This document shows positions 1-45,924 of a DNA stretch of 45,924 nt, one piece after another. Position 1 is the first letter of the stretch. Each line of letters begins with the position of its first letter. The notes beneath the pieces are model-generated. The model ran no database searches, had not been told where the DNA came from, and saw only the letters and a list, made by a program, of their open reading frames with translations. The DNA is taken from the NCBI GenBank assembly GCA_029907165.1, contig JARYMK010000004.1, positions 1 to 45,924 of the forward strand, given 5' to 3'. A program made the position numbers and the translations under genes. This stretch comes from Anaerolineae bacterium (lineage in GTDB: Bacteria; Chloroflexota; Anaerolineae; DTLA01).

Positions 1-310
1 GGCGACGGAGTTCCCCCTGCATGTCCAGGAGCGGCTGGAACGCCGTCAGGGCCTCCTCGTACAAAGTTCGGGGCGTGTCCAGGTCGGCGATCTGGGGCAG
101 GTAGCCGATGGTCAGCCCTTTCGCGCGGCTCACAGTGCCTGACGAGGGAGGTTCCAGCCCGGCCAAGATGCGCAGGAGCGTGGTCTTGCCGTGCCCGTTG
201 GGACCGACGAGCGCAATACGGTCGCCGCGGGCCACCTGGAGCGACACGCCCAGGAACACGTCCTGCGCGCCGTAGGCTTTGGAGATGTTGTCTGCGACAA
301 GGATGGACAT
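1..310 (-). CDS. ABC-F family ATPase, N-terminal part (truncated by window edge)
   Basis: The first 103 codons of an ABC ATPase are visible on the minus strand; the rest lies beyond position 1. The translation begins MSILVADNISKAYG, a typical ABC-F opening, followed by a Walker A loop GPNGHGKTT, in which His replaces the usual Ser/Cys, and then a GYLPQ stretch in the Q-loop region. ABC-F proteins are soluble duplicated ATPases that act on the ribosome (translation factors or antibiotic protection) and have no membrane domain. The second ATPase domain and the linker cannot be checked here, so the subfamily is open. The start codon follows a 6-bp GC hairpin in the leader (311-331) and a weak Shine-Dalgarno. 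Confidence 0.8.
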   Translation of the reverse strand, partial: MSILVADNISKAYGAQDVFLGVSLQVARGDRIALVGPNGHGKTTLLRILAGLEPPSSGTVSRAKGLTIGYLPQIADLDTPRTLYEEALTAFQPLLDMQGELRR

Positions 311-341
311 CTGGACTCACGCCGCTGTGGATTCGCGGCGT

Positions 342-350
342 ATTATATCA
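342..350 (-). promoter_or_regulatory. Extended -10 promoter for the ABC-F gene
   Basis: Read on the minus strand, TGATATAAT is an extended -10 (TG-N-TATAAT) about 30 bp upstream of the ATG at 310. No good -35 is seen 17 bp further up, as is usual for extended -10 promoters. Confidence 0.45.
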
Positions 351-437
351 CACACTGGCGTTTCACAGGAATTTGGGCCACAGGCGGTCTTGGCTCCATC
401 TGCGGTTGGGTAGGTTGTCCGAGGCCAGCCGCCTGCT

Positions 438-467
438 GTCATTGCGAGCGAAGCGAGGCAATCTCGC
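438..467. repeat. Dispersed short repeat, family 2, copy 1
   Basis: GTCATTGCGAGCGAAGCGAG followed by GCAATCTCGC. An inverted copy with two mismatches over 27 nt lies at 4789-4815, and looser relatives lie at 6275-6314, 6453-6496 and 20814-20850. Nothing else is seen in the 311-577 gap. Confidence 0.6.
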
Positions 468-577
468 GGCCATTGGGAGATCGTTGGGGGCGCTTTGCGA
501 CTGCGCAGGAACAGAGTCAACAACCTTTGGAACCGAATCCACAGGCGCGTTCAGGTCAAACATACATGAAAAAGGGG

Positions 578-606
578 TTGACAACCCGCGCAGGTTATGC
601 TATGAT
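578..606 (+). promoter_or_regulatory. Sigma70-type promoter for the FHA gene
   Basis: TTGACA at 578-583 and TATGAT at 601-606 with a 17-bp spacer. The predicted start of transcription is near 613, giving a leader of about 88 nt before the FHA start codon. Confidence 0.75.
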
Positions 607-700
607 ATGTCGCGGAAGGGTTTTCGCCTAGCAAAAGGGTGTGCCGCGCTCCAGCAGAACCGCGAGCAACAGCGTGGGTCATCGTCAGAGGGCAAGCGCG

Positions 701-1123
701 ATGCGAACGTTACCCCAAAAGTGGAGAGGGCGGGACTCGTCAGGCCATTTAGGTTACAACGGTACGGATATGACCCTGTCCGACTGGGGCGAAGCACCTC
801 CGGACGCCTGGCTGGAAACCCGCAGAGGGGGGCACTCGTCCCGCCACCCGATTCGCACCGATGAGTTCCTCATCGGCCGATCAGGCCACTGCCACCTCGT
901 CCTGGACTCGGATCACCGCTACATCTCGCGCGAGCACGCCGTCATCGTGAGGTCCAACGGCGTGTACTGGGTCAGCGACCTCAGCATCAACGGCACGTGG
1001 CTCAATGGGAAGCGCTTGTTGCGGCTCAAGCGCGAGCGGCTGAGGCCCGGCGACACCATCATCATTGAGGATTGGGAACTGGTCTTCCACGTCAGCCTGG
1101 GCCGCGAAGCAGACAGACAATAG
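701..1123 (+). CDS. FHA-domain protein
   Basis: This is a 140-residue protein made almost entirely of one forkhead-associated domain. FHA domains bind phosphothreonine peptides and usually read Ser/Thr kinase output. The core motifs are present in order: GRSGHCH (loop carrying the phosphate-contacting Arg), SREHA (conserved Ser and His) and SINGTWLNG (the N-G-T motif). The start at 701 is chosen because AGAGGG sits 8 nt upstream; an in-frame ATG at 770 would still keep the whole domain. There is no transmembrane segment or fused enzyme, and no kinase or phosphatase in the window, so the partner is unknown. The gene is monocistronic, with its own promoter (578-606) and terminator (1163-1209). 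Confidence 0.85.
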   Translation: MRTLPQKWRGRDSSGHLGYNGTDMTLSDWGEAPPDAWLETRRGGHSSRHPIRTDEFLIGRSGHCHLVLDSDHRYISREHAVIVRSNGVYWVSDLSINGTWLNGKRLLRLKRERLRPGDTIIIEDWELVFHVSLGREADRQ

Positions 1124-1162
1124 CGCTGCGGCCCCCCATCTACACGCCCGCAGCGTTCACCC

Positions 1163-1209
1163 TGCCGCCATCCCGAGTCGCCCCTCGGGATGGCGGCACT
1201 TTCGTTTGG
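1163..1209 (+). terminator. Intrinsic terminator after the FHA gene
   Basis: A perfect 15-bp stem (TGCCGCCATCCCGAG with its complement, 1163-1198) with a 6-nt loop is followed on the plus strand by CTTTCGTTT. The U-tract is modest, but the stem is very strong. It lies between the convergent FHA gene and the cytochrome operon and may stop both. Confidence 0.7.
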
Positions 1210-1257
1210 AAGCAGCGTCTCTGGACTATGTGAAAGACCGCCCCGAAGCGGCCGCTC

Positions 1258-1365
1258 CTAGTGAGAGTCCGTGCGGCGGCGCGCCCACATCTGGCCAAGC
1301 GCCCCACCGAGGATGGACAGCACTCCAAAGGCTACCAGGGCTGCCGGTCCGATGAAGTCGTACAT
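1258..1365 (-). CDS. 35-residue single-span membrane peptide at the end of the cytochrome operon
   Basis: A short open frame begins 24 nt after the 19-heme cytochrome gene. It has a near-consensus AGGAGGT Shine-Dalgarno six nt before the ATG, better than most genes here. The product starts MYDFIGPAALVAFG, has one hydrophobic helix of about 18 residues rich in Gly and Ala (residues 5-24), then QMWARRR and a short polar tail. The positive-inside pattern predicts the N-terminus outside and the C-terminus in the cytoplasm. The size and operon position recall the small accessory subunits of respiratory complexes (CcoQ- or CydX-like in size only), so a role in assembling or stabilising the NrfD-cytochrome complex is inferred. 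No homologue is claimed. Confidence 0.6.
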   Translation of the reverse strand: MYDFIGPAALVAFGVLSILGGALGQMWARRRTDSH

Positions 1366-1388
1366 GTTCTACCTCCTTTGCATGTGAA

Positions 1389-2936
1389 CTACGGTTTCTT
1401 TCCCGTCGGGTGGCAAAGCACACACTTGTTTTGGATATCCTTGATGCCGCGAGCGCCGTGCACCTGGGTCATGCCGGCCTGTGCGTGGCACGTGTCGCAG
1501 TGATACGTTGTGAAGTCGTTCTTGGGGTGGCACAGGACACAGTTCTTGGCCGCGCCGTCGTGGTCCTGCGGGAACACGTGCTCCGCCTTGGTCGGGGCCT
1601 CGCCCGCCTTGTGGCACAGCAGGCAGAGCATGTTGCCCCAGCCCGCATGCGTCTCCGGATACGGCTTGATCCCCCCGGGTGCGTGACACATCAGGCAATC
1701 CTCGCGCCCCTGGGTGGAGTGCGAGATGGGCAGCGGCGTTACGCCCGCCGGCTCGTGGCACGTGGTGCAGGTGGCCTCAGCCCGTCCAGCGTGGGTGGCC
1801 ACCGGGAACTGGGCAATCTTGCCCTCGCCGTGGCAGGCCAGACAGGCCTCGCGCCCCTCCACGGGGTGCAGGATGGCGGGCGAAGGCGCGAGCGAATGGC
1901 ACGCCAGGCAGGTGTCATTGGTGCGGTCCTTATGGTCTGCCGGCAGGCTCATCGCGCCCTGTACGCCGTGGCAGGAACGGCAGTTCTCGCGCCCCTGCGT
2001 CGGGTGCGGGATAGGGTTGGCTGCCGCTACCAGCGCCTTGGCCGATTGTGCCCAACCTTGCGGCGTGTGGCACAGGGCGCAGTTGTCGTTACCGAAGGTG
2101 TGCGGGCGCTTGTGGCAATCGCTGCACACGCCCGACAGGCCCTTGAAGTTGGGCCACTTGTGGCAGGTGAAGCAGGTGGTGGTGGCGTGCTTGCCCACCA
2201 ATTGAATCGGGTGCACCTTGAGCGTGGTCTGCTTCCACGTCTCGGTAGACGTGTGGCAGTCACTGCAACTGAGCACCTGCGCCACGTCGTGCGGTCCCAC
2301 GTGGCAGGTGTCGCAATCGGTCAGCCGCACGCCCAGATTGCGCTCCCGATGGCAGTTCATGCAGACGGACATGGAACAAGTTACCGCGCCGGTAACGGGG
2401 TCAAAGCCGTGGCCCACCGCGCCGTGGCAGTCGCTGCAATACACCCCGCACGTGGAGCCTTCCCAGGCCGCATTCACAACCGCCCCGTGGGGTGTGCGCA
2501 GGTTGTCCCCTGGAATCTCGGCAGGCAGGTTGCGGTGGCAGGTGAGGCAATCCTGCGGGTGCGACTTGGACAGGTCGGCGATGAGGCCATCGTGAGAGGC
2601 CGTTTTGTCGGACTGATTGCCCGTGCCGCCGTGGCAGGTGATGCACCCCAGGCGCGCATGCGGCGTGTTCAGCGTGGCCGGGTCAATGTACGCCGACTTG
2701 GCCGTCTCCGGCGACTCAGCCGACGCCGCCAGGGCCTGCGGGTCGGTATGGCACTTGGCGCACTCGGCCGACAGCGGCGCGGCATAGTTCACGAAGTACA
2801 GCGTGGGGACCGGAGTTACCTTCGGCGACAACGCCTGGCCCACCGGCTCCGCCAGAAGCCCGGCGACGACGGCAATCGCCACGACAGCCAGTGAGAGTGG
2901 AATCAGGTACCATTTGGGCCAACGTGATGGGAACAT
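1389..2936 (-). CDS. Multiheme cytochrome c with 19 CXXCH motifs
   Basis: This is a 515-residue exported cytochrome. An N-terminal hydrophobic segment (about residues 10-30) acts as signal anchor, and 19 CXXCH heme-attachment motifs are spread from about residue 58 to the C-terminus, one per 24 residues on average. Repeated units of the form H-x-TQGRE-x-C-x-x-CH suggest internal duplication. No catalytic domain is recognisable, so the protein looks like an electron conduit on the outer face of the membrane. The start at 2936 (ATG) is preferred over the GTG at 2945 because GAGGTG lies at better spacing. The gene sits 20 nt after the NrfD-type gene and is co-transcribed with it. The inferred role is accepting electrons from quinol via the FeS/NrfD pair and passing them to an unknown acceptor. 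Confidence 0.9.
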   Translation of the reverse strand: MFPSRWPKWYLIPLSLAVVAIAVVAGLLAEPVGQALSPKVTPVPTLYFVNYAAPLSAECAKCHTDPQALAASAESPETAKSAYIDPATLNTPHARLGCITCHGGTGNQSDKTASHDGLIADLSKSHPQDCLTCHRNLPAEIPGDNLRTPHGAVVNAAWEGSTCGVYCSDCHGAVGHGFDPVTGAVTCSMSVCMNCHRERNLGVRLTDCDTCHVGPHDVAQVLSCSDCHTSTETWKQTTLKVHPIQLVGKHATTTCFTCHKWPNFKGLSGVCSDCHKRPHTFGNDNCALCHTPQGWAQSAKALVAAANPIPHPTQGRENCRSCHGVQGAMSLPADHKDRTNDTCLACHSLAPSPAILHPVEGREACLACHGEGKIAQFPVATHAGRAEATCTTCHEPAGVTPLPISHSTQGREDCLMCHAPGGIKPYPETHAGWGNMLCLLCHKAGEAPTKAEHVFPQDHDGAAKNCVLCHPKNDFTTYHCDTCHAQAGMTQVHGARGIKDIQNKCVLCHPTGKKP

Positions 2937-2956
2937 AGTCCTCACCTCAGTTCGCG

Positions 2957-3913
2957 CTAAAGGGCTGCCGGTATGCCGGCATAGACAATCATGTATCGCA
3001 GGAGCAGGCCGGCGATGACAATCCCCACGCCGGAGCCAACGCCCGACGCCAGGGAGTGCTGCCCGCGGCCGATGGCGTAAGCGTGGACGACGAACGGGAA
3101 CGCAAGGCCCACCAACACAACGCCCACCCAGAACACGACCGCCAACGGCCCGTACAGGACGATGCGGGCCGACTCCGCAGCCGAGCCCCCCGAACTCAGA
3201 GCCGAAATGAACAGCAGCCCGATGGCGATGTTCTCCAACCCGATGAGCAGGATGTGGCTCAGGTCCATGATGCGGAACCGCCGCTGAATCTCGGGGTCCG
3301 CGATGGTGGCCGAGATGTCAAATGTGAGGCCCATCCCTGTGGAGATGGCCGAGATGAAGAAGAGGATGGGCAGCATGGGAATGCGCACGAACGGGAGCAC
3401 CGGCTGGCTCCACAGGGGGATGGCCGGCCCCACGTCGCTGATGAGCACGCCGGTGTACACCGCCGTCGCCACCGCGAAGACGCTGCCCACCGCGGCAACC
3501 CACCTGCGGTAGGTGCGGCCGTTGCGCAAAAGCCAGGGCAGCCGCGCCGCCACAAACCCTTTCAGCCAGGGCTCGGACTCCATCAGTTCCAGGAAGCCGT
3601 ACACCAGGGCCAGCGGGATGAAAATGCTCAGGATGTAGATGCCCCACGTCATCACCGAACTGAAGTGGGTGAACATATAGAGAATGCGCCACGGTTGCAT
3701 CCGCCCCGCGCCCAGGTCAAAGATGAGCAACAGGCTGCCCAGCGCCACCAGCGGCCCGCTCACCGTCGCGCCCACCAGCGCCACCGGGCAGAACTTGCTC
3801 CGATAGCGCCAACCACTCAGTTCAAAGAAGGCTGCCATCAAAAATGAACCGGCCCCGAGTCCACCGAGGAACAGGTAAATGGCGATCAACCAACCCCAGG
3901 CTGTCTGTCCCAT
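2957..3913 (-). CDS. NrfD/PsrC-type quinone-interacting membrane subunit
   Basis: A polytopic protein of 318 residues with eight or more hydrophobic segments. The opening WGWLIAIYLFLGGLGAGSF is typical of the NrfD/PsrC/DmsC-like superfamily, which exchanges electrons between the quinone pool and an FeS partner. The ATG at 3913 is chosen: GAGGGG lies 8 nt upstream and the previous gene stops only 4 nt away, so translation is probably coupled. A TTG 15 nt upstream is the alternative. The order FeS protein, NrfD, multiheme cytochrome suggests a menaquinol:cytochrome module. No molybdopterin subunit of the PsrA or TtrA type is present in the window. Confidence 0.88.
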   Translation of the reverse strand: MGQTAWGWLIAIYLFLGGLGAGSFLMAAFFELSGWRYRSKFCPVALVGATVSGPLVALGSLLLIFDLGAGRMQPWRILYMFTHFSSVMTWGIYILSIFIPLALVYGFLELMESEPWLKGFVAARLPWLLRNGRTYRRWVAAVGSVFAVATAVYTGVLISDVGPAIPLWSQPVLPFVRIPMLPILFFISAISTGMGLTFDISATIADPEIQRRFRIMDLSHILLIGLENIAIGLLFISALSSGGSAAESARIVLYGPLAVVFWVGVVLVGLAFPFVVHAYAIGRGQHSLASGVGSGVGIVIAGLLLRYMIVYAGIPAAL

Positions 3914-3917
3914 CTCA

Positions 3918-4589
3918 CTACCCCTCAATGATGTAATGCAGGACTGCCGGATGGGTGCCGAATTCGGGGTGCAGCGGCTTGGCCTTGCCCGACGCCACCA
4001 GTTGGGCGACCTCGCTAGTGGGGTCGTCCAGCCGGCCGAAGATGCGCGCCCCCAGAACGCACGACTGTACGCACGCCGGTTCCTTGCCTTCGCTCACCCA
4101 GTCCAGGCACAGCCAGCACTTGTCCACCACGCCGCGCTCCTCGTCAAAGGTGCGGGCCTGGTACGGGCAGGCCACCTCGCAGTACTTGCACCCGACGCAC
4201 AGTTTTTCGTTGATGAGGACGACGCCGCTCTCGTGATGGTACGTGGCTCGCGTGGGGCACACCCGCGCGCAGGGCGCATCGGCGCAGTGCTGGCACTGCA
4301 CGGGCATGAACCACGGGTGCTTCGCGTCGCCCTTCTGCACGATGTGGACGTAACTCTTGCCCTCGGGCAGATGGTTGCGGATATTGCAGGCGCGGACACA
4401 TGCACCGCAGCCCACGCACTTGGTGGTGTCAATGATCAGGGCGTAGCGGGCTTTCGGCTTGTCGGTGCGGGCCAGAGCGGCCTGCGCGCCCTGGGTTAGG
4501 CCGACCCCGACCCCGCCCGCAGCCGCCAGCGCGCCCGTGCCCAGCAGGTAACGGAGGAACGTTCTTCGGGAGACTTTGGTTTCTGACAT
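3918..4589 (-). CDS. Tat-exported four-cluster ferredoxin (NrfC/PsrB/TtrB type)
   Basis: A protein of 223 residues starting MSETKVSRRTFLRYLLG, a twin-arginine signal that predicts export of the folded iron-sulfur protein. Four Cys groups follow: CVGCGACVRAC, CQHCADAPCARVCP, CVGCKYCEVACP and CWLC...CVQSC. This is the pattern of the 4x[4Fe-4S] subunits that dock onto NrfD-type proteins. The ATG at 4589 has AGGAG 7 nt upstream; a start 27 nt earlier would spoil the signal peptide. It is the first gene of its operon, behind the promoter at 4650-4678 and the palindrome at 4622-4645. The exact subfamily is not decided by the sequence alone. Confidence 0.9.
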   Translation of the reverse strand: MSETKVSRRTFLRYLLGTGALAAAGGVGVGLTQGAQAALARTDKPKARYALIIDTTKCVGCGACVRACNIRNHLPEGKSYVHIVQKGDAKHPWFMPVQCQHCADAPCARVCPTRATYHHESGVVLINEKLCVGCKYCEVACPYQARTFDEERGVVDKCWLCLDWVSEGKEPACVQSCVLGARIFGRLDDPTSEVAQLVASGKAKPLHPEFGTHPAVLHYIIEG

Positions 4590-4621
4590 CCGAGTTCTCC
4601 TCGCTATTGCACACAAGGTCT

Positions 4622-4645
4622 ATAGTTATAGTTCACTATAACTAT
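4622..4645. promoter_or_regulatory. Perfect palindromic operator over the start of the cytochrome operon
   Basis: ATAGTTATAGT, TC, ACTATAACTAT: 11-bp perfect arms around a 2-bp centre. It lies directly downstream of the -10 box, over the predicted transcription start, where a bound repressor would block initiation. The half-site CTATAAC occurs twice more, at 6218-6224 and 6226-6232, in front of the GntR gene. Confidence 0.75.
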
Positions 4646-4649
4646 GCAC

Positions 4650-4678
4650 ATTATAACACGGAATCTGCGCGTTGTCAA
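4650..4678 (-). promoter_or_regulatory. Promoter of the FeS-NrfD-cytochrome operon
   Basis: On the minus strand TTGACA (4673-4678) and TATAAT (4650-4655) are both exact consensus boxes, 17 bp apart. The start of transcription should fall near 4643, inside the palindrome. A promoter this strong fits with control by repression. Confidence 0.85.
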
Positions 4679-4788
4679 GATATTAGGACAGATTTCACAA
4701 AACTCGCGGGACGGAGTTCTGCCCGCGCCCCGCGAGGGTGTCGGTTGTCGCTGCTCCCTTCCGCTTCGCCTTGGAACCGTAGGGCCTA

Positions 4789-4815
4789 AGATTGCTGCGC
4801 TTCGCTCGCAATGAC
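4789..4815. repeat. Dispersed short repeat, family 2, copy 2 (inverted)
   Basis: The reverse complement matches the copy at 438-467 over 27 nt with two mismatches. It occupies the gap between the band-7 gene and the cytochrome operon promoter; the rest of 4680-4788 shows no recognisable feature. Confidence 0.6.
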
Positions 4816-4840
4816 AATGGGCTGCTTTCTGTGGTCAAGT

Positions 4841-5752
4841 CTACTCCTTCGCTTGGGCCTCCTTGTTGCTCAGCGCGCTGAGGCCCGCGATGGCCCCCGC
4901 ATCGCGCATCTCGTCGTAGGGCACCACCACCAGCGACCCGCGCTCCTTCACGCCCTCCATGATCATGTTCAGGGTGCGGAGGCGAAAGGCCATCGGGTGG
5001 TCTTCGTACTGCCGGGCCGCCTCCACGAAACTCTTGGCGATCTGCTGCTCGGCCTGACCCAGGATGATGCGCGCTTGGCGTTCCCGCTCAGCCTGCGCCT
5101 GCCGTGACATGGCGTCCTCCAGCGCCTCGGGAATCACCACGTCCCGAATCTCTACCGACTCCACGGTGATGCCCCAGGGCGTCGTGCGGTGATCTATGAT
5201 CTGCTGGAGTTCGGCATCAATCTTCTCGCGCCCCACAAGGATGTCCGCCAAGTCCATCTTGCCGATGATGTCCCGGAGCGCCGTCTGCGCCGCCCAAGCG
5301 ATGGCCATGCGGTAGTTCTTCACCTCCAGGGCCGCCTTGGTCGCGTCCCACACCACCCAGAACAGGACGGCGTCCACGTTGACCGGCACGGTGTCGCGCG
5401 TGAGCGTCTTCTCGGCGCCGAAGGGCGTTACCATCATCCGGTGATCCACCCACGCGGCGATGCGATCCACCAGCGGGATGATCCAGAAATGCCCCGGCCC
5501 GGCCACGCGGTGGAACTTGCCCAGCCGCAGGATGACCGCCCGCTCCCAGTGCTGCGCCACCTTGAACCCGAAGAGCAAGCCCACCGCCGCGATGTACAGC
5601 GGAATCCCCCAGCGCCAGTCCCCGGCCAGCATCCCCACCGCAAGCCCCGCGCCGGTGACCACCGCCGCCATGACCAGCGAAATCGCGTTGAACGCCTTGA
5701 ACTGGAAACTGGCTCCTTCCATGAACCGCCCACGTATGATTTCTTCTTCCAT
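4841..5752 (-). CDS. SPFH/band 7 protein (slipin-like)
   Basis: A 303-residue protein. Residues 20-75 are hydrophobic (one or two membrane segments), and an SPFH domain follows, with slipin signatures such as GPGHFWIIPLVDR, RDTVPVNVDAVLFWVVWD and WGITVESVEIRDV. A charged helical stretch (AQAERERQARIILGQAEQQI) leads to the C-terminus. Such proteins form membrane scaffolds and often work with a membrane protease of the NfeD/ClpP class, which is not encoded here. The gene lies 6 nt downstream of the GntR-type regulator in the same operon, with GGAGG about 11 nt before its ATG. Its position between the regulator and the cytochrome operon suggests a link with membrane redox or stress, but that is inference. 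Confidence 0.88.
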   Translation of the reverse strand: MEEEIIRGRFMEGASFQFKAFNAISLVMAAVVTGAGLAVGMLAGDWRWGIPLYIAAVGLLFGFKVAQHWERAVILRLGKFHRVAGPGHFWIIPLVDRIAAWVDHRMMVTPFGAEKTLTRDTVPVNVDAVLFWVVWDATKAALEVKNYRMAIAWAAQTALRDIIGKMDLADILVGREKIDAELQQIIDHRTTPWGITVESVEIRDVVIPEALEDAMSRQAQAERERQARIILGQAEQQIAKSFVEAARQYEDHPMAFRLRTLNMIMEGVKERGSLVVVPYDEMRDAGAIAGLSALSNKEAQAKE

Positions 5753-5758
5753 CGTGCG

Positions 5759-6184
5759 CTATTCCTCCCGTCCATCTGTGGCCGACTGTTGCACTGTGGT
5801 TCGCCATCGCTCCATGTGCTGCTCAACCGCCCGTCGCACTTCCTCCGCATCGTACCCCAGATTCAACGCCTCCACGAACAGACCCTCCACGAGGCTCTGC
5901 AGTTTGAGCGCGCGAACGTCCTCTAACTGGGCGCTGCCGCTCTGTTCGGACACAAAGGTGCCACGCCCGCGCTGAATGGTCAGCAGGCCCTCTTTCTCCA
6001 ACTCGGCGTAGGCGTGGGCCACCGTGTGCAGGTTGACCGTGAGGCTGACGGCGAGTTCGCGGATCGTGGGCAATTGCTGCCCAGGCTGGAGTGCGCCAGA
6101 CGCGATGAGGTGCTTGATCTGACTCATGATCTGGACGAAGATCGGTATGCTGCTTTTCGGGTCAATCCGAATGGAGAAGTCCAT
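5759..6184 (-). CDS. GntR-family regulator, YtrA type
   Basis: A protein of 141 residues. The N-terminal winged helix (PIFVQIMSQIKHLIASGALQPG, with the recognition part TVNLHTVAHAYAELEKEGL) is typical GntR. The C-terminal part is only about 60 residues of predicted helix, the mark of the YtrA subfamily, which lacks the usual ligand-binding domain. YtrA proteins are mostly autoregulated repressors of membrane-protein operons. The start at 6184 (MDFSIRID) is preferred; an ATG 24 nt upstream would add an unlikely Gly-rich leader. Direct repeats of CTATAAC overlap its own promoter, and a palindrome of the same half-sites covers the cytochrome operon start, so both are its probable targets. Confidence 0.88.
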   Translation of the reverse strand: MDFSIRIDPKSSIPIFVQIMSQIKHLIASGALQPGQQLPTIRELAVSLTVNLHTVAHAYAELEKEGLLTIQRGRGTFVSEQSGSAQLEDVRALKLQSLVEGLFVEALNLGYDAEEVRRAVEQHMERWRTTVQQSATDGREE

Positions 6185-6216
6185 CGTACCCCCGTAGCCG
6201 CTCCTCATGCCATTTT

Positions 6217-6251
6217 ACTATAACTCTATAACAATCCTGTCGCCTTGTCAA
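6217..6251 (-). promoter_or_regulatory. GntR-operon promoter with overlapping CTATAAC direct repeats
   Basis: On the minus strand TTGACA (6246-6251) precedes a -10 region made of GTTATAG-A-GTTATAG. On the plus strand CTATAAC occurs at 6218-6224 and 6226-6232. TATAGA at 15 bp or TAGAGT at 17 bp spacing could serve as -10. Either way the repeats cover the box, as expected for autorepression. Confidence 0.65.
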
Positions 6252-6274
6252 GGCCGCGCGGTTTTGTCGTTGGT

Positions 6275-6496
6275 TGGCGAGGTTCTTCGCGGCTGCGCCG
6301 CTCAGAACGACAGGACGGGAGCAGCCAGGCGTAGGGCAGGTTTCCATACCTGCCTGCACGGGTAGCGGCGGTCAGGGATCGCCGTCATACAAGATGCACA
6401 AACCCCAACGGGGCTTCGTCCTTTTAGCACGGCGGCTTCGGCCCCGCGTATGGGGTGGTCGCCGAGATTCTTCGCGGCTATGCAGCTTGGAATGAC
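6275..6496. repeat. Two degenerate family-2 repeats around a non-coding stretch
   Basis: GCGAGGTTCTTCGCGGCTGC (from 6277) with a CAGAACGACAGG end, and GCCGAGATTCTTCGCGGCTA (from 6456) with a GGAATGACAG end, are relatives of one unit. Between them GGCAGGT and ACCTGCC (about 6334-6353) can form a small hairpin. No credible gene is seen in 6252-6535. Confidence 0.5.
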
Positions 6497-6535
6497 AGTG
6501 CCACCCACAGGCTTTGGAACGCGTCGCGCGCCTAT

Positions 6536-6565
6536 TTGTCAGGAGGTCGCTTCGCACCTTATAAT
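6536..6565 (+). promoter_or_regulatory. Promoter for the protease/propeller lipoprotein
   Basis: TTGTCA at 6536-6541 and TATAAT at 6560-6565 with an 18-bp spacer. The leader to the ATG at 6724 is about 150 nt and contains a palindromic repeat (6588-6657). Confidence 0.65.
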
Positions 6566-6587
6566 AGTAGCAACTGGGCTCACTGAA

Positions 6588-6657
6588 TTCACCACGAGGC
6601 GATGGCGCAGACATTCGGCTCGTATCGTCTCTGCAACATCGGCGCCTCGGCGGTGAA
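6588..6657. repeat. Imperfect palindrome, family 1 (variant) in an mRNA leader
   Basis: The arms TTCACCACGAGGCG and CGCCTCGGCGGTGAA enclose a partly paired centre. It resembles the CACCGCAGAG palindromes elsewhere in the window and would form a long hairpin in the leader of the downstream lipoprotein mRNA. Confidence 0.55.
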
Positions 6658-6723
6658 AGCCGTCTTTCAAGCGGAGTCCCGCCGCGGGTTTCGCGCCGTT
6701 TGTTCTGCAAAGGCGGTGTGAAG

Positions 6724-9045
6724 ATGAACCACAGAATGTTAGCAGCGGTCGGTCTTTTCCTGGCGCTGTCGCTGATGCTTTCATCGTGCACTCTGTTCCG
6801 TACTCCTGCGCCGTCGCCCACGCCGTGGCCCACGCCATCCGCAACGCCAACGGCCACGCCTGCCCCCGCCTTCGGGCCGTTGGCTTTCACCGACGAACCG
6901 CCCCTGCCCGGCCGAGTTATCGCTACGAAGCAGGTATTTCCGCCTGGGACGCAGCGCGTCTTCGCCGTCTGGGCCTACCAGGACATGGCCGATGGAATGC
7001 CCTACGCGCTGCGCTGGTACTGGAACAATGCCCTATGGCGCGAGGAGCTGTTCACATGGAACACGGCCCGCGACGGCCAGGCTGGCACCGCCAAATACGT
7101 CGCGCTGGAAGACGTCAACGGCCTCATCAGTGGAGACTACCGACTGGAACTCATCCTGGCGGGGCAGTCTGTGCAGGTTGCCACATTCCGGATTGAGTCG
7201 CCGCCGGTCCCCACACCGACGCCCACCGCGACAGTCGCCCCCACGCGGACCCCATGGCCCACGGTCACGCCCCTCCCGACGCCGTCGGAGGAGGAGCAGG
7301 TTCGCGCCGTGCGCGTTGCCCTGGTGAAACTCTGGGTGCCTGACGACGCGGGGAACATCGTCGGGGCGGCGTCCGGCTCGCTGGTGGATAGCCGGGGACT
7401 CATCCTCACTAACTGGCACGTCCTGTGGTACAGGGAAGATAACACCATCGTGGCGCGGAACACGGCAGGCGAGGTGTACGTGGGCCTGTTCCGCTCGCCG
7501 ACATCGCCTGCCGTCAAGGAGTATGTGGCGCAGTACCTCGCCTATGACCCGACTCTGGACCTGGCTGTGTTCCGAATAGTGCGCCGGTACCAGGGAAGCG
7601 GTGGCCCGTTCCCGCCGTTCCCCACGGTGCGAATCGGCAACTCGGACCTAATGGACGCGCCCGACCCCATCTTCATACTGGGCTATCCGGCGCTTACCGA
7701 GGGGTATCCCACCATCACCAAGGGCATCATGTCGGGGCGTGCCCGCGACGAGACCGGCGAGCGGATCACCACCGACACGGAGATCAGCCCGGGCAACAGC
7801 GGCGGCATGGCGCTGAACCGGCAGGGAGAGTTGATCGGCGTCCCCAGCCAAATCTGGTACAGCACGAGCCTGCCTGCCAAGATGGGCTACATCCGCCCCA
7901 TCAACCTGGCGAGGCCGCTGATTGAGGAAGCGCGACTCCGTCTGCGCCAGCCGGAACCTACGCCGCCCCCACCGCCGCCGTCGGGGCTGGTCGTGGGAGG
8001 CCGCGCCTACGTTACCGCGCCGGATGGCCTAAACATCCGCACCGGCCCCGGCCTGGCCCACGCCGTGCTGTGGAAAGCGCCATACAACACGCGCGTTACG
8101 CTGCTGGCCGGCCCGCAGTGGGCGGACGCCATCCCCTGGTACCAGGTCTCCGTGGACGAAATCGGGCTAATCGGCTGGTGCAGTGGCAACTATCTGCAAC
8201 CCATCCCGTCAGGCGAGCCTGTTACCGAGGCGCTCATTGCCTTCGCGTCCAATCGCACGGGCAACTACGACATCTACGTCATGCGGCCCGATGGGTCGGC
8301 GGTCCAGAACCTGACCCAGCATCCGGCGAAGGACGGCGACCCCAGTTGGTCGCCCGATCGCCGGTGGATCGCCTTCTCGTCCGATCGCGGAGGCGATGCC
8401 GACATCTACCTACTGGACCTGGGCGGTGGATTGAACCCACCCATGGTCATCGCCGCCATCCAGGGCGCGGGCGACCAGATTCACCCCGTCTGGTCGCGGG
8501 ACGGCCGGCGCCTCGCCTATGTGTCCAACGAGGACGGCGACTGGGAGATTTTCATCAGCCAGATTGACGGCAGCGGAAAGCGGCAACTGACCTACAACTC
8601 GGCCTGGGACAGTTTCCCGACTTGGTCGCCCGATGGCCGACAGATTGTCTTCACGTCGGCGCGCGACGGCAACTTTGAACTGTACGCGGTGGACGTGGAG
8701 ACGGGTGCCGAGCGGCGGCTCACGAACAACCCCGCGTCCGATGCTTTCCCAGCCTACTCGCACGACGGCTCGCGCATCGTGTTTGTGTCAGCGCGGACGG
8801 GCCTGCTGGAACTGTACGTCGCCGACCCGCGCAATGTGGAGGGCACGCTGGTTCGCCTGACCGACAGCCGCGCCGCGCCACAGTACAACCGCTACCCCGA
8901 CTGGTCGCCCGACGGCCGCTGGATCGTGTTCACGTCGTGGCGGGATGGGCAGGGCGAGATTTACCGCATCTCGGCGGCGGGCGGGGCGCTGACGCGGCTG
9001 ACGAGTTCGCCCGGAGATGACGAACAAGTTGCATGGAACCAGTAG
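6724..9045 (+). CDS. Lipoprotein with trypsin-like protease, SH3b and TolB-like propeller domains
   Basis: A protein of 773 residues. The signal peptide ends in the lipobox LSSC (Cys22), so it is anchored outside the membrane. A Pro/Thr-rich linker and a small beta domain (residues ~50-165) lead to a trypsin-like serine protease with triad His232 (TNWHV), Asp279 (TLDLAVF) and Ser359 (GNSGG). After a poly-Pro linker comes an SH3b domain (LNIRTGPG, about 430-495), which usually binds cell wall. Residues ~505-773 hold about six WD40-like/TolB propeller blades with repeated SPDGR and DGxxEIY motifs. Each domain is common; the combination on one lipoprotein is unusual. The ATG at 6724 is chosen because the signal peptide starts there. 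It is monocistronic, and substrates are unknown. Confidence 0.88.
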   Translation: MNHRMLAAVGLFLALSLMLSSCTLFRTPAPSPTPWPTPSATPTATPAPAFGPLAFTDEPPLPGRVIATKQVFPPGTQRVFAVWAYQDMADGMPYALRWYWNNALWREELFTWNTARDGQAGTAKYVALEDVNGLISGDYRLELILAGQSVQVATFRIESPPVPTPTPTATVAPTRTPWPTVTPLPTPSEEEQVRAVRVALVKLWVPDDAGNIVGAASGSLVDSRGLILTNWHVLWYREDNTIVARNTAGEVYVGLFRSPTSPAVKEYVAQYLAYDPTLDLAVFRIVRRYQGSGGPFPPFPTVRIGNSDLMDAPDPIFILGYPALTEGYPTITKGIMSGRARDETGERITTDTEISPGNSGGMALNRQGELIGVPSQIWYSTSLPAKMGYIRPINLARPLIEEARLRLRQPEPTPPPPPPSGLVVGGRAYVTAPDGLNIRTGPGLAHAVLWKAPYNTRVTLLAGPQWADAIPWYQVSVDEIGLIGWCSGNYLQPIPSGEPVTEALIAFASNRTGNYDIYVMRPDGSAVQNLTQHPAKDGDPSWSPDRRWIAFSSDRGGDADIYLLDLGGGLNPPMVIAAIQGAGDQIHPVWSRDGRRLAYVSNEDGDWEIFISQIDGSGKRQLTYNSAWDSFPTWSPDGRQIVFTSARDGNFELYAVDVETGAERRLTNNPASDAFPAYSHDGSRIVFVSARTGLLELYVADPRNVEGTLVRLTDSRAAPQYNRYPDWSPDGRWIVFTSWRDGQGEIYRISAAGGALTRLTSSPGDDEQVAWNQ

Positions 9046-9094
9046 CGTCTCCGGGTTTCGCCTCACTCCAGATTGCCGAAGATGAGGAGGAACC

Positions 9095-12076
9095 ATGATC
9101 ACCAAGAAGGACTTCGTCAAAATCAACGACTATCTGTGGGAAATCCCGAAAACCTTTCGGGCCGACATGCGCGTTCCCGCGCGCATCTACGCCGACGAGA
9201 AGATGCTGGAAATCGCGCTCAAGGACCGCTCGGTGGAACAGTTGGTCAACACGGCGACGCTGCCCGGCATCGTCGGCTATGCGCTCGCCATGCCCGACAT
9301 CCATCAGGGATATGGATTCAGCATCGGCGGCGTGGCGGCGACGCGGTATCCCGAGGGCGTCATCTCGCCTGGGGGAGTGGGGTATGATATCAACTGCCTC
9401 GCGGGGGATAGCCTGGTCTTGAGCGCGCTGGGCTACACCCGCACCATCGCCGAGTTGGAGACCGCCTGGCGGGACGAGACCCTCGCCTGCCAGTCGCTGT
9501 CGGCCAACTGCGAGGCCCGGACCGGCATTGTGCGGTTTATCCGCCAGAGCCCGCGCGCCCGAGTCCTGCGCGTCCGCACGGCATCGGGTCGCACCGTTAC
9601 CGCCACGGCCGACCACCCGTTCTGGACGCCGGACGGCATGAAGCCACTAGGCCGGATTCGGGAGGGCGAGACGGTGGCGGTCATGGGGTTTGACGGCGTC
9701 CCCTACGAGCGGCCGTCCGATGACGTGATCCTCACGCACGCCGATGTAGAAGCCGCGCTCCAGCGACTGGGCAAGGGTGTGGCCGGCAACGCTGCGCTCC
9801 AGATCGTGGCCCAATTGGAGAAGCGGGGCCTGTTGCCCTTGCGCTACTCGTCGCCTGCCCTGCCGCATCTCCTGCGGCTCATGGGTGCGGCCTGGGGCGA
9901 TGGCTCGCTGACGCTACACAAGAGCGGCAAGGGCGTGTTGGCTTGCTATGGGCGGGTGGAAGACCTAGAGGACTTGCGGCGCGACGTGCTCGCCATCGGG
10001 TTCACGCCATCCCGCGTGTACGCGCGTACGCGCCACCGCTCGGTCAACACGCCGTACAGGGCCTACGAGTTTGACAACGTGGAGACGTGGTTCAAGGTCA
10101 GTTCCACGGCGCTTGTCGTGCTCTTGGCATCGCTTGGCTTGCCGCTGGGCAACAAGGCCCGTTCGGATTGGCGGATGCCCGCATGGATCAAGCGCGCTCC
10201 CTTGTGGCAGAAGCGGCTGTTCCTTGGTGCCCTCTTTGGGGCGGAGATGAACGCTCCCGGAACCGTTACGGATCACGACTACAACTTTGAAGCGCCGACC
10301 CTCTCCGTGAACAAGCGCGAGCCGTTCGTGGAGAGCGGGCTGGCATGGCTGCGGGATGTCGCCGCGGTCCTGGCAGACTTCGGCGTGGAAACGCTTCCCA
10401 TCGGCCAGCGCGCCGAGCAGATGAATGCCGACGGTTCTCGCTCGGTCCGCCTGCGGCTGGGCATCGCCTCTTCGTCGGAGAATCTGATCCGACTCTGGAG
10501 CCGTGTGGGTTTTGAGTGCCACCGCGAGAAGCGCGCTCTGGCGAGCGTCGCCGTTACCTACCTGCGCCTGAAGCAGCGGGCGCTGGCCGAGCGCGCGTCG
10601 GTGGCGGAGAGGGCTGTGGCCCTGCGCGCCGAGGGCAAGACCGCCCAGGAGATCAAGGATGCGCTGGTGGGTTCGCTCGCCAACGAACGGTTCGTGGAGC
10701 GTTCGCTGTGGGAGGGGCGGAGCACCGGCCCGCGCGTCGGGCAGGCATTCGTGCCCTTCTTGCAGTTCGCGGATGAGGCTACAGCGGGGCTAGGCATGTC
10801 GGGCATGGCGTGGGATACGGTCGTGGCAGTGGAGCCCGCCGACGATTACCGGGGGGACGTGTACGATTTCACCGTCGCCCACGAAGAGCACAACTTCATC
10901 GCCAACGGGTTCGTGGTGTCCAACTGCGGCGTGCGCCTGCTGGCGTCGGGGCTGAATGCGGCGGACGTCAGGCCCATCATGGGCGACCTCATCAACGTCC
11001 TGTACAACACCGTGCCCAGTGGCGTGGGCGAAACCGGCCCCATCAAGCTGTCCAACAGGCAGCTGGACGAGGTGCTGGTGAGGGGGGCCGAGTGGGCCGT
11101 CAAGGCCGGCTACGGCAGCGCCGAGGATTTGGACCACCTAGAGGAGCGCGGGGCCATGCCGGGCGCCGACCCATCGGCCGTGAGCGAACGGGCCAAAGCG
11201 CGCGGGCGCGACCAATTGGGCACGCTTGGCTCCGGCAATCACTTCCTGGAGGTGCAGGAGGTGGAGGAAATCTACGACGAGGAAGCGGCGGACGCGCTGG
11301 GCCTGTTCAAAGGGCAACTGGTGGTGCAAATCCATTCGGGGTCACGCGGGCTTGGCCACCAGGTCTGCACCGACTACGTCCGATCTCTGCAGAGCGCCGT
11401 GCAGAAGTACGGCATCCGCCTGCCCGACCGAGAACTGGTCTGCGCGCCGCTGAACTCGCCCGAAGGCAAGGCGTACTTCGGGGCGATGGCCGGCGCGGCC
11501 AACTACGCCTGGGCCAACCGCCAGTGCCTGACCCAGATGACCCGTCAGGCCTTTGAGCAGGTGCTCGCGCCGAGGTTCCGCAATTGGCACCTGCGCGTGG
11601 TGTACGACGTGGCGCACAACATCGCCAAGATTGAGGAGTACATCATTGACGGCAAGCCCACCAAACTGTGCGTGCACCGCAAGGGCGCGACGCGGGCCTT
11701 CGGGCCGGGGCATCCGTCGCTCCCGCCGGACTACCGCGGTGTGGGCCAGCCCGTGCTGATTCCGGGCGACATGGGCACGGCATCCTACGTGCTGGTGGGG
11801 ACGAACAAGGCGATAGAGGAGACCTTCGGGTCCGCCGCGCACGGGGCGGGGCGGCTGCTCAGCCGCGCCGAGGCCAAGCGCCAGGTGCGGGGTGAGAAAC
11901 TGCGCGACCAACTCAAGGCGCAGGGGATAGAGGTGCGGGCCGGGAGCCTGGCGGGCCTGGCCGAGGAAGCGCCCGACGCCTACAAGGACGTGGACGCCGT
12001 GGTGGACACCATCCACGCGGCGGGAATCGCCCGCAAGGTGGCGCGCCTCAGGCCCCTGGCCGTGATGAAGGGGTAG
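9095..12076 (+). CDS. rtcB: RNA-splicing ligase RtcB containing an intein
   Basis: A 993-residue precursor. Residues 1-100 and 611-993 make a normal 483-residue RtcB, the GTP- and Mn-dependent ligase joining 2',3'-cyclic phosphate or 3'-phosphate RNA ends to 5'-OH ends. Motifs seen: MPDIHQGYGFSIGG, GVGYDIN|CGVRLL, GSGNHFLEVQ, HSGSRGLGHQ, YDVAHNIAK, HRKGATRAF and GDMGTASY. Between Asn100 and Cys611 lies a 510-residue intein. Cys611, the residue after the intein, is the conserved metal-binding Cys of the active site, so the enzyme should be inactive until splicing. The ATG at 9095 has GGAGG at good spacing. No archease or RtcA gene is adjacent, so the physiological RNA substrate (tRNA repair or mRNA) is open. 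Confidence 0.95.
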   Translation: MITKKDFVKINDYLWEIPKTFRADMRVPARIYADEKMLEIALKDRSVEQLVNTATLPGIVGYALAMPDIHQGYGFSIGGVAATRYPEGVISPGGVGYDINCLAGDSLVLSALGYTRTIAELETAWRDETLACQSLSANCEARTGIVRFIRQSPRARVLRVRTASGRTVTATADHPFWTPDGMKPLGRIREGETVAVMGFDGVPYERPSDDVILTHADVEAALQRLGKGVAGNAALQIVAQLEKRGLLPLRYSSPALPHLLRLMGAAWGDGSLTLHKSGKGVLACYGRVEDLEDLRRDVLAIGFTPSRVYARTRHRSVNTPYRAYEFDNVETWFKVSSTALVVLLASLGLPLGNKARSDWRMPAWIKRAPLWQKRLFLGALFGAEMNAPGTVTDHDYNFEAPTLSVNKREPFVESGLAWLRDVAAVLADFGVETLPIGQRAEQMNADGSRSVRLRLGIASSSENLIRLWSRVGFECHREKRALASVAVTYLRLKQRALAERASVAERAVALRAEGKTAQEIKDALVGSLANERFVERSLWEGRSTGPRVGQAFVPFLQFADEATAGLGMSGMAWDTVVAVEPADDYRGDVYDFTVAHEEHNFIANGFVVSNCGVRLLASGLNAADVRPIMGDLINVLYNTVPSGVGETGPIKLSNRQLDEVLVRGAEWAVKAGYGSAEDLDHLEERGAMPGADPSAVSERAKARGRDQLGTLGSGNHFLEVQEVEEIYDEEAADALGLFKGQLVVQIHSGSRGLGHQVCTDYVRSLQSAVQKYGIRLPDRELVCAPLNSPEGKAYFGAMAGAANYAWANRQCLTQMTRQAFEQVLAPRFRNWHLRVVYDVAHNIAKIEEYIIDGKPTKLCVHRKGATRAFGPGHPSLPPDYRGVGQPVLIPGDMGTASYVLVGTNKAIEETFGSAAHGAGRLLSRAEAKRQVRGEKLRDQLKAQGIEVRAGSLAGLAEEAPDAYKDVDAVVDTIHAAGIARKVARLRPLAVMKG
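9395..10924 (+). mobile_element. Intein with LAGLIDADG homing endonuclease inside rtcB
   Basis: Residues 101-610 of the precursor. The N-terminal splice block starts with Cys101 (CLAGDSLVLS); block B has TADHPFW with the TxxH pattern. Two LAGLIDADG-like motifs, LMGAAWGDG (about 262-270) and LFLGALFGAE (375-384), mark a homing endonuclease. The C-terminal block reads EHNFIANGFVVSN followed by Cys611. The penultimate residue is Ser609 where most inteins have His; Asn610 is normal. Splicing at N|C restores the RtcB active site exactly. Inteins at this position are known from archaeal RtcB proteins, which suggests homing or horizontal transfer. Confidence 0.93.
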
Positions 12077-12096
12077 GAGCAGCGCTACGACTCGCG

Positions 12097-12125
12097 TTGA
12101 CTCGCGGGCGAGTTCAGGTTATACT
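12097..12125 (+). promoter_or_regulatory. Promoter for the small helical gene and nucleotidyltransferase pair
   Basis: TTGACT at 12097-12102 and TATACT at 12120-12125 with a 17-bp spacer, immediately after rtcB. Transcription should start near 12132, about 65 nt before the first ATG. Confidence 0.75.
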
Positions 12126-12196
12126 GATCTCGGAAATGTGTGCTCGGACGCCTGGGCAAACCTGCGTGTTTGCCTAGGCGCGGGGTGGATGAAACC

Positions 12197-12460
12197 ATGG
12201 GGCTGGACAAAGAACTCTATCGCCAGGCATATCAGGCACTCCGAGAGTGGAGCAAAGCGGTCGAACGTGTTCGCGGGCGCGAGCATTTGTCCCCTGCAGA
12301 GTTGTGGCAGCGGTATGTCGCGCTCCTGGAGTTCTGCTGGCGCCTGTGCCCACAGCCCAGCGCACATCAGCGGAGCGAGAAGATCGCAGCCCTCAACCGC
12401 TATTACGAGCGCGTGCAGAGGCTGGAGCACTGGAGACGGGCGCATGGAGACACGACTTGA
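12197..12460 (+). CDS. Small helical protein of unknown function
   Basis: An 87-residue, strongly helical, Arg- and Glu-rich protein (MGLDKELYRQAYQALREW...). It is not recognised as a member of a named family. The ATG at 12197 is chosen because the residues upstream in frame look non-coding, although its Shine-Dalgarno (GGTGG) is weak. It overlaps the start of the nucleotidyltransferase frame by 17 nt (12444-12460), so the two are translationally coupled. A small helical protein coupled to an AbiEii-like nucleotidyltransferase recalls a toxin-antitoxin arrangement, but neither a HEPN motif (RxxxxH) nor a DNA-binding domain is evident. Confidence 0.6.
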   Translation: MGLDKELYRQAYQALREWSKAVERVRGREHLSPAELWQRYVALLEFCWRLCPQPSAHQRSEKIAALNRYYERVQRLEHWRRAHGDTT

Positions 12461-13005
12461 GACTGCAGTCCGCAAGGTGATCAATTTTCTCACTTCACAC
12501 GGCTACGACTATGCCGTCATAGGGGGCATCGCACTCTCTCAATGGGGGGGTTATCCGGTCTACGTATGGCGCGGATATTAAAGTCCTTGTCCCCAACTAC
12601 GACTACGCCGCAGCTCGTGCGGAGCTGAGGGCGGCATTTCCTGAACCCGCACGGCCAGGCGTGCCCCCCAATCCCCTGATTGTGGACATCCTGGTTGACG
12701 GAGTTACCATAGATCTCCTGCTGGCGCTGCCTGGCTACGAGGAACTCATCGTCCAGCGCGCGGTGCTACGAGACCTGGGGGGCTGGTCGGTGAAAGTGTG
12801 CTCAGCGGAAGATCTCATTATCCAAAAGGCTGTAGCCGGGCGTAACAAAGACTGGCTAGACGTAGAATCTTTGTTGATGGAGCAACGCGACAATCTGGAC
12901 CAAGACTACATTCGGTATTGGCTCAGCGAGTTCGCCGAGGCGCTACAGGACGCTGAACTGGTAAAGCGCTACGAGCAATTGCTTGACAGAGGGCACGCGG
13001 CTTAG
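12444..13005 (+). pseudogene. AbiEii/MNT-like nucleotidyltransferase, frameshifted at a G7 run
   Basis: The first frame (METRLETAVRKVINFL...YAVIGGIALSQWG) ends at 12581. The rest of the protein (DIKVLVPNYDYAAARAEL...CSAEDLIIQKAVAGRNKDWLDVESLL) continues in another frame to 13005. Removing one G from the seven at 12544-12550 joins them into a 186-residue protein reading ALSQWGVIRSTYGADIKVLV, which fits the family pattern GG(x)ALxxWGxxRxTxDxDI and restores the two acidic residue positions after the helix. These proteins are minimal nucleotidyltransferases related to AbiEii toxins and kanamycin-type enzymes. A sequencing error in the homopolymer, a true mutation and phase variation are all possible. 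The expected first Asp of the D-x-D pair is Ala in the joined frame (GADIK), so activity is uncertain even if the frame is intact. Confidence 0.75.
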
Positions 13006-13055
13006 ACCCGGGAACGCCCTATTGCATGCCTGACGGTAATCAAGGGGTAGAACCC

Positions 13056-13499
13056 TCAATCCCCCTCCGGGGCCTGCACCACATCCAGCCCCGCCAAAAT
13101 CGCCTTGGCTAGCGGGTCGGGGTAGTCCTCGGCGTAGACCACGCGCCGAATCCCCGCGTTGACGATGCTCTTGGCGCACCACGAGCAGGGGAAATGGGTC
13201 GTGTATAGCGTGGCCCCCTCAATGCTAATACCAAACCGCGCGGCGAAGTTGATGGCGTTCTGCTCGGCGTGGGCGCCGCGGCACAATTCGGACCGCTGGC
13301 CCGACGGCACGCCCTCGCGCGCGCACCCGATGTCTAGACAATGGGGCTGGCCCGCCGGCGCGCCGTTGTATCCGGTGGACACGATCTGCTTGCCCTTGAC
13401 GATGACCGCGCCCACATGCCGGTGCAGGCACGTGGAACGGCTCGCCACCACGCGGGCGATATGCATGAAGTAGGCGTCAAGACTGGGCCGATCGCTCAC
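13056..13499 (-). CDS. Deoxycytidylate (dCMP) deaminase
   Basis: A 147-residue zinc-dependent cytidine-deaminase fold protein. The catalytic HAE (His77, Glu79) and the zinc cysteines PCSWC (Cys105, Cys108) are present. The length and the extra Cys-rich insert (HCLDIGCAREGVPSGQRSELC) fit dCMP deaminases of the ComEB type. The reaction dCMP to dUMP supplies the substrate of thymidylate synthase. The gene overlaps the end of thyX by 23 nt (13477-13499), which implies translational coupling and a dTMP-synthesis operon. Confidence 0.92.
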   Translation of the reverse strand: MSDRPSLDAYFMHIARVVASRSTCLHRHVGAVIVKGKQIVSTGYNGAPAGQPHCLDIGCAREGVPSGQRSELCRGAHAEQNAINFAARFGISIEGATLYTTHFPCSWCAKSIVNAGIRRVVYAEDYPDPLAKAILAGLDVVQAPEGD

Positions 13500-14094
13500 G
13501 GATCAAGTCCTCAAAGACCGATGGCGCTTGCTCGTACAGGATGTCCAGGATGCGATTGGCGACCTCGCGGATTTCCCACTGCGCCGCGCGGTTCAGCGCA
13601 CGCTCCTTGATGAAGTGCCGCCACGAACGGAAGTTCATGGTAACCACGATGCGGGTCGCCGTGGCGTTGGGCAACAGAAATCGCGCGTCCTCCTTGAAAA
13701 TGCCGCGCTCGCGAAGGCGGCGATAAGCCTCGGCCAGCCCCTCGGTGGCCTCTCGCCAGACCTGCATAGCCTCCGGGTCATTGGCGACCGATGGCGGGAT
13801 CACGTATTCCGGCGCGGACAGGTCCACGTAGCGCTGGGACTCCTGCGAGTAACTGGCGATGCGGTGGCGCACCAGTTGGTGGGTGCAGGCCCTGGAGATG
13901 CCGGATATTTCAAATGTGGCCGAGGCGTGCTCAATCAGGCTCTCGTGTCCCTCGCGGACGCGGGCCATGAGGAACTTCCCCGGTTCGCCGCGCGACTCGG
14001 AGCGGTAGCACACGCGCCCCGCGTGTTCCAGCAACTCCTCGGGCGTGCCGTTGCCGCGCAGGTAGCGCGTGATGGCGATGAGTTCAACCTGCAT
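13477..14094 (-). CDS. thyX: Flavin-dependent thymidylate synthase ThyX
   Basis: A protein of 205 residues with the ThyX signature RHRIASYSQESQRY (Arg76-Tyr89), i.e. RHRx7S with Ser86. ThyX converts dUMP to dTMP using FAD, NADPH and methylene-tetrahydrofolate as a homotetramer, without releasing dihydrofolate. It is first in an operon with dCMP deaminase, giving dCMP to dUMP to dTMP in two steps. GGAGG lies 9 nt before the ATG, and a promoter is present at 14124-14153. Confidence 0.96.
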   Translation of the reverse strand: MQVELIAITRYLRGNGTPEELLEHAGRVCYRSESRGEPGKFLMARVREGHESLIEHASATFEISGISRACTHQLVRHRIASYSQESQRYVDLSAPEYVIPPSVANDPEAMQVWREATEGLAEAYRRLRERGIFKEDARFLLPNATATRIVVTMNFRSWRHFIKERALNRAAQWEIREVANRILDILYEQAPSVFEDLIRERSAQS

Positions 14095-14123
14095 CCCATC
14101 TGTCCTCCGGTGGGGGATGCGGC

Positions 14124-14153
14124 ATTATACCCCGGCCGCCTGCCATCTGGCAA
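14124..14153 (-). promoter_or_regulatory. Promoter of thyX
   Basis: Minus strand: TTGCCA (14148-14153), 18-bp spacer, TATAAT (14124-14129). The predicted start is about 23 nt before the thyX ATG, a short leader. Confidence 0.65.
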
Positions 14154-14172
14154 ACACAGGTAGAAACTACAG

Positions 14173-14252
14173 TTCACCGCAGAGACGCAGAGACCGCAGA
14201 GGCAGAATCTAGAACCTATTCCCCTCCGCGCACTCTGCGCCTCCGCGGTGAA
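14173..14252. repeat. Imperfect palindrome, family 1
   Basis: Outer arms TTCACCGC and GCGGTGAA; inner arms GCAGAGACGCAGAG-like against CTCTGCGCCTCCGC. It fills the gap between thyX and the MFS gene and may end transcription of the latter. Confidence 0.7.
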
Positions 14253-14256
14253 TTCG

Positions 14257-15567
14257 CTACTCCGCGATGGCCTCGCCGCGCTTGACTCCCAGCATGAACA
14301 GCCCCGCGATCAACGCGAACACCGGCGAAGACAGCAGGATGACGTTGTACGCGCCGACCCAGTCCACCAGCGCCCCAGCCACGATGGGCCCCACGATGGC
14401 CGCCGACGCCGAGAAGAAGTAGTATAGCCCGGTGTACGACCCCAGGCGGCTCTGCGGCGCGATATCCACCACCATCGGCAGCGAGTTGATGTTGATGAGC
14501 GCCCACGCGAACCCGGCCAGCACCAACATCACCGTGATGAACGTTACGTTGGGAATCCAGTAGCCCAAGAACAGCAGAACCGCCAGCGACACGATGCCCG
14601 TCAGGATCGTCCGCTTGCGCCCGAACTTGGTGGCGATGAACCCGGCCGGGATGGAGAAGATGATGAACGACACCGAGAAGAACCCCAGCAGGAGCGCCGC
14701 GCGGCTCTCGGAAATACCCAGGTAGAACACGCCGTAGGACGTGAAGAACGTCTCCAGCGCGTTGAACGCCAGGAACCAGAAGAAGATGGCCAGCAGGATG
14801 CGGATGGCACTGCGGTCGGGGGCAGCCAGCACCTCCTTCAGGTTGGCGATGACGCCCAGCGGCTTCTCTTCCGGGTCCTGCGGGAAATCTTTCGGCTCCT
14901 TGATGCGCCACACGACGATGAGGCACGCCCCCAGCATGACCACTGCGCCCACAACAAACGGCAGCGCCGGGTCAATGTTGTACAGCATGGAACCACCGAA
15001 AAACGCCAGCAGCGACCCCACGCCGCCCATCAAGTTGATGACGCCATTGGCCTTGCTCCGCAGTGGCGATGGGGTGATGTCGGGCATCAGGGCGATGACC
15101 GGCGTGCGGAAGATGCTCATCGCCAGCAGCATCACGCCGATGGCCAGGACGAACGCCGCGAACAGGCCCGGCATCTGGCTCAACTGGCCGTTCAGCGACT
15201 GGGGAATCGCCTTCACGACGAACGGGATAACTGCAAACGCCACTGCCGCGATGGGCGCGCCCACCAGGATGTACGGCATGCGGCGTCCCCACCGCGTGCG
15301 CGTCTTGTCGCTCCGAACGCCGATCCACGGCTGGATGAACACCGCCGCGATATTGTCCAGCGTCATGATGAACCCGGCCAGCCCCGCGCTCAGGCCGAAC
15401 CCCGCCACGGTCGGCAGCGCCTTGCCTGCCTCTAGCAGTTGGCGGGTGAATTCCGGGTTGCCCGATTGCAGGAAGATGGGCACGAAAGAGTTGTACAGCG
15501 CCCATAGCAGACTGATGCCCAGAAATCCGAAGCCCAGTGTGAACGTCTTCTTGTAGTCCAGTTTCAC
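14257..15567 (-). CDS. MFS transporter, sugar-cation symporter-like
   Basis: A protein of 436 residues with about 12 hydrophobic segments. The cytoplasmic loop 2-3 motif reads GVRSDKTRTRWGRRMPYILVG, characteristic of the GPH/SLC45-like branch that moves sugars or glycosides with cations. The GTG start at 15567 (VKLDYKKTF) follows GGAGGT by 5 nt; in-frame starts further up would add an unlikely leader crossing a repeat. It appears monocistronic. The substrate is not determined; a GH31 glycosidase is encoded elsewhere in the window, but not nearby. Confidence 0.85.
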   Translation of the reverse strand: MKLDYKKTFTLGFGFLGISLLWALYNSFVPIFLQSGNPEFTRQLLEAGKALPTVAGFGLSAGLAGFIMTLDNIAAVFIQPWIGVRSDKTRTRWGRRMPYILVGAPIAAVAFAVIPFVVKAIPQSLNGQLSQMPGLFAAFVLAIGVMLLAMSIFRTPVIALMPDITPSPLRSKANGVINLMGGVGSLLAFFGGSMLYNIDPALPFVVGAVVMLGACLIVVWRIKEPKDFPQDPEEKPLGVIANLKEVLAAPDRSAIRILLAIFFWFLAFNALETFFTSYGVFYLGISESRAALLLGFFSVSFIIFSIPAGFIATKFGRKRTILTGIVSLAVLLFLGYWIPNVTFITVMLVLAGFAWALININSLPMVVDIAPQSRLGSYTGLYYFFSASAAIVGPIVAGALVDWVGAYNVILLSSPVFALIAGLFMLGVKRGEAIAE

Positions 15568-15622
15568 AGCACACCTCCACGAAAGTGTTGACCCTACAGG
15601 CAGTCTCGGAGGCTGACCGCTT

Positions 15623-15682
15623 ATCACCGCTGAGACGCAGAGAATCGGAAGACCGTCCCCGTCTTGGTGGCTCTGTGGTGAT
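15623..15682. repeat. Imperfect palindrome, family 1
   Basis: The arms ATCACCGCTGAG and CTCTGTGGTGAT enclose a less paired centre. It lies between the MFS gene and the nuo terminator. Confidence 0.6.
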
Positions 15683-15699
15683 GGCCCAGGAATAGCAAA

Positions 15700-15729
15700 C
15701 GAGCGCTACCCCGTCGGGAGTAGCGCTCG
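15700..15729 (-). terminator. Terminator of the nuo operon
   Basis: A perfect 10-bp stem CGAGCGCTAC / GTAGCGCTCG with a 10-nt loop, 14 nt after the nuoN stop, followed on the minus strand by TTTGCTATT. The U-tract is weak but the position fits. Confidence 0.65.
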
Positions 15730-15743
15730 GTCGGTGAGCGCCT

Positions 15744-17189
15744 CTAGAACCCCACCAAGGGGCGTATGGCTGCCTGGATGAATTCCAGCAGCGGCGCGGG
15801 ATACACGCCCAGGAAAACCGTCGCCAGGCTGGTGAGGGCCACCACGAAGCCCAGCGGCGCCGACACATGGACGGGGGCCGCTTCCGCCCGCGCCTCGCCA
15901 AAGAACATCCGCGCCGCCACGCGCAGATAGTAGTACGCCGAGATGACCGCGTTGACAATCGCAACGGCGGCCAGCCAAGCATACCCTTCTACCACTGCCG
16001 CGGAGAACACATACAGTTTCGCCAGGAATCCGGCGGTCAGCGGGATGCCCGCCAGCGCCAGCATGAACAGCGCCATAGCCAGGGCCAGGCCGGGCTTCCG
16101 ACGAATCAGGCCCGTGTAGTCGTCCAGGTCCTCGTTGGGCTCGCCCTTGCGCCCCATCGCCATGACCACCGCGAACGCGCCTACGTTCATCAGGGTGTAG
16201 CAGATGAGGTAGAACAACACGCTAGCGTACCCCGTGCGGGCCGCCACCGCCAGGCCAATGACGATGTATCCCGCGTGGGCGATGGACGAGTAGGCCAACA
16301 TGCGCTTGACGCTCCGCTGGCCCAGCGCCGCCATGTTGCCCCACGACATGGTGAGTACGGCGATGACCGCCAGCACCCAGCCCCACTCTGCCCGCCAATA
16401 GGGGAAGGCGGTCTCCAGGATACGGATGAGCGCGACGAATCCCGCCGCCTTGGCACCCGCAGACATGAACGCCGTTACCAGCGACGGTGCGCCTTCGTAC
16501 ACGTCGGGCGTCCACATCTGGAACGGGACAAGGGCCACTTTGAACGCGAATCCGATGAGCAGGAAGACCAGGCCAGCAGCCAGCAGTGGCGCGTCCCGCA
16601 ACGCCCAAAGCGACCCGCCTTTCGCCCCAATCTCGGCCAGCGAGAACGTCCCCGTGGCCCCGTAAATCATAGCGATTCCGAACAGGAGAAAGGCCGACGC
16701 GAACCCGCCCAAGATGAAGTACTTCATGCCCGCTTCCAGCGAGCGCCACTCGTCCCGCTCCGACGCGGTGAGGACGTACAACGCGATGGACAGGATTTCC
16801 AGCGCCAGGAACACCGCCACCAGGTTGACCGCTGAGCCGAGGAGCATCATGCCGAGTGTGGCGATGAGAACGAGCACGAAGACCTCAGCGGGCAGGTCAA
16901 ACCGCCGCACAGCCTCCAGCCCCATGAGGATAGCGAGGCCGGCCGCCAACAGGAACACCAAATTGGCGAAGAGGCCGTAGCCGTCCGCCGCGACCATGCC
17001 CTGGAAGGTGGGCGCTGTATCTCCCCAGTAGTAGAGCGAGGCCGCGCCCGCAAGGACGACCCCTGCTAGCGCCAGCCAGCCCATCAGCGTCGTGCTCCGC
17101 TTGCTGCCCAAGGCGTAGATGAACAGGGTGATGAGCACGAACGCCAGGATGATCGCTTCCGGAGCGAGAACCTGAAGATCAATCGCCAT
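15744..17189 (-). CDS. nuoN: NADH-quinone oxidoreductase subunit N
   Basis: A 481-residue antiporter-like proton-pumping subunit with about 14 hydrophobic segments and conserved charged residues in membrane helices (for example LEILSIALYVL, FKVALVPFQMWTPDVYEGAPS and KRMLAYSSIAHAGY). It is the last gene of the operon. The ATG at 17189 (MAIDLQVLAPE) has GGAGG 9 nt upstream; an in-frame start 18 nt further up lacks a site. It is normal in length for the family. Confidence 0.95.
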   Translation of the reverse strand: MAIDLQVLAPEAIILAFVLITLFIYALGSKRSTTLMGWLALAGVVLAGAASLYYWGDTAPTFQGMVAADGYGLFANLVFLLAAGLAILMGLEAVRRFDLPAEVFVLVLIATLGMMLLGSAVNLVAVFLALEILSIALYVLTASERDEWRSLEAGMKYFILGGFASAFLLFGIAMIYGATGTFSLAEIGAKGGSLWALRDAPLLAAGLVFLLIGFAFKVALVPFQMWTPDVYEGAPSLVTAFMSAGAKAAGFVALIRILETAFPYWRAEWGWVLAVIAVLTMSWGNMAALGQRSVKRMLAYSSIAHAGYIVIGLAVAARTGYASVLFYLICYTLMNVGAFAVVMAMGRKGEPNEDLDDYTGLIRRKPGLALAMALFMLALAGIPLTAGFLAKLYVFSAAVVEGYAWLAAVAIVNAVISAYYYLRVAARMFFGEARAEAAPVHVSAPLGFVVALTSLATVFLGVYPAPLLEFIQAAIRPLVGF

Positions 17190-17262
17190 GAACGTCTTCC
17201 TCCGCAATGAACATCGGAAGACCCCGGGAGCCTCGCCGACTCCCGAAGTCCGGACTAGTCCA

Positions 17263-18750
17263 TCAACGCGCCGCTACGGCCTTGACCACCGCTTCCACAG
17301 CGGGCACGATGATGCTGTACAGCAAATTGGGCTGGACGCCGAACACCAGCGCCAGCAACAGCAAAGGCGCTACGGTAACCTTCTCCAGCCCCGTCAGGTC
17401 GGCCAGGGCTTCGGGTTTCGCCGCGCCCTGCATGACGCGCTGGAACAGTGTCAGCATGTACCACGCGCCGAAGATCATCCCTAGCGCACCCAGGACGGCG
17501 AGGGCCTTCTGCGCCTTGAACACGCCCAGGAGCAGCACAAACTCGCCCGCGAAGGCGTTCAGCCCGGGCAGGCCCACCGACGCCAGCACCGCGATTAGCA
17601 GGAAGAATCCCATCACCGGCGCGGCCTTCCACACGCCGCCAAACGCCGCGATGTCGCGGGTTCCCTTCCGGGCCTCCAGCGCGCCCAGCAGCGCGAACAG
17701 TGCCGCGATGTAGATGCCATGGCTCACCGACTGGAACACCGCGCCCGACATAGACTGGGCGTTCACCGCGAACAGGCCCAGCACGATGAGGGACACGTGC
17801 GCCAGACTGGAATACGCCACCAGCCGCTTGAGGTCTGTCTGCACCAGCGCGATGAGCGAGCCGTACAGGACGCCGATCACCGCCAGAATCTGGATGGTGG
17901 GACCGAAGTACACCGCCGCGTCGCGGAACAGGGGAATCGCAAATCGGATGAACCCGTACACGCCCATCTTGCCCAGGATGCCGGCCAGGAGAATCGTTAC
18001 GGGCGTGGGGGCTTCCACGTAGGCGTCGGGCAGCCAGGTGTGGAACGGCACCACGGGCGCTTTCACCGCAAAGGCCAGGGCGAAGGCTCCGAACAGCGCC
18101 AACTGGGTATACCACGGGATGCGCACGCCCGCCAAGTTGGCCACGTTGAACGTCCACGCGCCGGTGGCTGAATAGGCCACGTACCCCAGCGCCAGGATGG
18201 CGACGAGCATGAGGGCCGAGCCTGCCATCGTGTAGATGAAGAACTTGGTGGCGGCCCGCACCCGCTTCGCGCCACCCCATCGGCCGATGAGGAAGAAGGC
18301 CGGAACCAGCATCACTTCCCAGAAGACGTAGAACAGCACCAAGTCCAGCGCGGTGAACACGCCCAGCACGCCTGTCTCCATGAACAGCAGGAGCGCGAAG
18401 TAGCCGCGCATCCCCTCGGCCGGGAGCAGCCGCCACGAGGTCAGCACCGCCACGACGAAGAGCAGCGCCGCCAGGATGACCAGGAACAGGCTGATGCCAT
18501 CCACCCCCAGCGCGTACTCAACCCCGAACTGGGGAATCCACGCGGCCCTGTCCACGAACTGGTAGCCCGCCTCGCCAGAGCGGAAGAAGGCCCACAGGAG
18601 CAGCGTCCCCACGAAGGTCAATGCGGTGAAGGCCAGCGCCACGACCTTGACCGCCTTCACCTGCTCGCGGCGGAACGCATAGACCAGGATCGCGCCCAGC
18701 AGGGGCAGCCACACCACCAGCGTCAGAAGGGGAAAACCCATTTGATTCAT
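17263..18750 (-). CDS. nuoM: NADH-quinone oxidoreductase subunit M
   Basis: A 495-residue antiporter-like subunit. The motif ALGVDGISLFLVILAALLF near residue 83 and KAPVVPFHTWLPDAYVEAPTP are typical NuoM, and KRLVAYSSLAHVSL carries the conserved helix-8 region Lys. It pumps protons in complex I. AGGAG lies 11 nt before the ATG; a second ATG 9 nt on is an alternative. It ends with TGA, which shows UGA is a stop in this genome. Confidence 0.96.
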   Translation of the reverse strand: MNQMGFPLLTLVVWLPLLGAILVYAFRREQVKAVKVVALAFTALTFVGTLLLWAFFRSGEAGYQFVDRAAWIPQFGVEYALGVDGISLFLVILAALLFVVAVLTSWRLLPAEGMRGYFALLLFMETGVLGVFTALDLVLFYVFWEVMLVPAFFLIGRWGGAKRVRAATKFFIYTMAGSALMLVAILALGYVAYSATGAWTFNVANLAGVRIPWYTQLALFGAFALAFAVKAPVVPFHTWLPDAYVEAPTPVTILLAGILGKMGVYGFIRFAIPLFRDAAVYFGPTIQILAVIGVLYGSLIALVQTDLKRLVAYSSLAHVSLIVLGLFAVNAQSMSGAVFQSVSHGIYIAALFALLGALEARKGTRDIAAFGGVWKAAPVMGFFLLIAVLASVGLPGLNAFAGEFVLLLGVFKAQKALAVLGALGMIFGAWYMLTLFQRVMQGAAKPEALADLTGLEKVTVAPLLLLALVFGVQPNLLYSIIVPAVEAVVKAVAAR

Positions 18751-18835
18751 CTTCGCTGAGTCTCCTTGGTAACTGTCTTTGCGAGCGTTCAGCCATCCGC
18801 CACTTCCGAAGGCTGACTGCTAATTGCTGACCGCT

Positions 18836-20752
18836 TTACCTTACCAACGCATACGCCAGCAGCAACACCGCACCCACCAGAATGCCCAGGGCGTAGTTGC
18901 GGGCCAGGCCCGTCTGGAGCGCCTGTAGCCCGCGCCCGATGAGCGCCACCAGCGCCGCGATGCCTTCCGCAATGCCATCCACCACGGGACCATCCACGCT
19001 CTCGGCGAAAAACTTCCCAACGGCCCGCAGCGGTTTGACGATGACCGCCATGTACAACTCGTCCACCTTGTACTTGTTGTACACGAGGGTGTACAGCCCA
19101 CCCAGACTCTTGGCGACACGCGTGGGCAAATCGGTGCGCCTGACGTAGAACACGTAGGCCAGGCCGATGCCCGCCAGCGCGACGATGACGGACAGGATGA
19201 GCAAGGCCCACTCGGTGCCCGCCGACGCATGGGCTGTCTCGGCGATGGCCGCTTCGGGCGCGTGCCAGCCCAGGCTCCCGTCCAGGTAGTGCTCAATCCA
19301 GTTGCTGCCGCCCAGAATCTTCGGCACGCCGATGTAGCCCCCGATGACCGAGAAGAATGCCAGAATTGCCATCGGCGCCGTCATCACCTTGGGCGACTCG
19401 TGAATGTGCGCCGCGACCTTCTTGTCCACCCTGGACTCGCCGTAGAACACGGTGAAGACCAGGCGGAAGATGTAGAAGGCGGTTAGGCCCGCCGTGAGCA
19501 GCGCAAGCGCCCACAGCAGGGTCTTGCCATTTGCGAAGGTTTGCCACAGGATTTCGTCCTTGCTGAAGAAGCCCGCCAAGCCAGGAAATCCCGCGATGGC
19601 CAGGGCCGCGAAGAGGAACGTCCAGAACGTAACGGGAATCTTGTTCCGCAGGCCGCCCATCTTGCGGATGTCCAGCTCGCCCGCCAGAGCGTGCATCACG
19701 CTTCCCGCACCGAGGAACAATAGCGCCTTGAAGAAGGCATGCGTCGTCAGGTGGAAGATGCCCGCCGCGTAGGCCCCCACGCCCACGCCCAGGAACATGT
19801 ACCCCAACTGGCTGATGGTGGAGTAGGCCAGCACGCGCTTCAGGTCGTGCTGCGTCAGGGCGATGGTCGCGGCGAAGAAGGCCGTCAGCCCGCCGATGGC
19901 CGCCACCCATGTGAGGGCCGTGGGCGACAGCGCGAACAGCATGTGGGTGCGGGCCACCATGTACACGCCCGCGGTAACCATGGTCGCCGCATGGATGAGG
20001 GCGCTCACAGGCGTTGGGCCTTCCATCGCGTCGGGCAACCAGACGTACAGCGGAATCTGCGCCGATTTGCCCACCGCGCCCACGAACAGGAGCAGCGCGA
20101 TGGCCGTTGCGACGCCAGGCATGAGCCGCACCACCATGGCCTGCTCCAGCACCTGGCTCATGCTCAGCGTGCCAAAGGTAACGAACAGCATCATCAGGCC
20201 CAGGGCGAATCCCACATCGCCCACCCGGTTGACGAGAAACGCCTTCTTGCCCGCATCGGCCGCAGCCTTGCGCTCAAACCAGAACCCGATGAGCAGGTAG
20301 GAGCACAGGCCCACGCCTTCCCAACCTACGTAGGTAACCAGCAGGTTCTCGGCCAGCACCAGCGTCAGCATGGCGAAGACGAAGAGGTTGAGGTAGGCGA
20401 AGAAGCGGACGAACCGCTCGTCGTGGGCCATGTACCCGATGGAGTAAATGTGGATGAGGAAGGAGACGCCGCTGACCACCACCGCCATCACGGACGACAG
20501 CGGGTCTATGAGGAGTTTCACCTGGACGTTGAAATCGCCGACGGAAATCCAGTCAAACAGCGGGCGCGTAACCACGCGGTCTTCCAGCCCCAGGAGTTCC
20601 GCGAACATCCAGACCGCGCCGACAAAGGACAGGCCCACCATGGCCGAGGCCAGGATGCCCGCGCCCCGCTTGCCCAGGTAGCGGCCGAAGAATGTGTTGA
20701 TGATGACCCCCACGAGGGGGAATATCAGCACCAGCCAGGCGTAATTCAGCAT
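18836..20752 (-). CDS. nuoL: NADH-quinone oxidoreductase subunit L
   Basis: A 638-residue protein, the largest antiporter-like subunit, with an N-terminal antiporter core (FFAYLNLFVFAMLTLVLAEN, WEGVGLCSYLLIGFW, IPLYVWLPDAMEGPTPVSALIHAATMV) and the long C-terminal extension expected for the lateral helix HL. GGAGG stands 5 nt before the ATG. Normal in length, no missing motifs seen. Confidence 0.96.
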   Translation of the reverse strand: MLNYAWLVLIFPLVGVIINTFFGRYLGKRGAGILASAMVGLSFVGAVWMFAELLGLEDRVVTRPLFDWISVGDFNVQVKLLIDPLSSVMAVVVSGVSFLIHIYSIGYMAHDERFVRFFAYLNLFVFAMLTLVLAENLLVTYVGWEGVGLCSYLLIGFWFERKAAADAGKKAFLVNRVGDVGFALGLMMLFVTFGTLSMSQVLEQAMVVRLMPGVATAIALLLFVGAVGKSAQIPLYVWLPDAMEGPTPVSALIHAATMVTAGVYMVARTHMLFALSPTALTWVAAIGGLTAFFAATIALTQHDLKRVLAYSTISQLGYMFLGVGVGAYAAGIFHLTTHAFFKALLFLGAGSVMHALAGELDIRKMGGLRNKIPVTFWTFLFAALAIAGFPGLAGFFSKDEILWQTFANGKTLLWALALLTAGLTAFYIFRLVFTVFYGESRVDKKVAAHIHESPKVMTAPMAILAFFSVIGGYIGVPKILGGSNWIEHYLDGSLGWHAPEAAIAETAHASAGTEWALLILSVIVALAGIGLAYVFYVRRTDLPTRVAKSLGGLYTLVYNKYKVDELYMAVIVKPLRAVGKFFAESVDGPVVDGIAEGIAALVALIGRGLQALQTGLARNYALGILVGAVLLLAYALVR

Positions 20753-20813
20753 GCGTTCCTCCCGCTCCGATGTTTCCTCACACCTGATGTACCCCTTGTC
20801 GCCCTGATCGCAG

Positions 20814-20850
20814 CAAAGGGTCTCGCCGCCATGCGGCTCAGAATGACAGG
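20814..20850. repeat. Degenerate family-2 repeat between nuoK and nuoL
   Basis: GGTCTCGCCGCCATGCGGCT with a CAGAATGACAGG end is a weak relative of the repeats at 6275-6314 and 6453-6496. It lies inside the nuo operon, in the 105-nt gap upstream of nuoL. Confidence 0.4.
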
Positions 20851-20857
20851 GCGCGTT

Positions 20858-21163
20858 CTACCCTCTCAACACGTTCATCTCATCCGCATCGGTGGTGGGG
20901 CGCTTGCGGTGCAGCGCGACCAAAATCGCTAGCCCTACCACCACCTCGGCGGCGGCAATCGCCATCACAAACAGCACCAGCAACTGCCCGTCGGCCTTGT
21001 TCAAGTACCGCGCGAAGGCGATGAGCGACAGGTTCACCGCGTTGAGCATCATCTCCACGCACATGAAGATGACGAAGACGTTGCGGCGCACCAGCACCCC
21101 GATGCCTCCGATGGTGAACAGAATCGCGCTCAGAATGAAATAGTGAAGCGAAGAAAGCGACAT
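20858..21163 (-). CDS. nuoK: NADH-quinone oxidoreductase subunit K
   Basis: A 101-residue protein with three membrane helices. The two conserved membrane glutamates are present ([11 protein letters not shown] and [11 protein letters not shown]), matching the proton channel residues of NuoK. The small size is normal. It lies 49 nt after nuoJ. Confidence 0.96.
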
Positions 21164-21212
21164 CTCTTTCTCCTATCCGAAACCGAATCGCCCGCGAATG
21201 CACGCGGGGTCG

Positions 21213-21713
21213 CTAGGCCTCCCTCTTGCGCTTGGCCAGCATGACGACGGCGATCATCCCGATCAGGAACAGCACGCCTGCCATCCACAGCGGCAGCAGG
21301 TACTCGGAGAACAGCGCAAGGCCCAAGATGCGGACGTTGTCCTGCGGCGTGGCGGGCAAGGCCCCGTGGGGCATGGTCGCGCCCACGGCGACGTACACCA
21401 ACCCCGCCGTCAGCAGCACCGCCAGCGCGATGCCCGCGTACCGCTGGACAGGCTTCTTGTCCTGGCCCTCGCCCCGTGCCACCATGAGGAGCATGATGAC
21501 GAACAGGAACATGACCACGATGGCGCCCGCGTACACGATGAACTGTATCAGCGCCACGAACGGGGCATTCAGCATGATGTACAGCGCACCCAGGGAGCAG
21601 AAGTTGATGAGCAGCCCCAACGCGCTCCATGTGGCGTTCTTGCCCAGGATGACCCAGATGGCTCCGGCGATGGCCGCGAGAGCGAAGCACGCGAAAAGGA
21701 TGATCTCCAGCAT
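21213..21713 (-). CDS. nuoJ: NADH-quinone oxidoreductase subunit J
   Basis: A 166-residue protein with five predicted helices. The sequence FVALIQFIVYAGAIVVMFLFVIMLL is the family hallmark (third helix, containing the pi-bulge region). Starts 5 nt after nuoI ends. Confidence 0.95.
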   Translation of the reverse strand: MLEIILFACFALAAIAGAIWVILGKNATWSALGLLINFCSLGALYIMLNAPFVALIQFIVYAGAIVVMFLFVIMLLMVARGEGQDKKPVQRYAGIALAVLLTAGLVYVAVGATMPHGALPATPQDNVRILGLALFSEYLLPLWMAGVLFLIGMIAVVMLAKRKREA

Positions 21714-21718
21714 GCCTG

Positions 21719-22189
21719 TCAGTCCTCCAGAATGATCGCGTGGGGTGTCGCGGGCTGGAGCAGCGTCTCCTTGCCCATCACCAAATCACCGCGCGACGCC
21801 CGCGCCAGCGCGAACTCGTTCCCAAGTTTCAGCGCGCCGGTGGGGCAGGCTTCCTCGCAGAACCCGCAGAAGATGCAGCGGGTGTAATTGATCTCGTAAA
21901 GCCCCGCATACCGCTCGGTGGCCGAGTAGCGGGCCTCGTCGGTGTTCTCCGCCGCCTCCACGTAGATGGCGCGGGCCGGGCAGATGGCCGCGCACAGGCC
22001 GCACCCCACGCACAACTCCAGCCCGTCGGGGCGGCGCTGGAGTTCATGCCGCCCTCGGAATCGTGGGTACAGGCGGATTTTCTCCTTCGGGTACTGGACG
22101 GTCAGCGGTTTGGTGAAGAAGTACTTCAGCGTAACCGCCATCGCCTTCAGGATTTGGTAGAATCCCTTGACCGCATTGACTATGGACAT
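21719..22189 (-). CDS. nuoI: NADH-quinone oxidoreductase subunit I
   Basis: A 156-residue ferredoxin-like subunit with two complete 4Fe-4S motifs, CVGCGLCAAICP and CIFCGFCEEACP (clusters N6a and N6b). An N-terminal amphipathic helix (FYQILKAMAVTLKYFF) lies on the membrane. It carries electrons between the peripheral-arm chain and NuoB. Confidence 0.96.
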   Translation of the reverse strand: MSIVNAVKGFYQILKAMAVTLKYFFTKPLTVQYPKEKIRLYPRFRGRHELQRRPDGLELCVGCGLCAAICPARAIYVEAAENTDEARYSATERYAGLYEINYTRCIFCGFCEEACPTGALKLGNEFALARASRGDLVMGKETLLQPATPHAIILED

Positions 22190-22230
22190 GCCCCACCTCT
22201 GTCAACGTGAGACGATTGCATCCCGCCTAT

Positions 22231-23223
22231 CTATCCGCGCAGGATGAGCACGACAGCCGCCGTAACCAGCAGGTTTACCACGGCCAGCGGCGTCAGGAAC
22301 TTCCAGCAGAAGTGCATCAGTTTGTCGTAGCGGGCGCGGGGCAGGCTCGCGCGCACCCACACGAACACGAACAGCATGACGGCCGTCTTGATGAAGAACC
22401 AGAGCCACCCGGGCAGAATCGGCCCCTGCCAGCCACCCAGGAAGAGCGTCGCGACGAGGGCGCTCACCACGATCATGTTGATGTACTCGGCCATGAAGAA
22501 CAGCGCGAACTTGATGCCCCCGTACTCCGTGTTGTAGCCGGAGATGAGTTCGTTCTCGGTCTCCGGGAAGTCAAAGGGCGAGCGGTTCGTCTCCGCCAGG
22601 CCGCAGATGAAGTAGATGAGGAACCCGATGGGCTGGAGCACGATGAGGGGCAGCGCGGCCTGGTACTCCACGATGCCGCTCATCCGCAACGTGCCCGTAA
22701 CGATGACCAGCGCGACCAGCGACAGCGCCATCGGCAATTCGTAACTGATGATTTGCGCCGTGGTGCGCAGTGCCCCCAGCAGGGAATAGTTGTTGTTGGA
22801 CGACCAGCCGCCCAGAACGATGCCATAGGCCCCCAGCCCCGCCACCGCCATGGGGTACAGAAGCCCTACGTTGATGTCGGCCAGTTGCAGCGTGATGGTG
22901 CGGCCGGCAAGGACGAAGGGACGCCCGACGGGAATCACCGCGAAGGCCAGGATGGCGGGAACCATCGCCAGCACCGGACACAGGACGTAGAGCCACTTGT
23001 CCACGTGCTCCGGGACAACCTCTTCCTTGAAGATGGCCTTCAGCGCGTCGGCAATCGGCTGGAAGATGCCGAAGGGCCCTGCCTGATTGGGGCCGTAGCG
23101 CAATTGGAACCGCGCGCAAATCTTCCGCTCGGCCAGCGTCATGTAGGCGAACCCCAATAGCAGTCCGAACGTTACCACGATGGCCTTGATAGCCGGGATG
23201 AGCAGCGTGTCTATCCAGTCCAT
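22231..23223 (-). CDS. nuoH: NADH-quinone oxidoreductase subunit H
   Basis: A 330-residue membrane subunit forming most of the quinone chamber. Conserved stretches: ERKICARFQLRYGPNQAGPFG, SNNNYSLLGALRTTAQIISYELP and ETNRSPFDFPETENELISGYNTEY (the E-rich loop). The ATG at 23223 follows GGGGAG by 5 nt; a GTG 6 nt upstream is the alternative. Confidence 0.96.
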   Translation of the reverse strand: MDWIDTLLIPAIKAIVVTFGLLLGFAYMTLAERKICARFQLRYGPNQAGPFGIFQPIADALKAIFKEEVVPEHVDKWLYVLCPVLAMVPAILAFAVIPVGRPFVLAGRTITLQLADINVGLLYPMAVAGLGAYGIVLGGWSSNNNYSLLGALRTTAQIISYELPMALSLVALVIVTGTLRMSGIVEYQAALPLIVLQPIGFLIYFICGLAETNRSPFDFPETENELISGYNTEYGGIKFALFFMAEYINMIVVSALVATLFLGGWQGPILPGWLWFFIKTAVMLFVFVWVRASLPRARYDKLMHFCWKFLTPLAVVNLLVTAAVVLILRG

Positions 23224-23278
23224 GTGCACTCCCCGAGTTCTTGCGATTCTATGAGCGAGTTATCCAGAGAGTTCCTCT

Positions 23279-23340
23279 CCACCGCAGAGACCGCCGAGAT
23301 TCCTCCCATTCCGCTCCCCGTGCTCGGCGTCTCCGCGGCG
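23279..23340. repeat. Imperfect palindrome, family 1, between nuoG and nuoH
   Basis: CCGCAGAGACCGCCGAG (23282-23298) pairs with CTCGGCGTCTCCGCGG (23323-23338). It would form a stable hairpin in the middle of the nuo mRNA and could tune expression between the NADH-module genes and the membrane-arm genes. Confidence 0.65.
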
Positions 23341-23347
23341 AGCATCA

Positions 23348-25849
23348 TCACGAACGCGAAAGCTTCACATGCGTCGCCTTATCGGGCGCTTCCAGCAGGG
23401 CCGCGACCGATTCCAGGCAAGCCCACACGCAGCCGGGCACCACCTCGTCCGTTAGACGGGCCTTGAGTTCCACAGCCCCTCGTGCCGACGCAACGCGCAC
23501 TGCGTCGCCGGTCTTGATGCCGCGCCCTTCGGCGTCCTTCGGGTGAACCAGCAGCACATCGCCCCACAGGACGGGCGCGAGGGCAGGCGAATAGCGCGCG
23601 GGGGTGGCCTTCGGGAACAGCGCCTGCCCCGCCGCCAGCGTCAGCGGATAGCCTTCGGGCGCCACGGGATACTCAACGGCGAACGGCACAGGCTTGACCT
23701 TCTCTGCCGCCGATTCTGGCTGCCAGCCCGCCGTCCCGATGGTCTCGTAGGTGCACTCGCGGCACACGGGGACGCCCCGCGTGATCTCACGCCAAATTTC
23801 TGCCGCCGTCTCGTAGTCCCAGTGCGATTCGGCGCCGCGCTTCTTGTCCTTGCCCTGGGCGGCGTCGACCAAATCGGCGATGACCCTCCACGCCGGACGG
23901 ACGCCCTTGGGCGGGTACGTCGCCTGGGCTGCTCGCTGGAGCCGCTTGGCCAGGTTCAGGAACGTGCCATCGGTCTCGGACGGCGCGGCAGAAGGCAAGA
24001 CCACATCCGCCAGTTCTGCGGTGGCCGTGAGGAACTGATCCACGACGACCAGGAACCGCAGGGTTCGCAGCGCCTCGGCTGCGGCCGGGTGCTCTCGGAC
24101 CAGGTCGCTCTCCACCACGAGCATGGCCTGAACGATTCCCTCGCGGCAGCCGGCCAGCATGTCGGCCAGGGCCAGCCCCTTGCGCGGCGACAGTCTCGCA
24201 TCCCATTGCTTGCCGAAACTGTCGCGGGCCTTGGCATCTTCCACGGACGCACCGCCCGGGTAACGGTCCGGGGCCACGCCCATGAGCAGCGCACCCCAGG
24301 CGTTGGGCTTCGGCGCCAGGTAGCCCGCCTCGCCGCCGAGCAGGGCCAAGAGGTCGCGCACCGGCGACAAATCCGCGCCGCCGCCGTACAGCACCAGAGG
24401 GCTGCCCTTAGCGGCCAGGAAGTCGGCGGCCTGCTTCAGGGCCTGGACGCTGACGCCGGTCGCCTCGGCCACGCGGTCGGGCGCGTAGTCCTTCGTCCAC
24501 CCGGCCAGGTCGGCCTTGGCCGGGGCCTGCACGCGCTCATCCCGGGCCAGCAAGTGCAGAAGCGCCGCCAGCACCGCCGACTCGGTCCCCGGTCTGCACC
24601 CCAGCCACACGCCGTAGCGGCTCACCACGGGCCGCTTGGGGCCGATGGCGACGACGCGGGTCCCCTTGGTCAGCGCGGCGCGGCGAATCCACAGGTCCAC
24701 CATCGGCGCGTCGCCCAGCGGGTCCACGCCGAGGAGCACCACGACCCCCGCGCGCAGCGGCGCGGTAACCGATGAGAGCGGCGCGAATCCATCGGCGGGC
24801 CGCCCTGCGAAATCCACGTTGTTGGTGCCCACGACGGCGCGCGCCCACTTCTGGAGCAGGTAGTTGGCCTCGTTGCTGGCGCGGGCCGAGCCGACCGCCG
24901 CCACCACGTCTGGGTTGGCGGTCTGGGCGATGTCCTGGATACGCCGCGCGGCAAAGGCCAGCGCCTCGTCCCATGTCGCGGGCTGGAGTTGGCCGTCCTT
25001 GCGGATTAGCGGCGACGTGAGGCGCTGGTCGCTTCGGACGTAGTCCTGGCCGAAGCGCCCGCGGTCGCACAGCCACTCGTCGTTCACATCGGGATTCTCG
25101 CGGCCCACGGCCCGCAGCAGGCGATTGGCCTTGGCGTCCAGTGTGAGATTGCACCCCGCGCCGCACAGGGTGCAGATGCTGGGGGTCCGCTTCAACTCCC
25201 AACTGCGCGCCTTGAACCGGAAGGGAATGCTGGTCAACGCGCCCACAGGGCACAAGTCAATGACGTTGCCCGAAAATGGCGACGTGAGCGGGCGGCCGTA
25301 GAACGTGTCCACGACGGTATTGCGTCCGCGCTCAAATGCGTCCAGTTCGGGATCGCCCGGCCACTCCTCCAAGAAGCGGATGCAGCGGCGGCACAGGATG
25401 CATCGCTCCTCGTCCTTCATGACGAACGGGCCGAGCGGCTTGGCCTTGGCCTTATGGCGTTTCTCCTCCACGTAGCGGCTGACGGTGCCGCCGAACTGGA
25501 AGACCTGATCCTGCAGGTCGCACTCGCCGCCCTTGTCGCAGATGGGGCAGTCCAGCGGGTGGTTGGTGAGGAGGAACTCCAACATCCCCTGGCGCGTCTG
25601 GACGACCTCGGGTGTGTTGGTGCGCACCACCATGCCCTCCTGCACTTTGGTGGTGCAGGCCGTCTGGAGGCCGCGCATCTTCTCCACCTCCACCAGGCAC
25701 ATACGGCACGCGCCGATGCCCACCAGTTTGGCGTAGTAGCAGAAGGTCGGGATGGGGATGCCCAGTTGCTTCGCGGCATCCAAGATGGTGGTGCCTGCCC
25801 GGACGCTAACCTGTTGACCGTCTATCGTTACATTCACCAGAACTTCCAT
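23348..25849 (-). CDS. nuoG: NADH-quinone oxidoreductase subunit G
   Basis: An 833-residue protein. The N-terminal 2Fe-2S ferredoxin domain has CYYAKLVGIGACRMC; the His-ligated cluster region reads CPICDKGGECDLQDQ, and further 4Fe-4S Cys sets are CILCRRC and a later CPVG. CTLCGAGC suggests that the extra N7 cluster site is present, as in Thermus and E. coli. The C-terminal two thirds are a molybdopterin-oxidoreductase-like domain without cofactor function. It is long compared with mitochondrial homologues but normal for bacteria with the N7 site. Confidence 0.95.
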   Translation of the reverse strand: MEVLVNVTIDGQQVSVRAGTTILDAAKQLGIPIPTFCYYAKLVGIGACRMCLVEVEKMRGLQTACTTKVQEGMVVRTNTPEVVQTRQGMLEFLLTNHPLDCPICDKGGECDLQDQVFQFGGTVSRYVEEKRHKAKAKPLGPFVMKDEERCILCRRCIRFLEEWPGDPELDAFERGRNTVVDTFYGRPLTSPFSGNVIDLCPVGALTSIPFRFKARSWELKRTPSICTLCGAGCNLTLDAKANRLLRAVGRENPDVNDEWLCDRGRFGQDYVRSDQRLTSPLIRKDGQLQPATWDEALAFAARRIQDIAQTANPDVVAAVGSARASNEANYLLQKWARAVVGTNNVDFAGRPADGFAPLSSVTAPLRAGVVVLLGVDPLGDAPMVDLWIRRAALTKGTRVVAIGPKRPVVSRYGVWLGCRPGTESAVLAALLHLLARDERVQAPAKADLAGWTKDYAPDRVAEATGVSVQALKQAADFLAAKGSPLVLYGGGADLSPVRDLLALLGGEAGYLAPKPNAWGALLMGVAPDRYPGGASVEDAKARDSFGKQWDARLSPRKGLALADMLAGCREGIVQAMLVVESDLVREHPAAAEALRTLRFLVVVDQFLTATAELADVVLPSAAPSETDGTFLNLAKRLQRAAQATYPPKGVRPAWRVIADLVDAAQGKDKKRGAESHWDYETAAEIWREITRGVPVCRECTYETIGTAGWQPESAAEKVKPVPFAVEYPVAPEGYPLTLAAGQALFPKATPARYSPALAPVLWGDVLLVHPKDAEGRGIKTGDAVRVASARGAVELKARLTDEVVPGCVWACLESVAALLEAPDKATHVKLSRS

Positions 25850-25890
25850 GCAGCGCCTACCTCATTGGTGTAGAAACGCGGGTATGCTTG

Positions 25891-27156
25891 CTAATCCTGG
25901 AAAGGGCAGCGTTTCTCCCGAATGTGTTGCAGGTACTCTTCGCGGAAATGGGCGATGCTGGAACGCACCGGCCCCAAGGCGGCGTCGCCCAGCGGGCAGA
26001 AACTCTTGCCGCCGATGTTGTTGCAGATGTCCAGCATGAGCGGCAGGTCCTCCTCGCGGCCCCCGCCGTGCTCAATGCGGTGCAGGATTTTGTACAACCA
26101 GTCGGTTCCCTCGCGGCAGGGGATGCACTTGCCGCAGGACTCGTGGCGGTAGAACTCGGCCAGGCGCTCCACCGTCCGCACGATGCAGGTCCCCTCGCCG
26201 ATGACGACGACCGCGCCCGAACCGAGCATGGTCCCGATGGCTGCCAGCGACTCGTAGTCCAGCGGCACGTCCAGGTGCTCGGGTGTGATCATCGGCGTGG
26301 ACGAACCGCCGGGGATGATGGCCTTGATGGGCTTGCCCTCCAGGGGGCCGCCCGCGTAGTCGTAGATGAGCGTGCGCAGAGGCGTGGCCAGGGGCAGTTC
26401 GTACACGCCGGGCTTGTTCACGTGCCCGCTGATGCAGAACAGTTTGAGGCCCGGACTCTTCTCGGTGCCCATGCTGGTGTACCATTCGGCCCCGCGCTCC
26501 ACGATGAACGGCACGTTGAACAGGGTCTCCACGTTGTTGATGACGGTGGGCTTGCGGTAGAGGCCCTCGCTGGCGGGGAAGGGCGGCTTGAGTTTGGGGT
26601 GCCCGCGGTCGCCCTCCAGCGACGTGAGCATGCCGGTCTCCTCGCCGCAGATGTAGGCCCCTGCGCCTCGGTGCACGATGAGGTCCAGGTTGAACCCGCT
26701 GCCCAAGATGTTCTTGCCCAGGAACCCGCGGGCGTAGGCCTCCTGCACTGCCTGCTCCAGCCGCCGAGCGCCGAACTCGTATTCGCCGCGGATGTAGATG
26801 AACGCGGTGTTGACCTCGCAGGCGTAGCAGGAGATGATGATGCCCTCAATCAGGCCGTGCGGGTCGTGCTCAATCAGGACGCGGTCTTTGAACGTGCCGG
26901 GCTCGCCCTCGTCGGCATTGCACACCAGATAGCGCGGGTACACGCCTTTGGGCAGGAAACTCCACTTGACGCCCGCGGGGAAGCCTGCGCCGCCCCGGCC
27001 GCGCAACCCCGAGCGCTTGACCAAATCCACCAGCGCGGCGGGCTGAAACTCCTTGAGCGCCTTGCGCAGGGCTTGGTATCCCCCGCGCTGCATGTACACC
27101 TCTATCTTGTGAGAGTCCGGCACTCCCACGTTGCGCAATAGGACTGGTTCTGCCAT
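25891..27156 (-). CDS. nuoF: NADH-quinone oxidoreductase subunit F
   Basis: A 421-residue NADH-binding subunit. [13 protein letters not shown] and [14 protein letters not shown] form the NADH and FMN sites, and [16 protein letters not shown] plus a distal Cys hold the 4Fe-4S cluster N3. The ATG at 27156 is chosen because AGGAG lies 6 nt upstream; in-frame starts at 27174 and 27192 would give a longer, unlikely leader. It forms the electron-input module with NuoE. Confidence 0.96.
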
Positions 27157-27192
27157 GTGCGTCTCCTGGCTCATGTGCGATTCGGGTACCAC

Positions 27193-27663
27193 CTACCGCC
27201 TGCGCAGTTCCGCGAGAATCTGGTCTATCTTCTCCGCGGTCAGGTTCTCGTAATACGTGTCGTTGACCTGCATCACCGGCGCGGTGCCGCACGACCCAAG
27301 GCATTCCACCTCCAGCAGCGTGAACAGGCCGTCGGGCGTGGTCTCGCCTACGTTGATGCCCAGTTTCCGCTTGAGGTGCTCCACGATGTGCTCGGCCCCC
27401 AGCAGCGAGCAGGCCACGTTGGTGCAGACCTGGACGAGGTACTTGCCCACCGGGCGGCGGTTGAACATGGTGTAGAAACTCGCCACAGACCCCACCTGCG
27501 CGGGCGAAAGCCCCATGACCTCGGCCACCTCTTCCAGCACCTCGGGGCTTAGCCAGCCGTGCTCCTTCTGCGCCAGCGCGAGCGCAGGCAGCAGCGCCGA
27601 GTTGGGATGCGGGTAGCGCGCCTTCAGTTGTTGGATTTCCGACTTTGCCTTGTCCGACAGCAC
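27193..27663 (-). CDS. nuoE: NADH-quinone oxidoreductase subunit E
   Basis: A 156-residue thioredoxin-like 2Fe-2S subunit (cluster N1a) with Cys ligands in CTNVAC and CLGSCG. The helical N-terminus (ALAQKEHGWLSPEVLEEVAEVMG) is typical. It has a GTG start with GGGAGG 5 nt upstream, 12 nt after nuoCD. Confidence 0.95.
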   Translation of the reverse strand: MLSDKAKSEIQQLKARYPHPNSALLPALALAQKEHGWLSPEVLEEVAEVMGLSPAQVGSVASFYTMFNRRPVGKYLVQVCTNVACSLLGAEHIVEHLKRKLGINVGETTPDGLFTLLEVECLGSCGTAPVMQVNDTYYENLTAEKIDQILAELRRR

Positions 27664-27675
27664 GTGAACCTCCCG

Positions 27676-29415
27676 CTAGCGATCCACCTCGCCCAGGGTG
27701 ATGTCAATGGAGCCAATGATGGCCACCATGTCGGAGAACATGTGCCCCTTCGCCATCAGGCTGGAAGCCTGCAGGTTGGAGAACGACGGCCCGCGAATCT
27801 TCAGCCGATAGGGCTTCGGCCCGCCGTCCGAGACGATGTAGTAGCCGATCTCGCCCTTGGGGGCCTCCACGCAGGCGTACACCTCGCCCTCGGGCGGGTG
27901 GAATCCCTCGGTAACCAGTTTGAAGTGGTGGATGAGCGCCTCCATGCTGGAGTCCAACTCCTCCCGCGGCGGGAAGACGATCTTGCGGTCATCGCACTGG
28001 ACGGGGCCTTCGGGCAACTTGGCGATGGCCTGCTGGATGATGCGCACACTCTGGCGCATCTCCTCCATACGCACCAGGTATCGGTCGTAGCAGTCGCCGT
28101 TGGTGCCGGTCGGGATGTCAAAATCAAACAGGTCGTAGGAGGAGTACGGCGCGTACTTGCGCACGTCGTAGGCCACGCCCGTGGAGCGGAGCACCGGCCC
28201 GGTAACGCCCAGCCCGATGGCCTGCTCGGCGGTGATGGCCCCGACGCCCTTGACGCGCGACATCCAGATGGGGTTCTTGTCTAACATGCGCGCGATGTCG
28301 CGATGCCACTTGGGGAAGGTCTCCAGGAACCGCTTGACGGCGGGCACGAACCCGGGCGGCACGTCGCGCGCCACGCCGCCGATGCGAATGTAACTGGGCG
28401 TCAGGCGCGCGCCGGAGACCATCTCAAAGATGTTCATGATGTCCTCGCGGGTGGCGAAGGCATACTGGAGCAGCGCATGGATGGTGCCCGACAGGTCCAG
28501 GCAGTGAGTGCCCACCCAGACCAGATGCGCGGCAAGGCGCTGCAATTCGCACATGATGGCCCGCAGGATTTGCGCGCGGGGCGGAATCTCCACGCCCAGC
28601 AGTTTCTCCACGGCCAGGACGTACCCCATGTTGTTCGTCATAGCCGCTACGTAGTCCATGCGGTCGGTGTACGGGAGCACCTGGGCGTAGGTCTTGTACT
28701 CGGCGGTCTTCTCAATGCCCGAGTGCAGGTGGCCGATGTCGGGCCAGGCATTGACAATCGTCTCGCCGTCCAGTTCCATCACAACGCGGAGCACGCCGTG
28801 GGTGCTGGGGTGCTGGGGGCCCATGTTGATGACCAGGGTGTGCGGCTGGGCTTCGGGCGGGCGCACCGGCGGAACTGAGACCGGGTCCAGCACCTGAGTT
28901 CCCAGCCCTTCCAGCGGCGGGTCGTCCATTGTGGGCGTGAAGGCTACCGGCTCGCCACCCAGAGGGTAGTCCTTCCGCAGCGGGTGCCCCACCCACTCGT
29001 CGGGCAGCATGATGCGGCGCAGGTTGGGGTGGCCCTTGAAGCGGATGCCAATGAGGTCGTAGGCTTCGCGCTCGTGCCAGTTGGCGCCCGGCCAGATGTC
29101 CAACACGCTGGGGGCCGTGGGGTTCTCGCCCGCCAGCGGGACTTTGAGCCGCAAGGCGCGCCGATAGGGCAGCGAGTACAACTGGTACACGGCGGCGAAA
29201 CGCGGCTCGCGCCCCAGGGCTGAATAGTCAACCCCGGTAACGAATGCCAGGTGGTTGAACTGCGCGTCGGGGTCATCGCGCAGGAAACGGCAGACGGGTA
29301 TCAGGTGATCTGCGCCGACTGTGAGAGTCGTCTCGCCCCTGAACTCCGATTCTCCCTGGATCGCGCCGGGGAACTGCGCCTTGAGCCTCTCCAAGAGCAT
29401 GTTGTAGTCGGTCAT
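27676..29415 (-). CDS. nuoCD: NADH-quinone oxidoreductase subunits C and D, fused
   Basis: One 579-residue protein. Residues 1-~185 are NuoC (WHEREAYDLIGIRFKGHPNLRRIMLPDEW); residues ~195-579 are NuoD (MGPQHPSTHGVLRVVMELDGE, RMDYVAAMTNNMGY and a C-terminal FSDMVAIIGSIDITLGEVDR). The fusion is known from E. coli and other bacteria. NuoD forms the quinone site with NuoB; the conserved HxxxH-type His of PQHPSTHG is present. ATG codons at 29430, 29421 and 29415 are possible; 29415 has GGTAGG at the best spacing. Confidence 0.95.
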   Translation of the reverse strand: MTDYNMLLERLKAQFPGAIQGESEFRGETTLTVGADHLIPVCRFLRDDPDAQFNHLAFVTGVDYSALGREPRFAAVYQLYSLPYRRALRLKVPLAGENPTAPSVLDIWPGANWHEREAYDLIGIRFKGHPNLRRIMLPDEWVGHPLRKDYPLGGEPVAFTPTMDDPPLEGLGTQVLDPVSVPPVRPPEAQPHTLVINMGPQHPSTHGVLRVVMELDGETIVNAWPDIGHLHSGIEKTAEYKTYAQVLPYTDRMDYVAAMTNNMGYVLAVEKLLGVEIPPRAQILRAIMCELQRLAAHLVWVGTHCLDLSGTIHALLQYAFATREDIMNIFEMVSGARLTPSYIRIGGVARDVPPGFVPAVKRFLETFPKWHRDIARMLDKNPIWMSRVKGVGAITAEQAIGLGVTGPVLRSTGVAYDVRKYAPYSSYDLFDFDIPTGTNGDCYDRYLVRMEEMRQSVRIIQQAIAKLPEGPVQCDDRKIVFPPREELDSSMEALIHHFKLVTEGFHPPEGEVYACVEAPKGEIGYYIVSDGGPKPYRLKIRGPSFSNLQASSLMAKGHMFSDMVAIIGSIDITLGEVDR

Positions 29416-29449
29416 AGCCATGCCTACCATCCACGTTCAGGAAATGGGG

Positions 29450-29929
29450 CTACGCAAAGTCCTTGAACTTCTGGGTTGTAATCTTCTGCTGAAGTTGGGT
29501 CAGGGCGTAGAACAAGGCCTCGGGACGCGGCGGGCACCCGGGAATGTACACGTCCACCGGGATGATCTTGTCCACGCCCTGGAGGATGGCGTAGTTGTGG
29601 AACATACCGCCGGAGGACGCGCAAGCGCCCATGGCGATGACCCACTTGGGCTCTGGCATGTGGTCATAGAGGCGCTTGACCACGGGGGCCATCTTGTTGG
29701 ACACGCGGCCGGCGACGATCATGAGGTCGGGCTGGCGCGGCGTGGCGCGGAAGACCTCGGCGCCGAACCGCGCGATGTCAAACCGCGACATGCCGGCGGT
29801 CATCATCTCAATGGCGCAGCACGCCAGGCCAAACAGCAGCGGCCACACCGAATACTTGCGGCACCAGTTGACCGCGGACTCCAGCGTCGTGAGGACGACG
29901 CCATCAGGCAGTTTGGTCTCTAGTCCCAT
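29450..29929 (-). CDS. nuoB: NADH-quinone oxidoreductase subunit B
   Basis: A 159-residue protein with the N2 cluster ligands: the tandem cysteines of LACCAIEMM, plus GACASSGG and PGCPPRPE. N2 passes electrons to quinone. The ATG at 29929 overlaps the end of nuoA by 10 nt, and AGGGAG is upstream; the longer open frame ahead of it is non-coding overlap with nuoA. Confidence 0.95.
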
Positions 29930-30279
29930 TCCAACGCTCCCTTCCGCCAGACGTAGATGTAGCCCACAAAGGCAACAAGGAGGAAAAGGAGAATCCCCAG
30001 AAAGCCCGGCCATCCCAGATCCCGAACCCGCGCGGCCCACAGGTACAGGAACACGACTACCATGTCCAACAAAGCGAACAGCATGGCGAACAGGTAGTAC
30101 TTCACCGAGAATGGGCGTTCGCGTGGGCTTTGGAAAGGAATCTTGCCGGATTCATAGGGGAGGAGTTTGACGGGATTCTTGCGTTTGGGGCCTAGAACTG
30201 CGGGAACCCCAAGGGCTAATACGGCGAGAATGCCTGCAACCGCAAGCAGGATGAGGATGGGGACGAAATCGTTTGGCAT
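29920..30279 (-). CDS. nuoA: NADH-quinone oxidoreductase subunit A
   Basis: A 119-residue protein with three membrane helices; the loop PYESGK and the charged third part [15 protein letters not shown] match NuoA. It is the first gene of a 13-gene operon, 83 nt downstream of the predicted transcription start. GGAGG lies 12 nt before the ATG, slightly far. Confidence 0.95.
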
Positions 30280-30362
30280 AACCTGAGGATTCCTCCATGC
30301 ACAGAGTTTGGGATACCGCGCTGTATCGGGACTTCACAATTCCCGCCAGATCCCCAGGAACG

Positions 30363-30397
30363 TTGCACATTCTATCACAAGCGCCCCACGCTGTCAA
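30363..30397 (-). promoter_or_regulatory. Promoter of the nuo operon with TTGCACA motif over the -10
   Basis: Minus strand: TTGACA (30392-30397), 17-bp spacer, TAGAAT (30369-30374). The plus-strand sequence TTGCACATTC (30363-30372) covers the -10 and the start; it is 9/10 identical to the arms of the inverted repeat around the neighbouring plus-strand promoter. Confidence 0.8.
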
Positions 30398-30490
30398 ACC
30401 GACAGCGCACATTCGGCCTGGCTTGCCGCATCACCCGCACAAGGACGGGGTAGGAGACGAGGAACGCCAGCAGCGTTCGGGTCTCATGGC

Positions 30491-30551
30491 GATTGTGCAA
30501 TTTTTGACAATCTCCGGGATCGGGTGTATACTTGTGCCAAGTTGCACAATC
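30491..30551. promoter_or_regulatory. Inverted repeat flanking a plus-strand promoter
   Basis: GATTGTGCAA (30491-30500) and TTGCACAATC (30542-30551) are perfect 10-bp complements, one upstream of the -35 and one at about +3. A third copy of the motif (9/10) is on the nuo promoter. The pattern suggests a common regulator; which one is unknown. Confidence 0.6.
30504..30532 (+). promoter_or_regulatory. Strong promoter for a candidate small RNA
   Basis: TTGACA at 30504-30509, TATACT at 30527-30532, spacer 17 bp. The predicted start is near 30539. No protein gene follows on the plus strand before the terminator at 30609-30650. Confidence 0.75.
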
Positions 30552-30650
30552 ACCGCTGTTGGCTACCCAGATGCTCAGCCAGGGCTTCTGGTTGCCTCCT
30601 TTGCTGATCCCCCTCTCGGTAGGTGCCACCGAGAGGGGGCCCCCTTTTCT
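30539..30650 (+). ncRNA. Candidate small RNA of about 112 nt with an exposed anti-Shine-Dalgarno
   Basis: A consensus promoter and a strong intrinsic terminator on the same strand enclose about 112 nt without a convincing reading frame. The predicted fold has a 7-bp hairpin CAGCCAG-GGCTT-CTGGTTG (30576-30594, with G-U pairs), an unpaired linker CCTCCTTTGCTGAT (30595-30608) and the 12-bp terminator stem. The linker begins with CCTCCTTT, identical to the anti-SD end of 16S rRNA, so the RNA could pair with ribosome-binding sites. It is divergent from the nuo operon and shares an upstream motif with it. A trans-acting role is inferred. The reverse-strand AAAGGAGG has no start codon within reach, so it is not a Shine-Dalgarno there. 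Confidence 0.55.
30609..30650 (+). terminator. Intrinsic terminator of the candidate small RNA
   Basis: A perfect 12-bp stem CCCCCTCTCGGT / ACCGAGAGGGGG with a 7-nt loop, followed by CCCCC and TTTTCT (30645-30650). The T-tract is on the plus strand, so it serves the small RNA. On the minus strand it also lies right after bactofilin, but without a T-tract. Confidence 0.8.
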
Positions 30651-30655
30651 GGAGC

Positions 30656-31093
30656 CTACGACTCCTCGGCGTCCACCACTTCGCCTTCCAGCGCAGGCGG
30701 TTCGGCCTTCGCTTCAGGCGCTTTGAGCAGCGGCGGCTCCTCCGCTCCGGCCATCAGGCTCTGGCCCCGGAAGAACCCGCCTTCTTCCACCAGAAAAGAC
30801 GCGACGGCAATATCGCCCCAGACCTTGCCGGTGGACAGGATTTCCAACCGGCCCGACGCGATAATCTTGCCCTTCACCGCGCCCGAGACCGAAACGTTGC
30901 TGGCCTTGATGTCGGCGAGGACGCGCCCCTGCTCGCCCACGATCACGTTGCCCGCCGCCTGGATGGAGCCTTCGCAGAGGCCGTCAATGCGCAGCCCGCC
31001 GTCGGTCTCCAGTTTCCCAGAGAAGCGTGCATTGGGGCCGATGACCGTTTCTATGCGATCGGAGCCCCGTGGTTTGTCCTTTCCTAGAGCCAA
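30656..31093 (-). CDS. Bactofilin
   Basis: A 145-residue protein with the central right-handed beta-helix of bactofilins (TVIGPNARFSGKLETDGGLRIDG, GNVIVGEQGRVLADI, VSGAVKGKI), short charged N-terminus and an acidic Pro-rich tail. Bactofilins polymerise without nucleotide into membrane-associated filaments that position cell-wall enzymes. It starts with TTG, with GGAGAG 8 nt upstream. It follows the M23 peptidase gene by 108 nt. A bactofilin next to an M23 peptidase is a recurring pair, and a role in cell shape is inferred. Confidence 0.9.
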   Translation of the reverse strand: MALGKDKPRGSDRIETVIGPNARFSGKLETDGGLRIDGLCEGSIQAAGNVIVGEQGRVLADIKASNVSVSGAVKGKIIASGRLEILSTGKVWGDIAVASFLVEEGGFFRGQSLMAGAEEPPLLKAPEAKAEPPALEGEVVDAEES

Positions 31094-31201
31094 TGTCGTA
31101 TCTCTCCTTGTCGTGCGTGTTGTTTTCGGGAACCTTCGGGGACGCTGCGCGTGCCGCTTGCAGCGCGTTGAGGGGGCACGGGCCGCCGCGACCCGAAGGG
31201 G

Positions 31202-32350
31202 TTAGTTGCCGTCCAGCCCAATGTACTTCTTCGGGTCCACCGGCTTGCCGTTGAGGCGGATTTCGTAGTGCACGTGCGGGCCTGTGCTGCGGCCTGTGGA
31301 GCCGGAACGGGCGATGACATCCCCGGCCTTGACTTGGGCGCCTTTCTTCACCAGCAGCCGGGAGTTGTGCCCGTAGACCGTTACAAATCCTTCCTCGTGC
31401 TTGATCTCCACCGTCCAGCCCAGGCCACCCCGCCAGCCGGCGAACGTTACGACCCCATCCTTGGTCGCCTTGACGGGCGTGCCGTACCAGGCGTTCAGGT
31501 CAACGCCCTCGTGGAACTCGCGCACGCCTTCCAGGACGCGGTAGCCGAATTCCGATGTGATCTGCACCTTGCCGTCCAGGGGCCAGCCATGAGGCGCTGC
31601 TGCCAGGAGGCGCAGTTCGCGCTCCAACTGCTCCTTCGTCGAGCGCCTTTCGGGGTCAATGCGCTCCAGTCGCTTGTTGGCCTCGGCAATGAGGTCGTTG
31701 AGGCGAGTGATGCGCGTGGGCAGCGATGCCTCCAGCGTGGCAATCTGGGCGACATTGGCGTCCACAAGGCCCATGGTTGGGCGCGCGCCGCGGCTGCTGA
31801 AGGTACGCGGCGCAGGTGTGGGCGGAGGCGGCGCGGCAGCGGCCTGCCCGCCGAGCGAACCCTGGCTCTCGGACGGCGCGACCTCAGACGCAGGTTCGGG
31901 CGTGGGCGTCGGCGTGGGTGTAATCAGTCCCATCATCTGCGCCACCTGCTCGGCCAAGCGATCCACCTCACCCAGGCTCTCCTGAAACTCGGCGACCTGC
32001 GAGGCGAGGAGTTTGGCCTCCTCTTGCTGGGCCAGGATGGTGTCGCGCATCTCCCGCTGGCGGGAACTTTCCAGTTCCACCATGTGGCGATAATGGGCCA
32101 GTTCGCGCTCCAGGTTTGCGCGGGAATCCACGAAGTAGCCCAGGGCCAGGAAGAAGGCGAGGCCGAGGATGAGGAACAGGGGAAGCGTCCACCGCGGGAA
32201 GCGCAAACTAACCGGCGCGCGCTCAGGCTGCGGCGGGACGATGAGCAACGTGATCGGTTGTTTATCTCGCTTTCGCGCCAATTCTCTGGCCTCTCCCCAC
32301 AAGGTCAAAGAAGCCCGCTGTGAGCGGGGTGGGACTAGCCTCTCAGACAC
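31202..32350 (-). CDS. M23 family metallopeptidase, membrane-anchored
   Basis: A 382-residue protein. It has a cytoplasmic N-terminus (about 50 residues), one membrane segment (LPLFLILGLAFFLALGYFV), a coiled-coil stretch (about 75-140), a Pro/Thr-rich linker, a second helical part and a C-terminal LytM domain. The zinc ligands are His280 and Asp284 (HEGVD) and His361, with catalytic His359 (HVHYE). It should cut peptidoglycan cross-links. It starts with GTG at 32350, only about 10 nt from the predicted transcription start, so it is nearly leaderless; a TTG about 14 codons later is an alternative. The bactofilin gene follows. Confidence 0.92.
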   Translation of the reverse strand: MSERLVPPRSQRASLTLWGEARELARKRDKQPITLLIVPPQPERAPVSLRFPRWTLPLFLILGLAFFLALGYFVDSRANLERELAHYRHMVELESSRQREMRDTILAQQEEAKLLASQVAEFQESLGEVDRLAEQVAQMMGLITPTPTPTPEPASEVAPSESQGSLGGQAAAAPPPPTPAPRTFSSRGARPTMGLVDANVAQIATLEASLPTRITRLNDLIAEANKRLERIDPERRSTKEQLERELRLLAAAPHGWPLDGKVQITSEFGYRVLEGVREFHEGVDLNAWYGTPVKATKDGVVTFAGWRGGLGWTVEIKHEEGFVTVYGHNSRLLVKKGAQVKAGDVIARSGSTGRSTGPHVHYEIRLNGKPVDPKKYIGLDGN

Positions 32351-32366
32351 AGGCGGAACCGCCTAT

Positions 32367-32395
32367 ATCATAGCACGACTCTCGCCCTGTGTCAA
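32367..32395 (-). promoter_or_regulatory. Promoter of the M23-bactofilin operon
   Basis: Minus strand: TTGACA (32390-32395), 17 bp, TATGAT (32367-32372). It diverges from the tRNA promoter, with the two -35 boxes only 18 bp apart. Confidence 0.8.
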
Positions 32396-32413
32396 CTGTT
32401 TCGCAGGCCAGTT

Positions 32414-32442
32414 TTGACGAATCCGCCCATTCGGTATATAAT
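32414..32442 (+). promoter_or_regulatory. Promoter of the tRNA-fMet/tRNA-Met unit
   Basis: TTGACG at 32414-32419 and TATAAT at 32437-32442, spacer 17 bp; the predicted start lies a few nt before the tRNA. Confidence 0.8.
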
Positions 32443-32455
32443 ATGTTCGCAACGT

Positions 32456-32527
<72 letters not shown>

Positions 32528-32532
32528 CCTGG

Positions 32533-32563
32533 ACACGGCAGGTGCGGAAGCGACCTGCCGTGT
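32533..32563 (+). terminator. Hairpin between the two tRNA genes
   Basis: A perfect 11-bp stem ACACGGCAGGT / ACCTGCCGTGT with a 9-nt loop. There is no T-tract, so it may be a processing or attenuation structure rather than a full terminator. Confidence 0.5.
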
Positions 32564-32568
32564 GTTGT

Positions 32569-32644
32569 GGCGGCGTAGCTCAGCAGGTAGAGCAGGGGAC
32601 TCATAAGCCCTGTGTCGGGGGTTCAAAGCCCTCCGCCGCCACCA
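32569..32644 (+). tRNA. tRNA with CAT anticodon, probably elongator Met
   Basis: Acceptor GGCGGCG/CGCCGCC, D-arm GCTC/GAGC, anticodon loop CTCATAA, T-arm GGGGG TTCAAAG CCCTC; the 3' CCA is encoded (32642-32644). The stem closing the anticodon loop has an A:G mismatch. Elongator Met is the best guess; a lysidine-modified tRNA-Ile(CAT) cannot be excluded. Confidence 0.85.
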
Positions 32645-32650
32645 ACGCAA

Positions 32651-32681
32651 GCGCACTCCCGTCCTCGGGAGCGCGCTTTTT
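32651..32681 (+). terminator. Terminator of the tRNA unit
   Basis: GCGC-A-CTCCCG / CGGGAG-C-GCGC hairpin with a 4-nt loop, then TTTTT. It lies 20 nt before the convergent zinc-ribbon gene. Confidence 0.8.
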
Positions 32682-32701
32682 CGTTTCCCCGCACGCGCTG
32701 T

Positions 32702-35044
32702 CTAGAACAGCGGAATCTGCGCCTCGCCCTTCTCTATGATAGGGTCCAGCCCCACGACCTGCTTCAGCGCATGGATGTCCACAGCGGGCTGCTTGAGCAG
32801 CGCCTGCAGGTAAGGCCAGCGGACGATTGTCCAGCCGCCCTGCTGGAGAATGCGCCCGTAGATGGGCGAATGCCCCAGTTTCAGCCGCAGGAGCGCGACG
32901 CGGGATTCGGGCAGCACCAGGTAGCGAGTCGTGTCCTCGTCGGGCGGGCCAAGGGCCGCCAACGTGTGGACGATGGCCGTCGGCGCGAACAGGAACGCGT
33001 GGAGCGCCCCATCGGCACGCCACACGACGTGGTACGGCGGGCTGTCCACGGCCACCTGAAGCCCCATGCGCCGCCCCAGCGTCTCCAGGTCGGCGACGAA
33101 CTCCGCGACGGCGAGCCGCACGCGCTCCGGCTGGTCCTCGTCGCGAAGCCGAACCCAGCCGGGGGATGTCTCCTGGGCGTAGGATTCCAGGCACGCCTGT
33201 ACCAAATCCTGCTCAGGCGTCTGGAGACCTAGGAAGCGGCGATACACGGCTTCCTCGAAGTCCTCGCGGCGGAGCAGCAGCGTTCCCTGCAGAATCTCCA
33301 AGGCGGCGGCCTCCACGCGGTCGCCCAACGGCTCGGCGACGTCAGCGGGCTTCGGGAGCCAGAGCATGGGGATCGTGGCGTCGGGGGCGAAATGGGCCTC
33401 CCATTCCATGGGCACCAGAGGCTCGCGGGCATCCTTGCCCAGGGCCTCCTCCACCGCCTTGTGCACAATCTCATAGCCCGACTGGCCCTCGTCCCGCGGC
33501 AACAGGGCGCGCTGGAGGAGTCCACGCTGGGCGAGGCGGGCGAAGGCCGCGTGTCGCAACCAGCCCGTTGGCAACGGCTCGCCCCGCTGGACCAGCACCT
33601 CGCGTGCGCCGCGCTCGGCTTCGTCCTTGATTTCGCTGCGGAGGAACGCCAGGTCTGGCGGGCGAGTTACGCCATCCAGGATTTCCGCGCCCTTGGCCAG
33701 GACGATTTGGTAGTCACCCCCGCCCTGGGCGGCTTCTGCGACGGATCGGGGGCCGTACACGTGGGCCGCAGGGCGGAACCCGGCCAGTGCCCCGGCCATC
33801 AGTGCGGCCTCGGCCTGCGTGCTGCGGCGCGGCGACAGGAGCAACGCCATGTGCCCGTGCAGGTGCAGTTTGGGCCGCAGCGCCTGGAACACCGCCCCGA
33901 CCGTTCGGACGTACCACGCCCAGTCGGGGATGGGCTGGCGCAACAGGGGCTTCAGGTGCGCCGCGCTATCCTTGCCGAACAGCCAGCCCGCCCACAGAAA
34001 GCAGAGCCGCCAGTACCGCTGGCCGAGGTTGGACAGCCCCGTTGCGAGGAGTCGCACGGTCTGGACAGGCAGGATACGGGCGAGGTCGCGGATGGAGCAG
34101 TGAATCGCAGCGGCGCGCGCCCCGCCGGCCAGCACCTCGGCCACGGCCTCCGCCCCGGGTGTGTCGCTCAAGCCCAGGGCGGGTACCGAAGCCAGGCTGT
34201 CGCGCCATTCGGCCCACGCCTCCTCAAAGGCCAGCCACACGTTGCGCTCAAGGCCCAGGCCGCTCGCGCGCGCGACGGGCATGTCCTTGCCCACGGGCGG
34301 GCGGTTGAACAGGCCGCACCGCACCATGCACGCCAACAGTAGGTACTTGAGCGTTTTCTCACCGGGCGTGTTGGCAAACTCCGCCTCGGTCTTGATCACC
34401 ATCTGGGTGAGCGCGTAGCGGGCGCGGGTGGTGTAGAACTTGAGGAGCGCCTCGGAGTCCTGCCTCGCGGGATCGCCCGCCGGAGACAGGCGGTCCAGGA
34501 CGAAGAAATACGTCAGCCCCTTGCCCTCAATCTGCTCCAGGACACTGAGGTCATCTGCTTGGACAAGGGCAGAGCCCTGGAATCCGCACGCGGGACAGCG
34601 CACGTACTTTTCAATTGGTGCGTTGCGCTCCATGTCCCAGATGAAGTAGTCGGCAAAGGTCTGTCGGCGGCACGAGGGGCAAGCGCACCGGTACAGGCGG
34701 AGGATGTGATCGCGGAGCAGGGTCGTGCCGCGCAGGGTCTGGCCAAGGGCCGTCGCCGCGGCGTTGAGTTCCCGTTCGGAAGGCGGGGCCAGCGATTGCC
34801 GGACGGCGAAGGCGTCAATGGGGTTGGCGCTGCTCACGATGACGCGCCGCCCTAGGGCAACGGCCGCACGAGCAACGGCCGGCGACTGGCAGAACGGATC
34901 CAGAACCAGGTCGCCTGTGGAGGTGAGCGCCTCTATGTGGGCAGCCACAACGTTCTCTGCCAGGGGCGGCAGAAAGGATTCCAAAAAACCCGCCGCCACG
35001 CGGGCTCGCGCAGGGATGAGGTGATCCAGCCTGGTGAGCATCAT
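32702..35044 (-). CDS. Zinc-ribbon protein resembling an inactivated DNA adenine methyltransferase
   Basis: A 780-residue protein. Residues 45-85 (LVLDPFCQSPAVARAAVALG, then VIVSSANPIDAF) line up with motif I and II of amino-methyltransferases of the kind LDPFxGGGT...VIGxDLNP, but the glycines that bind S-adenosylmethionine are QSP and the acidic residue of motif II is Ala. Where the catalytic DPPY would stand, the chain reads TGLSNLGQRYW (residues 335-345). CxCPSC (Cys120-125) and CPAC (Cys150-153) form a zinc ribbon, as in DUF1156-like methylases. The C-terminal half has no recognised domain. The fold assignment is inference from motif order; a distinct function such as DNA binding is likely. 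ATG with AGGAG 5 nt upstream, own promoter at 35114-35141, no co-transcribed partner. Confidence 0.6.
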   Translation of the reverse strand: MMLTRLDHLIPARARVAAGFLESFLPPLAENVVAAHIEALTSTGDLVLDPFCQSPAVARAAVALGRRVIVSSANPIDAFAVRQSLAPPSERELNAAATALGQTLRGTTLLRDHILRLYRCACPSCRRQTFADYFIWDMERNAPIEKYVRCPACGFQGSALVQADDLSVLEQIEGKGLTYFFVLDRLSPAGDPARQDSEALLKFYTTRARYALTQMVIKTEAEFANTPGEKTLKYLLLACMVRCGLFNRPPVGKDMPVARASGLGLERNVWLAFEEAWAEWRDSLASVPALGLSDTPGAEAVAEVLAGGARAAAIHCSIRDLARILPVQTVRLLATGLSNLGQRYWRLCFLWAGWLFGKDSAAHLKPLLRQPIPDWAWYVRTVGAVFQALRPKLHLHGHMALLLSPRRSTQAEAALMAGALAGFRPAAHVYGPRSVAEAAQGGGDYQIVLAKGAEILDGVTRPPDLAFLRSEIKDEAERGAREVLVQRGEPLPTGWLRHAAFARLAQRGLLQRALLPRDEGQSGYEIVHKAVEEALGKDAREPLVPMEWEAHFAPDATIPMLWLPKPADVAEPLGDRVEAAALEILQGTLLLRREDFEEAVYRRFLGLQTPEQDLVQACLESYAQETSPGWVRLRDEDQPERVRLAVAEFVADLETLGRRMGLQVAVDSPPYHVVWRADGALHAFLFAPTAIVHTLAALGPPDEDTTRYLVLPESRVALLRLKLGHSPIYGRILQQGGWTIVRWPYLQALLKQPAVDIHALKQVVGLDPIIEKGEAQIPLF

Positions 35045-35113
35045 ACGTGCTCCTAGCCCTCAATCGCACGGGTGATCAACCAATACACTCTTGCGGCCAG
35101 GGCGTACACGATT

Positions 35114-35141
35114 CTTATACACCCTTTGGCGCAACTGTCAA
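35114..35141 (-). promoter_or_regulatory. Promoter of the zinc-ribbon protein gene
   Basis: Minus strand: TTGACA (35136-35141), 16-bp spacer, TATAAG (35114-35119), with about 60 nt of leader. Confidence 0.65.
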
Positions 35142-35209
35142 GCGAGTCATCTCATCAGGATCTAAAAATCACCTGCACAGCTCGGGGCCGCATAGGCGAG
35201 TGCACAAAC

Positions 35210-35238
35210 TTGCATATCTCGGCGAGGGATGCTATAAT
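35210..35238 (+). promoter_or_regulatory. Promoter of tRNA-Val
   Basis: TTGCAT at 35210-35215, TATAAT at 35233-35238, 17-bp spacer. The tRNA starts 12 nt after the -10. Confidence 0.75.
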
Positions 35239-35249
35239 TGCAGTGGCTT

Positions 35250-35323
35250 GGGCGAGTAGCTCAGTCGGTCAGAGCGCACGGTTCACATCCGTGAGGTCGT
35301 AGGTTCGAGCCCTATCTCGCCCA
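35250..35323 (+). tRNA. tRNA-Val (CAC)
   Basis: Acceptor GGGCGAG/CTCGCCC, D-arm GCTC/GAGC, anticodon stem CACGG/CCGTG with loop TTCACAT (anticodon CAC, codon GTG), T-arm with GGTTCGAGCC. It is followed by ACCT: CCA is not encoded. Confidence 0.93.
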
Positions 35324-35329
35324 CCTTCG

Positions 35330-35361
35330 GTCGCGAAGCGTGTCCCCTTCGCGACTTTTTT
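35330..35361 (+). terminator. Terminator after tRNA-Val
   Basis: A 9-bp stem GTCGCGAAG / CTTCGCGAC followed by TTTTTT (35356-35361). Confidence 0.88.
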
Positions 35362-35385
35362 CTACCTCATCGCAGGAGGTGCGCC

Positions 35386-36066
35386 ATCGGATACGCGCTC
35401 CAGGTCAGCCTGTGGGTCGCTGCCTCTGTCCTCGTTTACCTCGCCGCGTCCCTCGTCCTGGACACTGCGGAGACGAGCCCCGATGCGCCGTTCCGCCGCA
35501 TCCTCCTGCGCGCGGGGCAAACCGGCCTTGACCGCGTGGCCGGGCTTGCGTACTACGTGGGCTTGCCCTTCGGGGCCATGCTGGCGGGCGCGGCGGATTT
35601 CCCACTCCATCTGGGTCTTGCGGGCATGGACTGGCCGGCCTCGCTGGTTAGGGGCGCTGGGCTGGGGCTGACCATGTTCGTGGGCCTGGCGGGCATCGCC
35701 GGGTACGCGCGCCGCCATGGGCTCGGACAGCGGGCGACCCTCGGCGAACCCAACTCTGACTGGGATGCCTGGCTCGTGGCCCTGTGCCAGCAGGCGCACT
35801 GGGCGTTCTACCGGCTCCCCGCCATCCTGCTCACGGGCGATTTCCTGCTGGGCACGTTTCTGGGCGCGGTGCTGGCGCTGCTGGAGCGCGTAGCCGACCC
35901 CCGTTGGCGTCGCCAGGCCACGAGCACGGATACCGCCCTGGGTGCATGGCTGGGTGTGGCGCTCCTCGTGGGGATGTCGGCGGCGTTCTACCTCGTGCGC
36001 AATTTCTTCGTCCTGTGGGGAGTTCATACCCTGCTCATCTGGGCAGTCCGCAAGGCGTTTCGCTAA
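35386..36066 (+). CDS. Polytopic membrane protein of unknown function, apparent AUC start
   Basis: The open frame continues upstream of the first usual start (GTG at 35536) for 50 codons that encode a hydrophobic segment (ALQVSLWVAASVLVYLAASLV). An ideal AGGAGGT Shine-Dalgarno (35374-35380) sits 5 nt before an in-frame ATC at 35386, and no ATG, GTG or TTG lies between. From ATC the product has 226 residues and about six membrane segments. The sequence FYRLPAILLTGDFLLGTFLG is notable, but no family was recognised. The first codon could be a true AUC start or a sequencing error for ATG. It directly follows a tRNA terminator, and no promoter of its own is seen. Confidence 0.7.
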   Translation: MGYALQVSLWVAASVLVYLAASLVLDTAETSPDAPFRRILLRAGQTGLDRVAGLAYYVGLPFGAMLAGAADFPLHLGLAGMDWPASLVRGAGLGLTMFVGLAGIAGYARRHGLGQRATLGEPNSDWDAWLVALCQQAHWAFYRLPAILLTGDFLLGTFLGAVLALLERVADPRWRRQATSTDTALGAWLGVALLVGMSAAFYLVRNFFVLWGVHTLLIWAVRKAFR

Positions 36067-36086
36067 ACGCCACCTGCGCCTGCGGA

Positions 36087-36120
36087 ACGAGAAAAGGGGA
36101 GCGATGGGTTTCGCTCCCCT
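36087..36120 (-). terminator. Terminator of the sortase operon
   Basis: The stem AGGGGAGCGA / TCGCTCCCCT (36095-36104 and 36111-36120) is followed on the minus strand by TTTTCTCGTT. It also lies between convergent genes and may act in both directions. Confidence 0.75.
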
Positions 36121-36152
36121 CTCGTGCGCCTGACCGGGTTGTGGGGATGGGC

Positions 36153-36410
36153 CTACGCCACGAGCAGGCTCAGCACCACGAGCACAACCAGCATGACCGC
36201 CGCGATGATGCCCAGCCGCCGCAGGTCTTTCAGCACGTAGTGGTACTCCTGCTTGAAATCCACCATCTGGCCGCGCTTGTAGGTGGTGGCCGCTGCGGCT
36301 TCCTTCTGAACTGGGGCCGCGACAGCCTTCACCGGCCGGTCAAACGTCGTCTGCGGCACCGGTCGCCGTTGGGCGCGCGGCCTCTGGGACTTCTTCGTTT
36401 TCTTCGCCAT
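36153..36410 (-). CDS. Small tail-anchored membrane protein
   Basis: An 85-residue protein: a basic, Lys/Arg/Pro-rich N-terminus, a short helical part (DFKQEYHYVLKDLRRLG) and one C-terminal membrane helix (IIAAVMLVVLVVLSLLVA). No family is assigned. It is the last gene of the operon with sortase, 21 nt after it; GGAGG lies 10 nt before the ATG. Confidence 0.7.
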   Translation of the reverse strand: MAKKTKKSQRPRAQRRPVPQTTFDRPVKAVAAPVQKEAAAATTYKRGQMVDFKQEYHYVLKDLRRLGIIAAVMLVVLVVLSLLVA

Positions 36411-36431
36411 GTCTTTCTGTCCTCCGATGAA

Positions 36432-37340
36432 TTATTGCACCAGCGCCGCAATCACAACGATGCGGTGCGTGTCTATCCTATACGGGTAGCAGGTGATGAG
36501 CGTCAGAATCGGGTCGGGCGTCGGGTCCATCACCTCCACCTGCGTCGGCTCAATGATACGCTTTGCCACCACCTTGTACCGGTACGGCTGGGCCCCCGCG
36601 TAGACGATGATCTCATCCTCCAGTTCCAGTTTGTGCAGGTCGCGGAAGATCTCGCCGTAGATGTCATTGTGGGCCGAGATGACGCAGTTGCCGCGCTCGC
36701 CCGGGTTAGCCGACCCGATGCGATGGCCCGCGCCCTTCTTCAGTTGCTCCCACCCGTCGCCTTCCACCACGCGCGCGTCCACGTTGATGGCCGGAATCAC
36801 GATGCGCGTCGGCTGCTCGGGCCCGGGCGTGGGGATGGGCACCTGCACTTCGGGGGACACCAGGTGCTGGTATTGCGATGGCACCGGTTCGCGCCCGGGC
36901 ACCGGCGGCTCGTGCCCGCCTGGGAGCACCCGCACCTCAATCAGCGCGGTAGCCGTGGGCGTGGGCCGGTTGGACCCGCTGGCCTCCACCACGTCGCGGT
37001 TCAACTCTTGCAAGTTCAGGAACGTGCCGGCCAGGATGACCACAAGCCCCACCAGCGCCAGCACCTCCACTGCCAGAAGCAGTTGCTCGCGCAGGCGTTT
37101 CATGTCCAGGCGGCGCGGGCCGCGCGTCTCCGGCTTCGCGGGTTCCTGCGGTTGCGGCTGTGCCGGCTGCACGGGCGCAGGCGCAGGGGCTACCGACGGA
37201 GGCTCCACGGGCTGCACCACGCGCCCCTCCGACGCCAAGCGGCGCAGCCTCTGGGCGCGCTCCTCCCGCTTCTTCAGCAACAGAAGCCGCTCCAGTTCCT
37301 CTACGCTCAGTTCTTCCGCTGATCGTTTTCTACCAAACAC
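36432..37340 (-). CDS. Sortase family protein
   Basis: A 302-residue transpeptidase. A charged N-terminus with coiled-coil character and a Pro/Gln-rich stretch precede one membrane segment (about 88-108); the sortase barrel follows. The active site is His224 (SAHND), Cys284 (TLITCYPY) and Arg293 (THRIVV). Sortases attach surface proteins to the envelope via an LPxTG-like signal; no protein with such a signal is seen in this window. The start is GTG at 37340, 2 nt after the stop of the dehydrogenase-like gene, so translation is likely coupled. The class is not determined (D or E/F type). Confidence 0.9.
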   Translation of the reverse strand: MFGRKRSAEELSVEELERLLLLKKREERAQRLRRLASEGRVVQPVEPPSVAPAPAPVQPAQPQPQEPAKPETRGPRRLDMKRLREQLLLAVEVLALVGLVVILAGTFLNLQELNRDVVEASGSNRPTPTATALIEVRVLPGGHEPPVPGREPVPSQYQHLVSPEVQVPIPTPGPEQPTRIVIPAINVDARVVEGDGWEQLKKGAGHRIGSANPGERGNCVISAHNDIYGEIFRDLHKLELEDEIIVYAGAQPYRYKVVAKRIIEPTQVEVMDPTPDPILTLITCYPYRIDTHRIVVIAALVQ

Positions 37341-37342
37341 GA

Positions 37343-38422
37343 TTAGGCAACCCGTTCCACCTTGACATTGCGCTTGGCCAGTTCGGCGAAGAACGGCTCA
37401 GGCTCCAGGCAACCCTCCGGCGCGAACACGCCCGCGGGCAACCCGCCCCGCGCCAGCATCAGCGCGCCGATGGCCGCGGGTATGCCGGTGAGCCGCCCCA
37501 TCTTGTCCACCGTCGTGTACACCAGCCGCCGCTCTTGGCTGTCCTTGCGCCCGATGACATCCACCCGCGCGCCCGAGAACGGCACCCCGCCCGCGCGGAA
37601 GATGCCCTCAATGGCGTGGATGACCTTCGCCACGCGGTCAATCTTCCTGGGCGTGTTGATGAGCCGCAGCGCGTTGAACACGTCCACCAGTTTGTTGTTC
37701 CAGTCGGGCGTCAGCGCGCCTTTCAGCGTAACCGTCTTCGCACGGATGTACCGCGGGATGGTCAGCGGCTCCGGGTGCCCGCAATGGAACACGCGGATAC
37801 GGCCCAGCGGCGCGGGAAACTCCACCACCTCGGCGCCCGACGATGCCGGGATGTTCTTCCACTCGCCGTCCATGTACGTGGGCACCTCACCCGTTACCGC
37901 GTAGAACACGTGCTTGATGACGGCCAGCCCCTGGGAGTCGGCAGCCCCGCCGGCCCAGGACACATGGATGGCGTCCACCTCGTCCAAGCGGGATGCGCCG
38001 TCTCGGGCCATCAGGTTCGTGATGCCGGGCGTCCACCCCAGCCCCGTGATGGCGGTGATGCCGGCCTCGCGGGCCGCTGCGTCCAGGGCCAGTACTTCGG
38101 GTATGGGCCCGTAGTCGTCGCAGATGTCCACGTAGTTCACGCGGGCCTTTATGGCGGCGCGGGTCATGGGCGCGGCGAACTTGTAGAACGGGCCGATGCA
38201 GCCCACTGCCGCGTCAGCGCCCCGCAGGACTTCCACCAGCGAGTCCTCCTTCGTGGCGTCCACGAACCGGGCCGAGGCGCGCGGCCCCAGTTCCTCGGCC
38301 AACTTCTTGGCCGCGTCCAGCCGATAGTCGGCGATGACGATTTCCGCGTCGCTGTGCGCGGCGATGTCGCGCACGACGAAACTCCCCATGTCTCCGCAGC
38401 CACCCAGGATGACGATTTTCAT
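37343..38422 (-). CDS. Saccharopine dehydrogenase family protein
   Basis: A 359-residue oxidoreductase. The N-terminal Rossmann motif GGCGDMGS and the loop GCIGPFYKFAAPM, followed by NYVDICDD and GLGWTPGITNLMA, match the saccharopine/lysine-6-dehydrogenase-like family. The substrate is uncertain. The ATG at 38422 has AGGAGG 6 nt upstream. It is the first gene of an operon with sortase and the tail-anchored protein, an association I cannot explain functionally. The leader (about 185 nt) carries a family-1 palindrome. Confidence 0.85.
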   Translation of the reverse strand: MKIVILGGCGDMGSFVVRDIAAHSDAEIVIADYRLDAAKKLAEELGPRASARFVDATKEDSLVEVLRGADAAVGCIGPFYKFAAPMTRAAIKARVNYVDICDDYGPIPEVLALDAAAREAGITAITGLGWTPGITNLMARDGASRLDEVDAIHVSWAGGAADSQGLAVIKHVFYAVTGEVPTYMDGEWKNIPASSGAEVVEFPAPLGRIRVFHCGHPEPLTIPRYIRAKTVTLKGALTPDWNNKLVDVFNALRLINTPRKIDRVAKVIHAIEGIFRAGGVPFSGARVDVIGRKDSQERRLVYTTVDKMGRLTGIPAAIGALMLARGGLPAGVFAPEGCLEPEPFFAELAKRNVKVERVA

Positions 38423-38466
38423 GTCAGACCTCCTGTAATCCTTGTGCGACTGACCTGAGACAGTGC

Positions 38467-38533
38467 TCACCGCAGAGAAGCAGAGAACGCAGAGGCAATG
38501 CGAGAGGCCCCCCTGCCTCCGTGCGCTTGGTGA
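38467..38533. repeat. Imperfect palindrome, family 1
   Basis: TCACCGCAGAGAAGCAGAG on the left, GCAATG in the middle and TGCCTCCGTGCGCTTGGTGA on the right, lying in the mRNA leader of the dehydrogenase-like gene. Confidence 0.6.
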
Positions 38534-38612
38534 AGAACCGCAGCGGATTCCTGCACTGCGCGCGACTGACCCGACTCGGATGTGAAAGAACAATGGTTTG
38601 GACTAATTCCTC

Positions 38613-38640
38613 ATTATAGCCCAGGTTTGTGCCCCGTCAA
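38613..38640 (-). promoter_or_regulatory. Promoter of the dehydrogenase-sortase operon, inside the end of murJ
   Basis: Minus strand: TTGACG (38635-38640), 16 bp, TATAAT (38613-38618). The -10 box overlaps the murJ stop codon TAA. Confidence 0.7.
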
Positions 38641-40206
38641 ACCCAGTCGGCGCGCCACCGCACGGTTCAGCGTGGCCCATTCCTCCACGCGCAGCGCCGA
38701 GATGAGCGCGGCGTACGCTCCCACGCCGACCACCGCCCCCACGCCGACCTGCACGAGCCACGGGATGAACCCCTCCGCGCCCAGCACGGCCGCGACCTGC
38801 CCCGCGCTCCAGTGGACTGCAAGCGCCATGCCACCGGCGGCCACCAGCGACTTCAGCGCCGTCGCGCCGATGCGGCTGCGCCCGAGCGACTTACGCAGCA
38901 GGAACAGCATGATGAGGGCGTGGCCGGTCAGTTGGCACGAGTTGGCGATGACCAGGCCGATCATCCCCAGCGGGCGGATAAGCGCCAGCGCCACTGCCAG
39001 GTAGATGCCGACGGCGGCGATGCCTACCAGCGCGGGCGTCAGCGTGTTCTTGCGGGCGTAGAAGGCGAAGATGAGCAACTGGTCAATCCCCGCGAAGGTG
39101 AGGCCGATGAGGTAGAACCGCAGCGCGTTGGCGACCTGCACCGTGTCGTGGGGGCCGAACTCGCCGTGCTGGAAGATGAGGGCTACCACCGGCCGGGCCA
39201 GGACGAACAGCCCCAATGTCGCGGGGATGAGCAGCACCAGCACCATGCGCAGCGAGATGCCTAGGGTTCGCTCGTAGGCGGCGTCGTCCCCGGCGTAGTC
39301 CGAGCGGGCCAGCGACGGCAGCGACGCCAGCGAAATCGCCGCGGCCACCAACCCCAGCGGGAACTGCACCAGATTCGTGGCGTACTGCATCCAGGCGATG
39401 CTTTCGCCGCCCGTCCTGGACGCCAGGTTGCGGTCTATGGCGATCCCGATCTGGCTGACCACAAGCCCCAGGACGATGGGCAGATACAGTTTCAAGATGC
39501 GTCGCAAGCCCGGGTGGCGCAGGTCCAGGGAAAACCGAAAGCGCCCATCCCGCAGCCCGGGAGCCAACAGCCCAAATTGGAGCAGCGCGCCCAGGGCGAT
39601 GCCCATTGCCAGCGCGTACACGTCCAACCACGCTGCGAAGAACATAGCCGCCAGGATGAGCCCCAGGTTGTACACGGCCGCGCCGAACGCGGGATAAGCA
39701 AACCGCTGGAGGCTGTACAGCACGCCGATAGCGATGCCGGAAATGCCGAACACCAGCACGGCAGGGAGGACGATGCGGATGAGCCGCGTGGTCATCGCCA
39801 AGACCTCAGGCTCAAACCCGCCGCCCAAAAGCCACGCCACAACGGGCGCGCCCAACTCCAGCACGAGGATCAGCGCCGTCAACAGGACGAAAGCCAGGCT
39901 GAACAGGATGCTGGCCAGTTCCCACAGTTCCTTCTTGCGGGTCTCGGCATAGTCGCTGAGCACAGGGACGAGCGCAGAACTGAGCATGCCCCCGATGAGC
40001 AGGTCAAAGATCATGGTGGGGACCTGGGAGGCTACTCGGAAGGCGCTCAGGTACGGGGAGGCACCGAAGTAGTCGGCAATGACAAGTTCGCGCACCAGAC
40101 CCAGCAGGCGGCTCACGATGTTGCCCGCGCCGATGATGCCCGCCGCGCCCGCGATGCTGGTTACCGTCTTTTGGGTTGAGTCTGTCGGTGGTGTGATTTC
40201 AGCCAA
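38614..40206 (-). CDS. murJ: Lipid II flippase MurJ
   Basis: A 530-residue protein of the MVF/MOP superfamily with about 14 membrane segments. It opens with SRLLGLVRELVIADYFGAS, the strongly conserved MurJ N-terminus with the essential Arg residues, followed by QVPTMIFDLLIGGMLSSALVPVLS. It flips lipid II across the membrane for peptidoglycan synthesis. A TTG start at 40206 gives the normal length; the 30 upstream codons extend across its own promoter. AAGGGG is 11 nt upstream of the TTG. Confidence 0.93.
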   Translation of the reverse strand: MAEITPPTDSTQKTVTSIAGAAGIIGAGNIVSRLLGLVRELVIADYFGASPYLSAFRVASQVPTMIFDLLIGGMLSSALVPVLSDYAETRKKELWELASILFSLAFVLLTALILVLELGAPVVAWLLGGGFEPEVLAMTTRLIRIVLPAVLVFGISGIAIGVLYSLQRFAYPAFGAAVYNLGLILAAMFFAAWLDVYALAMGIALGALLQFGLLAPGLRDGRFRFSLDLRHPGLRRILKLYLPIVLGLVVSQIGIAIDRNLASRTGGESIAWMQYATNLVQFPLGLVAAAISLASLPSLARSDYAGDDAAYERTLGISLRMVLVLLIPATLGLFVLARPVVALIFQHGEFGPHDTVQVANALRFYLIGLTFAGIDQLLIFAFYARKNTLTPALVGIAAVGIYLAVALALIRPLGMIGLVIANSCQLTGHALIMLFLLRKSLGRSRIGATALKSLVAAGGMALAVHWSAGQVAAVLGAEGFIPWLVQVGVGAVVGVGAYAALISALRVEEWATLNRAVARRLGLTGHKPGL

Positions 40207-40241
40207 AGCGCGCTTTGCCCCTTGCCCTCCGATGCCAGCGC

Positions 40242-40270
40242 ATTGTACACGAGGACGGGGGCACGGGCAA
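40242..40270 (-). promoter_or_regulatory. Promoter of murJ
   Basis: Minus strand: TTGCCC (40265-40270), 17 bp, TACAAT (40242-40247). It supports a start codon downstream of about 40235. Confidence 0.65.
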
Positions 40271-40289
40271 AAGCGCGGGCGCTCATCAA

Positions 40290-40365
40290 GATTCACCGCA
40301 GAGCACGCGGAGACCGCAGAGATTTATCTTAGATTCTCTGCGCGCTCGGTGTTCTCTGGGGTGAG
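40290..40365. repeat. Imperfect palindrome, family 1, tandem copy A
   Basis: 76 nt. ATTCACCGCAGAGCACGCGG begins the left arm and TTCTCTGGGGTGAG ends the right arm. It matches copy B (40405-40480) at 73 of 76 positions. Confidence 0.8.
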
Positions 40366-40404
40366 AGGAGCAGGTTGCCAAACTGCCCCTGCCTACGGTG
40401 GCCG

Positions 40405-40480
40405 GATTCACCGCAGAGCACGCGGAGACCGCAGAGATTTATCTTGGGTTCTCTGCGCGCTCTGTGTTCTCTGGGGTGAG
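40405..40480. repeat. Imperfect palindrome, family 1, tandem copy B
   Basis: A near-identical direct copy of 40290-40365 at a 115-nt period. The 40-nt spacer between them is unique sequence. Confidence 0.8.
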
Positions 40481-40488
40481 CCTCTGTG

Positions 40489-40517
40489 TTGGCGAGGGAA
40501 CGTCGCACCGCTATAAT
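40489..40517 (+). promoter_or_regulatory. Promoter of the PA14-repeat gene
   Basis: TTGGCG at 40489-40494, 17 bp, TATAAT at 40512-40517, leaving a leader of about 70 nt. Confidence 0.6.
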
Positions 40518-40596
40518 AGGCCTGCGCGGGAACTTCCCTGTGGCGAGGGGCGTCAGCAAGTTAGGATTTGGAGCGCGAGGGGAGGTGCGGATTGTG

Positions 40597-42615
40597 ATGC
40601 GCAGAAGTACGGCTGGATGGCTGTTGGCGGCGGCCTTGGCGGTGGCGGCTGTACTCCCGCCGGCGTCTGTCTGCGCTGCCAGTGGCACGTGGCAGGCGCA
40701 GTACTGGGCTAACCGGTTCCTGTCGGGCGCGCCTGCGCTCGTCCGCACGGAGACGGCCGTGAGTTTTGACTGGGCGTTCGGTTCGCCCGGCGCAGGAATC
40801 CCCAAGGACAACTGGTCGGCGCGCTGGGAGTACGCTGGCGCGTTCGCGGCGGGCTGGTACCGCTTCCGCACGTTCACCGACGATGGCGTGCGCGTCTGGG
40901 TGGACGACAAGCCGGTCATTGACCAATGGTTTGACATGCCCGGCGTTGCCAACACGGGCGACGTGTACCTCACCGCGGGCACGCATCGGGTCAAGATGGA
41001 GTACTACGAGCACACCGGCTGGGCGCGCGCCTATCTCTCCTGGTCGCGCTTCTCGGGCGAGCCGGAGTACACGGGCTGGAAGGGCGAGTACTTCAACAAC
41101 CGCAACCTTACGGGCAGCCCCGCTTTCGTCCGCGACGACCCGAAGGTGGACTTTGACTGGGGTTGGGGCGATGCGTACCCCGGCATCGGCCTCGGCGCGG
41201 ACGACTTCTCCGTGCGCTGGACGCGGCGCATGCGCTTTGATGCGGGCTACTGGCGATTCAAGGCCACTGTTAGCGACGGGATTCGCATCTACGTGGACGG
41301 GCAGAAGGTTGTGGACTCGTGGCGCGAGCAGGATACGACCTTCGTCAGTGGCGATGCGTACCTCTCGGCCGGCGAGCATGAGGTCAAGGTGGAGTACTTT
41401 GAGGGGCGCGGGCGGGCGATCGTGCGCGTGGAATGGGAGCCACTATCGGCTCCTGCGCAGCCTTCGCCCACTCCTGCGTACACTCAGTGGAAGGGCGAAT
41501 ACTACGCCAATCGCTACCTGTCCGGAACGCCGACCCTTGTGCGGAATGACGCCGAGGTTCGCTTCAACTGGGGGCTTGGCTCCCCCGCGGGCAGCATCCC
41601 TGCGGACGAGTTCTCGGCGCGGTGGACGCGGACGCTCTCCTTCGCGGCGGGCACGTACCGATTCTACACGCGCGCCGACGATGGAGTGCGGCTCTGGGTG
41701 GACGGCCGACTGATCATAGACCGCTGGCACGACCAGGCTGCCACCACGCACCAGGGCGACATCGCGTTGAACGCAGGCCTCCACGACATCCGCCTGGAAT
41801 ACTACGAGAACGGCGGCTTCGCCGAGATTGCCCTGTGGTGGGAACCCATCGCCTCTGCGGCGCAATGGGAGGCGGAGTATTTCAACAACGTGGACCTGAC
41901 CGGCTCGCCCGCATGGAGCGGGTCGGTGGCGGAGATTCAATTTGACTGGGGCGGTGGCAGTCCGGCTCCGGGCGTGGTCTCCGACCGGTTTTCGGCTCGC
42001 TACACCTTCACGGCGCAGTTCGCCGCGGGCCTGTACGTGTTCCGCGTGCGCTCAGACGATGGGGTGCGTTTGTGGGTGGGCGACCAACTGGTGCTGGATC
42101 GCTGGGTCGTGCGGTCGGCAACCGACGACGAGGTGGCGCTGCAACTGGCCGCAGGCACGCACCGCATTCGGCTGGAATACTTTGAGGATGTCGGATTGGC
42201 GGAGTTGCGGCTCTCGTGGGAGAAGCGCGAGGACGCGGGCAGCACCGCCTGGCGCGGCGAATACTTCACCAACCCCTGGCTCATCGGATACCCGACGGTT
42301 ACCCGACAGGATGCCGCCGTGGATTTCAACTGGGGCACCGGCTCGCCTGCATCCGGCATTCCCGCAGATAATTTCTCGGCGCGGTGGACGCGGACATTGG
42401 TGCTCCCCACGCCGCGCACGCTGACCTTCTCGCTGCGCACGGACGACGGCGCGCGCCTGTGGGTAGATGGGCGGTTGGTGCTGGACCGCTGGTACGACCA
42501 GGTGGCCACGACGACGCACACCGCACAGGTCGCGCTGCCGGCGGGCGTCCACACGATTGTGCTGGAGTACTACGAGCACGGCGGCCTCGCGTCGGCGTGG
42601 CTGGGTTGGCAGTAG
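40597..42615 (+). CDS. Secreted protein of five PA14-like domains
   Basis: A 672-residue exported protein. A signal peptide (residues 1 to about 28, RRSTAGWLLAAALAVAAVLPP) is followed by five tandem PA14-like units of about 130-140 residues. Each begins W-x-x-EYxxNxxLxGxPxxxR, continues xVxFxWGxGxP and FSxRWTRxxxFxAGxYxFxxxxDDGxRxWVDGxxxxDxW, and ends with xLxAGxHxxxxEYYExxGxA. PA14 domains are beta-barrels that often bind carbohydrate. There is no catalytic domain, transmembrane segment or LPxTG-like signal. GGAGGTG lies upstream of both a GTG (40594) and the ATG (40597). The gene converges with a GH31 glycosidase, so a glycan-related role is possible. Confidence 0.88.
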   Translation: MRRSTAGWLLAAALAVAAVLPPASVCAASGTWQAQYWANRFLSGAPALVRTETAVSFDWAFGSPGAGIPKDNWSARWEYAGAFAAGWYRFRTFTDDGVRVWVDDKPVIDQWFDMPGVANTGDVYLTAGTHRVKMEYYEHTGWARAYLSWSRFSGEPEYTGWKGEYFNNRNLTGSPAFVRDDPKVDFDWGWGDAYPGIGLGADDFSVRWTRRMRFDAGYWRFKATVSDGIRIYVDGQKVVDSWREQDTTFVSGDAYLSAGEHEVKVEYFEGRGRAIVRVEWEPLSAPAQPSPTPAYTQWKGEYYANRYLSGTPTLVRNDAEVRFNWGLGSPAGSIPADEFSARWTRTLSFAAGTYRFYTRADDGVRLWVDGRLIIDRWHDQAATTHQGDIALNAGLHDIRLEYYENGGFAEIALWWEPIASAAQWEAEYFNNVDLTGSPAWSGSVAEIQFDWGGGSPAPGVVSDRFSARYTFTAQFAAGLYVFRVRSDDGVRLWVGDQLVLDRWVVRSATDDEVALQLAAGTHRIRLEYFEDVGLAELRLSWEKREDAGSTAWRGEYFTNPWLIGYPTVTRQDAAVDFNWGTGSPASGIPADNFSARWTRTLVLPTPRTLTFSLRTDDGARLWVDGRLVLDRWYDQVATTTHTAQVALPAGVHTIVLEYYEHGGLASAWLGWQ

Positions 42616-42635
42616 CCGTCACGCCACGTGATCGC

Positions 42636-45113
42636 CTAGATGTCGCTGCGCGGCGGTGCGACAACCTCGCACGCCTCAAACGTTCCCGCTGCGACGCGGG
42701 CCACACCGTCCTCCCACGTGCACTCCGCCGCCCGCCCGTCCACGCGAACCTCCGGGCGCGCGGCCAGCCCGTGGATGGCAACCTCCACGCCAGAGTACGG
42801 CGGGCGGAACGCCCCCTCCCTCCCCCAGCGGATAGCCCACCCGTCCGCCGTCGGCTCCACGGCGAAGCGGCTCAGCCGGAAGACGCCTTCCTTGTGCGCC
42901 CAGCCATCGCCCTCATCCTCGTACAACAGACTGTCGCCGCGCCCGGGGAAGACGTGCAGCGTGAGCGGGTCGGGCACTCGCTCGCCCACGTACTGCATCA
43001 CGGGCCAGTTGGGGATGACGCTACCCGCGCGGGCGAACAGGGGCAGGCGTTCCAGCGGCGCGTCCACGGTGATCGTTACAGGCCCGTCGTGAGCCTGGCC
43101 GCTCCAGAAGTCGTACCAGCGGCCGGCGGGCAGGTACACGCTGCGGCGGGTCGCGCCTTCCTCCAGCACAGGCGCCACGAGCAGCGCATCACCGAACAGA
43201 AATTCGTCGTCCATGGCATACGTGGACGGGTCATCCAGGAACGCCAAGAACAGGGGCCGCATCATCGGCAAGCCCGTCTGGCTGCACTGCCAGAAGGCCG
43301 TGTAGATGTAGGGGAGCATCCGGTAGCGCAGTTCTATGGCCGCGCGGTTCAGGCTCTCGCAGGGTTCCCCGTGCACTCACGGCTCCTGGTCCTTCGTCCA
43401 GACGGCGGTGTGATTGCGGAAGAAGGGCGTGAAGACGCTCAACTGGTTCCAGCGCACCAGCAACTCGGGTGACGGGCTGCCGCTGAACCCGCCGGTGTCG
43501 GGGCCGGTGAACCCCACGCCCGAAAGGCCCAGCGTCAGCACCATGGGGATGACGTTGGCCAATGTGGGCCAGTCCGAGCGGTTGTCGCCTGTCCAGTGGC
43601 TGCCGTACCGTTGCAGCCCTGCCCAGCCCGACCGCGAGATGACCAGCGTGCGCCGTTCGGGGCGCAGGCGACGCAGCCCCTCGCACGACCCTCGCACCAT
43701 CAGCATCCCGTACACATTGTGCGCCTGGCGGAAGTCGGCCCCGTGCCCCTCCCAGGCGAAGCGCACACAGTCAGGCATCGTCTCGGGCCCCGCGCCGAAG
43801 ATGGCCGGCTCGTTCATGTCGTTCCAGAAGCCATCCAGCCCCACGTCCAGCAGCGCCTTGTACTGGTCGCCCCACCAGGCGCGCGCGTCGGGGTTGGAGA
43901 AGTCCGGGAAGTAGCACAGCCCCGGCCACACCGGCCCCTTGAACAGCCGCCCGTCCGGGTATTTGCAGAACACGCCCCGCTCCAGCCCCGAGCGGCACAC
44001 GGCGTACTTGCGGTCAGCCTTGATGCCCGGGTCCACCATGCCCACCACTTTGAACCCGCGCTCGTGCAGGTGGCGCACCAGGCCCGGCGGGTCGGGAAAC
44101 CGCTCCGGATGCCACGTGAAGCAGCGGTAGCCGTCCATGTAGTGGATGTCCAGGTGGATGGCATCGCACGGGATGCGCCGCTGGCGGAACTCGCGGGCGT
44201 CGGGGTAATAACTCCAGCGGTTCTGATGGTAGCCCAGCGTCCACAGCGGTGGAAGTTCCATGCGGCCGGTCAGGTCGGTGTACTGCCGCAGCACGTCGGC
44301 GGGGGCAGGCCCGGCGAAGAAGTAGTAGCGCAGTTCGCCGCCGTCGGCCTCCAGGCGAAGCGTGTCGGGGTCGGAAGCGCCCACGTCCGCCACGGCGCGG
44401 TACGAATTGTCAAAGAACACGCCGCAGGCCAGCCCGCCGTGCAGGAGCATGTAGACCGGGATGCTCATGTACAGCGGGTCGTCGCCAGGGCCGTAGCCGT
44501 TGCAATCAAAGTTGTACAGTTCCATGCGAAGCCCGCGCTTGTCCAGCGGCAGCGCCTTCTCGCCGAAGCCGTACACATGGGCATCGGCGGGCAGCACGCG
44601 GGCCAGCGCCACCCGCTCGCCCGCCCAGGCCATGGGCGCGGCGTCGGCGTCCAATGCGCGGCCGTCAGGCGTCAGGAACCGGATGGCCGCATCGGCCTTG
44701 CTCACCTCCACGTGCAACGCGGGCGTGCGCATCACAAGGGCGGCGGGGGTCTCGTCCACGGAGACCGCGCATGGGGGCCAATCTGCCTCCTCGCAGGCCA
44801 GTGCGTAGGAGAACGGCGGGGGGAACTGGCAGTCGGGGCGCAGCCGCACGCGCACGATGTCGGGCGACAGCGCCGCCAGTTGCACATCGGCCCGCTCGCA
44901 CGACAGGGTCAGCGCGCTCCCCTCAAGCCGCCACTCGCGCACCGCGCCGGGCGCTGTCCAGGGCGCGGCGACCGGGGGCTTGGTGGCGAAGCGGCGGCAG
45001 CCCCACCACTTGCGGAGCGGGTAGATGGCCGCCTGCACGACGACGCCAAAGCCAAGCGTGCCAATGGAGCGAACCAATCGCGCAATTGAGGATTCGCGTT
45101 GAGGTTCGGACAT
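42636..45113 (-). pseudogene. GH31 family alpha-glycosidase interrupted by an in-frame TGA
   Basis: The frame from 45113 runs to TGA at 43377-43379 and continues in the same frame without a break to 42636, 825 residues in total. The GH31 core is complete upstream of the stop: nucleophile Asp432 (GFWNDMNEPA) and acid/base Asp510 (HWTGDNRSDW), plus FFRNHTAVWTKDQEP. The stop replaces codon 579, directly after QEP, where the family has Trp (QEPW); TGG to TGA is a single base change. The remainder (GEPCESLNRAAIELRYRMLPY onward) is the rest of the barrel and the C-terminal beta domains, well preserved. This suggests a recent mutation, a sequencing error or readthrough. Other genes here end with TGA, so a changed code is unlikely. 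GGAGG precedes the ATG. Confidence 0.88.
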
Positions 45114-45155
45114 GGCGTTTCCTCCCGAAGTATTGCGTTGGGTTCCAGCCCCGTG

Positions 45156-45924
45156 TTACCCCGCCCTGCGCGCGAGGATGGCGCGGTCCACGCTCAGCGC
45201 CTCCTCCAGCCGCTCGCCGTTCCGCACCACATACGTGGGAATCTGGTGCAGCGCCAATTCGGCCAGCACAGGGTCGCTGTCGGGCGCTTCGCCGAAGGTG
45301 GCAGGCGCTACGTGCACGGCGACAGCCCGCAAGCCGCGCCGCCGCAGGTGGTTCAACACCTGCACCCAGCGCAGGTCGGTGGACGGCGTGATGACGACAA
45401 CCGACGTCCCGCGTGGCAGGCTCATCCCCTCCCCGGCCAGCACCTGCGCCAGCGGCATCTGGCCGCGCGCGTGGATGACCGCCAGCGTCTCCATGATCTT
45501 GCCCAGTTGGCGGTCGCCCCGGTCGGGCTGGATGAACTCGCGGCGCGACGTCTGGGCAGCCAGGCCCACCGCCCGATTCCGCCCCAGGAAGTGCTTGGCC
45601 AGCGACGCCGTGATGGCCACGACGTACTCCTCCGTGCTGGGCTCCAGGGTCCGAGGGCCTTCCTTCATCAGCACGGCGGGCATGAGCCACTCGTCCGCTG
45701 CCTCGGCCACCCTGCCCACCTGTGCGCCGCTGTGCATATCGGGGAACAGCCACACGTCGGCCAGAGGGTCCAGTTCAAACTCCTTGACGATGAGCCGGCC
45801 GGTGCGCGCGGTGGATTTCCAGTGAATGCGGCTGAAACTGTCGCCGGGTTCGTAGTCGCGGACGCCCGAAACGTTGGTGGTGATGTGGTGGGTCTTGCGG
45901 CGCAGGGCATCGCCGCCGGGGAGT
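45156..45924 (-). CDS. DUF58 domain protein, C-terminal part (truncated by window edge)
   Basis: The open frame enters from the window's right edge and ends at 45156; 255 codons before the stop are visible. The DUF58 hallmark VRDYEPGDSFSRIHWKSTAR, followed by LIVKEFE, lies close to the edge, and a von Willebrand factor A-like region follows (SVVVITPSTDLRWV). DUF58 proteins usually pair with a MoxR AAA ATPase and a transglutaminase-like protein; those would lie outside. It stops 43 nt before the GH31 gene and is probably its upstream operon partner. The usual N-terminal membrane segments are not in view. Confidence 0.88.
   Translation of the reverse strand, partial: LPGGDALRRKTHHITTNVSGVRDYEPGDSFSRIHWKSTARTGRLIVKEFELDPLADVWLFPDMHSGAQVGRVAEAADEWLMPAVLMKEGPRTLEPSTEEYVVAITASLAKHFLGRNRAVGLAAQTSRREFIQPDRGDRQLGKIMETLAVIHARGQMPLAQVLAGEGMSLPRGTSVVVITPSTDLRWVQVLNHLRRRGLRAVAVHVAPATFGEAPDSDPVLAELALHQIPTYVVRNGERLEEALSVDRAILARRAG

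Follow-up and report, generated by a model that had tools for sequence, protein, structure and literature searches.

RoxS and RsaE are small RNAs of about 110 nt. The RoxS RNA of Bacillus is repressed by Rex, has a Rex site shortly after its transcription start and carries C-rich anti-Shine-Dalgarno (anti-SD) regions (CCCCUUUGUU) (PMC5419742, PMC4409812). In the Alpha-r14 / cuckoo family of rhizobia (NfeR1), three hairpins are present, each with CCUCCUCCC (PMC10746234). The Rex regulons of Streptomyces and Staphylococcus include nuo and ndh genes, which are controlled through the operator TTGTGAAnnnnTTCACAA and its variant TTGTGCACGCGTTCACAA; the published 18-bp operator has the same TTGTG-N8-CACAA frame as the sites described below (PMC5355995, PMC2883068), and the footprinted site TTGTGCACGCGTTCACAA has the same TTGTGC half (PMC5355995). 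Searches of an open paper collection turned up no small-RNA study of Chloroflexota.

We analyzed a 45,924-nt stretch of DNA from an Anaerolineae bacterium (Chloroflexota; contig JARYMK010000004.1), here called the window, in which a first-pass annotation had marked a candidate small RNA. A conserved RNA-like element is found at this locus in the genomes of three species; it comprises a promoter, operators, hairpins and an anti-SD octamer, and a rex gene is present in each genome.

Promoter, borders and neighboring genes

The candidate gene, its promoter and its two neighbors were located as follows.

30504..30509, plus strand: -35 hexamer TTGACA, invariant in three species
30527..30532, plus strand: -10 hexamer TATACT after a spacer of 17, invariant in three species
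30539..30648, plus strand: candidate small RNA of ~110 nt, its start predicted from the promoter and its end from the hairpin; conserved in G000, G001 and G002
29920..30279, minus strand: nuoA, first gene of the divergent complex I operon, assigned to the NCBIfam subunit A family (neighbor, outside the RNA)
30656..31093, minus strand: bactofilin-like gene, convergent with the RNA, with a homologue in 93 of 120 class genomes (neighbor)

The promoter claimed in the first pass, TTGACA-17-TATACT at 30504-30532, proved to be a near-consensus sigma-70 promoter that agrees with the consensus at 11 of 12 positions; in a scan of 3.5 kb, six promoter-like sites were found compared with 0.6 expected in shuffles. 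The borders originally proposed are also those of the conserved unit, as similarity drops off upstream of 30490. The gene order complex I operon, RNA, bactofilin is identical in all three species. The best score of nuoA against the NCBIfam subunit A family was 103.6 bits, which is under that model's curated cut-off. The gene at 30656..31093 had no match in NCBIfam and is here called bactofilin-like.

Some features of the surrounding DNA were observed in addition. The nuo operon has a near-consensus extended promoter of its own, TTGACA-17-TAGAAT (window 30397-30369, minus strand), with no Rex-type site. In the sister genome G002, several hundred extra bases lie between nuoA and the RNA (L002 around 1060-1146); they include a palindromic element, probably a small mobile repeat, whose matches to microRNA models score under the cut-offs. 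The promoter of the RNA (window 30504-30532) shares a spacer likeness, TTGACAATC...(A/T)CGGG(T/C)GTATA, with sites in L008, L009, L012, L015 and L016. This likeness recurs in unrelated genomes of the class and suggests that promoter preferences across the class extend further than the two hexamers.

The statement that about 112 nt here lack a credible gene was borne out, as no reading frame is conserved in the three species. The alternative would be a short protein-coding gene or a leader peptide, and a 21-codon frame that starts with TTG at 30542 and reaches a TGA ahead of the hairpin is indeed open in two species. In G001, however, this TTG has become TTA and the start is lost; the predicted 5' end is too close to the start codon to leave room for a ribosome-binding site (RBS); of three coding changes, two replace an amino acid; and the substitutions show no codon-phase bias. 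In the same third species, the sole ATG is replaced by ACG. A coding function is thus extremely improbable. Among the small open reading frames on either strand none is kept among the three species, and a minus-strand SD sequence (AAAGGAGG), considered as the start signal of a gene behind it, has no usable start codon at normal spacing.

Conservation within the genus

The RNA occurs in each of the three sequenced species of this uncultured genus; beyond the window's own genome, the order has no genomes other than these two. Compared with G001, the more distant genome, only six of 110 positions differ, while the difference is 34.5% and 28.8% at third codon positions of the next two genes and 28% in nearby intergenic DNA. 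At the intergenic rate, a count this low has a probability of about 2e-9. The RNA is therefore under purifying selection, as judged within one genus from three genomes, two of which are identical over the RNA. A 47-nt block (30573-30619) that contains the octamer is free of substitutions.

Conservation in relatives had been named as a test of the proposal. It was found inside the genus, but homologues outside it were not. BLAST against 396 class genomes found the RNA in the same genus only, and the suggested covariance search, run in 298 class genomes, again matched the same genus only. The same result was obtained in a 21-mer search of 84,980 genomes, and viral contigs and plasmids contained no homologues outside the genus. 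Weak matches elsewhere were rejected as homologues, being promoter look-alikes (TTGACAATC..CGGGTGTATA) or chance hits, for example inside an ATP synthase gene. At 27 loci beside bactofilin in other families neither such a promoter nor a similar RNA was present. In agreement with the first impression that no family is recognised, cmscan against Rfam, with E-value limits of 5 for the segment and 1 for the three species, gave no match to RsaE or any other family.

The element has features of a trans-acting small RNA: a promoter of its own, no conserved coding frame and conservation in relatives. Judged from the sequence, it is very probably an independently promoted, conserved RNA gene whose transcript is predicted.

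Rex-type operators in the promoter

The promoter contains two 18-bp palindromes, neither of which the first-pass annotation had noticed.

30493..30510, plus strand: Rex-type operator 1, TTGTGCAATTTTTGACAA, overlapping the -35 hexamer, one mismatch to TTGTG-N8-CACAA
30532..30549, plus strand: Rex-type operator 2, TTGTGCCAAGTTGCACAA, located on the predicted transcription start, no mismatch to TTGTG-N8-CACAA

The arms of operator 1 are unchanged in the three species, with substitutions in the N8 only. Between the window and G001, all six substitutions in 30490-30549 avoid operator arms and promoter hexamers, which has a chance of about 2%. Perfect TTGTG-N8-CACAA sites occur four, two and four times in the three genomes, compared with zero, zero and one for the control. 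All three genomes encode Rex (PF06971, 72 bits; NCBIfam Rex, 274 bits), and the protein matches solved Rex structures with E values down to 1e-51.

The other perfect site common to all three genomes lies directly after the -10 hexamer of an NADH:flavin oxidoreductase gene, near which the window's genome has an alcohol dehydrogenase-like gene. A third perfect site, found in two of the three, lies behind the -10 hexamer of a GAF/histidine kinase gene (L019 303-320, L150 1501-1518). Across 396 class genomes, 38 sites were located 0-5 nt after a -10 hexamer, compared with two for the reversed pattern. Among the genes that follow these strongly enriched sites (L196-L225) are those for NuoE-type 2Fe-2S proteins, NDH-2, COX2 and SCO1, and also many cytochrome P450 genes; the sites often precede genes linked to NADH or respiration and hint that a Rex-like operator serves respiratory genes throughout the class. 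P450 genes are outside the classic Rex regulon.

The pattern TTGTG-N8-CACAA also resembles sites of the CRP/FNR family, and such a regulator might control the RNA instead of Rex: the class-wide sites fit TGTGA-N6-TCACA as well, and several of them precede genes without an obvious NADH link, such as those of the P450s. However, sites on the start or the -35 hexamer occupy repressor positions, C/G is found in the RNA's site at positions that are A/T in CRP-type sites, Rex is encoded in all three genomes, and neighbors of the nuo, ndh and cox type suit Rex. Control by a CRP/FNR-family protein is therefore quite unlikely, and control of the RNA gene by Rex, whose binding is predicted from the operators, is fairly likely.

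Predicted fold and 3' end

Four elements were distinguished in the RNA.

30561..30596, plus strand: 5' hairpin GGC-CCAGA-GCUC / GGGC-UCUGG-GCC, predicted in both sequence variants
30595..30602, plus strand: anti-SD octamer CCUCCUUU, with UCCUUU predicted exposed
30609..30639, plus strand: 12-bp GC-rich hairpin, its closing pair lost in G001
30640..30648, plus strand: tail CCCCCTTTT, that of a weak or atypical intrinsic terminator

The predicted fold is somewhat more stable than that of shuffled sequences (z -2.4). All four substitutions in the 5' domain fall at unpaired positions of a structure that was fitted on the same data. Compensatory base changes in the stems were not found among the three genomes, and the outer stem is not the same in the two sequence variants.

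The intrinsic terminator claimed in the first pass was confirmed as to its 12-bp hairpin, but the tail is atypical, with CCCCC between the stem and TTTT(C/T), and a terminator scan does not list the 3' hairpin. A strong hairpin followed by a T run is rare after genes in this genus.

The 3' end bears on another explanation, in which a convergent transcript would control the bactofilin-M23 genes in cis, through collision or read-through, or the hairpin would be a structure at the 3' end of the bactofilin mRNA, on the other strand. All three species keep the convergent order and the tight spacing, and antisense transcription could continue past so weak a terminator. Yet the RNA stops short of the bactofilin stop codon, the minus-strand hairpin has no U run, and conservation spans the promoter, the operators and the whole body of the RNA, far from the bactofilin end. 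We consider a role in cis very unlikely.

The anti-Shine-Dalgarno octamer and possible targets

The octamer was said to be an exact copy of the 16S anti-SD sequence, and this holds: CCTCCTTT at 30595-30602 is identical to the 16S tail, GGCTGGATCACCTCCTTTCTAG, in the sister genome, which was used because the 16S gene in the window's own genome is partial. The window contains two occurrences of CCTCCTTT, compared with 0.78 expected; therefore about 0.001 would be expected in one strand of 112 nt. The octamer was further said to be unpaired, which is correct for UCCUUU, placed by the fold prediction in an internal loop, but not for the first CC, which pairs with GG in a GGC:GCC helix formed by the last pairs of the 5' hairpin. 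The pairing probability of this CC is near 1 in both sequence variants. According to the same predictions, all eight bases are unpaired together with a chance of 0.1-0.5% at 37 °C; the energy needed to open the octamer is 3-4.5 kcal/mol at that temperature and roughly half as much at 55 °C.

The proposed masking of RBSs was assessed on 739 leaders from 1.13 Mb of one sister genome. SD sites in this genus contain GGAG in 47% and GGAGG in 28% of these leaders. The use of SD sites, the exposed UCCUUU and the invariant octamer make the role plausible, but controls with shuffled flanks bound leaders almost equally well. In the leader interaction check that the first pass had called for, the real linker was slightly better than flank-shuffled linkers, five of 60 of which reached the real mean. 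For the leaders of nuoA, B, E, F and G, the predicted duplexes had energies of -15 to -17 kcal/mol, compared with an all-leader average of -16.1; a direct effect of the RNA on the nuo mRNAs is not supported by these models. Targets by extended complementarity were also sought and rejected: most of the linker's complement recurs in one Moco riboswitch and in a small number of strong, conserved RBSs, but the controls do not support a special fit.

This Moco/tungsten riboswitch (RF01055) occurs in all three genomes (L080 158-268, L082 1492-1602, L102 1416-1526) and precedes a gene whose product begins with MWILRLNM and looks like an aldehyde ferredoxin oxidoreductase. Its 3' part has AAAGGAGGCAAC, complementary to the linker of the small RNA, probably by chance.

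The RNA might instead be a Rex-controlled small RNA in which the octamer is incidental and which acts via its 5' tail, the hairpin loop AGCCA, the terminator loop or protein binding. The predicted pairing of the CC, the weak extended complementarity to leaders and the degree of conservation, which for the octamer is invariant in three species yet no higher than for the remaining RNA, would all fit. An exact copy of the 16S tail is however hardly expected by chance in such a length, and the exposed UCCUUU is the same kind of motif that RoxS-type RNAs use. An incidental octamer is rather unlikely; anti-SD action of the RNA is moderately likely.

Proposed mechanism and comparison with known systems

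By analogy with RoxS of B. subtilis, we infer transcription, Rex binding, RBS pairing and the identity of the targets as follows: the RNA would be off with NAD+ and on with NADH, and would mask the RBSs of selected mRNAs. When NAD+ is dominant, Rex would occupy the two operators, over the -35 hexamer and on the start site, and keep the gene off. When NADH accumulates because oxygen or another acceptor is lacking, Rex would be released and the RNA made. The exposed UCCUUU would then pair first, the rest of the octamer joining once pairing has begun, and the RNA would mask the RBSs of NADH-producing or respiratory mRNAs and so help the redox balance back. We propose only tentatively, our opinion being almost evenly divided, that the RNA is such a Rex-repressed, RBS-masking small RNA that works like RoxS/RsaE without being related to them. 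It is a testable candidate with a predicted inducer, repressor and operator.

With the RoxS/RsaE RNAs of Bacillus subtilis and Staphylococcus aureus the candidate shares its length of ~110 nt and, as judged by sequence, a putative Rex operator at the predicted transcription start. As in RoxS, a C-rich segment is complementary to SD sequences, CCCCUUUGUU in RoxS and CCUCCUUUGCU here (PMC4409812). Stem-loops lie around this segment in both. The Chloroflexota RNA differs in that it has a single, partly paired octamer where the others have several C-rich regions, a pair of operators with one on the -35 hexamer, and adjoining complex I genes; it belongs to another phylum and has no RsaE match in Rfam. 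The sequences give no sign of common descent.

Like the Alpha-r14/cuckoo RNAs, the candidate has an anti-SD motif in regions, within or between hairpins, that are predicted to be unpaired (PMC10746234), but it has a single, partly paired CCUCCUUU and lacks their three hairpins, and no sequence relation was found. Its operators follow the 18-bp frame of the Streptomyces and Staphylococcus Rex regulons, from which they differ in their inner bases (TTGTGC/GCACAA) and in their likely target, here an RNA gene in Chloroflexota.

The RNA would work like RoxS/RsaE and is not a member of their Rfam family; it would therefore be an independent member of the redox-controlled, RBS-masking small RNAs. It is conceivable, if still doubtful, that such an RNA arose independently in Chloroflexota and converged on the Firmicutes RoxS/RsaE circuit, copying the 16S tail to dampen translation of many mRNAs at high NADH. 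If this is true, it would suggest that the NADH sensor Rex has been wired to a small RNA more than once in evolution.
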